38,922 bases of DNA from Acidobacteriota bacterium. GTDB lineage: Bacteria; Acidobacteriota; Terriglobia; Acidiferrales; UBA7541. A model generated the notes under the pieces. It was not told where the DNA came from. It was given only the letters and a program-made list of their open reading frames with translations, and did not search any database. The position numbers were made by a program, and so were the translations under genes. The DNA lies in the NCBI GenBank assembly GCA_003224525.1, contig QHZB01000214.1, positions 1 through 38,922 of the forward strand. The letters run 5' to 3'. Position 1 is the first letter of the stretch. Each line of letters starts with the position of its first letter. Of this stretch, positions 1-38,922 are shown one piece after another.

Positions 1-40
1 CTACCTCCGAAGACCATTGCTTATCAAATTACCCCCTAAA

Positions 41-59
41 AGTACACCTCCAGTACACC
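41..59. repeat. 8-nt direct repeat beside tRNA-Ser
   Basis: AGTACACC occurs at 41-48 and again at 52-59, an 11-nt period, with a related AGTACTC at 70-76. The repeats lie just past the 3' end of a tRNA gene, where tyrosine integrases often place arm-type sites. No integrase gene or duplicated tRNA end is visible, so any role as an attachment region is inference. Confidence 0.3.
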
Positions 60-99
60 AGCGTCAATAGTACTCAAGTTTATTGGGGTTTTTGAATTA

Positions 100-189
<90 letters not shown>

Positions 190-267
190 CGCGATGGAAA
201 CTACGCTACCAATTTAGCAGAAACCTCCTCTTGGCGCACAGCGGCGATCTCGCGGATCTCGGGCCGA

Positions 268-1542
268 CTACTCATAGCGCAGGGCCTCGACGGGATCGAG
301 GCGGGCGGCTTTGATGGCGGGGTACATCCCAAAGAAGAGGCCCACGCTCATCGAAACGCCCACGGCGAGCACCACGGCCCAGAGCGGAATGGACGACGGC
401 AGACTGGGCACCGCAAGGTTGATCAGCAGGCTGATACCACCGCCGAGCAACACCCCGATGACGCCTCCCACGCCCGTGAGCACAACGGCTTCGGTGAGGA
501 ACTGCCAGATGACGTCGCGGCGGCGCGCGCCGATGGCTTTGCGAACGCCAATCTCGCGAGTGCGCTGCGTGACGGACATCAGCATAATGTTCATCACGCC
601 GACGCCGCCGACAAGAAGTCCGATGGAACTGATGACGGAAATCAAAAGCGCCACGGACGCGGTGATTTGACGAAACTGATCGGCGATCTGCTGCGCGCTG
701 GATATTCCAAAGTTATCAGGCTTGCTGTAGGGCACGTTTCTACGGCGCCGCAACACCCCGCGGATCTGGTCCTCGGCTTCCGACATGCGGCCCGGATAAG
801 CGACGGCACCGATCATATTTTCGTCGTCCTGCGGGAGATGTTTGTGATAGGTGCGATAAGGAACCATCACCGCCTTGTCCGCGGATTGATCCTTGACGAG
901 TTGGCCTTTGCGCGGCTCAAGAACGCCAATGACTTCGTACGAGATACCGTCAATTTGGATGGGTTTTCCGAGCGGATCCATATCCGGGTACAGGGTCTTG
1001 GCGATATCAGGACCGATAACGGCGACGTCGGCACGATGCATGTTTTCCGCGTCGCTGAAGAACCGCCCGCTTTTCGGCCTGGAATTGAACACCTCTTCGT
1101 TGGAAGGAAGCGTCCCGTTGTAATCAATGCCCGATACTTCCTTGCCCAGATAGCGGGCGGTGACTGGCCCGCGACTGGGACCTTCATCCGTCCATCGTGG
1201 ATAGACACTGGCGGTGACCGCACGAACCGCGGGACACAATTGAGCGATGGCCTCGGCATCTTCAAGCGAGAGGGGTTTGCGCGCGCGTTCATCCGGACTA
1301 AGTCTCCCGGCGTGGATGCCGGGATCGAAGCGGAAGATGAAAAGGGTTTCTGATCCGTAGTCGGATAAATACGCGTTCACGTCACCGTAGACGCCGACGA
1401 GGATGGAGACGACGGAAAGAAGAGCGGTAATGCCGATGACCACGCCGAGAACGGTGAGAAAGGAGCGCATCTTATTCTCACGCAGGGTGGTGAGAGCCAT
1501 CCGAGCGTTCTCGCCGATGTTCATGCGCATGGTGACTTCCAT
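268..1542 (-). CDS. MacB/FtsX-type ABC transporter permease (second of pair)
   Basis: Inner-membrane permease of the MacB family. It has one N-terminal transmembrane helix (about residues 20-45), a large periplasmic MacB core domain, and a C-terminal FtsX domain with three helices. The family signature is clear in the TREIGVRKAIGAR stretch before the second FtsX helix. MacB-type pumps use mechanotransmission to export or extract substrates. There is no ATPase domain in this protein, so it needs a separate ATP-binding subunit, and none is in the window. ATG at 1542 is chosen; GTG at 1551 overlaps the upstream stop, and ATG at 1530 behind a GGAAG is also possible. It is translationally coupled to the permease gene upstream. 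The substrate cannot be predicted. Confidence 0.88.
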   Translation of the reverse strand: MEVTMRMNIGENARMALTTLRENKMRSFLTVLGVVIGITALLSVVSILVGVYGDVNAYLSDYGSETLFIFRFDPGIHAGRLSPDERARKPLSLEDAEAIAQLCPAVRAVTASVYPRWTDEGPSRGPVTARYLGKEVSGIDYNGTLPSNEEVFNSRPKSGRFFSDAENMHRADVAVIGPDIAKTLYPDMDPLGKPIQIDGISYEVIGVLEPRKGQLVKDQSADKAVMVPYRTYHKHLPQDDENMIGAVAYPGRMSEAEDQIRGVLRRRRNVPYSKPDNFGISSAQQIADQFRQITASVALLISVISSIGLLVGGVGVMNIMLMSVTQRTREIGVRKAIGARRRDVIWQFLTEAVVLTGVGGVIGVLLGGGISLLINLAVPSLPSSIPLWAVVLAVGVSMSVGLFFGMYPAIKAARLDPVEALRYE

Positions 1543-1547
1543 GGCTC

Positions 1548-2783
1548 TCACAATTCCTGGCGCAACGCTTCGATGGGTTGCAGGTCTGCGGCCCGGCGCG
1601 CCGGATAAACACCGAAGAAAACCCCAACCGCGGCAGAGATCAGCTCCGCGAGCAAAACCGCGGGAACGGGAACGTGCATGGGTACGGACGTCGTTGCGGT
1701 GGCGAGGCCCGCGATTCCGTAGGCTAGGCCGACGCCAATGGCGCCGCCCACCGCCGCCATGACCGCCGCTTCGACCAGGAATTGCAGGAGAATGTCGTTG
1801 TGGCGGGCGCCGAGAGCTTTACGGATGCCGATTTCGCGCGTCCGCTCCGTGACGGTAGCGAGCATCACGTTCATGATGACGACGCCGCCGATCACCAGGA
1901 AGACAGAGACGACACCGACCATGGCGGTAGCGATTACACCCGTCAAGTTTTTCCATAATTCCATCAGCGTGGCCTGGTCGAAGATGCCAAAGTTATCCTT
2001 TTCGTTGGGAGACAGGTGGCGCCGTGCCCGCATCATGGCCCGCGCTTCGTCCTGCGTCTGATCCATCCACTCCGCGCCGCGTGCCTGAATGTTGAGCCAA
2101 ATTGTGTCGTTTGTTCCATACATCTTGAAATACGTCTGGATCGGTATATACGCAAAATTATCCTGCGATTGGCCGAGGGCCGTTCCGATGGTTTTCGCAA
2201 TGCCGACAATCTGGAAGGGCCGACCCTCGATCAAAAGTTCGTGGCCGATGGGGTCAACGTCCGGAAAGAGTTTGGTGGCCAGGTCGTTGCCGATCATCGT
2301 GACCTGGGTCCGGCTACGGTCGTCGCCCTCGGAGATGTAGCGTCCGTCTCGGGGCGTGACGATGTCAATATCCGCCATGTTGGCGGTCACGCCGCGGATA
2401 TTGGTGTCGTTGAGGCTGTGCGAGCCTGCGCGCACTTTTCCATCAATGCGCAGTTCCACCCCTACACGCTCCGGCAACTTCATATTATCGCGCAGAGCTT
2501 CGAAGTCGTCCCAAGTGACCTTTTTGTTGCGCCGGTTGGCCTTCACGTACTCTTCCACGTCCGTGATGATGGGAAAGCGGGTCAGCAGAAAGACGTTGGA
2601 GCCCATGTTGGCAACGCGGTCTGCAATGTAGCGGTTCACCCCGGAGATTAGGGCGATGACCACGATGAGGGTGGAAACCGAGAGAATGATGCCTAGGAGC
2701 ATCAGGAAGGAGCGCATTTTATGGGCGCGCAAGGTCTCAAGGGCCACGCCGATCGGTTCACGCAGCAAAAGCCGGCGTTTCAT
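1548..2783 (-). CDS. MacB/FtsX-type ABC transporter permease (first of pair)
   Basis: 411-aa MacB-family permease with the same layout as its downstream partner: N-terminal helix (about residues 27-48), periplasmic core, and three C-terminal FtsX helices with the TERTREIGIRKALGAR signature. The two are divergent paralogues and probably form a heterodimer in one operon, since the stop here overlaps the possible GTG start of the next gene. The start at 2783 is preceded by AGGGGAAA. No MacB ATPase or MFP/HlyD adaptor gene is adjacent: upstream is a tRNA-Gln on the other strand. An ATPase encoded elsewhere, or shared among several permeases, is the likely solution. A perfect 12-bp palindrome (2874-2885) lies about 90 bp upstream. 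Confidence 0.9.
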   Translation of the reverse strand: MKRRLLLREPIGVALETLRAHKMRSFLMLLGIILSVSTLIVVIALISGVNRYIADRVANMGSNVFLLTRFPIITDVEEYVKANRRNKKVTWDDFEALRDNMKLPERVGVELRIDGKVRAGSHSLNDTNIRGVTANMADIDIVTPRDGRYISEGDDRSRTQVTMIGNDLATKLFPDVDPIGHELLIEGRPFQIVGIAKTIGTALGQSQDNFAYIPIQTYFKMYGTNDTIWLNIQARGAEWMDQTQDEARAMMRARRHLSPNEKDNFGIFDQATLMELWKNLTGVIATAMVGVVSVFLVIGGVVIMNVMLATVTERTREIGIRKALGARHNDILLQFLVEAAVMAAVGGAIGVGLAYGIAGLATATTSVPMHVPVPAVLLAELISAAVGVFFGVYPARRAADLQPIEALRQEL

Positions 2784-2873
2784 GCGTGCGTTTCCCCTGT
2801 CTCTTCTACGCGCAAGTTATTGAAAAGGTTTCGAGCCACTCAGCCTATTTTCGGTTTGACGCTGTCCGGCTTA

Positions 2874-2885
2874 GATAACGTTATC
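2874..2885. promoter_or_regulatory. 12-bp perfect palindrome, candidate operator
   Basis: GATAACGTTATC is self-complementary and is framed by CCGG on each side. It lies between the divergent permease operon (minus) and tRNA-Gln (plus). Its symmetry and position suit a dimeric repressor site, but no regulator gene adjoins it, so the assignment is inference. Confidence 0.35.
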
Positions 2886-2947
2886 ACCGGCTGTCTAGGA
2901 ATGGCGCGAAAAATGAACGGGCTTGAAATTCGGTGGACGGGCGGCTC

Positions 2948-2977
2948 TTGGGCGCATTTGCGGGCGTCTGCTACACT
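2948..2977 (+). promoter_or_regulatory. Sigma-70-like promoter of tRNA-Gln
   Basis: TTGGGC (2948-2953), an 18-nt spacer and TACACT (2972-2977) place transcription start a few bases before the mature tRNA 5' end at 2990. Match to consensus is moderate, but the position is right for a stand-alone tRNA gene. Confidence 0.4.
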
Positions 2978-2989
2978 ATTTGGGCCGGT

Positions 2990-3064
2990 TCCGGGATCGT
3001 CTAATCGGTAGGACATCAGCCTTTGGAGCTGAGTATCGTGGTTCGAGTCCACGTCCCGGAACCA
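2990..3064 (+). tRNA. tRNA-Gln(TTG)
   Basis: Complete cloverleaf. The acceptor is TCCGGGA with TCCCGGA, the discriminator is A at 3061 and CCA is encoded at 3062-3064. The anticodon arm has stem TCAGC/GCTGA with loop CTTTGGA, giving anticodon TTG at 3023-3025 (reads CAA). The T arm is CGTGG/CCACG with loop TTCGAGT. It is a single gene between the divergent permease operon and the convergent copD gene. Confidence 0.96.
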
Positions 3065-3110
3065 AATTTCCCTCCGCACTAATTCCCTGCTCCGGGATGA
3101 AATCCTGGAA

Positions 3111-4745
3111 TCACATTTCGCGATAGTTCAACAGGACTACGCCGATCAGAACGAGACAGAGCGGCCAGAGGCGGGCCATTGCGTTTCGCGTTTGATTTTC
3201 GGCAGGAAGGCGCAGTTCTAGCCAGCGCGACCATCCCAAAGTCACGGCGAGAATAGCAAGCGGGATGTGGCTTAGCTCGGCGAGGACTTCTTCCTTCAGG
3301 TTCCCGAGACTGTGGGAATGCGTGAGGAGCAAAGCGCCGGAAACGGCGACGAGGACAGGAAAGACCAGCCGTGCACGGCCGGGGGCAACGCGGCCCGTTT
3401 GAACGCGCCATTCAAAAACCGCCAGAGCGATTACGAGCAGGGCGAAAAAGCGATGCAGCAAGACTTCGGGATCCGCAAGTGTCGCCCAGAAACCGACGGG
3501 TCCGAGGGGCCAAGTCTCCGGATCGCTGCGGAGAAATAGAAAAGCCGAGAGGCCGAGGAACGCGAGCGGCCAATGGCGCGCCCAGGAGACTTGTCCGACT
3601 TGCGCGACGAGGGCCAGCAGTCCCATCGCCAGAACGACGATGCCTGCCCAGTGATGGTTGTACTCGGACCAAGCCTGTTCGGCGGGAGTGTTCGGGCGCG
3701 TTCCGCTTTGGCCGGGAACGTAAGACTCGGTCGAGAGCGAGCCGGATTCGAATGCTTTTTTCTGAGCGGCGTAGATGTCTTCGGGCAACTCCTGAACGGA
3801 CGGACTGGCGAATCTTGGCGAGCGTGGAGACATGCGGGCGAAGATTTCTTGACCGGTGACGCGGTCGTCAGTGAGATCGGCGGCGGGAGGGAGCGAAGTG
3901 AGTGAAGCAGCAGTGAGGATTACGGTAATGCCGATGCCAATTTCGGCTTCGCCGAAGCGCTTCAGGCTGGCAAGAATGGAGCTGGCCGGCCCGCGGCGGA
4001 CGAGCTGAAAATTGAGCGCACCAAGGAACAAAAGAAGGCCAAAGAGGAGCACTTTGGTGGCGACCATCGCCCCGTAGGAAGTACCGTAAACCGCTTTGAA
4101 TGAGCCAACGTAAGCAAAACTCAACAGCAGACCTGCGGAAGCAAGCACTGCGACGCTTACCAGAGCGAGTTGCGAGAATCTGGCGCTGAGCTGGCGCGCG
4201 AAGTCCGCGGCCGGCGCTCGCCGGATGGCGATTAGCAGGTACGGCAGGCCGCCAAGCCAAACCGCGGTGGCCGCTTGATGCAGGGCAGTGAAAGCGACTA
4301 GCGGCGCGCGGTATTCCAAGCGAGCCATGGAGTGGCTGGTCATAACCGAAGAGGTGACGATGGCGGCCGCGGGAAGAAGCAAATCGGTGTAGCCGGTGGA
4401 TCGCCTTGCAGCGGTTAGGGCAATCACGGTGAAGGCTGACACGACGCCGATTGCCCCGGCGAGGACGAAATTCGCGCCGGCGACTTCACCAAGAGACATG
4501 TCGGCAGACTGTCTCAGAATGATGGAGTTCGCCAGAACGTATGAGATCTGCATCGCAGCCAGCGCGATCGCCGCGCGCCGAATCCAGCGCAGACAGGCTT
4601 GCTGGAGCGCCGCCGAATTTTCATTCACGCGGCGGACGACCAAGATCAAAAAAACAATGCCGCCAATCGCGAGGGACTGAAACGTGAGGGTTGCGCCGCG
4701 GAACAGCACGGAGAGGAAGCCAAAGACTTGGAGCAGGCGGGCCAT
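3111..4745 (-). CDS. copD: CopD-family copper transport membrane protein with C-terminal extension
   Basis: 544-aa polytopic inner-membrane protein with roughly 13-14 hydrophobic segments. Residues about 1-300 match the CopD / YcnJ-like copper resistance D fold, including the conserved helix with ALHQAATAVWLGG. The family is thought to move copper across the inner membrane together with periplasmic CopC. The remaining 220 residues add about six more helices with scattered histidines (YNHHW, THSHS, SHIP), which is longer than a plain CopD of about 300 aa. Its start lies 9 nt after the copC stop with no clear ribosome-binding site, so translation is probably coupled to copC. Copper as substrate is inferred from family and neighbour. 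Confidence 0.85.
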   Translation of the reverse strand: MARLLQVFGFLSVLFRGATLTFQSLAIGGIVFLILVVRRVNENSAALQQACLRWIRRAAIALAAMQISYVLANSIILRQSADMSLGEVAGANFVLAGAIGVVSAFTVIALTAARRSTGYTDLLLPAAAIVTSSVMTSHSMARLEYRAPLVAFTALHQAATAVWLGGLPYLLIAIRRAPAADFARQLSARFSQLALVSVAVLASAGLLLSFAYVGSFKAVYGTSYGAMVATKVLLFGLLLFLGALNFQLVRRGPASSILASLKRFGEAEIGIGITVILTAASLTSLPPAADLTDDRVTGQEIFARMSPRSPRFASPSVQELPEDIYAAQKKAFESGSLSTESYVPGQSGTRPNTPAEQAWSEYNHHWAGIVVLAMGLLALVAQVGQVSWARHWPLAFLGLSAFLFLRSDPETWPLGPVGFWATLADPEVLLHRFFALLVIALAVFEWRVQTGRVAPGRARLVFPVLVAVSGALLLTHSHSLGNLKEEVLAELSHIPLAILAVTLGWSRWLELRLPAENQTRNAMARLWPLCLVLIGVVLLNYREM

Positions 4746-4754
4746 GAATGCCGA

Positions 4755-5132
4755 TCAGGACGGCGATACAGTAAAAGGTATTTCACCGCGGGTGATGTGG
4801 CCGTCGGAGGCCAGCACTTGCCAGCGAAGGCGGTAAGCTCCAGTGGTTAAGCCGGTGGCCTCCGCCGAGAGCGTGTCCGCAGGAGTCTGCTTGCTGATCT
4901 CCAGCGGTTGAGCGGAGCCGTCCGGACGGATCAGTGTCAGGCGAGAACGGAGCGCATCGATGCGGACATTGAAGCGAAGCTTGATCGGAACATCTGGTCC
5001 CGATACGGCGCTCTTCAGAGCCGGGTTTGATTCCAGAAGGACGGCATGCGCGACGGCTGGAGCAACGATGAAAAAAGCCGCGACCGCGGCGAACAGAATG
5101 AGTGCACAAGGATTTCGACGGCTTGGCTGCAT
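4755..5132 (-). CDS. copC: Periplasmic copper-binding CopC-domain protein
   Basis: 125-aa exported protein: signal peptide about residues 1-28 ending APAVA, then a mature CopC beta-barrel that begins with His29 (HAVLLESNP). The Cu(II) site of CopC proteins uses the mature N-terminal His plus an Asp-x-His; Asp110 and His112 in SDGHITRGEIPF supply these. No Met-rich Cu(I) loop is visible. ATG at 5132 is preferred over the TTG at 5150 because GAGGAAAG lies 5-7 nt upstream of it. It is first in an operon with copD. A TATAAT box (5204-5199) and a strong hairpin next to the ribosome-binding site lie upstream. Confidence 0.92.
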   Translation of the reverse strand: MQPSRRNPCALILFAAVAAFFIVAPAVAHAVLLESNPALKSAVSGPDVPIKLRFNVRIDALRSRLTLIRPDGSAQPLEISKQTPADTLSAEATGLTTGAYRLRWQVLASDGHITRGEIPFTVSPS

Positions 5133-5139
5133 GACTTTC

Positions 5140-5163
5140 CTCTTCGCCAAGAATGGCGAAAAG
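5140..5163 (-). promoter_or_regulatory. Hairpin overlapping the copC ribosome-binding site
   Basis: On the minus strand CTTTTCGCCA (5163-5154) pairs with TGGCGAAGAG (5149-5140) around a TTCT tetraloop: 10 bp with a single G-T wobble. The 3' arm ends in the first three bases of the GAGGAAAG ribosome-binding site of copC. Folding would partly mask that site, so a translational switch or thermometer-like control is possible. No known riboswitch is recognised. Confidence 0.5.
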
Positions 5164-5198
5164 CTCCGTGAAAGTTGGGCTATGACTGCTGGAAGAAA

Positions 5199-5204
5199 AT
5201 TATA
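5199..5204 (-). promoter_or_regulatory. -10 box of the copC-copD operon
   Basis: A perfect TATAAT on the minus strand about 67 nt before the copC ATG implies a leader of roughly 60 nt, which would include the hairpin at 5140-5163. No good -35 match is seen at 16-18 nt, which may mean an activator is needed. Confidence 0.45.
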
Positions 5205-5324
5205 CAGAAGCCGGAGTGGATTGCTATTTCATTCGGGCGCGACCGTTCGCACGCGGCTGCCTCTACGGCCTGCGCATGAGCAAAGGAAACCCGCCGGCGG
5301 GACCGCGGCTGAATTCGGCCGAAG

Positions 5325-5507
5325 TCATTCTTGCGAGCTGATCTCGTTGCTGTGATTCCAATCGATGGTTGGATCGGAGGCCGGATCGTAGGTAATTTCG
5401 GTGGCAGCGGGCTTATCCAGCTTTCGCTGCGCGCGCTTTTCTTCCTTCATTTTTCGCTTCTCGATGCGCTTCATTTCTTTCTGGCGCTTCTGAAATGTCG
5501 TGGTCAT
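5325..5507 (-). CDS. Small lysine-rich coiled protein of unknown function
   Basis: 60-aa protein whose first 35 residues are a highly charged helix (KRQKEMKRIEKRKMKEEKRA), followed by a more acidic tail. The strong GAGGAGAGG ribosome-binding site just before the ATG and the charged-helix composition argue that it is a real gene. The basic helix suggests nucleic-acid or ribosome contact, which is inference. It lies 74 nt downstream of the RRM gene on the same strand and may be co-transcribed. Function unknown. Confidence 0.7.
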   Translation of the reverse strand: MTTTFQKRQKEMKRIEKRKMKEEKRAQRKLDKPAATEITYDPASDPTIDWNHSNEISSQE

Positions 5508-5581
5508 AAGCCTCTCCTCACAGCAGAGTGCGGCGAGGGCCCTGGCCCCTGCCGTCCCAGCCCACCCATGGAAAAGAATAA

Positions 5582-5980
5582 CTACCAGCGCGGTTCGCGC
5601 GGCTGGCGCGCCGACTCACGGTAATCTTCATTCGAAAAACGGTCGCGTCCGCCGCCCTTGCCGCGTCCACCGCTGGGCCCGCGTCCTCCGCTCGGCCCAC
5701 CAAAACTCTTTGGGCCGCGTGGCGGGCCGCCTTCGCCCTTCGGGCGCGCTTCGTTCACTTTCAAATTGCGCCCGCCAACTTCTTTTCCATCGAGGGCAGT
5801 CATGGCCGCCGCCGCTTCCGCGTCGTTGGGCATTTCGATGAATGCAAAACCACGCGCGCGGCCGGTCTCACGGTCCATGGCCATGTGAACGCGCGTTACC
5901 TGGCCGAACGGCGCAAACAGCTCGCGCAGTTCGCTCTCCGTGGTCTGGAAGCTCATGTTGCCCACAAATAAACTCTTCAT
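5582..5980 (-). CDS. RRM-domain RNA-binding protein
   Basis: 132-aa protein with a single RNA recognition motif (residues 1-80): RNP2 is LFVGNM at 4-9 and RNP1 is RGFAFIEM at 43-50, with the aromatic residues that stack on RNA. A Gly/Arg/Pro-rich tail (about 81-132) resembles the tails of cyanobacterial Rbp and plant glycine-rich RNA-binding proteins. Bacterial members are mostly cytosolic RNA chaperones, often cold-induced. The ribosome-binding site is GGGAG before the ATG at 5980. RNA targets are unknown. Confidence 0.92.
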   Translation of the reverse strand: MKSLFVGNMSFQTTESELRELFAPFGQVTRVHMAMDRETGRARGFAFIEMPNDAEAAAAMTALDGKEVGGRNLKVNEARPKGEGGPPRGPKSFGGPSGGRGPSGGRGKGGGRDRFSNEDYRESARQPREPRW

Positions 5981-6184
5981 CTTAATTCTCCCTGTACTCT
6001 TCGAAGCACCACGAGCGCAGGATCTTGGTAAAGTGCCGCTTCCCAGACACTACGAGAGGTTAGTTCTAAACTGGCTGAAATCGAAGGAGGGGCCGCAAAG
6101 CGCACCCAACAAGGAATTCAGACAATTCTACTTCGGGAGTCTACATCATCACAGTAACACATTTCTCCGCGAATGGCCGCATCT

Positions 6185-8347
6185 TCATTTTGAGCCCGGC
6201 TTTGAAGCCGAGATGACGCCGCGAAGGACCGTGACCGAAGCGGCGGGGAGCGAGAAGTTTGTGGACGGTCCGGCATTCACGGTGGATTTTATGGCAGGCC
6301 CATCCGGGTCGGCGGTGCCGCCGGTTCGATTGGGATGCCAGGCATACTGCGCCTTTCCGAAAGTGATTAGGCTTACCGGACCGGTGAAGGTCGCGGCCGC
6401 TTTTTTCTCCTGGTCATCAAATGAAATGCTCACCGTGTGGGCGTTTTCCTGATCCTTATTGATGATGAGCAGGGACCATTGGCGGTCCGGCCGCAGCGCC
6501 GCATAAGTGGTCACGAGCACATGCCCCGCTCCGTCGCGGATATCGCTGGCAGCAGGAAAGAGCTTGTGCGCGCCATCGCCGGGTTGCACCCACTCCAGAT
6601 TGATCAACTGGCTCACGAAGTATTGCGACAAAGGCTGCCGGATCTTGAAATCCCCGTCCGCAGAGAAAAAGTTGAACGTCCCGGGAGAGCCATTGTGCCC
6701 ACGGCCGATCGGTTCCGGCATGTAATGAAAGTAGTAGACGGCGCTGCCGCCGCCGCTCAGAAACGCGCCGATATAGTCGGCCAGCCACAGCCCTCCCCAG
6801 ATATCCATGTAGGCTTCCGACGACGCGGAAGAAAGATTTGATTCGGTAATGAAAAAGGGCACATTCGCGGGGACGCCGTCCTCGCGCCACACGTCCATGA
6901 TGTGCTGCACCAGGTAAGCTTCGTCGTACAAACTGCTCCACTGCACTTTTCCCGGATCCATTGGATAGTGTTCGAACGAGAAAAATGCCAACTCTCCCAG
7001 CTTGCCATGGGACTTCAGGTAATCGATGAACCGCCCGGTGAATGAAGCTTTGCCATCGCCATCCGGCCACACTTCGATGTCCTTGTTCTCGCCGGTGAAA
7101 ATTGGTCCGCCCAATTTCAACTTCGGATCAACCCGGTGCAGCGCTTCCGAAAACTGGACGTATAGCGCCGCGTAATCCTCCGGCAACGTGTAATGGCCGT
7201 CTGGCTCCTCGCCCATCTCCACGTAGGAAATCGGATAACCGCGCTTTTCGATGTAGGCAATCTCCGCGGCGGCGTCCTCCGGGGTGCCGTACAACATGGC
7301 GATCGGTATCATCGCGGGCAAGCCCCGGGTCACTCCGCTGGTGTAAAAGAGATCGAAGCCGATCTGGTCTCCAGCCCGTTCGGCCAAATCGCCAGGTTCA
7401 TGCCACGGATCGACGGAGGAGCAATAGGTCGCGGTCTGGTCCTGGTCCGGCGTGTGCCGAAGCAAATCGTGAAATTTGCCATTCTTGGTTGTTGTTCCCA
7501 GATAAACCTCGCGGATGGCGTACCCCAGGCAGCTGCGCTTGTCCGCGCTGCCATGCGAATCGCAGGTGTTCGAAGATTGCGTCATCCAAATGCGCACCCA
7601 CTGAACGTTTACGGGTGCGGTGGCTAGTTGCAGCGTCGCGTTACCTCCCTTTCCATTCGTCACGACGCCGCCGGGAAACGCCTGCCACGAACCCTGCGCG
7701 GGCTTCCTGATGGGATCTTCGCCGGTCCAATACTGCACGGCATATTTCGCGGCAAAGGGTTCGGCCCAGGCGATTCGAATGGCGCTCACGTCTTGCCTGC
7801 CGGACAAATCGAAAAACACCCATTGTGGGTGCAGTGCGTCGTCTTCGCCCGTGTATGCTTTCGCCAGATACGGATTGCTCTTCCAATAGGAATCCTCATC
7901 GCCATCTGTCAAACGCGAATATCCTTCCGTATCCGTGCCATCATCGCGGGTTACGCCGCGATGCGGAAGCGCATAGCCGTAGGAATGGCGAACCAGCTCG
8001 GTGCCGGGCGTGGCGCTGCCGGTGAAGTATCCCTTCCCTGCGGGGTCGCTCCATGCTCCTTGAGGATTCCAGTGCCAGGCTTCCACGTGCAATTCCGTGT
8101 TCTGGCGATAAGTTACGGTTTGCCATCCTGCGGAAAGAATCTGCTTGATCGTGTCTTCCACAAAGAGCTTGTCTGCGGCCCCGTAGGGCAGGCGGTCGAT
8201 GCCGGCGCCCAGGGCTTCGGTCGGCTTGATGGTGTTCGTGGCATGGCCAGGCGTTGCATCCACATGGATGCTTTGGGCGCGCAGAATGGGCACAGCCAGC
8301 GTTCCTACAAGCATTAAACAAAGCGCGCACAATTTAGAGCCGGCCAT
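6185..8347 (-). CDS. Secreted clan GH-A-like glycoside hydrolase with nested discoidin-type module
   Basis: 720-aa exported protein with signal peptide about 1-24 (ending LRAQ). Residues 40-110 look like the first strand(s) of a TIM barrel (ALGAGIDRL). They are followed by an F5/8 type C (discoidin/CBM32-like) module at about 130-290, and then the rest of the barrel. The putative acid/base is Glu381 in VEMGEEPDGH, in the place of the NEP motif of clan-A hydrolases. The putative nucleophile is Glu502 in FFITESNL. A beta-sandwich follows at the C-terminus. The closest general picture is GH39/GH51-like, but substrate and family cannot be settled from motifs. The ribosome-binding site is AAGGGGG, 7 nt before the ATG. 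It lies downstream of the FAD oxidoreductase gene. Confidence 0.75.
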   Translation of the reverse strand: MAGSKLCALCLMLVGTLAVPILRAQSIHVDATPGHATNTIKPTEALGAGIDRLPYGAADKLFVEDTIKQILSAGWQTVTYRQNTELHVEAWHWNPQGAWSDPAGKGYFTGSATPGTELVRHSYGYALPHRGVTRDDGTDTEGYSRLTDGDEDSYWKSNPYLAKAYTGEDDALHPQWVFFDLSGRQDVSAIRIAWAEPFAAKYAVQYWTGEDPIRKPAQGSWQAFPGGVVTNGKGGNATLQLATAPVNVQWVRIWMTQSSNTCDSHGSADKRSCLGYAIREVYLGTTTKNGKFHDLLRHTPDQDQTATYCSSVDPWHEPGDLAERAGDQIGFDLFYTSGVTRGLPAMIPIAMLYGTPEDAAAEIAYIEKRGYPISYVEMGEEPDGHYTLPEDYAALYVQFSEALHRVDPKLKLGGPIFTGENKDIEVWPDGDGKASFTGRFIDYLKSHGKLGELAFFSFEHYPMDPGKVQWSSLYDEAYLVQHIMDVWREDGVPANVPFFITESNLSSASSEAYMDIWGGLWLADYIGAFLSGGGSAVYYFHYMPEPIGRGHNGSPGTFNFFSADGDFKIRQPLSQYFVSQLINLEWVQPGDGAHKLFPAASDIRDGAGHVLVTTYAALRPDRQWSLLIINKDQENAHTVSISFDDQEKKAAATFTGPVSLITFGKAQYAWHPNRTGGTADPDGPAIKSTVNAGPSTNFSLPAASVTVLRGVISASKPGSK

Positions 8348-8433
8348 TTCGAGCCCCCTTAAAACGGTTTAATGTTGTGCTCTGCATCTAACTCGGATTT
8401 CCGGGCCGAGTCAAGTTACATCTGGAGGAACCG

Positions 8434-10359
8434 CTAGCCGTGCAGGAGTTCGCCGACGGCGCGCCAAGCCTGATCGATGGCGGCATCCGTTTCCGCGCTA
8501 GCCCCGGCATCGGAATTGGCGATCGCGATCTTTCCGAAGCGTTTTCGCCCGAGCACCCAGGGTTGCTCTCCTTCCTTCCACTGCGGGTCAAAGAGCGCGT
8601 TGTAAGGCCTGGATTCGTACGCATAGCCGTGGGCCCAGCGGTTGACGGTGATTCCGTCGATGTCCCGCGCGGGATCGAAGCCCGCACCGCCAAGCATTCT
8701 CGCGAGTTGATCGCGGATATTTCGCTCGAATTGTGAGAAGGGTGTCTGCAGGAGTTCGGCGCGACCGGCGCGATGTTGATCGCGTGCCGGCAAGCCCGGT
8801 TTGCATGGGGTGCGCAACAGGAAGAGAACCATAGGTTCTTCGGCCTTGCTTGGGAATTTATACTCGCCGAGACTTACAGGAAAATCGAGCGCGGCAATGG
8901 TGTGATAGGCGCCCGGCGCGACGATGTGGCGCACGTTTAATTTCGCGAAGGAAGTCCAGTTGCGCAACGCCACATGGGTGTATACGAGCGGCGCTTTCAC
9001 CAGATAGGAGAGCGCTTCTTTCTGCTTCTCCGGCAGTTCGGGGCAAAGATATGGAATCATGCCGTTATAGCAGGCCAAGACGCAGTTGTTCCCCTGGACG
9101 CTTTGCAGTTTTCCGCCGCGCATGTAGGCGACTTGCACGCCCTTCGCAGCGTTCGCTGGGCCGTCGTGTTGGGCGTGAACTACCGTGCTATTCAGCCGGA
9201 TGCGCACAGCCGAGCCGCGCTGATCGAGCTTGCTGTAGTCCGCCTTCGCGGTCACAACGTCTTCCATGGTGTGGCCCGGAATCGTGCCCGGAATGAGGGA
9301 CCGCACAAGCAGCCGGGCGATGGAGGCGTTTCCATCCGGGAAATGAAAGATGTACGGTTCTTCTTTTTCCCTTTCGCCGATCCCCAGGCCGGCGAAACCG
9401 GGATAAGTGAACGAGCCATAGTCATCACCAGCGTAGAAACAGGCCAGCGCGGAGACCGCATCAATGCCGACGCAGAACAAATCGTGAGGAAACGTCTGGA
9501 AAAACGGCAACGCTCCCGGGACTAACTTGCAATGCTGCGTGAGGAAATCCGCGTAACTCGTCTTCGCTAGTTTGGCGAACTTCTCTTGGTTTGAGAGTCC
9601 GGCAAGGTAGTCGGTCGTTGCCGTGTAGACACGCGCGATATCCTTTCTCACCACGTCCGGCAGCGGCGCCTTGGAGAGAAATTCCGGCCACGGAGTGGTG
9701 TTCATCCCCGTAACGAGTTTGTCCTCGCCAAACGTCTCTTTATCAAAGAAAGCCGCGGTACCCAGGTTGGAATACAGTTTCTGGTCGTAAGACTTGTAGA
9801 AGCGCTGCGTATCGATGCCCAGTTCGATGAGCAGGTCCTTGGCGACGCTGCTGTATTGGGAAGGGCTCTCGATGGCGAGCGTGCCACCAAAACTAAGGAG
9901 CGTCCTGCCGCCGGCGTGAAATTCGTTGCGCTTGGCATGGCCGCCGAAGTCATCGTGATTGTCGAGAATCAAAATCCGCGCGTTTTTCCCTGCGCGCTTG
10001 CGGAAGAAATAGGCGGCTGCCAGTCCGCTGATCCCGCCGCCGACGACTATGAGGTCGTAGCTCTCGTCGGTATTTGCCGCATCGCCGAAGGAATCCGCGC
10101 CCTCGCCGTCGCGCAGGCGATGGGCAAAGGTGAATGTTCCGTCGTGATTGCCGCGCATTCCCTGGCGCGCCGGAGGATAATAGTCCGGCGCTTTTTCCGG
10201 GGCGAATTCATCGAGGGCGGTCGTCGCAAGCAGGGTTTCTTTTCCAATCCCTCTTCCTATAAGCGTTCCGCCAACGCCGATGGCCACGCCATTCAGAAAA
10301 TCACGCCTGGTGATTTCGCGGTCCATACCCAGATCTTTATCTTTTTTCTCTTCGCTCAT
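8434..10359 (-). CDS. Tat-exported FAD-dependent amine oxidase (spermidine dehydrogenase-like)
   Basis: 641-aa flavoprotein. A twin-arginine signal ([12 protein letters not shown], about residues 17-28) directs folded export, and a Rossmann FAD site follows ([21 protein letters not shown] at 107-112). The overall plan fits the flavin amine oxidase superfamily, and the TRRDFLNG leader recalls periplasmic spermidine dehydrogenases that oxidise polyamines. The substrate is inference. ATG at 10359 is preferred because AGAGGG lies upstream; an in-frame ATG at 10383 would add eight residues. A TATAAT box at 10397-10392 gives a short leader. The glycosidase gene follows 86 nt downstream on the same strand. 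Confidence 0.8.
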
Positions 10360-10391
10360 CCATGGCCCTCTAGCGCAATCCACAGCCGCAG

Positions 10392-10397
10392 ATTATA
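10392..10397 (-). promoter_or_regulatory. -10 box for the FAD oxidoreductase gene
   Basis: TATAAT on the minus strand, about 33 nt before the chosen ATG. No close -35 match is seen at 17 nt. Confidence 0.4.
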
Positions 10398-10520
10398 GCC
10401 TGCTCCGGCCAACTCTACACATTTCAAGTAGTCTTTCTAGCATGCTGGCGGGGTCGGTGCCCGGTTTTCCGTCATGCATTGCTGGATCAATCTGTCGGAA
10501 GGTTGCGAGTCTGGGATTGA

Positions 10521-11222
10521 TTATTTATAACTGGCCACAACTTCGCCGTTCTCAATCCGCAAATCGGAAATCTCTGAAGGCAGTCTCAGCTTTTCGCGAT
10601 TTTCGGGTGAGTTCATGAGCCGCTGCACTGCCGACTCGAGCGTGGACTGAGGAATCGGCAGCGAGCCGATCTGTCCGCCGAGGGGTTCAAAATGCAAATA
10701 GCCGTTCTGCGCGCCGAGCCGGCCTTCCAATTGCAGCGTCATGTCTTTTCCGTGCACATCAAAGACGACGTAGGCCTTTACCCGGTCGTCGATCAATTGC
10801 ACCTTGACGTCCCGCACGTTCGAGCGCATCTGCTCGACTTCCTGCGGCGTCGGGATCGCGCCATTGGGAGCGCCTTGTACGCGTCCCGCGAGGGCCGGAC
10901 TCGGCGCGCCATTGCCGGCCAGCGCCAAGTGGGAAACGAGGTAGGAATTCAACTCCGTTTCGTCCATGCGCAGCGTCGCGGGTTGGCCGTTCGCAACGGC
11001 TTTTTCCACCTGTTCAAATTTTTCTTCCGCTCGCGCAGCGGCCTGCGGGCTGGTCTCCACCAGCGGTGGCGGCGCCTTATGGAACAGCAGAACGAGCGTG
11101 ACGATAGCAAACGTGTAGGTCGTCCAGCGGATAACTCGGAAGATGCGCTTCCACGGGCTGGTGCGCGATTTACCGACATGGACGAATTCATTCTGGCCCG
11201 CTGGGGCAGCCGGTTGCGTCAT
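10521..11222 (-). CDS. Single-pass membrane protein of unknown function
   Basis: 233-aa protein: cytoplasmic N-terminus with basic residues (RTSPWKRIFRVIRW), one transmembrane helix at about 33-48, then an extracytoplasmic domain of about 180 residues. That domain has a helical first part (AAARAEEKFEQVEKAVANG) and a beta-rich second part (VKVQLIDDRVKAYVVFDV, LQLEGRLGAQNGYLHFEP). This recalls lipid-binding DUF2993/LmeA-like folds only loosely, and I do not assign a function. ATG at 11222 is chosen because GGAGAG sits 5-6 nt upstream; a TTG at 11237 is less likely. It is transcribed away from the SDR gene. Confidence 0.75.
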   Translation of the reverse strand: MTQPAAPAGQNEFVHVGKSRTSPWKRIFRVIRWTTYTFAIVTLVLLFHKAPPPLVETSPQAAARAEEKFEQVEKAVANGQPATLRMDETELNSYLVSHLALAGNGAPSPALAGRVQGAPNGAIPTPQEVEQMRSNVRDVKVQLIDDRVKAYVVFDVHGKDMTLQLEGRLGAQNGYLHFEPLGGQIGSLPIPQSTLESAVQRLMNSPENREKLRLPSEISDLRIENGEVVASYK

Positions 11223-11435
11223 GATTCTCTCCTGCAAAACTTTTCGTCACGTGGCGATACGGCTGACCGCGTTTTCACGCTACAAAGAAACCGTAGACCC
11301 CGAAAGCGTCCGCGACAAGAAAACCGCGCGCGGGGGAGGCTAATTCGGCAACTGTCCACTGGGGGTGCCTCGGCGCTTCGCAATCAGAAGGAACTCTCAC
11401 CCAACCGGGCGAATCGCAATCTTTCTTGAACAGGT

Positions 11436-12236
11436 ATGATGCCTCCCGCGGACATTTCCATGAATCTGCCCTTGAACAAGCAGACGGCCGTGATTACCGG
11501 CGCGGGAAGCGCTGAAGGAATCGGTTTCGCCATCGCGCGGCGGCTGTACGCTGCGGGCGTGCGCGTGGTGATTACTTCCACCACGGATCGCATCCATACC
11601 CGCGCTCGCGAACTCGACGCCGGCGGCGAAGGAGTGCTTTCCTTCATTGCCGACCTCACCGTCGAAACCGAGGTGCAGAGATTTGCCGATTCCGTGCTCT
11701 CGCGCGCGGGCCGGATCGACATCCTGGTGAACAACGCGGGCATGGCGCAAACCGGGCGGCCAACGGACAGCAAGCCGCTGATGGAGACCTCGTTCGCGGA
11801 GTGGCAAAACCAGATTGCAATCACTTTGCACACCGCTTTCCGCATGACCCGCGCGGTGTTGCCCGGAATGACGCAGCAAAAGTACGGCCGCATTGTAAAT
11901 GTCACGTCGGTGACGGGGCCGCTGGTCAGCAACCCGGGTTCCGCGGCTTATGGCGCGGCGAAGGCGGCCATGGACGGCATGATGCGCGCCGTCGCCATCG
12001 AAACCGCCGGCGATGGAATCACGATGAATGGAGTCGCTCCCGGCTGGATCCTAACGGCGTCCTCGACGGAGTCCGAAAAAATCGCAGGGTTTCAAACGCC
12101 GCTGGGTCGCGCCGGGACGCCGGACGAAGTGGCCGCCGCGGTTTGCTTCCTCGCTTCGCCCGAAGCTTCCTACATCACCGGACAGGTCCTGGTGGTCGAT
12201 GGAGGCAACATTCTCCAGGAGAACAAGGGCGGCTGA
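11436..12236 (+). CDS. Short-chain dehydrogenase/reductase (SDR)
   Basis: 266-aa classical SDR. The NAD(P)-binding motif is TGAGSAEGIG (21-30), with one residue more than the usual TGxxxGIG spacing; NNAG is at 99-102. The catalytic Ser158, Tyr172 and Lys176 (YGAAK) are all present, and the C-terminal VVDGG is typical. The resemblance to FabG-type oxoacyl or alcohol reductases is general; the substrate cannot be told. The start is uncertain: ATG at 11436 and 11439 and ATG at 11460 are in frame and none has a good Shine-Dalgarno. The third would place the cofactor motif at the usual distance from the N-terminus. The patatin gene follows 99 nt downstream. Confidence 0.9.
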   Translation: MMPPADISMNLPLNKQTAVITGAGSAEGIGFAIARRLYAAGVRVVITSTTDRIHTRARELDAGGEGVLSFIADLTVETEVQRFADSVLSRAGRIDILVNNAGMAQTGRPTDSKPLMETSFAEWQNQIAITLHTAFRMTRAVLPGMTQQKYGRIVNVTSVTGPLVSNPGSAAYGAAKAAMDGMMRAVAIETAGDGITMNGVAPGWILTASSTESEKIAGFQTPLGRAGTPDEVAAAVCFLASPEASYITGQVLVVDGGNILQENKGG

Positions 12237-12335
12237 ATTAGCTGCTCACCGTTTGCCGGAATCCAGACGCTGCGCCAAACTCGGAAGAGCTTATCAAAGT
12301 TCCTAGATGCTCGATCTGCGGTGAGGAGGCTCTCG

Positions 12336-14582
12336 ATGTGCCGTGCTCTATCCATTCTAGTGCTGCTTCTGGCGCCTTTTTGCCTGCGAGCACAGCAGGA
12401 GAACCACGCGAGCCCAGCCTCCCAGCAAGCTCCTGGCGGTCCCATTGTCGCCGAGTCGAAAACCGCGCCGCGGCCGCGACCCAAAATCGGCGTGGCGCTG
12501 GAAGGCGGCGGCGCGTTGGGACTCGCACACATCGGCGTCCTGAAGTGGTTTGAGGAGCATCACATTCCCGTGGATTACGTCGCAGGGACCAGCATGGGCG
12601 GCTTAGTTGGCGGCTTCTATGCTGCCGGGATGAATCCTGATGAATTGAAAGCACTCATCGAAGGATTGGACTGGCGGAAGATACTTGGCGACCGCCCGCT
12701 CTATGAAGACTTGTCGTTCCGCAGGAAAGAAGATCAGCGCGCGTACCCGAACTCCCTCATCTTTGGTTTGCGCCAGGGTTTATCCGTGCCTGCGGGGCTG
12801 AATGCCGGGCATCAGATCGGACTGCTGATCGATCGCGTGGCTCTTCCTTACTACGGCCTGTCAACATTCCATGAATTGCCGGTGCCATTCCGCTGCGTGG
12901 CGACGGACCTGGTCAGCGGGAAGCCCTATGTATTCAAAGACGGCTCGCTTGCGGTAGCGCTGCGCGCGACGATGTCGATTCCCGGGGCGTTCTCACCGGT
13001 GCACGACGGGCAAACCGTCTTCGTGGACGGCGGCCTGACAAACAACTTACCCACGGATGTGGTCCGCCAGATGGGTGCGGATATCGTGATTGCAGTCCAT
13101 CTGGAGAGAGCCCCCATGGAGGCCAATGACCTTCAGTCGATCTTCAGAGTGCTGGAGCAATCGGTGCGTGTGGTCATCGCAGAAAACGAAGTGCGAGGCC
13201 TGGCCCGCGCGGATGCCGTCGTCTCCGTGCCTCTCGGTGAATACGGCTCAACGGACTACCAAAAAAACGCGCCGATCATGCAGCGTGGTTATGAAGCGGC
13301 AAATGACAGATCACGCTTGCTCGCGGCCTTCGCTCTCGACAATGCCAACTGGCAGGAGTACCTCCGGGAGCGCGCGGCACGAAAACGGACCGAGGCTCCG
13401 GTGCCGCAGTTCATCAAGGTTCAGGGAACCAGTGAGAATGGGGCGAGGGACGTCGGACGTTACCTCAAGTCTTTTCAGGACAAGCCACTCGACCGGGAAA
13501 AGCTCGACCATGTTTTGACCCGGCTCAAAGGAATGGGCCGCTATGATTCGGCCGGATACCGGTTCACCGAACAAAACGGCCAGACCGGGCTGCTCGTCCA
13601 AGTGGTCGAGAAAAGCGATGCGCCTCCCATGTTCCAGCCGGCCTTTGAAGTGGATGGCTCGCAGGGCGGCAATGTTGATTTCACGATGGGGACGCGTTTC
13701 ACATTTATGGATGTGGCCGGCTTCCGCTCGGAGTGGCGGACCGATTTGCTGCTCGGGAATACCTACGGAATCCAGACCGAACTCTATCGGCCGTTCAGGG
13801 CGGAGAGCCGCTGGTTTTTTGCGCCCCATGGGGACGCCAGCGATACGACGTTTCAGATCTACGCGAAGAATGATCCGCTGGCGGATTACCGCATCTACCG
13901 CATCAATATCGGAGGCGACCTGGGATACAGCTTCGGGCGCTCCAGTGAACTTCGCGTTGGATATGAGGTTGGTTCGCTGAATACCAAGCTGCGGCTAGGC
14001 GCGCCCGAAATCCCCTCGGTGGCAGGGCGCGTGGGACAAGCCCGGCTGCACTACCTTTTGGACCACACCGACGATCCCGTGATTCCTCGACGCGGTTTCA
14101 GCGCGGAATCGAATTTTCGGTGGTTCCACCAAAGTCCGGGTGCAAACGGCAGTTTTTCGTCGATGGACCTGAAATTGGGATATTTTCAGCCCATTACACG
14201 GCCGGCGTCGGTTTTTCTTGAGGGCGAAGGGGGCACCACATTCGGCACCACCAGCACGGGAATCCCGCAATTCTTCCTTGGCGGGCCGGTGCGCCTCAGC
14301 GCTTACGGCCAGAACGAGTTTCACGGCAATCAGTATTATTTATTTCGCGCGGGATATTTGCATGACTTGCTCACCCTTCCTCCGTTTCTGGGCAAAAAGG
14401 TCTACGCCGTCGGCTCCTACGAGTTCGGAAAAATGTACGGCGTGACCACCGGCAGCGAGTTCCCGAACGATGTGGCAGCCGGCCTCCTGGCGGAAACGGC
14501 CTTGGGCCCGTTCTTTATCGGTGGCAGCGTCGGCGACTCCGGCCACCGCAAGTGGTTTTTCCAACTGGGGCGCGTGTTTTGA
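12336..14582 (+). CDS. Type Vd autotransporter: patatin phospholipase fused to POTRA and Omp85-like barrel
   Basis: 748-aa protein with signal peptide about 1-19. The patatin domain (about 50-320) has the oxyanion motif EGGGALG (56-62), nucleophile Ser86 in GTSMGG and catalytic Asp233 in FVDGG. A POTRA-like segment (about 360-435) and a C-terminal surface-antigen (BamA/Omp85-like) beta-barrel follow, with the characteristic strand around DHTDDPVIPRRGF. This is the architecture of PlpD from Pseudomonas aeruginosa: the barrel delivers a lipolytic enzyme across the outer membrane. ATG at 12336 is chosen because GAGGAGG lies 6-8 nt upstream; a GTG at 12321 is in frame. It may be co-transcribed with the SDR gene. 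Confidence 0.92.
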   Translation: MCRALSILVLLLAPFCLRAQQENHASPASQQAPGGPIVAESKTAPRPRPKIGVALEGGGALGLAHIGVLKWFEEHHIPVDYVAGTSMGGLVGGFYAAGMNPDELKALIEGLDWRKILGDRPLYEDLSFRRKEDQRAYPNSLIFGLRQGLSVPAGLNAGHQIGLLIDRVALPYYGLSTFHELPVPFRCVATDLVSGKPYVFKDGSLAVALRATMSIPGAFSPVHDGQTVFVDGGLTNNLPTDVVRQMGADIVIAVHLERAPMEANDLQSIFRVLEQSVRVVIAENEVRGLARADAVVSVPLGEYGSTDYQKNAPIMQRGYEAANDRSRLLAAFALDNANWQEYLRERAARKRTEAPVPQFIKVQGTSENGARDVGRYLKSFQDKPLDREKLDHVLTRLKGMGRYDSAGYRFTEQNGQTGLLVQVVEKSDAPPMFQPAFEVDGSQGGNVDFTMGTRFTFMDVAGFRSEWRTDLLLGNTYGIQTELYRPFRAESRWFFAPHGDASDTTFQIYAKNDPLADYRIYRINIGGDLGYSFGRSSELRVGYEVGSLNTKLRLGAPEIPSVAGRVGQARLHYLLDHTDDPVIPRRGFSAESNFRWFHQSPGANGSFSSMDLKLGYFQPITRPASVFLEGEGGTTFGTTSTGIPQFFLGGPVRLSAYGQNEFHGNQYYLFRAGYLHDLLTLPPFLGKKVYAVGSYEFGKMYGVTTGSEFPNDVAAGLLAETALGPFFIGGSVGDSGHRKWFFQLGRVF

Positions 14583-14620
14583 TGCGGCGTTCCGCGCGGG
14601 TCTCCGCTCTTGGTTTGTAT

Positions 14621-14854
14621 TCACTCAGCAAATTTGGAGGAAATCCTTGATCGAACTACTTCCCAGGGGATGGTCTTCGCTTTACCGGAGTTCAGATCCT
14701 CGATCCGGCGGGCAACCTCTTCATTCCATGCAGCCTCGGCAGCTTCGTCAACAGTGGCGTCGAGGCTCTCGATGAGCGAGCCGGCCAGCTCGGCGCGTTC
14801 TTCCTCGGAGAGGGAGAGAGCCTTCTGAAGTAACTCGGAAGCTTGTTACGTCAT
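14621..14854 (-). pseudogene. Addiction-module antitoxin remnant (stop at codon 3)
   Basis: Reading 14854 down to 14621 gives ATG ACG TAA, then an open frame of 74 codons that matches the short addiction-module antitoxin family. It has LSLSEEERAELAGSLIESLD, an AAWNEEVARRIEDLNSG core and an IPWEVVRSRI tail. The third codon is TAA and no ATG, GTG or TTG follows early in frame, so the intact protein cannot be made as read. A TATAAT box (14866-14861) ends six bases before the ATG, suggesting the gene was leaderless. No RelE/ParE toxin gene follows: the space downstream (14583-14620) is only 38 nt. It is probably a decayed orphan antitoxin, or a base-call error at codon 3. Confidence 0.75.
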
Positions 14855-14999
14855 GGGATCATTATACCCCTCTGACCGGCGATTGGAGCAGAAAGGCATT
14901 TGCCCGCTTATACTTTTCCTGTTTGCGATTAGTTTTTTCTATTTTTTCCTGAACGAGTTCTATGGCATCTTGGCAGCTGTCCTAAGGAGGACTACGTCC

Positions 15000-15089
15000 A
15001 TGCAGCGGTCGATTCATTGCCGTTTTGCGGCGTTGCCGGTGCGACATAGTCGCGGCAGCGAGTGGGCGTCGTCTGCTCTCTTCAGCTAG
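15000..15089 (+). CDS. Possible 29-aa small ORF with perfect Shine-Dalgarno
   Basis: ATG at 15000 lies 9 nt after TAAGGAGG and opens a 29-codon frame ending in TAG at 15087-15089. The peptide is Arg- and Ser-rich with no recognisable motif. The stop lies inside the terminator-like hairpin at 15061-15095, an arrangement seen in leader peptides. The Shine-Dalgarno is the main support, and conservation is unknown, so it may be spurious. Confidence 0.25.
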   Translation: MQRSIHCRFAALPVRHSRGSEWASSALFS

Positions 15090-15098
15090 CCCACTTTT
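15061..15098 (+). terminator. Terminator-like hairpin
   Basis: AGTGGGC (15061-15067) pairs with GCCCACT (15089-15095) and is followed at once by TTT. The loop is long (21 nt) and the T-run short, so efficiency is doubtful. Confidence 0.35.
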
Positions 15099-15270
15099 CT
15101 TCCGGCGACATTTTTAAATTATTTCGGCGTTGAGCGGCCAAGTGTGTGCCGCATTGTCGAGCGAGTCTTGTAATTCGCTCGAGTCACCGCTCCTGGTGCG
15201 TCTTCACGATGTGATGCGCGCCAAGAGCACAACCCGAAGCGCTGGAGCGCTTCTTAGAAAAGAGAAGAGT

Positions 15271-15621
15271 ATGGTCACCATCAAAGTCAAGGACGGCACC
15301 CCACAGGGAGCCGAAACCTTGTGTGTGACCTGTCGCTGGGCTCGTATCGTGAAGGGATTCAGTTTGTCACAGGAGGAGATTCACTGCGGTTGGCTCTGGC
15401 GCAACCCGCTGGTGCAATTTCCGGTGAGTCAGTGCAGCACCTATGATGACAAGCGACTTCCGAGCAAATGTGACATGGAGAAGATCGCCTGGATTCTGCT
15501 AACGAAAAAGACGGGCCGCACCATCGGCTTCGTCACGGCCAAGCAGTTCCGGGAGATCGAAGGGGATGATGCAGAAATCATCCCAGCGGCAGCGATCGAT
15601 ACGACAGATACAGAACAGTAA
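15271..15621 (+). CDS. Small Cys-rich protein, C-x2-C-x17-C-x15-C family, copy 1
   Basis: 116-aa soluble protein starting MVTIKVKDG. Four cysteines lie at 18, 21, 39 and 55 (CVTC, HCGW, SQCSTY) with spacing C-x2-C-x17-C-x15-C, which suits one zinc or iron-sulfur site. A second conserved block is GRTIGFVTAKQFRE near residue 85. The frame stays open upstream to 15130, but homology with the next gene begins at ATG 15271, which has a GAAGAG-type ribosome-binding site. It has a paralogue directly downstream. I do not recognise a characterised family; metal binding is inference from the cysteine spacing. The genes stand just before the translesion polymerases. Confidence 0.8.
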   Translation: MVTIKVKDGTPQGAETLCVTCRWARIVKGFSLSQEEIHCGWLWRNPLVQFPVSQCSTYDDKRLPSKCDMEKIAWILLTKKTGRTIGFVTAKQFREIEGDDAEIIPAAAIDTTDTEQ

Positions 15622-15654
15622 GAACAGCAAACACTTCTCTTGAAAGGGGGCGCC

Positions 15655-15916
15655 ATGGTGACTATTCGCTCCGAAGATCCTTGTGCCGAACGAGGGTGCG
15701 TCGCTTTGCGGGACGTGCATCTGGGGAGTGGTCCGTAAGGGTTACCGCGCGGGCGAAGTGGAGACCTTCTGCCGCCTGGTTGGCCCGAACGCGCTTGTCC
15801 CCTTCCCGGTGAGCGAGTGTACCGGATACACCGACCGTCGCAGCCCGGATTCGGTGTCCGGGCGCCGCATCGGCTTCGTTTCAGCAGATGCGCTGCGCGA
15901 AACCGAGGAAAACTAA
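15655..15916 (+). pseudogene. Small Cys-rich protein, copy 2, frameshifted by one base
   Basis: ATG at 15655 has a strong GAAAGGGGG ribosome-binding site and opens MVTIRSEDP, matching the start of copy 1, but that frame then hits a stop at 15736. The body of the protein (LCGTC..., from the GTG at 15683 to the TAA at 15916) lies one frame over. Removing a single T at 15681-15682 joins the two and puts the first cysteine at residue 18, exactly as in copy 1. The full C-x2-C-x17-C-x15-C spacing and the GRRIGFVSADALRE block are then conserved. The GTG at 15683 has no ribosome-binding site. It is either a recent frameshift or a sequence error; the intact product would be about 86 aa. Confidence 0.7.
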
Positions 15917-16228
15917 GCGAAGGACGGTGGGCGGAGATTTTGGACCGCTCACAGTTTTTCCTTGACTTTCGCTTTTTGTTCGCCTATGGTGTTGGGCGGT
16001 AGAGGAAACGGGAAACGGGTGGCGCGCCGGCTCCATTGCCGACTAGGCTCTCACGAGACGGCCGCCGCCCGTTGAAAGTTCCGAGCCGTAAGCGGGGTGA
16101 GGGGTCAACTCGAAAGAGTGATCCCTCGACTCCGGAAGCCGACGAGTCGGCTCCTTCGCTCGGAGACAGTATATGCGTCCCGCTTCCCTGTGTGGACCGC
16201 TGTGCGGTCATAGTTAACAGGAGCCGCC
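15917..16228 (+). other. Promoter and hairpin-rich leader before the Y-family polymerase
   Basis: 312 bp without a gene. A strong promoter (15962-15990) would start transcription near 15997, leaving a leader of about 230 nt. Four stems can be drawn: 16015-16024 with 16063-16072 (10 bp, extended inward by 4 bp); 16099-16127 (12 bp, one bulge, GAAA tetraloop); 16137-16152 inside an outer CTCCG/CGGAG pair (16130-16165); and 16195-16209 (GACCGC/GCGGTC, TGT loop). The last ends 19 nt before the start codon. No known riboswitch class is recognised. The 16153-16170 part resembles a dispersed TTCGCTCGGA repeat. Confidence 0.55.
15962..15990 (+). promoter_or_regulatory. Sigma-70 promoter for the translesion polymerase gene
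   Basis: TTGACT (15962-15967), an exact 17-nt spacer and TATGGT (15985-15990): the best-matching promoter seen in the window. No palindromic LexA-like box was recognised over it. Confidence 0.6.
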
Positions 16229-17731
16229 ATGGACGTCTGTTTCGAAAACGTATTCATCACCCCCGCCGTTGAAGCAATCAACGTGATTCAAGCAACCGCC
16301 GAGGAAAATGATCGCGCGGCATCTTTCGACCCGCATCATGGGCATCGAGAGACGGACGCGGGGCAGGAAACTGCAGCGCAAAGTCCTGCGAACGATCCCA
16401 GTGCCAGCGCCAGTCCTGCGGGTTCAGCGGAAACGCCACGGACGGAAACGGCTGCGGAGAAAAACCCGTGGTCTGCCTGGGCGTGGCTGGGAATGTGCAA
16501 AAACTCCAGCCGCAAAATTCTCAACACTATTCCCAACATTGTTCACGTGGATGTGGACGCATTTTTCGCGTCGGTGGAGCAGGTGTTGAATCCCAAGCTG
16601 CGCGGCAAGCCCGTGCTGGTGGGACGCGGCTGTGTGGCTTCGGCGAGCTACGAAGCGAAGTTCCGCGGCGTGAAAACGGCGATGGGTTTTCGCGAAGCGC
16701 TGCGCATCTGCCCGAAAGCCATCGTCGTGCCCGGACAATACGAGCACTACGCCGATTTTGCGGAGCGCGTGCGGCGCATCCTTGAAACCTACACGCCCGC
16801 GGTCGAAACCGCCGCGCTGGACGACTTTTACCTCGACTTTGCCGGCACTGAGCGGCTGTATCCGGATTACGAAGCCACGCTGCGGCGCTTGCAGGCGGAG
16901 ATACGCGGCCGAACGGGCTTGAGCGTTTCGGTTGGCGCGGCGCGCACAAAAGTTGTTGCCTCCATCGCTTCACGGCTGGAGCGCCCGCGTGGGTTTCGCA
17001 TGATCGCGCCCGGCGAAGAAGAAAATTTCCTGACGCCGCTGCCCGTGGAAAAGCTCCACGGCATCGGCCACGTGCACGCGGGAGCGCTCGCCGAACGCGG
17101 CATTGCCACCATCGGCCAAGTGCGCCAGGTACCCAAGCCCGCGCTGCAGGCCGCCTTCGGCGAAGCCCTCGGCCAGCAAATCTGGGAGCGCGCCCGCGGC
17201 CTCGATGGCCGCGAAGTGCTGCTGCCTTCGACGCCGAAATCCGTTTCCCGCGAAACGACCATCGAAGGCGGCACCATCGACATGGAATTCCTCGGCGGCC
17301 TGATCGAGTATCTCAGCGAGCGCATCGGCTCAACGCTGCGCGAATACGGCAAGCAGGCGCGCACCATCGGCCTGCGCATCCGCTATGTCGATCACTTTTC
17401 GGCGCACCAGACGGCGCGGATCAGCAAACCAACCAACGACGAACGCGAACTGCTCGCCGCGGCAAAAGATCTGTTTGGCAAATTGTTCACGCGGCGCGTG
17501 GCCGTCCGCCTGGTCGGCGTCAGTGTGAACAACCTCGAAACCGACAAGCGCCAGCACGAACTCTTTGACACCAACGCGAACCGCCGCTGGTACCTGAACC
17601 GCGGCGTTGATTCCGTGCGCGGCCGCTACGGCTGGAACGCTGTCTTCTACGGCAAAGGCCTCGAGCTGCGCGAACATTACGCGACCAAGCCGAACGGCCT
17701 GGTTCTCTCGACGCCATGTTTATCGCGGTAA
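16229..17731 (+). CDS. Y-family translesion DNA polymerase (DinB/Pol IV-like) with N-terminal extension
   Basis: 500-aa protein. Residues about 103-440 form a Y-family polymerase: VHVDVDAFFASVE carries metal ligand Asp108 and the steric-gate aromatic pair 112-113. The second motif reads ALDDFYLD (Asp198, Asp199) where active DinB has SxDE, so the catalytic Glu is replaced by Asp. The thumb HhH (KLHGIGHVHA) and little-finger domains follow. QHELF (442-446) fits the beta-clamp motif QxxLF. An extra 100 residues at the N-terminus, mostly Ala/Ser/Pro/Glu-rich and probably disordered, are supported by GGAG 6 nt before ATG 16229; ATG 16493 would remove 88 of them. The dnaE2 gene follows, as in mutasome operons. 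Confidence 0.88.
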   Translation: MDVCFENVFITPAVEAINVIQATAEENDRAASFDPHHGHRETDAGQETAAQSPANDPSASASPAGSAETPRTETAAEKNPWSAWAWLGMCKNSSRKILNTIPNIVHVDVDAFFASVEQVLNPKLRGKPVLVGRGCVASASYEAKFRGVKTAMGFREALRICPKAIVVPGQYEHYADFAERVRRILETYTPAVETAALDDFYLDFAGTERLYPDYEATLRRLQAEIRGRTGLSVSVGAARTKVVASIASRLERPRGFRMIAPGEEENFLTPLPVEKLHGIGHVHAGALAERGIATIGQVRQVPKPALQAAFGEALGQQIWERARGLDGREVLLPSTPKSVSRETTIEGGTIDMEFLGGLIEYLSERIGSTLREYGKQARTIGLRIRYVDHFSAHQTARISKPTNDERELLAAAKDLFGKLFTRRVAVRLVGVSVNNLETDKRQHELFDTNANRRWYLNRGVDSVRGRYGWNAVFYGKGLELREHYATKPNGLVLSTPCLSR

Positions 17732-17760
17732 TTTGCTGGGTTTTTCCTTCCCTCCCTCTA

Positions 17761-17776
17761 CCTGGTTTTACTGAAT
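17761..17776 (+). repeat. Dispersed repeat fragment left of dnaE2
   Basis: CCTGGTTTTACTGAAT here recurs as CCTGGTTTTCTGAAT at 21242-21256 just after dnaE2, differing by one base. GGTTTTTCCT also occurs near both (17739 and about 21266). Confidence 0.45.
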
Positions 17777-17801
17777 CCAAAGGACCACGTCCTCGCGCGG
17801 T

Positions 17802-17890
17802 GTGACTCGTGACTCCTATTTCGTGACTCGTGGAACATCCACTTTCGCGACCCGGGCTTCACGAGTCACCAGTCACGAGTCACCAATCAC
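17802..17890 (+). repeat. Long imperfect inverted repeat abutting the dnaE2 start
   Basis: GTGACTCGTGACT (17802-17814) is perfectly complementary to AGTCACGAGTCAC (17871-17883), and GTGACTCGTG (17823-17832) to CACGAGTCAC (17860-17869). The two collinear stems of 13 and 10 bp make a 90-nt hairpin that ends seven bases before the GTG start of dnaE2. Each arm is itself built of near-tandem GTGACTC units, and a related unit lies inside dnaE2 at 18343-18394. Confidence 0.85.
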
Positions 17891-20800
17891 GTGTTCGTAC
17901 ATCTGCATTGTCATAGCCACTATTCGTTTCTACGAGGCGTGGCGTCGCCGGAAGAGATCGTCGCGGCAGCGGTCGAGCAGAACATGCCGGCCGTGGCGCT
18001 GACGGATACGAACGGACTGTACGCCGCCGTATCGTTTTACCAGGCGGCGAAAAAAGCGGGTGTCAAGCCCATCGTCGGGGTGGCGCTGGATGTGGGATGG
18101 TCACAAGACCGAAGAGAGATTCCTCGCTTCGCTCGGACAGACGGAAACAAGTCAAGCGCCACATTAGTTTTGTTGGCGACAAACATGGAGGGGTATAGCA
18201 GTTTGTGCCAACTCGTGACGCTGCGGCATTTGGGCACGACCAAGCTGGCACAAAATGCCGCTGCTGCGGAAATCGATGGCCGGCCTGTGACCATGCAGGA
18301 ATTGGCGGAACACAGCCGCGGCGTGATCGCGTTGTGCTCCGGCACGAGTCCCGAGTCACTCGTCACCAGTCACCAATCACCAGTTGCCAATCACTTTTCC
18401 CAACTCAAGGAAATTTTCGGCGACCGCTTGTACATCGAGGTGCGGCACCTCTCGCCGGGAGATGGGCGCATATTGCGCGAAGCCGAACGCATCGGCCGCG
18501 AACTGGGCGTGCCGCTGGCGGCGACAAACAATGTTCATTTTCCGCGACCCCAGGAACACCTGCATCATCGCGCGGTAAACGCAATCCGCACCGGCGGATT
18601 ACTTACCACCGTCGCTCCACCAGAAATCACCACGGGCGAGGCATGGTTCAAGCCAGCGGCAGAAATGCAAAAATGTTTCCCCGATCATCCGGAATGGCTG
18701 CAAGCAACGCTGGAGATTGCCGATCGCTGCAACCTGCAACTCGAACTGGGAAAACTGATCTTCCCGGAATTTCCGGTTCCCGATAACGAATCCGCCTTTT
18801 CGTATTTGTGGAAGCTGAGCTTCGAGGGCGCGCGCAATCGCTACAAACCGCTGCGCCCGGAAGTGCTTTCGCGGCTGACGCACGAACTCGAAGTCATCGA
18901 AAAGTTGTGCCTGGCGCCGTATTTTCTGCTGGTATGGGACATCGTGGAGGAAGCGCGGCGCCGCGGCATTCCCGCGGTGGCGCGCGGGTCGGCGGCAAGC
19001 TCCATCGTGACGTATTGCCTGGGCATTTCCTGCGTCTGTCCGTTGCGCTGGGGGCTGTACTTCGAACGATTTTTGAACGAACAGCGCGGGGATTGCCCGG
19101 ACATCGACATCGATATTTGCGGCGCGCGGCGCGACGAGCTCCTCGATTACGTCTACGCGCACTGGGGCGCCGAACATGTCGCCATGATCGGAAGCTTCAT
19201 CACCATGCATGCGCGGCTCGCCGTGCGCGAAGTGGCAAAAGCGTTCGGCGTACCGCCGGGTGAGGTGGACCGATTCACGAAGCGATTGCCGCACCGGCCG
19301 GTGCGTGAAATTCTATCGGCGATTCACGGCCTGCCGGAATGCCGCGACCTTCCCGTGAACGACGAGCCCTGGAAAACGATCCTGCAAGTGGCGTTGCGGC
19401 TTGACGACGCGCCACGGCATCTCGGGATTCATCCCTGCGGCACGGTGATTTCCGCGCGTCCGCTGACATGGCTGACGCCACTGGAGCGCGCGACGAAAGG
19501 CATCGTCGTGACGCAGTACGACATGAACGCCATCGAAGCGCTCGGCTTGATCAAGATGGATCTGCTCGGCCAGCGCGGCTTCACCACGATGTCGCTCGCG
19601 CTGGACAACATCGAACGCACCCTTCGACCGGTAGGGGCGGGGCTGGCCCCGCCCGCTGCTGATGCATCGAACGTCGCACCGGATGGAGTGACGCCGTGCC
19701 CGAAGCCGCGTGAAATCGATTTTGAAGCCATACCGGAAAACGATTCCGCGACGTGCGCTGTCATCGCCGAGGGACGAACGATGGGAGTGTTCCAGATCGA
19801 ATCGCCGGCAGTGCGCGGACTGTTGCGCACGATGAAGGCGCGGACACTTGAAGAACTAGCGCAAGCATTAGCGCTGATCCGGCCAGGCGCAGCGGAGTAT
19901 GGATCGAAAGAGTTGTTTTTGAAGCGGCTGCGCAAACAGGAAGAAATCACATTTGCACATCCAGAACTCGAGACAATTCTTGGTGACACGCTGGGCGTAT
20001 GTATTTTCCAGGAACAGGTGATGCAAATTTCACAAACGCTTGGGAAAATGTCGCTGGCCGAAGCCGATCTTGTGCGGCGGGCGTCCGCAAAATTCTCCAG
20101 CCGGAGTGACCGCGATCGGTTACGCGGGAAATTTCTGAAAGCTGCGGGAATGATGGGGCTGACCAGCCAGCAACGCGAAGAAACCTGGATGATGGTGGAG
20201 AAATTCGCGGGCTTTGGCTTTTGCAAAGCGCACGCCGCGACGTATGCGGACATCTCGTACCGCATGGCGTATCTGAAAACGCACCACACGGCGGAGTTTC
20301 TCGCGGCAATGTGCAGCGCGGGCGCGGGTTTCTATCACGTGTCGGCGTATGTGGAAGAAGCAAAACGCTGGGGCATCGCGGTGCGGCTGCCGTCGGTGAA
20401 TCATTCGCGGATGGAGTACACGGCGGAGGATGGCGGAGATGGAAAACGTGCACTGCGGGTTGGCTTGATGCAGGTGAGAGGTCTGCACGTCGAAACGATC
20501 ACGGTGATCCTGCGGACGCGGGGAGAAGACGGCGAGTTTCAAGCACTCGAAGATTTTCTGCGCCGCGTGCCCGTCGAACGGGATGAGATCGAGTCGCTGA
20601 TCAAGTGCGGCGCATTTGACGAAATGAACGATGAAGTCTGCAGGATGACGCGGCCGGAACTGCTGTGGCGGTGGAATATGCTGCAAGCGGCCGGCAAAGG
20701 CGCGCAGCCGGGCGCTCCTCGACTGCGCTCAGGACAAGGGCTCGTGCCGCCGGAAAAAACAGAAAGATTATTTGCAGAAACAAGCGCTGCGGACGCCATT

Positions 20801-21199
20801 GGCACGGCATTGGCGGAAATGCAGACGCCGGAATACACGCTAGAACAGAAGCTGCGCTACGAACGAGAGATTCTGGAAGTCTGCGTGAGCGGCCACCCGC
20901 TGGATTTTTTACCGCGCAACGGCGAAACTTGGAGCGATGAGCTGCCGGGCCTGCGCGGAAAGCGCGTGACCTTGTGCGGCTGGGTGGTGACCTACCGCCA
21001 CGTCGGAACAAAAAATTACCGCAACATGATGTTCGTCACGCTCGAGGACCAGCGCGGCATGTATGAAGTGGTGCTCTTCCCCGACGCCTACGCCCGATAT
21101 GGCGGCCTGGTGTTTGAGACGCGTTTAATGCGCGTGACCGGGCGAGTCGAGCAGGATGGGCAGATCAAGGGAGAGCAGTTGGAGGCGTTGAAAAAGTGA
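17891..21199 (+). CDS. dnaE2: Error-prone DNA polymerase III alpha subunit, DnaE2/ImuC type
   Basis: 1102-aa C-family polymerase. The N-terminal PHP domain begins VHLHCHSHYSFLRG. The palm has PDIDIDICGARR (Asp406 and Asp408 by analogy with E. coli DnaE 401/403) and the third Asp at 557 in KMDLLGQRG. The finger and thumb follow, then tandem HhH (about 855-910) and a C-terminal OB fold (about 1020-1095). DnaE2 acts in translesion synthesis with a Y-family partner, here encoded just upstream. Four segments (about 73-89, 151-169, 578-606, 938-953) look repeat-derived. The GTG start has no Shine-Dalgarno and abuts an inverted repeat, yet the protein begins at the usual DnaE2 N-terminus. The frame is intact throughout. 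Confidence 0.93.
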   Translation: MFVHLHCHSHYSFLRGVASPEEIVAAAVEQNMPAVALTDTNGLYAAVSFYQAAKKAGVKPIVGVALDVGWSQDRREIPRFARTDGNKSSATLVLLATNMEGYSSLCQLVTLRHLGTTKLAQNAAAAEIDGRPVTMQELAEHSRGVIALCSGTSPESLVTSHQSPVANHFSQLKEIFGDRLYIEVRHLSPGDGRILREAERIGRELGVPLAATNNVHFPRPQEHLHHRAVNAIRTGGLLTTVAPPEITTGEAWFKPAAEMQKCFPDHPEWLQATLEIADRCNLQLELGKLIFPEFPVPDNESAFSYLWKLSFEGARNRYKPLRPEVLSRLTHELEVIEKLCLAPYFLLVWDIVEEARRRGIPAVARGSAASSIVTYCLGISCVCPLRWGLYFERFLNEQRGDCPDIDIDICGARRDELLDYVYAHWGAEHVAMIGSFITMHARLAVREVAKAFGVPPGEVDRFTKRLPHRPVREILSAIHGLPECRDLPVNDEPWKTILQVALRLDDAPRHLGIHPCGTVISARPLTWLTPLERATKGIVVTQYDMNAIEALGLIKMDLLGQRGFTTMSLALDNIERTLRPVGAGLAPPAADASNVAPDGVTPCPKPREIDFEAIPENDSATCAVIAEGRTMGVFQIESPAVRGLLRTMKARTLEELAQALALIRPGAAEYGSKELFLKRLRKQEEITFAHPELETILGDTLGVCIFQEQVMQISQTLGKMSLAEADLVRRASAKFSSRSDRDRLRGKFLKAAGMMGLTSQQREETWMMVEKFAGFGFCKAHAATYADISYRMAYLKTHHTAEFLAAMCSAGAGFYHVSAYVEEAKRWGIAVRLPSVNHSRMEYTAEDGGDGKRALRVGLMQVRGLHVETITVILRTRGEDGEFQALEDFLRRVPVERDEIESLIKCGAFDEMNDEVCRMTRPELLWRWNMLQAAGKGAQPGAPRLRSGQGLVPPEKTERLFAETSAADAIGTALAEMQTPEYTLEQKLRYEREILEVCVSGHPLDFLPRNGETWSDELPGLRGKRVTLCGWVVTYRHVGTKNYRNMMFVTLEDQRGMYEVVLFPDAYARYGGLVFETRLMRVTGRVEQDGQIKGEQLEALKK
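18112..18141 (+). repeat. Repeat-like insert A within dnaE2
   Basis: AGATTCCTCGCTTCGCTCGG lies in the PHP domain and encodes REIPRFARTDG (about residues 75-85). From memory it resembles TTCGCTTCGCTC-type dispersed repeats common in bacterial intergenic DNA. The spacing between flanking conserved residues (GVALD and TLVLLA) is about 15 residues longer than I expect for DnaE2. Confidence 0.5.
18343..18394 (+). repeat. Repeat-like insert B within dnaE2
   Basis: A run of GAGTCAC / CACCAGTCACCAATCACC units, the same units as in the inverted repeat just upstream of the gene (17860-17890). It encodes residues about 151-169 in frame, a Ser/Thr/His/Pro-rich segment (GTSPESLVTSHQSPVANHF). Confidence 0.7.
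19629..19660 (+). repeat. Palindromic insert C within dnaE2
   Basis: GGGCGGGGC (19635-19643) and GCCCCGCCC (19646-19654) form a perfect 9-bp inverted repeat with a 2-nt centre. It lies in the middle of the coding sequence and encodes VGAGLAPPAAD (about residues 581-591), part of an approximately 28-residue insertion after the catalytic Asp557 helix. Confidence 0.65.
20713..20746 (+). repeat. Repeat-like insert D within dnaE2
   Basis: CCTCGACTGCGCTCAGGACA encodes PRLRSGQ (about residues 943-949) in the linker before the OB fold. From memory it closely resembles the dispersed TCGACTNCGCTCAGGACA repeats found in many genomes. Confidence 0.5.
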
Positions 21200-21214
21200 A
21201 CGGTAGCCAGTTTT

Positions 21215-21256
21215 TCAGTTTTAAGTTTTAAGTTTTTGGCTCCTGGTTTTCTGAAT
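21215..21256 (+). repeat. AT-rich dispersed repeat after dnaE2
   Basis: TCAGTTTTAAGTTTTAAGTT, ending in TTTGG, lies at 21215-21239, followed by CCTGGTTTTCTGAAT (21242-21256). A second copy of the first element is at 22837-22868. The base composition is far more AT-rich than the flanking genes. The rest of 21200-21419 shows no gene. Confidence 0.6.
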
Positions 21257-21419
21257 TTAGATTTTGGTTTTTCCTGGTTTTTAGGAGCAACTACTTGGAT
21301 GGTTGGCGTTCCTTCAATGGTTCCCAGCCATACGACAGCGCGGCAATCGGGGATGGATTGAGAAGCGAGAGCGCAGCGCCGGCTACCATACGCCCGGTTG
21401 CAGTCTACTCTCTACGAAT

Positions 21420-21737
21420 ATGATTCGACCAAGAGAACTCGCAAGACCAGAGAAGCAGATGGCGGAGCCGGAGGCGGGGCGACCGGCGGGGACGGGTGAG
21501 GAGTGGCTGGGGCGAAACCGCAGCAGCAAGCGCCGGCTCTGGGAGCGATTGAATCCGCGCAGCCGAAGACAAATTCGCATGATTGCCGAGGCGCTGGCGC
21601 TGCAGCAGACGCACGCGCAATTGCCAGATTCGGTGCGAGGGCGGCTGAGCGCAGCAATGGACGAGGTGGAACGGCTGGCGGTCCGCTTGAGGGCGCTGCT
21701 GGCGGAGGTAGCACGACGGACACCGCCGCGCTTGTGA
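21420..21737 (+). CDS. Possible 105-aa helical protein
   Basis: Open frame from ATG 21420 to TGA 21737. The C-terminal two thirds (from about EEWLGRNRSSKRRLWERL) is rich in Arg, Leu, Glu and Ala in an amphipathic helical pattern with an LRALLAEV end. There is no clear ribosome-binding site, and the frame continues upstream without a better start. Competing open frames exist on both strands because the DNA is GC-rich, so this call rests on composition and position before the PsbP-like gene. No function assigned. Confidence 0.4.
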   Translation: MIRPRELARPEKQMAEPEAGRPAGTGEEWLGRNRSSKRRLWERLNPRSRRQIRMIAEALALQQTHAQLPDSVRGRLSAAMDEVERLAVRLRALLAEVARRTPPRL

Positions 21738-21740
21738 GGG

Positions 21741-21769
21741 TTGCTGGCCACACCCAGCGGCGGGATACT
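21741..21769 (+). promoter_or_regulatory. Promoter of the PsbP-like gene, apparently leaderless
   Basis: TTGCTG (21741-21746), a 17-nt spacer and GATACT (21764-21769). The ATG at 21776 comes seven bases after the -10 box, the usual position of the first transcribed base. No Shine-Dalgarno precedes the ATG. Part of the box overlaps intergenic sequence just after the 105-aa frame. Confidence 0.45.
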
Positions 21770-21775
21770 CTCTAT

Positions 21776-22819
21776 ATGGCTGTCCCCAATAAGCGCGGCC
21801 CCTTTCTGCTTGTGATGATTGTTCTGGCATTCCCCGCGATCGGTGTTTCGGCGCGGGCGGATGAAATTCGCCTCAAGAGCGGCAGGAAACTGTATGGCGT
21901 AATCGTCGCTTACGAAGACGACATGTTCAAGATCAAGACCGACGATGGATATGAGCTGGTCAGAAAAGACAAAATCGAGTCCATTATTCCATCGACGCCG
22001 GCAGGAAAGCCGGAAGCGGCATCCGCGGGGAAGAAAGATGCAAGCCAGCATCCTTCAAAACCAGCGGCCGATTCGCAACCACAGGCTGAGCCAGCGGTGG
22101 CATCTTCGTCAGATGCTTCGGCGACACCAACGAACGCCAGCGCCAGGACCGTAGACCCCGGTATGGCAGGGAAAACCGGCAAAACGACGCCGAAAATAAC
22201 GAACGCGGCTGTGAAACCGGAAGTTCCAACGAGTACAGCGGCGGCCAATGTCGCAGCGCCTGCCATCAAAGGATCGCCGGCGGCAACGACGACCGGACTA
22301 GCACCGGCTGCGGCATCCCCTGCTCCCCCGAAGGAGCCTGAAGTTCCCGCAAACCGCGAAGAGGTCCAGGGAAATCTCTACACGAATTACACTCATGGTT
22401 TCCGGATGTACAAGGCGCCGAGCTGGAGCTTGATCGAAGAAGCGCGCGGCGCGCTTCCGAACGCGATTGTGGCGATGGGCACATCCAACGAATCAACATT
22501 GATGGTGGTCGGCGAGGAGAAGACGAAAGAACCGTTGGATGCGGCAGCCGCAGCGGTAGAGAAGCGGCTGCACGACGTCTACGCCAATTACCAGCGACTG
22601 TCGGAGCGCAAAACGGTGGTCGGCGGATTACCTGGGGTCGAGTATCAATATCGAGGGAAGGCCGACGAGCATGACTGGTCTGGAAAACTGGTCGTCGTTG
22701 CGCGCGGCAAGGACATGTTTACGGTGCTGGCCATGACCTACGCCGACAGCGACCTCATTCAGATTCAGGAAAACGTGATTGCCCGGGCCATCGCAAGCTT
22801 GGACTTCAGCGTTCACTAG
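21776..22819 (+). CDS. Secreted protein with PsbP-like C-terminal domain
   Basis: 347-aa exported protein: signal peptide about 1-28, then a short beta-rich segment (DEIRLKSGRKLYGVIVAYEDD) resembling the small domains found after signal peptides in other acidobacterial proteins. A disordered linker of about 130 residues, rich in Ala, Pro, Thr, Ser and Lys, follows. The C-terminal domain (about 205-345) has a PsbP-like pattern: YTHGFRMYKAPSWSL, a helix, and strands ending MTYADSDLIQIQENVIARAI. The role is unknown; such domains are often envelope-located. ATG 21776 is chosen because the signal peptide begins there; the frame stays open upstream. Confidence 0.75.
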   Translation: MAVPNKRGPFLLVMIVLAFPAIGVSARADEIRLKSGRKLYGVIVAYEDDMFKIKTDDGYELVRKDKIESIIPSTPAGKPEAASAGKKDASQHPSKPAADSQPQAEPAVASSSDASATPTNASARTVDPGMAGKTGKTTPKITNAAVKPEVPTSTAAANVAAPAIKGSPAATTTGLAPAAASPAPPKEPEVPANREEVQGNLYTNYTHGFRMYKAPSWSLIEEARGALPNAIVAMGTSNESTLMVVGEEKTKEPLDAAAAAVEKRLHDVYANYQRLSERKTVVGGLPGVEYQYRGKADEHDWSGKLVVVARGKDMFTVLAMTYADSDLIQIQENVIARAIASLDFSVH

Positions 22820-23459
22820 CGGGGGCTGCGCGGTTGTCAGTTTTAAGTTGTTAGTCTTAAGTTTTTAGTAAGAGAAGAATAAGAGGCCGATTTTCTTCGG
22901 TTTACTCCAAAAAAATACAGAGCCCTCATCACGATCGGGTTCCAACGTCCGTTAGGCGACCTGATTCCTAAGTCCAACAACCTGGACTACGAACTTCCGG
23001 TGGGGCTTCTCTGTCGGATTCAGGCGTAAGGGGTACCCCACAACCCTGTGTTTTTGGACGCAGAGTGCGGTAACCCCTTGAAAACAAGCGGGTTGCGTTT
23101 CTTGTGAGTGCAAAAAAATGCAAAAGAGTGCGCAAGAATATGAAAAGACAGGGGATAGTGAATACTCGGCGTGAATAGTCGGTAGGAAAGAAGGAAATGC
23201 CCCCACCCCCCGTCAATAACGCATCAATACGCATCAATGAATATCATAGGAAAGGACTTACAGAATTTACACTTCGTAAATTGATTCAAAAAGATATGTT
23301 TTTGGCTCTACGGGAAGAGATCGAACCGAAAATGCAGTCCCAGAAGGAAGAAAAGCGAGGAGCAATCTCCCGGCTGCAAATGGAGTTATCTACAGGGTCA
23401 ATTATACCAAGGCATAAAAAAGAGTCAAGTAAAACTTTGCGGCCTTCGAGACTGCCAAG
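22820..23459. other. 640-bp gene-poor region
   Basis: No convincing gene. It contains an AT-rich dispersed repeat (22837-22868), a perfect 10-bp palindrome GGGGTACCCC (23030-23039), and an inverted pair AAGGGGTACC (23028-23037) / GGTAACCCCTT (23069-23079). A run of TGCAAAA-type units with about 10-nt period follows (23108-23135). Base composition is AT-richer than the neighbouring genes. An 88-codon frame at 23197-23463 has no coding support. The pattern could be an old insertion or attachment region; nothing proves it. Confidence 0.5.
22837..22868 (+). repeat. AT-rich dispersed repeat, second copy
   Basis: TCAGTTTTAAGTTGTTAGTC, then TTAAGTTTTTAG: the same repeat type as at 21215-21239, with small changes. 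It directly follows the PsbP-like gene. Confidence 0.55.
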
Positions 23460-24374
23460 CTAGCTGGCAGCGGCTACTTCGCCGGGCTCGGCGAGCTTGC
23501 GGTGTTCGCGGATCATGCCGATGAGCGCCTGCGCGGCGCGCGGAAGGCTGCGGTCGCGGCGGTAGACGAGCCCCAGCTCGCGCCAGAGGTCCACACCTTC
23601 AACGTTGAGCAGCTTCACTTCCCCGGCCCTTACCTGGTCCTTGGCAAAACTCTCGCTGATGAAGGAGACGCCAGCATCAGCGGCAACGAAACGCTTGATC
23701 ATGCCGATACTGGGCAATTCCATAGTCACGTGAAGTCGCGAGCGATACGGCCGGAAGAGTTTATCGAGCACCTGGCGCGTAAAACCGGTCCTCGGAAAAA
23801 TGAGCGGCTGCTCCGCGACTTCCGCGAGGGTGATCTTCGAGCGATGAGCGAGCGGGTTTCGCGAGCTGACCATGAAGCGCAGGCGATCTTTGTAAATGTG
23901 GTGCATTTTCAAATTAGGCGACTTGATAGGCAGGGTGACGATGCCCACATCTGCCGAGCCGTCCTCTATGCGCTGCAGGATCTTATGGCTGAAGTTGCGG
24001 TAGATGCTGATGTGCACCAGCGGATAACGCCGCTGGAATTCGGCAAAAATGTCGGGGAGCAGGTAGAGGCAGGTGGCTTCATTGGCGCCGAAGACGATCG
24101 GGCCCTGAACAACGTTGCCGCGGTCCGCAACGACCTGAACGGATTCGTCGCGCATGCGAAGCAACTTTTCCGCGTACTCGAAAAGAACTTCGCCGGCCGG
24201 AGTCAGCTCGACGGACTTGGCGGAACGGTCGAGGAGCCTGGCCTTGTAGGCTTGTTCGAGCTGCCGAATCTGCGCACTGACGGCGGATTGCGAGCGAAAG
24301 ACTTTCTGGCCCGCACGTGAAAAGCTCTTCAGTTTGGCGACGAAAACAAAAGTAGCGAGTTGATCGAAGTCCAT
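23460..24374 (-). CDS. LysR-family transcriptional regulator
   Basis: 304-aa LysR protein. The N-terminal winged helix-turn-helix (about residues 1-60) has the typical FVFVAKLKSFSRAG and QSAVSAQIRQLE segments. The effector-binding domain (about 90-300) keeps the LysR pattern (GANEATCLYLLPDI, ADVGIVTLPI). It lies 67 nt downstream of gltB on the same strand, an arrangement that suggests a GltC-like link to glutamate synthase, which is inference. A TATAAT box on the minus strand (24400-24395), about 20 nt before the ATG, could give it its own promoter. The effector is unknown. Confidence 0.92.
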   Translation of the reverse strand: MDFDQLATFVFVAKLKSFSRAGQKVFRSQSAVSAQIRQLEQAYKARLLDRSAKSVELTPAGEVLFEYAEKLLRMRDESVQVVADRGNVVQGPIVFGANEATCLYLLPDIFAEFQRRYPLVHISIYRNFSHKILQRIEDGSADVGIVTLPIKSPNLKMHHIYKDRLRFMVSSRNPLAHRSKITLAEVAEQPLIFPRTGFTRQVLDKLFRPYRSRLHVTMELPSIGMIKRFVAADAGVSFISESFAKDQVRAGEVKLLNVEGVDLWRELGLVYRRDRSLPRAAQALIGMIREHRKLAEPGEVAAAS

Positions 24375-24394
24375 AGTCAGAACGTCCGGCGAGA

Positions 24395-24400
24395 ATTATA
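24395..24400 (-). promoter_or_regulatory. -10 box for the LysR gene
   Basis: TATAAT on the minus strand, about 20 nt before the ATG at 24374; no good -35 match at 17 nt. Confidence 0.4.
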
Positions 24401-24441
24401 GCGGATTCTGATTGCCGGTTGCGGAGTTAATATCTTTCCTT

Positions 24442-27400
24442 TCAAGCATGAAGCGCAGCTTGCGAAATCGGCGCACTAACCGCCGGCAAAATCGTGTGAC
24501 GCCGTTTGAATTGAGAGAGAATGGGACCCCACGTGGCCTCAACCGTACCCTGAAAATGACACGGTTGCACGCGCATCAAGGGTAACGCCCCACGCCGTGA
24601 GAGCAAGCGAGCCGCACGAGGGCTGGCCGTGAAGTGCACGTGTTCCTCCAGGGTGCGCCGCAACCAGTTCTCTTCCTCGGAATCGAGTTCAGCGAGGGTC
24701 ACGAAATCGCGGTGGAGCACATCCTCGGCTTCGGCACGCAACACATAAGCCAACCCGCCGGTCATGCCGGAACCGAAATTCAGGCCGAGCGGCCCGAGAA
24801 TGAGGGCCACGCCGCCGGTCATGTACTCGCATCCATGCTGGCCGACACCTTCCACTACGGCAAGCGCGCCGCTGTTTCTGACCGCAAAACGCTCTCCGCC
24901 GCGGCCTGCAATAAAGAGCTGGCCCGATGTGGCACCGTAGAGCACGGTGTTGCCTGCAAGGACGTCACCACGCCTTGAAGCAGCAAGCCCCGCAGCGATG
25001 GCGATGGTCCCACCGGACAGTCCTTTTCCAACATAGTCGTTGGCTTCGCCGTTGAGCTTGAGCGTCACTCCCTCGGCAAGAAAAGCGCCGAAGCTCTGAC
25101 CGGCCGCGCCGTGAAATTCCTGGCTGATTTCGCCAACCACGGGGTGGCCGTTCTTGCGCCGGCGCATCAGTTCCCCGCTCAGGCCGGCGCCAACGCTGCG
25201 ATCGGAGTTCTGAACCGGCTGGGACTCATTTTGCATCGTCAGCGAAGCATTGAAGTGAACGGAATCTTCTAGCGCCATGACATGGAGGCCGGGCTCCTGC
25301 TGTGAAGCCACTCGACTTGAGGGAGAGATGGGCACAACCAGGAAGGGATCCATTCCCGATCGCGCACTGAGCCGGTCGTACCAGCCGGTGAGCTCGCTGA
25401 GCGAACGCACGCCAAGCTGGGCAAGCCGGTTGCGTACTTCCTCAGCCAGTGAACGAAAGTAGGCGATCACCATCTCCGGCTTGCCTTGAAATCTGGCACG
25501 CAACTTTTCGTCTTGCGTGGCGATCCCCACCGGGCAGGTATTGAGATGGCACTGCCGCGCCATGACGCATCCGATGGCCAGCAGGGACGCCGTGCCAAAA
25601 CCGAATTCGTCCGCACCGAGAATGGCGGCCAACACGATATCCCGCGCGAATTTCAGGCCTCCATCTACGCGGAGAGAGAGCCGCGAACGCAGGCCCGCGC
25701 GTACCAGCGTGTCATGCGTTTCGCGCAAGCCAATTTCCCAGGGAAGACCGGTGTTCTTGATGGAGGTCAACGGCGAAGAGCCGGTTCCGCCGTTGTGGCC
25801 GCTGATGGTGATGACGTCCGCGCCCGCTTTGGCCACGCCCGCGGCAATGATGCCGACGCCGGAGCCGGAAACGAGTTTTACGCCGATGCGCGCGCGCGGA
25901 TTCACGGCGCGCAAGTCGTGGATCAATTGCGCGAGGTCTTCGATGCTGTAAATATCGTGATGCGGCGGAGGTGAAATCAGCGGGGTGCCCGGCGTGGCGT
26001 GCCGGATGCGCGCGATGTATTCGGTGACTTTCTTGGCGGGCAATTGTCCACCCTCACCAGGCTTCGAGCCTTGCGCCATCTTGATTTCGAGTTCTTCGGC
26101 GTGGACGAGATAATCCGCCGTGACTCCAAAACGTCCCGAGGCGACTTGCTTGATCTTATTGGCCGCAGCCGGCTCGAAGCGATAGGTGTTCGGATCTTCG
26201 CCGCCTTCGCCGGTATTGCTCCGGCCACCGAGTTGATTCATCGCCATCGCCAACGTGCGGTGCGCCTCCGGGCTGAGCGAGCCAAGAGACATGGCCTGGG
26301 TGCTGAAACGTTTGAAGATGGACTCCAGCGGCTCGACTTCCTCCAGTGGAACGGCCGTGTCCGGAACGGGGTCGAGCAAGTCCCGCAGAAAAACCGCGCC
26401 CTGATGTTCTGCCAGTTCTTCAAATGCCGAGTAAGATTTCGCTCCGGGCGCGCGCACATGAGCGTGAAGCCGGCGGACAACCTCGGGCGAACTGGCGTGA
26501 AGCTCCGCTCCCTTCCGGAACCGGTAAAGACCGGAATCGGTCAATTCATCGGATTCGCCGGAGAAGGCCGCTTTGTGCAGGCGCAGATAATCCGCAAGGA
26601 GATCGTCCAGCGATTTCTGGCCAGGATAATCCGCAGCGTCTTCAAACACTTCCGCGCAAAGATCTTCGGAGAGACCCACGATCTCAAAGAGATGGCTATT
26701 GCGATAGCTAGCCAGGGTGGAGACGCCCATGCGTGCGAGAACTTTTCGCAGGCCGGCATTGATGGCCGCACGGGCTTTTTCCAAGCCACCCGGTTCAAGG
26801 GATTCCGCAAACTCATCGGCAAGATATGGCACGACAGCGCTGGCGCCAGCCGCCACTAGCAGGGCCACATGATGAGTGTCAAAGACCTGCGCGGATTCGA
26901 CAATCAGCGGCACGTCCCACAAGCCTTCACGAACCATTGCTTTCCACACCGCCGCGGTCGCAAGCAGCGCAGGCAGCGGTGCGCGATGGGCATCGATCGC
27001 ACGGTCGGAAAGGAGGAAGAGCCCCGGGCGCCCGCTGCCACTCAGAGGGGTAGTAGACAGCTGAGCAAAACTGCAGCGCGCCCCCGGGACTCCAGTTGCG
27101 GCAGGAAAAGTAATATCGATTCGTTGCTCGGTTCCAAAAATCGCGGAGAGCTGCGACAACTGACCAGCCGAAATCACGGGACTGGGAAGCGTGATTCCAT
27201 CTTTCAAGTGAACATCGAGAGACATCACGTGAGTCTCGCGCAAGGGATCGATCGGCGGGTTGGTGACCTGCGCGAACCGTTGCTTGCAGTAATCCCACAA
27301 AGTCCTTGGAAGAGCGGAAAGAAATGCGGGCGGCGCGTCGTCTCCCATGCTCCAGTCCGCTTCTTTGCCGTGTGTCAGCGCGGAAAAGAGAATCTTGAAT

Positions 27401-28824
27401 TGATCATCGGTCCAGCCGGCAGCGCCCGCGACGCGCTTTGGGTCATTGACGGGGACCAGCGGTGCGGCAGCTGGGGCTGTCAGCATTCTTTGCGGAATGG
27501 CGTTGCGCGCCTGATGGATCGCAAGGCGCTTGAGGATGTCGCGCCAGCGCAAAAAGAGCCCGGTGGCGGGATTGGCAAGGATCATTTCTCCGGGACCGAG
27601 CCGCTGGCGCTCAGCGATACGCGATTCTTCCAGATCGACCAAACCCGTCTCGGACCCGGCAATCAGCAGACCATCATGCGTAAGGGTGTAGCGGAGCGGG
27701 CGCAAGCCGTTGCGGTCCAGCTTCGCTCCGACAAACTGGCCATCTGAGAAAACCAGAGCCGCAGGGCCATCCCAGGGTTCGCTTTGCTGCGAAAGCGCGG
27801 TCAGCGCACCGCGCACGTCCCGCGAAAGCAGGGGATCTTTTTGAAAAGCCGGCGGAACCATGGCGAGCATGGCTTCTTCCGATGACAGTCCTTCGAGGAG
27901 CCGGAGCTCGAAACCGTTGTCGAAACTCGCCGAATCGCTGACGTGCTCTTCGAGGAGGGGGAACCACGATCCCACCGTGAGCCGCGAGCGGATCTCGGCC
28001 GCCTTGGCACGCAGCCAGCGCCGGTTCGAGACAATCGTATTGATCTCACCGTTATGCGCGACGTAACGGAAGGGTTGCGCCAGATGCCAGGAAGGCTGTG
28101 TGTTGGTTGAATAGCGCTGATGAAAAACGGCAAATGTGGTTGCGAACGATGAATCGCGCAAATCTTCGTAAAACTGGGGAAATTGCCAAGGCGTAAGCAG
28201 ACCCTTGTATACGATGGTCTGCGAGGAAAGCGAGCAGATATAGCATCGCGGCGGCAAGAGCGATTCCGCGCGCTTTCTCAACAGCGCCAAACGCCACTCG
28301 AAACGCTCGGCGCCCCGCGCCGGATGGAAGGGTTCGACAAAAAACTGCCAAATTTCGGGCATCGTTTCGAGCGCCCGGCGCCCCAAAGAATTGGTATTTA
28401 CCGGCACCCGGCGCCAGCCGATGACGCGCAGTCGCTCGGTGTCCGCCGCGACTTCAACGGCCGCGCGGGCTTCCTCAACCACGGACGAAGGAAGAAATGC
28501 AAAGCCGACGCCGAACATTTCGGGCAGCTCAATTCCCTGCTCTTGAGCGCGGGCACGGAAGAAGGCCTGTGGGAGCGAGGTGAGCAAACCGGCGCCATCG
28601 CCGCTGGCTCCATCCGCGTCGACGCCTCCACGGTGGGTGAGGCGCTCTAAAGCCGTCAAAGCAAACTGGATGATGTCGTAGCTAGGCGTACCACCGAGGC
28701 GGGCAATGAAGCCTGTACCGCAAGCGTCGTGGTCCGGGTGGCCCCAGTTGGGGTGACCACCCCGAGTCAAGCGAGGTCGCGCATCCTGATGACCGCATTG
28801 GCCTCGACCATGCCGATGGTACAT
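24442..28824 (-). CDS. gltB: Glutamate synthase large subunit
   Basis: 1460-aa GltB. Order: a short N-terminal propeptide; class II glutamine amidotransferase domain with nucleophile Cys35 (HDACGTGFIARLGG), expected to become the mature N-terminus; central domain; FMN-binding synthase barrel with the 3Fe-4S ligands Cys1086, Cys1092 and Cys1097 (CVMARQCHLNTC); and the C-terminal GXGXG beta-helix. It converts glutamine and 2-oxoglutarate to two glutamates; ammonia passes through an internal channel. The NAD(P)H-oxidising small subunit GltD is not in the window. The start at 28824 has no Shine-Dalgarno, and a promoter ends only 7 nt before it, so translation may be leaderless. The LysR gene follows. 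Confidence 0.97.
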   Translation of the reverse strand: MYHRHGRGQCGHQDARPRLTRGGHPNWGHPDHDACGTGFIARLGGTPSYDIIQFALTALERLTHRGGVDADGASGDGAGLLTSLPQAFFRARAQEQGIELPEMFGVGFAFLPSSVVEEARAAVEVAADTERLRVIGWRRVPVNTNSLGRRALETMPEIWQFFVEPFHPARGAERFEWRLALLRKRAESLLPPRCYICSLSSQTIVYKGLLTPWQFPQFYEDLRDSSFATTFAVFHQRYSTNTQPSWHLAQPFRYVAHNGEINTIVSNRRWLRAKAAEIRSRLTVGSWFPLLEEHVSDSASFDNGFELRLLEGLSSEEAMLAMVPPAFQKDPLLSRDVRGALTALSQQSEPWDGPAALVFSDGQFVGAKLDRNGLRPLRYTLTHDGLLIAGSETGLVDLEESRIAERQRLGPGEMILANPATGLFLRWRDILKRLAIHQARNAIPQRMLTAPAAAPLVPVNDPKRVAGAAGWTDDQFKILFSALTHGKEADWSMGDDAPPAFLSALPRTLWDYCKQRFAQVTNPPIDPLRETHVMSLDVHLKDGITLPSPVISAGQLSQLSAIFGTEQRIDITFPAATGVPGARCSFAQLSTTPLSGSGRPGLFLLSDRAIDAHRAPLPALLATAAVWKAMVREGLWDVPLIVESAQVFDTHHVALLVAAGASAVVPYLADEFAESLEPGGLEKARAAINAGLRKVLARMGVSTLASYRNSHLFEIVGLSEDLCAEVFEDAADYPGQKSLDDLLADYLRLHKAAFSGESDELTDSGLYRFRKGAELHASSPEVVRRLHAHVRAPGAKSYSAFEELAEHQGAVFLRDLLDPVPDTAVPLEEVEPLESIFKRFSTQAMSLGSLSPEAHRTLAMAMNQLGGRSNTGEGGEDPNTYRFEPAAANKIKQVASGRFGVTADYLVHAEELEIKMAQGSKPGEGGQLPAKKVTEYIARIRHATPGTPLISPPPHHDIYSIEDLAQLIHDLRAVNPRARIGVKLVSGSGVGIIAAGVAKAGADVITISGHNGGTGSSPLTSIKNTGLPWEIGLRETHDTLVRAGLRSRLSLRVDGGLKFARDIVLAAILGADEFGFGTASLLAIGCVMARQCHLNTCPVGIATQDEKLRARFQGKPEMVIAYFRSLAEEVRNRLAQLGVRSLSELTGWYDRLSARSGMDPFLVVPISPSSRVASQQEPGLHVMALEDSVHFNASLTMQNESQPVQNSDRSVGAGLSGELMRRRKNGHPVVGEISQEFHGAAGQSFGAFLAEGVTLKLNGEANDYVGKGLSGGTIAIAAGLAASRRGDVLAGNTVLYGATSGQLFIAGRGGERFAVRNSGALAVVEGVGQHGCEYMTGGVALILGPLGLNFGSGMTGGLAYVLRAEAEDVLHRDFVTLAELDSEEENWLRRTLEEHVHFTASPRAARLLSRRGALPLMRVQPCHFQGTVEATWGPILSQFKRRHTILPAVSAPISQAALHA

Positions 28825-28831
28825 ACCAGTT

Positions 28832-28860
28832 TATTAAACGGGTGGGGAGTGGATGTACAA
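28832..28860 (-). promoter_or_regulatory. gltB promoter, apparently leaderless
   Basis: On the minus strand TTGTAC (28860-28855), an exact 17-nt spacer and TTAATA (28837-28832). Seven bases then separate the box from the ATG at 28824, so the transcript would begin at or beside the start codon. No Shine-Dalgarno is present. Confidence 0.5.
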
Positions 28861-28919
28861 CGCAGAATTTTGATTCTCTGAATTGATTTCTTGATAAGTG
28901 AGCCTAGGAGCCCGAAGCG

Positions 28920-30323
28920 CTAGAACTTGGTCACTTCGGAGAAACAGAAGTCACGAACTTTCATGGCGGGCACGACCATCTCGAACGCCTCTTCGCCGGT
29001 GGCGCGGACGGGGGGACCCAGCAATTCCACGTTTTTGAGCATTTCGATGATCGACTGATTGAAGCGAAAGTTTCGCACCGCGCCTCTAACCCGCCCATTA
29101 TCAACGAGAAACAGGCCGTCGCGGGTCATACCAGTCATCACCTTTTCGTAGGGATCGACTTCGCGGATGTACCACAGGCGGGTCACGAGCAACCCTCGTT
29201 CAGTGGAAGCGACCATTTTCTCTATCGAGGAATCTCCGCCGCCGAAGACAAGATTCATCGGCGCTTCCCCGTATTCATTCGGAAGCGCAAAACCGTGCCC
29301 GGTGGGCTGTTTGTGCGCAGCTTTGGCGGCCGCGCGCGAATATACAAGATTTTTGGGAACCCCGCGATCCACCAGCAATACCCGTTGACGCGGCATTCCC
29401 TCGCCATCGAACGGCGCGCCCTGCTGCAGCGGATGGTAAACGTCGTCGCTGATGCTGATACTTTGTCCAAAGAGCTGTTTGCCCATGCGTTCGTTCAGGC
29501 AGGAGCGCTTGTCTTCTAGGGCGGTGGCGGCGAAATCGTAAAAAAGAAAACCGACGAGATCGAGCACGGCCGCGGGTTCGAGGACTACCGTGTAACGTCC
29601 AGGCGGAAGCTCGCGCGCGTTGACGGCAAGGTGTGCTTTCTCGCTGGCTCGCGCCGCCAGTTTCTGTGGATCGAACGCGCGGACGTCAGCGGAGTTGGCT
29701 TTGGCCCAGCTCGCCGCAGAGTCTTCCTGCGCGGTGATGGAAAATTCGGAGTGCGTTTCGCGATAGGCCGCAAAAAGGCCTCGAGAATTGCCCAAAGCGG
29801 ACTGGCTTTGGCCGTTCGAATAGATTCCAGCGGCGACCTGGCCTTTCTTGACAGCCAAGTCACAGGCGCGCCGGACGGCCCGGGCACGCTCTTCGGCGTT
29901 GAGAGCGGCGGTCTGTTTGATGAACCGTTTCACGGCATGATAACTCTGTCTTCCGGGCATCCGGAGGAGGCGCGGATCCTTTGGCTGGCTGCGCGCAAGC
30001 GAGAGAGAAGCTTCGATCGCGGCGCGGATCGAGTCTTCATCAATGCGATTTGTGGTAGCGCGCGCGGTTCGGCCGTCAACGACCGTGCGAATCGAAACCG
30101 TCAGGCCATGCTCGGCGACGTTCTGGTGAATGGCGTTATTGGCGAAACGCGTCAATGCGTCCGCAACTTCGTCCACGTGGACTTCCGTCTCTTGGGCTCC
30201 CGTGGATTTCGCCAGACGAAGAACCGTGCCGACGATGCGCCGAAGCTCGCGATCGTGGAGAAGCTCCGCGGCTCCTGCGCTTGCCCCTGTTGATGCTTTC
30301 TTCGACTTGGCCGCCGGTTTCAT
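28920..30323 (-). CDS. TldD/PmbA-family protease subunit (TldE-like)
   Basis: 467-aa protein of the PmbA/TldD family, the non-catalytic-type partner: it lacks the HExxxH zinc motif of TldD. Typical segments include GRTARATTNRIDED, LEPAAVLDLVGFL, LVFGGGDSSIEKMV and the C-terminal GMTRDGLFLVDNGRVRGAVRNFRFNQS. In E. coli TldD and TldE form a heterodimeric protease that trims peptides such as microcin B17 and CcdA. ATG at 30323 overlaps the tldD stop as ATGA, which fixes the start and couples translation; the open frame extends 41 codons further upstream. It is the last gene of the pair. Confidence 0.9.
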   Translation of the reverse strand: MKPAAKSKKASTGASAGAAELLHDRELRRIVGTVLRLAKSTGAQETEVHVDEVADALTRFANNAIHQNVAEHGLTVSIRTVVDGRTARATTNRIDEDSIRAAIEASLSLARSQPKDPRLLRMPGRQSYHAVKRFIKQTAALNAEERARAVRRACDLAVKKGQVAAGIYSNGQSQSALGNSRGLFAAYRETHSEFSITAQEDSAASWAKANSADVRAFDPQKLAARASEKAHLAVNARELPPGRYTVVLEPAAVLDLVGFLFYDFAATALEDKRSCLNERMGKQLFGQSISISDDVYHPLQQGAPFDGEGMPRQRVLLVDRGVPKNLVYSRAAAKAAHKQPTGHGFALPNEYGEAPMNLVFGGGDSSIEKMVASTERGLLVTRLWYIREVDPYEKVMTGMTRDGLFLVDNGRVRGAVRNFRFNQSIIEMLKNVELLGPPVRATGEEAFEMVVPAMKVRDFCFSEVTKF

Positions 30324-31780
30324 TGGCTCGAGAATGCCGTCCCGATATGCACGTCGCGGAAACGCGCCGGGGAAGCCCCGTGGCCCGTGCCCATGGTCTG
30401 CATGGGCTGCCCTTTTCCGCAATTGGGGGTGCCCCACAGCGTCCAATGATCGAACTTGCAGATGGCGTCGCAGGAATTCCAGAACTCCGTGGTAATTCCG
30501 CTGTAGCTGGGATTTTTGAGCATGCGGACTTTCTTTCCGCCTTTGATTTCCCAGCCGATTTCCGTTGAAAACTGAAACTGGTAGCGCCGGTCATCGATGG
30601 ACCAGGAGCGATTTGTCTCCATGAGGATTCCGTCGTGCGTGTCGGCGATCAAATCGTCGTAGTCCCAGGTGCCAGGCAGCAAACTGACGTTCGTCATTCG
30701 AATGATCGGCAGGCGGTTCCAGCTTTCCGTTCGCATCGTCCCGGAAGAGCGGTCCAGTCCCACCAGGTGCGCGGTTTCGCGATTCGAAAGATACCCGCGG
30801 AATTTGCCATCTTTGATGATGTCCGTGCATTGCGCGGGAACGCCTTCGTCGTCGTAAGCAAAGGTGCCGAGCCCCTGGCCGTGGTCGAGCCGCGCGTCGG
30901 CGACGACGTTCACAATGCTCGAAGCGTATTTCAGCTGGTTCAACTGGTCGAGCGTCAGAAAACTCGTGCCGGCGAAATTCGCTTCCTGACCAAGAACGCG
31001 ATCCAGCTCGATGGGATGGCCGATCGATTCATGAATCTGCAGGCCGAGCTGGCTGCCGCCGAGGAGGAGGGTGCCGACCTTTTCCGGGCATTGCGACGCG
31101 GAATGAAGCGCGGCGGCCTCTTCTGCGATGCCCGGCGCGTTTCTCATCAAATCGAGCGCTTCAACGAGTTCGTAACCTTGGAGAGAATGCTGGCCGCCAA
31201 AACTATTGGGATAAGAACGTTTTTGAATTTCTTCATCCTGAAACGAAGTGGCGGCAATTCCGCATCCGGAAATCACTTTGTGCTGATGAATGCGCGAGCC
31301 GGCGCTGGAAGCAAACCACGAATCGATCTTGCGGAATTGCATGTCCGTTTCCGTCAGCGTCACGCCTTTTACGCGGCGCATTTCGGCGTCGGCAGCAAGC
31401 AGCAGTGCCAGCTGTGTTTCGAGGGGAATTTCGAAGGGGTCTTTGCGGAACGGACTCTGCCAACTGTCCACGTAAACTTGTTCCGGAACAAGAACAACGT
31501 TGCTGCGTTTCGCTAGTGCCGATGCCTTGGCGAGAGAAACAGCCTGCGCCGCGCAAGCCGCGACGCCTTCCCGCGTCAAACGATCCGTGGAGGCGAAACC
31601 CCAGGCACCATCTGCCAGCACACGAATGCCAAGGCCGATCGATTCGCTCTGGGACAGCGTGCCGACGCGGCCGTTCTTCGTCGTGAGGTCACGCTGGCGC
31701 AGATGCATCAAGCGCGCGTCGCCATAGGAAGCGCCGCGCAGCCCGGCGGTATCAAGTGAGTTCGTGCAGAGATCCCACAT
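30320..31780 (-). CDS. tldD: Zinc metalloprotease TldD homologue
   Basis: 486-aa TldD-family metalloprotease. The zinc motif is HESIGH, with His250, Glu251 and His255, and the third ligand is the C-terminal Cys454 in GTPNCGKGQP, as in the TldD/TldE structure. The protein belongs to the cytosolic TldD/TldE heterodimer that degrades unstructured peptides through a narrow channel. The start at 31780 lacks a clear Shine-Dalgarno but fits the usual TldD N-terminus (about 18 residues before the ARL strand). The stop overlaps the TldE start. Upstream is ahcY, with a hairpin in between. Confidence 0.93.
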   Translation of the reverse strand: MWDLCTNSLDTAGLRGASYGDARLMHLRQRDLTTKNGRVGTLSQSESIGLGIRVLADGAWGFASTDRLTREGVAACAAQAVSLAKASALAKRSNVVLVPEQVYVDSWQSPFRKDPFEIPLETQLALLLAADAEMRRVKGVTLTETDMQFRKIDSWFASSAGSRIHQHKVISGCGIAATSFQDEEIQKRSYPNSFGGQHSLQGYELVEALDLMRNAPGIAEEAAALHSASQCPEKVGTLLLGGSQLGLQIHESIGHPIELDRVLGQEANFAGTSFLTLDQLNQLKYASSIVNVVADARLDHGQGLGTFAYDDEGVPAQCTDIIKDGKFRGYLSNRETAHLVGLDRSSGTMRTESWNRLPIIRMTNVSLLPGTWDYDDLIADTHDGILMETNRSWSIDDRRYQFQFSTEIGWEIKGGKKVRMLKNPSYSGITTEFWNSCDAICKFDHWTLWGTPNCGKGQPMQTMGTGHGASPARFRDVHIGTAFSSQ

Positions 31781-31824
31781 GGGTCTACATCAAACTGAAA
31801 AAAACCATCAGTAAATGCGCAAGA

Positions 31825-31861
31825 GCGCAGCACCTGTTCCGAACCTGTCGGAATGCTGCGC
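31825..31861 (-). terminator. Hairpin between ahcY and tldD
   Basis: GCGCAGCA (31825-31832) pairs with TGCTGCGC (31854-31861), and inside it TTCCGA (31837-31842) with TCGGAA (31848-31853). The total is 14 bp with a 4-nt bulge on one side. On the minus strand a seven-T run (31804-31798) follows only about 20 nt later, so this may be a weak or Rho-dependent terminator, or an RNA-stability element. Confidence 0.4.
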
Positions 31862-31907
31862 CCCCGCAAAGATAACATGATTGAGCAGCCGAGAATGGCG
31901 GCAAGAG

Positions 31908-33287
<1,380 letters not shown>

Positions 33288-34478
33288 CTAGCGTCGAGCT
33301 CCGACTTCCGCAGTCGCGGCGGTCCCGAGGCCGGCGGCCTTGCGGAGAGCATCCGCGCGGTCCGTGCGCTCCCAGGTAAATCCGGCCCCGCTGCGGCCGA
33401 AGTGGCCATAAGCAGCGGTGGCCTTGTAAATCGGACGTCGTAGGTCCAGCGTCTCAATGATACCCTTGGGAGTCAGCGTAAAAAATTCACGGATCAGCGC
33501 GGTGATTTTTTCTTCCGACACCGTCGCGGTGCCAAAGGTTTCCGCCATTACCGAGACGGGTTCGGCGACGCCGATGGCGTAGGCCAATTGCACTTCCGTC
33601 TTTCGCGCCAGGCCCGCGGCCACAATGTTCTTCGCGATATAGCGCGCCATGTAGCAAGCCGAGCGATCCACCTTTGAGGGATCCTTGCCGGAGAAAGCGC
33701 CGCCACCATGCCGGCTGTACCCACCGTAGGTGTCGACGATGATCTTGCGCCCGGTCAAGCCTGCGTCGCCCATGGGTCCGCCAATCACAAAGCGGCCCGT
33801 CGGATTGATGTGATACTTCGTCTTGGCATCCAGCATCGAGGCGGGAATAATCGGTTTAATGACGTGCTCGGCGACGGCGTCGCGAAGGTCCGCGTTCGAC
33901 ACTTTCTCGCTGTGCTGCGTGGAGACAACCACGCAATCGACGCGCGCCGGGCGGCCGTTGCGGTACTCGATAGTGACCTGCGACTTTCCATCAGGCCGGA
34001 GAAAATCAACTTTGTTGGCTTTGCGAATATCGGAGAGGCGCTGCGTGAGGCGGTGGGCGAGCTGGATAGGCATGGGCATCAATTCTTCGGTTTCATCGCA
34101 GGCGAACCCAAACATCAAGCCCTGGTCGCCCGCTCCACCGGTATCCACGCCCATGGCGATGTCCGGCGACTGCCGCCTCACCGTGCACATGACGGCGCAG
34201 GTATCCGCGTCGTAGCCGTACTTCGCGCGATCGTAGCCGACGCCGCGAATGGTGTTGCGTACTAGCTCATCGTAATCGACGTGCGCGCTGGTTGTGATTT
34301 CACCAGCGACGACCGCCACGCCGGTGGTGACGAGCGTTTCGCAAGCCACGCGCCCCTGGGGGTCGCGCCTCATAACCTCGTCAAGGACCGCGTCAGAAAT
34401 CTGGTCGGCAATTTTGTCCGGATGGCCCTCGGTTACGGATTCCGACGTAAATAGAAAGTTGCGTAAGGCTTCGCTCAA
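33288..34478 (-). CDS. metK: S-adenosylmethionine synthetase
   Basis: 396-aa MetK, which makes SAM from methionine and ATP. Seen: the start block [23 protein letters not shown], the ATP-binding hexapeptide region [16 protein letters not shown], the P-loop-like [16 protein letters not shown], and a standard C-terminus with YGHFGR. The length is normal. The start is TTG at 34478 with AGGAG seven nt upstream; the open frame runs on for 60 more codons without homology. The next gene is ahcY, so the two make part of the activated methyl cycle. Confidence 0.96.
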
Positions 34479-34557
34479 ACTAATTCTCCTTCGTGACTTG
34501 CGGGGGGCACCCCATTGCAAACGCCCCCGTCCATTCGGCACCCTACTAAACCTTACA

Positions 34558-34586
34558 AAATTACCATTCGCGCGGAGAAGAATCAA
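34558..34586 (-). promoter_or_regulatory. Possible metK promoter
   Basis: On the minus strand TTGATT (34586-34581), a 17-nt spacer and TAATTT (34563-34558), about 80 nt before the TTG start. The -10 match is only moderate. A G-rich/C-rich stretch (about 34502-34528) downstream could fold in the leader; no known SAM riboswitch is recognised. Confidence 0.35.
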
Positions 34587-34672
34587 CGCATTGATTCCAA
34601 CTAGCTTGCCAGTGCGTCGAACGGTCGAAATCAGGCTCCGGACGGCGAGCTGCCGCATTGAACGGGCACGCG

Positions 34673-35831
34673 CTACGCCACGTCCGCGTCGTCGTCCGGC
34701 TGGACCTCGAGCCTTCCCTTCGTCTTCTTGGCCATCAGGTAGGAGCGGATGAAAGGGTCCAGATCACCGTCCATCACCCGGTCCACATCGCCCACTTCGA
34801 ACTTCGTGCGGTGGTCCTTGATTAGGCGGTAAGGCTGCATCACATAGGACCGGATTTGGCTGCCGAAGGAAATGTCCAGCTTGCTCTCGTCCAGTTTGTC
34901 GGTGTGCGCCTGGCGCTTCTGGATTTCCAGATCGTAAAGGCGCGAGCGAAGCATCTTCATCGCTAGCTCGCGATTCTTGCTCTGGCTGCGCTGGGCCTGA
35001 CACCCAACGACGATATTCGTCGGGATGTGCGTGATGCGGACGGCGGTCTCTACTTTGTTGACGTTTTGCCCGCCTTTGCCGCCCGATCGGAACGTGTCCA
35101 CTCGCAGGTCTTCCGGCCGGATGTTAATCTCGATGCGGTCGTCAATTTCGGGAATTACGAAGACGGAGGCAAAAGAAGTGTGCCGTCGCGCGGCCTGGTC
35201 GAAGGGGGAGATTCGAACGAGACGGTGAACACCGGTTTCTCCCGCCAGAAGACCGTAGGCATTTTCGCCAGAAAATTGAATCGTGGCAGATTTGATGCCA
35301 GCCTCTTCCCCCGGGGTCTCGTCAAGCACCGTGGCGCTCATCCCTCGACGCTCCGCCCATCGCAGGTACATGCGAAGAAGGATGGATGCCCAATCCTGGG
35401 ATTCCGTTCCGCCCGCGCCGGGCTTGATGGTCATGATGGCGTTGAGGTGATCGGTCTCCCCGGAGAGCAGTGTCTTGGTTTCCAGTTCAGAGATATAGCT
35501 ATCCGCGGCGTTGAGCTCCCGGTCCAGCTCTTTCAGCAGGTCGTTCTTTTGCTCGACGTTGGTCTCTTCCTGGGCGAGATGGATATACGTCTCGATGTCG
35601 CCGGAGATGGCCGTGAGCTTCTCGTCCGCGGCAATCTGCTCTTCGGCGCGCTTCCGTTCGCGGAGAACGCTCTGTGCAGCTTCCTGATTGTTCCAAAAAT
35701 TGGGGTCGGCGACGCGCGCTTCGAGAGCCTTTAGGCGCTCGCGGTACTGCGGTGCGTCAAAGATAGCTCCGCACGAGCGTGGTGCGCTGCTTGAGCCCTT
35801 CGTAGCGATGCTGGAGATCTTCGAGGATCAT
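34673..35831 (-). CDS. prfB: Peptide chain release factor 2, with programmed +1 frameshift
   Basis: RF2 terminates translation at UGA and UAA. ATG 35831 opens a 24-codon frame ending in CTT TGA (TGA at 35759-35757). A +1 shift there reads GAC and continues to 34673, giving 385 aa. SPF, the UGA/UAA-recognising tripeptide, is at 208-210 ([11 protein letters not shown]) and GGQ, which enters the peptidyl-transferase centre, at 253-255. About 17 extra residues follow the usual C-terminus ([12 protein letters not shown]). The first frame has a weak ribosome-binding site. It lies 35 nt after lnt, probably in the same operon. Confidence 0.96.
35756..35771 (-). promoter_or_regulatory. prfB programmed frameshift site
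   Basis: The minus strand reads CGGAGC TAT CTT TGA C: an internal Shine-Dalgarno-like GGAG three bases before the slippery CTT, then the in-frame UGA followed by C. This is the same layout as the E. coli prfB site (AGGGGG TAT CTT TGA C). RF2 shortage slows reading of UGA and favours the +1 shift, an autoregulatory loop. Confidence 0.92.
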
Positions 35832-35866
35832 GCTTTTTCTGGTAAATCGCCCGCCGGGAACGGGCG

Positions 35867-37459
35867 TCACTTTGCCTTTCGAAAAGTTGCTGCAACTAGA
35901 ATAACGGAAACGAGCACGCAGAGCCAGGCGAAGCAGTCCCCGAAGCGCGTGTAAAGCGTTTCGTCCGTTCGAAAATCATAGGGAAGATCGGCCGCAGCCC
36001 TGACATCCGGCGGAAGCGGCTCGAAAATGCGGCCGTAGGGATCGACCGAAGCGGTAAAACCGTTATTCGTCGCACGCACGAGCCACCGGCGGTTTTCCAC
36101 GGCTCGCACGCGCGCCATGTGCAGGTGCTGCTCGGCGGCGGCGGACCTCTCAAACCATCCGTCATTCGAAATATTGATGAGGAGCTGCGCCCCGCCTGCG
36201 GCAAACCGGCGCACCTGGCCGGGATAGGTCGCTTCGTAACAGATAAAAACGCCGACGGTATACCCGCGTGGAAGCTGCCCCACGACGTACTTGTTCCCTT
36301 TGTGAAAGCCGCCCACTTCACCGGACACGCTGGTGACCACGCGATGGATCAATGGAAAGGGCTCGTACTCACCGAACGGAACGAGATGAACTTTGTCGTA
36401 TACGAATACGCGCTGGCCTTGGGCGTCAAAAAGCAGCGCGCTGTTGTACGGCACAAGACTGCCATGGGGCGCCACGTCCGATGGGTCCACCGGTGCTTTC
36501 CATTCGATGGCCCCTGTAAGGAATGGGTGCCCGAAACGGATCGCCAGCGTCGAGGCAAGCTTTGCGAATTGCGAATCTTGGAACGAAAAAGGTGCGGGCG
36601 CCTCAGGCCAGACGAGAAGGTCTGGTTTTTCCGCGGCAGGGGCGAGGCTGATTCGTCCGATTTCGTCGAGATCTGCGGCGTGTGCCTGAAACCAATCCGC
36701 AGGGTACGATTCCACTTCTGGGAAATTGAGCTGCACGGACCGCGCGAAATGATGTGCTTGCGGCTGTGGCACCAGGCGAGGCCCAGCCAGCGAGACGCTC
36801 AACAGGATCGCCGTTGCAGCAACTCCACAAGTGATCCGCCTTCCGAGTGTCAACGCGTTCGATGCGCTCGTCCAGGAGAGCAGTGCATTGAAACCCGCCG
36901 CAAGAAAGGATAGCCCGTAGATTCCCGTGATGGTCGTGAGCTGAACTAAACCCAGATTCGCGGCCGCGGGATAGCCGAGCAAATTCCAAGGAAAACTAAT
37001 TTCCGGCAAATGCGCGCGGATAAACTCGAATGTTACCCAGATGAACGGCGCACCCATGCATGCCAACTCGATACTTTGGCGGGACAGCCTGTGTACGGCC
37101 CAAGCAAAACCGCCAACAAGAATTCCCCACGCAATAGCCATCAGAAGCAAAACGCCCCATCCGCCCGCTACCGAGAGGCCACCATGAACGGTGAGTACCG
37201 TCGCAATCCACGGCACCGACGTCAGGACGAAAAGAAGTCCATGAAGAAATCCACACCCAAACGCCACGAGCGGCCGTGCGCCAAAGATTGAACAGAGGAG
37301 AATCCCGATGCAAACCCACGAATAGATACTGAGATGGAGGCCGGTGTAGGAGAGCGAAAGCGCGGCTCCGGCTGCAGCAGCGACTAGGAGACGCAAGCCC
37401 GCAGGCATTTCCGCACCGGCCGGCGGACGAAGATCGGTGAGCCAACGGCCCCGAGGCAT
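35867..37459 (-). CDS. lnt: Apolipoprotein N-acyltransferase
   Basis: 530-aa inner-membrane enzyme that adds the third acyl chain to the N-terminal Cys of lipoproteins. About six to seven N-terminal helices are followed by a periplasmic nitrilase-fold domain with the catalytic triad Glu286 (VWPEAPAPF), Lys356 (YDKVHLVPFGEYEPF) and Cys407 (VFICYEATYP). A final C-terminal helix closes the protein. ATG at 37459 overlaps the upstream stop as TGATG, indicating translational coupling with the SPOR gene. Lnt implies outer-membrane lipoproteins, hence a Gram-negative envelope. Confidence 0.95.
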   Translation of the reverse strand: MPRGRWLTDLRPPAGAEMPAGLRLLVAAAAGAALSLSYTGLHLSIYSWVCIGILLCSIFGARPLVAFGCGFLHGLLFVLTSVPWIATVLTVHGGLSVAGGWGVLLLMAIAWGILVGGFAWAVHRLSRQSIELACMGAPFIWVTFEFIRAHLPEISFPWNLLGYPAAANLGLVQLTTITGIYGLSFLAAGFNALLSWTSASNALTLGRRITCGVAATAILLSVSLAGPRLVPQPQAHHFARSVQLNFPEVESYPADWFQAHAADLDEIGRISLAPAAEKPDLLVWPEAPAPFSFQDSQFAKLASTLAIRFGHPFLTGAIEWKAPVDPSDVAPHGSLVPYNSALLFDAQGQRVFVYDKVHLVPFGEYEPFPLIHRVVTSVSGEVGGFHKGNKYVVGQLPRGYTVGVFICYEATYPGQVRRFAAGGAQLLINISNDGWFERSAAAEQHLHMARVRAVENRRWLVRATNNGFTASVDPYGRIFEPLPPDVRAAADLPYDFRTDETLYTRFGDCFAWLCVLVSVILVAATFRKAK

Positions 37460-38130
37460 CAATGTTTCACAATGGCATTAAAACCTGCGTCCTCGAGGCC
37501 TTTCCTGGCCACCTCGGCGGCCTTTGGATCAGCATAGGGACCAACTTGCACGTGGTAATACTTGTCTGCATGCGGAGAAAGAACGAACGCGGGGAATTTT
37601 TTCTTCTGCAAACGCGCTGCGAGTTCCAGCGCATCCGCTTCTTTCGTCACCGCGGCCACTTGCAAGGTGTAAGCGCCCCCCGGAATAAGCGGCGCGTTCC
37701 GAGTTTTCGATGAACTGCCGGCTTTTCTCGAGGCCGCCGTGGTCCTCACGAGCACCGGTACGTTTTTCTGTGCTGGAGCTGGCCAGGCTGCCACGGGCTT
37801 CAGGCGGTCCTCGGATTTTTTATTGTCGCCCGCGTGATAAAACTCCCAATCCGAATTCGGCGGCGCCGCCGGGCCGGCCGGAGTTGTGGCGGGGGCAGGA
37901 TTGTTGGCCCGCTTCGAAATTACATCCGTCTTGTGAGAAACGGAAATCTCTGGCTTCTTGAAAAAGTCTGTCGCGGCGCGCACTTGTCCGCCGTACTGGT
38001 CGCGCCCCATGAAATAGCCCAGCGTAAAGAAGCCGGCAGAAAACAGCATCATCACCAGAAACAGTCCGATGACATGCCGGCTCTCGAGCACACGCTCGCC
38101 GGCGCCCGCACGTTTTCCCCCGGAAGCCAT
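37459..38130 (-). CDS. SPOR-domain membrane protein
   Basis: 223-aa protein: one transmembrane helix (about 19-41), a low-complexity Pro/Ala/Lys linker (about 55-145), and a C-terminal SPOR domain (about 150-223; GGAYTLQVAAVTKEADALELAARL and YYHVQVGPYAD). SPOR domains bind peptidoglycan stripped of stem peptides at division sites, so a cell-wall or septal role is likely. It starts two bases after the slipin stop and overlaps lnt by TGATG, so the three genes form one operon. Confidence 0.92.
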   Translation of the reverse strand: MASGGKRAGAGERVLESRHVIGLFLVMMLFSAGFFTLGYFMGRDQYGGQVRAATDFFKKPEISVSHKTDVISKRANNPAPATTPAGPAAPPNSDWEFYHAGDNKKSEDRLKPVAAWPAPAQKNVPVLVRTTAASRKAGSSSKTRNAPLIPGGAYTLQVAAVTKEADALELAARLQKKKFPAFVLSPHADKYYHVQVGPYADPKAAEVARKGLEDAGFNAIVKH

Positions 38131-38132
38131 TC

Positions 38133-38903
38133 CTACTTTTGTGGTCCCCCTAAATTCTTAGTCCATTGATTAATAATATCGATAGGCAGAGGAAACACAA
38201 TCGTTGTGTTCTTCTCGACACCTATCTCGGTCAGCGTCTGCAAGTAGCGGAGCTGGATTGCGGAGGGCTGCGTTTCGAGAACTTTCGCGGCGTCCGCGAG
38301 TTTCTGCGAGGCTTCGAACTCTCCTGCAGCGTGAATAATTTTTGCGCGGCGTTCGCGTTCGGCTTCCGCTTGCTTCGCGATCGCGCGCTGCATCTGCTCG
38401 GGGATGTCGACTTGTTTCACCTCGACTTTGGAAACCTTGATGCCCCACGGTTCCGTGTCGGTGTCGAGGATGATCTGGAGCTTGGCGTTGACCCTATCGC
38501 GCTGCGAGAGTATCTCATCGAGTTCGAACTGTCCGACGACGCTGCGAATCGTCGTCTGCGCGAGCTGCGAAGTCGCATACGTGTAATTCTGCACCTGCGA
38601 AAGCGCCTGATTGGCGTCGACCACGCGGAAGTAGCAAACCGCATTGACCTTCACCGAGACGTTGTCGCGCGTGATGATGTCCTGTGGCGGAACGTCAAGT
38701 GTCTCGATGCGCATGTTGATGCGGTAGAGCGTTTCAATCGGCCAAAAAACCAGATTGATGCCCGCGCTCTTTGCTTCCGGTATCAAACGTCCGAGCCGAA
38801 GTACCACGCCGCGTTCCCATTCCTTGATGATATAGATCGAATTCCAAAACCAGATCAACAACAGGCCCACGATCAGCGCCGCCCCGACAAAACCAATTTC
38901 CAT
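38133..38903 (-). CDS. Slipin / SPFH-domain membrane protein
   Basis: 256-aa stomatin-like protein. A short N-terminal helix (about 5-24) anchors it; the SPFH/Band 7 domain follows (EWERGVVLRLGRL, DVPPQDIITRDNVSVKVNAVCYFRV), then a charged coiled coil (KQAEAERERRAKIIHAAGEFEA). Bacterial slipins form membrane oligomers; many are encoded beside an NfeD partner, which is not seen in the window but could lie upstream beyond its edge. A very good AGGAGG lies 5 nt before the ATG at 38903. First gene visible of the slipin-SPOR-lnt-prfB block. Confidence 0.93.
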   Translation of the reverse strand: MEIGFVGAALIVGLLLIWFWNSIYIIKEWERGVVLRLGRLIPEAKSAGINLVFWPIETLYRINMRIETLDVPPQDIITRDNVSVKVNAVCYFRVVDANQALSQVQNYTYATSQLAQTTIRSVVGQFELDEILSQRDRVNAKLQIILDTDTEPWGIKVSKVEVKQVDIPEQMQRAIAKQAEAERERRAKIIHAAGEFEASQKLADAAKVLETQPSAIQLRYLQTLTEIGVEKNTTIVFPLPIDIINQWTKNLGGPQK

Positions 38904-38922
38904 GTTTTCCTCCTGAACCTGA

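Follow-up and report, generated by a model that had tools for sequence, protein, structure and literature searches.

RNA regulation as part of the SOS response is known from the IstR-1/tisB system of E. coli. Several other described systems come close to the locus examined here. In the imuA-imuB-dnaE2 cassette, a Y-family polymerase lies beside a DnaE homologue under SOS-type control, and the ImuB protein is catalytically dead (PMC6511836). The alphaproteobacterial LexA operator, as given for Caulobacter, is GTTCN7GTTC, a direct repeat with an 11-bp period that is found before lexA and other SOS genes (PMC9578287). Structured RNA candidates of Acidobacteria have been described as well, namely Acido-1 and Acido-Lenti-1, which PMC2864571 tabulates as not cis-regulatory.

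We analysed a stretch of acidobacterial DNA of 38,922 nucleotides (the window, by which the whole stretch is meant), in which a dinB-type polymerase gene and a dnaE gene follow an SOS-type promoter (Table 1); the nearest named relatives of its genome are MAGs of the gp2/Acidiferrum type. The locus shares with the imuA-imuB-dnaE2 cassette the Y-family polymerase beside a DnaE homologue and the SOS-type control; unlike the catalytically dead ImuB, the window protein keeps HVDVDAFF and matches the DNA polymerase IV models of NCBIfam, one of them (NF002677) above its cut-off. No imuA was recognised between the promoter and dnaE when the genes were read without profiles. The protein does not look like an inactive ImuB: HVDVDAFF and ALDDFYLD are present, and DNA polymerase IV models match. 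The RNA described below would, like that of IstR-1/tisB, be an RNA involved in the SOS response; unlike in that system, no toxin gene was recognised next to the window RNA. It shares with Acido-1 and Acido-Lenti-1 the status of a structured RNA candidate of Acidobacteria, while the window leader has no Rfam match to either of them.

Table 1. Features of the dinB locus, in positions of the window
Feature	Positions	Strand	Description or basis
SOS-type promoter/operator	15961-15990	+	-35 TTGACT 15962-15967, spacer 15968-15984 (17 nt), -10 TATGGT 15985-15990
Conserved 5' motif GGUAGAGGAAACGGG	15998-16012	+	Predicted transcript start; possible P0 5' arm; near-invariant in alignments
P1/P2 helix	16014-16073	+	5' arm 16014-16033, 3' arm 16055-16073; covariation, RNAalifold
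Conserved internal loop and P3	16034-16054	+	CAUUGCC-loop-GGCUCUCAC; most relatives AUUGYC...GRCUCUC; alignments
Variable linker, lineage-specific, repeat-like	16077-16178	+	GAAA hairpin 16099-16127, AGCCGACGAGTCGGCT hairpin 16137-16152, TTCGCTCGGA 16155-16164
Possible P0 3' arm CCCGCUUCCCUGUG	16179-16192	+	Predicted pairing
Hairpin GACCGCTGTGCGGTC	16195-16209	+	GACCGC-UGU-GCGGUC; between P0 arm and Shine-Dalgarno sequence; in some genus leaders
Shine-Dalgarno sequence of dinB	16219-16223	+	AGGAG; sequence
dinB-type Y-family polymerase, 500 aa	16229-17731	+	HVDVDAFF and ALDDFYLD motifs; Pfam IMS, IMS_C
DnaE-type polymerase III alpha subunit, 1102 aa	17891-21199	+	Pfam and NCBIfam
'DEIRLK' protein gene	21776-22819	+	3' part of ORF 21503-22819; next gene after dnaE

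The dinB start codon is ATG and, with a transcription start predicted near 15998, the leader would be about 231 nt long, in agreement with the structured leader of about 230 nt that the initial annotation had described. 'DEIRLK' is a label coined in this analysis; the protein is 63% identical to its counterpart at locus L057 over 21776-22813. The DinB group of the window has ALDDFYLD where the usual motif has DE; the ALDDFYLD pattern was found in most, though not all, intact loci. A small ORF at 15271-15621 had no Pfam match, and 15655-15916, just 5' of the promoter, appeared by eye to be a frameshifted second copy of it.

The promoter TTGACT-17-TATGGT proposed in the initial annotation was found at 15962-15990: a consensus scan of 15900-16300 identified the dinB promoter on the plus strand with 9/12 matches, and over both strands the scan gave two promoter-like sites against 0.1 expected. 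What the description as a strong promoter had missed is the SOS-type operator, a direct repeat TTCGC-N6-TTCGCC that lies within the -35/-10 spacer. This box resembles the alphaproteobacterial operators of PMC9578287 in that it, too, is a direct repeat with a period of 11 bp and precedes lexA along with other SOS genes, and is unlike them in its sequence and in its position inside the spacer; its role as a LexA operator is a prediction. When the leader DNA was used for searching, long matches were confined to the genus and those found elsewhere (about 25-35 bp) covered only the promoter. The promoter-only matches were located at other loci and in other families before lexA, DinB-superfamily genes and another dinB, and also 5' of one operon that we take to be an ImuA-like/polymerase operon, one protein of which (L066) matched no Pfam or NCBIfam family. 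The box pattern gave 41 matches in 38 of 61 genomes, many of them the same dinB leader, and its reversed control gave none.

Thirteen genomes were searched for LexA DNA-binding domains, and the set was restricted to loci with a recognised LexA N-terminus, leaving out three weaker above-cut-off matches (24-34 bits); the below-cut-off L178 had no LexA pattern. In this set of 12 lexA genes, which come from 11 genomes including that of the window, every gene has TTCGC-N6-TTCGC on its 5' side, at 68-121 nt from the N-terminal motif of LexA. Nine of the 12 boxes were within four mismatches of the 25-mer and the other three were shifted by one base between the -35 and the repeat; the lexA of the window's own genome (G000; L175/L192) is preceded by TTCGCTTTCTTTTCGCCTA. 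Among 2000 random 350-nt segments of the contig, 1988 had a best mismatch of at least 9, and the remaining 12 contain the box itself. A looser form of the pattern gave 23 sites in six genomes against one control match, and the proteins encoded 3' of these sites include LexA, RecA (L201) and DinB-superfamily members as well as a response regulator, a CarD-like protein and an HAD protein, the last three of which may be chance. Judged from sequence, the dinB box is an SOS-type operator by its shared occurrence with lexA and recA, and we infer from this regulon that LexA would bind it. The acidobacterial SOS regulon could be mapped from the predicted operator TTCGC-N6-TTCGCC; no acidobacterial LexA box was present among the literature matches listed. 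Boxes before lexA, recA and DinB-superfamily genes (L180-L202, L167-L179) were seen in several acidobacterial genomes.

Downstream of this promoter lies a conserved RNA of about 79 nt (15998-16076), which begins at the predicted transcription start. In 29 of the 30 distinct leaders that made up the comparison set, the core starts 5-7 nt past the -10 hexamer, i.e. at the expected +1, and in the exception, L046, a duplicated GGTAGA moves the core start 7 nt further. The core consists of GGUAGAGGAAACGGG followed by a long hairpin with the internal loop AUUGYC/GRCUCUC. The 267-nt stretch as a whole folds at -125.7 kcal/mol (z = -4.28), and none of 200 dinucleotide shuffles was equally stable. Two alignments were used to examine the helices, and the covariance models and null tests were built on their sets. 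Alignment A1 held 23 of the 30 leaders, leaving out six with large insertions between or in helices and L013 with a longer arm, while A4 held 32 rows aligned by sequence alone, leaving out L007, L011, L014, L053, L055 and L058 (insertions) and the degenerate L144; L164 and L165 were found later and stand outside A4.

In A1, double-sided changes were found in 9 of 22 pairs against a mean of 2.8 in shuffled alignments (0/500 shuffles as high), and the pairing was destroyed upon sliding the partner; the number of further pair types was not raised (140/500 shuffles as high). In A4, 92.3% of the cells were paired against a null mean of 38.1, the summed G was 324 against a null maximum of 246, and both values as well as the double-change covariation were unmatched in 300 tree-based simulations, whereas 2/300 simulations matched the number of double-change pairs. 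Taken helix by helix, the double-change count was not significant for P2 (61/300) and P3 (65/300), and no single pair was significant by APC-corrected G, the best being 16039-16047 (E 0.12). Since no individual pair is significant, covariation is claimed at the level of the structure, where P1-P3 covary beyond the tree-based null; compensatory changes in relatives, on which the initial annotation had made its leader depend, therefore do exist at that level. Inspection of A4 by eye did not support a pseudoknot in which AGAG from the 5' motif would pair with CUCU from the internal loop, as L013, L019 and L050 change one side only. In five leaders (L007, L011, L053, L055, L058) an optional extra helix between the 5' motif and P1 gives a branched RNA, and in most of them this helix reads CCCC...GGGGUAAA.

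The RNA belongs to no known class as far as Rfam 15 is concerned, in line with the earlier judgement by eye that no known riboswitch class fits: no family reached its gathering score in the leader, and the window gave two tRNAs only. With permissive filters the best match was RF01093 at 23.2 bits against a cut-off of 35, and RF01093, Yfr1 and Plant_SRP were rejected as identities of the leader on scores far below cut-off. Such an RNA is the subject of no title among the matches listed in the open-licence literature. With regard to a possible riboswitch, the leaders show a conserved internal loop, a linker to dinB that ranges from 26 to 240 nt, and a predicted effect on Shine-Dalgarno opening that is small.

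Of the 36 genus genomes, 32 contained the RNA according to model R1, each in exactly one copy. In the four misses, dinB is cut at the contig edge (G032), only a distant dinB paralogue is found (G012, 77% complete), or the genome is 82% (G002) or 73% (G021) complete. Model R2 found the RNA in 41 of 89 genomes of the family and in none of 6 other genomes of the order. A scan of the class with R1 (399 genomes) produced 40 matches, 39 of them within the family; the exception, G097 (E 1.1e-4), has neither an upstream box nor dinB and was taken as chance. The sole R2 match in 396 genomes drawn from the phylum was the window's own genome. Scans of more than 40 genomes ran with stricter filters and may have missed weak members. 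The box stands 5' of the RNA in 41 family loci, in a degenerate form in G070 and a weak one in G033. The RNA is missing from the SOS-boxed dinB of at least one genome in the family, G091. One record titled Betaproteobacteria (L023) carries an acidobacterial dinB locus with the leader, and is possibly a mislabelled MAG. In another family of the order, the SOS-boxed dinB leader of G037 (L148:1135-1300) is also strongly structured (z -4.33) and has a GGUAGGG/CCCUGCC helix; the only R2 match there was of 10.5 bits and on the opposite strand, and homology is not claimed.

In most species the RNA would form the 5' end of the dinB-dnaE message, and its relation to the ribosome-binding site was examined in the predicted folds. 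In short leaders, the best partner of the 5' motif is a CCCGCUUCCCUGCC-like segment directly 5' of the Shine-Dalgarno (SD) sequence; in L010, L014 and L016 the 3' arm of this putative helix P0 ends at the SD, 10 nt from the start codon, and in the L010 fold P0 encloses P1-P3 and leaves the SD immediately beyond the helix. In the window, the possible P0 arm at 16179-16192 and the SD are kept apart by a hairpin. Of 39 minimum-energy folds, 37 showed P0-like pairing of at least 8 pairs, several of them through a different segment. Judged as a set, the leaders averaged 10.7 pairs against 8.3 with shuffled downstream sequence, and 29/39 leaders formed at least 10 pairs, whereas the highest number across 40 shuffle sets was 23. 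Leader by leader, the pairing exceeded its own 90th percentile in 13/39, and the partner was significant (p<0.05) in 16/40. Compared with the genus consensus, the leader's own 5' motif was the better partner in L138, L165, L009 and, with a margin of 0.4 kcal/mol, L141, the worse one in L139, L140, L142, L164, L058 and L057, and an equal one in L137, whose motif is the consensus. On this mixed result a strictly covarying P0 was rejected, and P0 therefore rests mainly on the convergence of partners and on the set-level shuffles: the element is possibly closed by its conserved 5' end, on mixed evidence from modelled pairing.

These folds bear on the possibility that the RNA is purely a cis-acting leader that tunes dinB translation or mRNA stability, P0 tying up CCCGCUUCCCUGCC and folding, or a bound ligand or protein, setting DinB output. 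The pyrimidine-rich CCCGCUUCCCUGCC segment is able to pair with the SD (GCUUCC/GGAGC), and the P0 arm at the SD of the three short leaders and the L010 fold speak for such a leader. In 22 of 30 leaders the presence of the 5' motif raised predicted SD opening (means 0.36 versus 0.27 without it), and among 21 folded leaders there were several with predicted local hairpins that sequester the SD. The effect is nevertheless small, a shuffled 5' motif gave 0.31, and the distance from the RNA to the start codon varies from 26 to 240 nt among the 21 leaders with a start placed. A dinB match free of stops to the contig limit was found in 31 of the 41 RNA-bearing family genomes, the window included, which is what a plain cis leader predicts and counts against an RNA with its own role; these 31 include L011, in which the N-terminal extension and the polymerase domain are in different frames, and some rows gave no match to the motif patterns. 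Against this stand eight RNA-bearing genomes without an intact dinB at the locus, and we regard a purely cis-acting leader as possible but doubtful.

The eight genomes, out of 41 (two others, L046 and L053, have contigs that end before the polymerase domain), keep the RNA in different states of the locus. In G025 the dinB match is split between two frames, with HVRMDGFF where others read HVDVDAFF; G003 and G001 retain dinB fragments only (45% and 37% identity); and G033, G070, G061, G162 and G277 gave no dinB match in the locus searched. A search for dinB elsewhere, which covered G070, G061, G162 and G277, gave only distant paralogues, and no dnaE was found at the eight loci within the sequence covered, some of these stretches being short. 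Because the RNA is present where dinB is broken or absent, it is not strictly a dinB leader, and the assignment to the Y-family polymerase made in the initial annotation is correct for the usual case only. In G025, G003, G001, G033 and G070 the 'DEIRLK' gene lies downstream and co-directional with the RNA, so that cis control of 'DEIRLK' is possible in these five. In G061, G162 and G277, the long downstream ORFs are on the opposite strand for about 7, 3.9 and 4.7 kb, respectively, when overlapping frames on the RNA strand are disregarded, and a promoter-like site falls exactly at the box (one per 501-nt stretch, 0.0-0.1 expected). The RNA at these three loci thus has, like a stand-alone small RNA gene, a promoter-like site of its own and no long downstream gene on its strand, and it is conserved between G162 and G277. 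A consensus scan found no intrinsic terminator after the RNA there, nor in the window leader, and a transcript may end in other ways.

Promoter and leader might also linger by chance after the loss of dinB-dnaE, the RNA being a regulator of dinB and nothing else. Some orphan copies are visibly degraded and may be decaying: both the 5' motif and the -35 have been lost in G070, and the -35 of G033 is weak. The L141 and L142 folds differ little from shuffles in stability (z -1.85 and -1.27). Drift of this kind is, however, not what G162 and G277 show when compared with each other: identity is 97% over the box and 90% over the RNA, while the adjacent flanks (five 50-nt windows) have fallen to 34-48%, which is our main reason for thinking that the RNA is selected for itself. 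Helices also remain paired after changes on both sides, and P1 has been rewritten yet is still paired in L054 and L049, which have dinB fragments, and in L164, L141 and L142, which have no dinB. We therefore consider chance persistence unlikely.

Because the promoter and the paired, rewritten helices persist after dinB has decayed or been lost, the RNA most likely acts in its own right. Our reading, to which we give an even chance, is that of an SOS-induced structured RNA with a role of its own that usually doubles as the dinB-dnaE leader. The SOS-type promoter, through its LexA-type operator, would transcribe a structured RNA of about 80-105 nt from +1, consisting of the long hairpin P1-P2-P3 with its conserved internal loop. 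P0 is a possible closing helix, formed by the 5' end and a segment that immediately precedes the next Shine-Dalgarno sequence. Either processed from the leader or made alone, this RNA would act in the DNA-damage response, for example by its internal loop binding a protein or a partner RNA, and where it is attached to dinB, P0 may also hold the pyrimidine-rich segment off the SD. The wider claim, that this is a new family of DNA-damage-induced noncoding RNAs of Acidobacteriota with an essential or at least selected SOS role that predates its use as a leader or does not depend on it, free-standing after loss of the polymerase, is put forward tentatively and with somewhat less than even confidence. 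If true, an RNA layer would be added to the SOS response of a widespread, little-studied soil phylum, for whose SOS regulon the box supplies a predicted operator, and the genomes that kept the RNA and lost the polymerase would be a natural experiment in which the function of the RNA is separable from that of the leader.

Translation of the region was considered as well. A GTG at 16019 opens a frame of 18 aa to a TGA, and if this leader peptide were translated the hairpin could be an attenuator; 16 of 29 cores have an open GTG-to-stop frame of 17-18 aa. In the other 13 the frame is shifted, extended, without GTG, or has a GTG followed by a near-immediate stop, the peptide sequence differs in L012, L016 and L017, and core length differences are not multiples of three. 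With the frame kept in only these 16 cores and the peptide variable, a leader peptide was rejected as very improbable.

The alternative raised in the initial annotation, that the leader is repeat-derived sequence without function, is scarcely credible for the element as a whole, as the 5' core occurs once per genome and follows the SOS-type box in 41 family loci, although 16077-16178 is variable and partly dispersed. A dispersed repeat family is accordingly not what the conserved stem belongs to, and no repeats were found within 15900-16300. The 3' part does look repeat-like, as had been noted: GATCCCTCGACTNCG with at most one mismatch occurs 8 times in the genome, the leader copy included, against 0 for the reversed control, so that part of the 3' half looks like dispersed sequence. 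TTCGCTCGGA with at most one mismatch was counted 10 times in the window against 5.85 expected, which is not significant there since 7 of 100 shuffles reach 10. In a DNA search, pieces of the linker recurred elsewhere, and seven leaders with 26-37 nt between the RNA and the start codon are without the entire linker, its hairpins and TTCGCTCGGA. All four stems first described are present in the window; given these short leaders and recurring pieces, three of them are lineage-specific additions and one belongs to the conserved core, and the conserved element is not the whole leader but 15998-16076 plus the possible closing arm near the ribosome-binding site.
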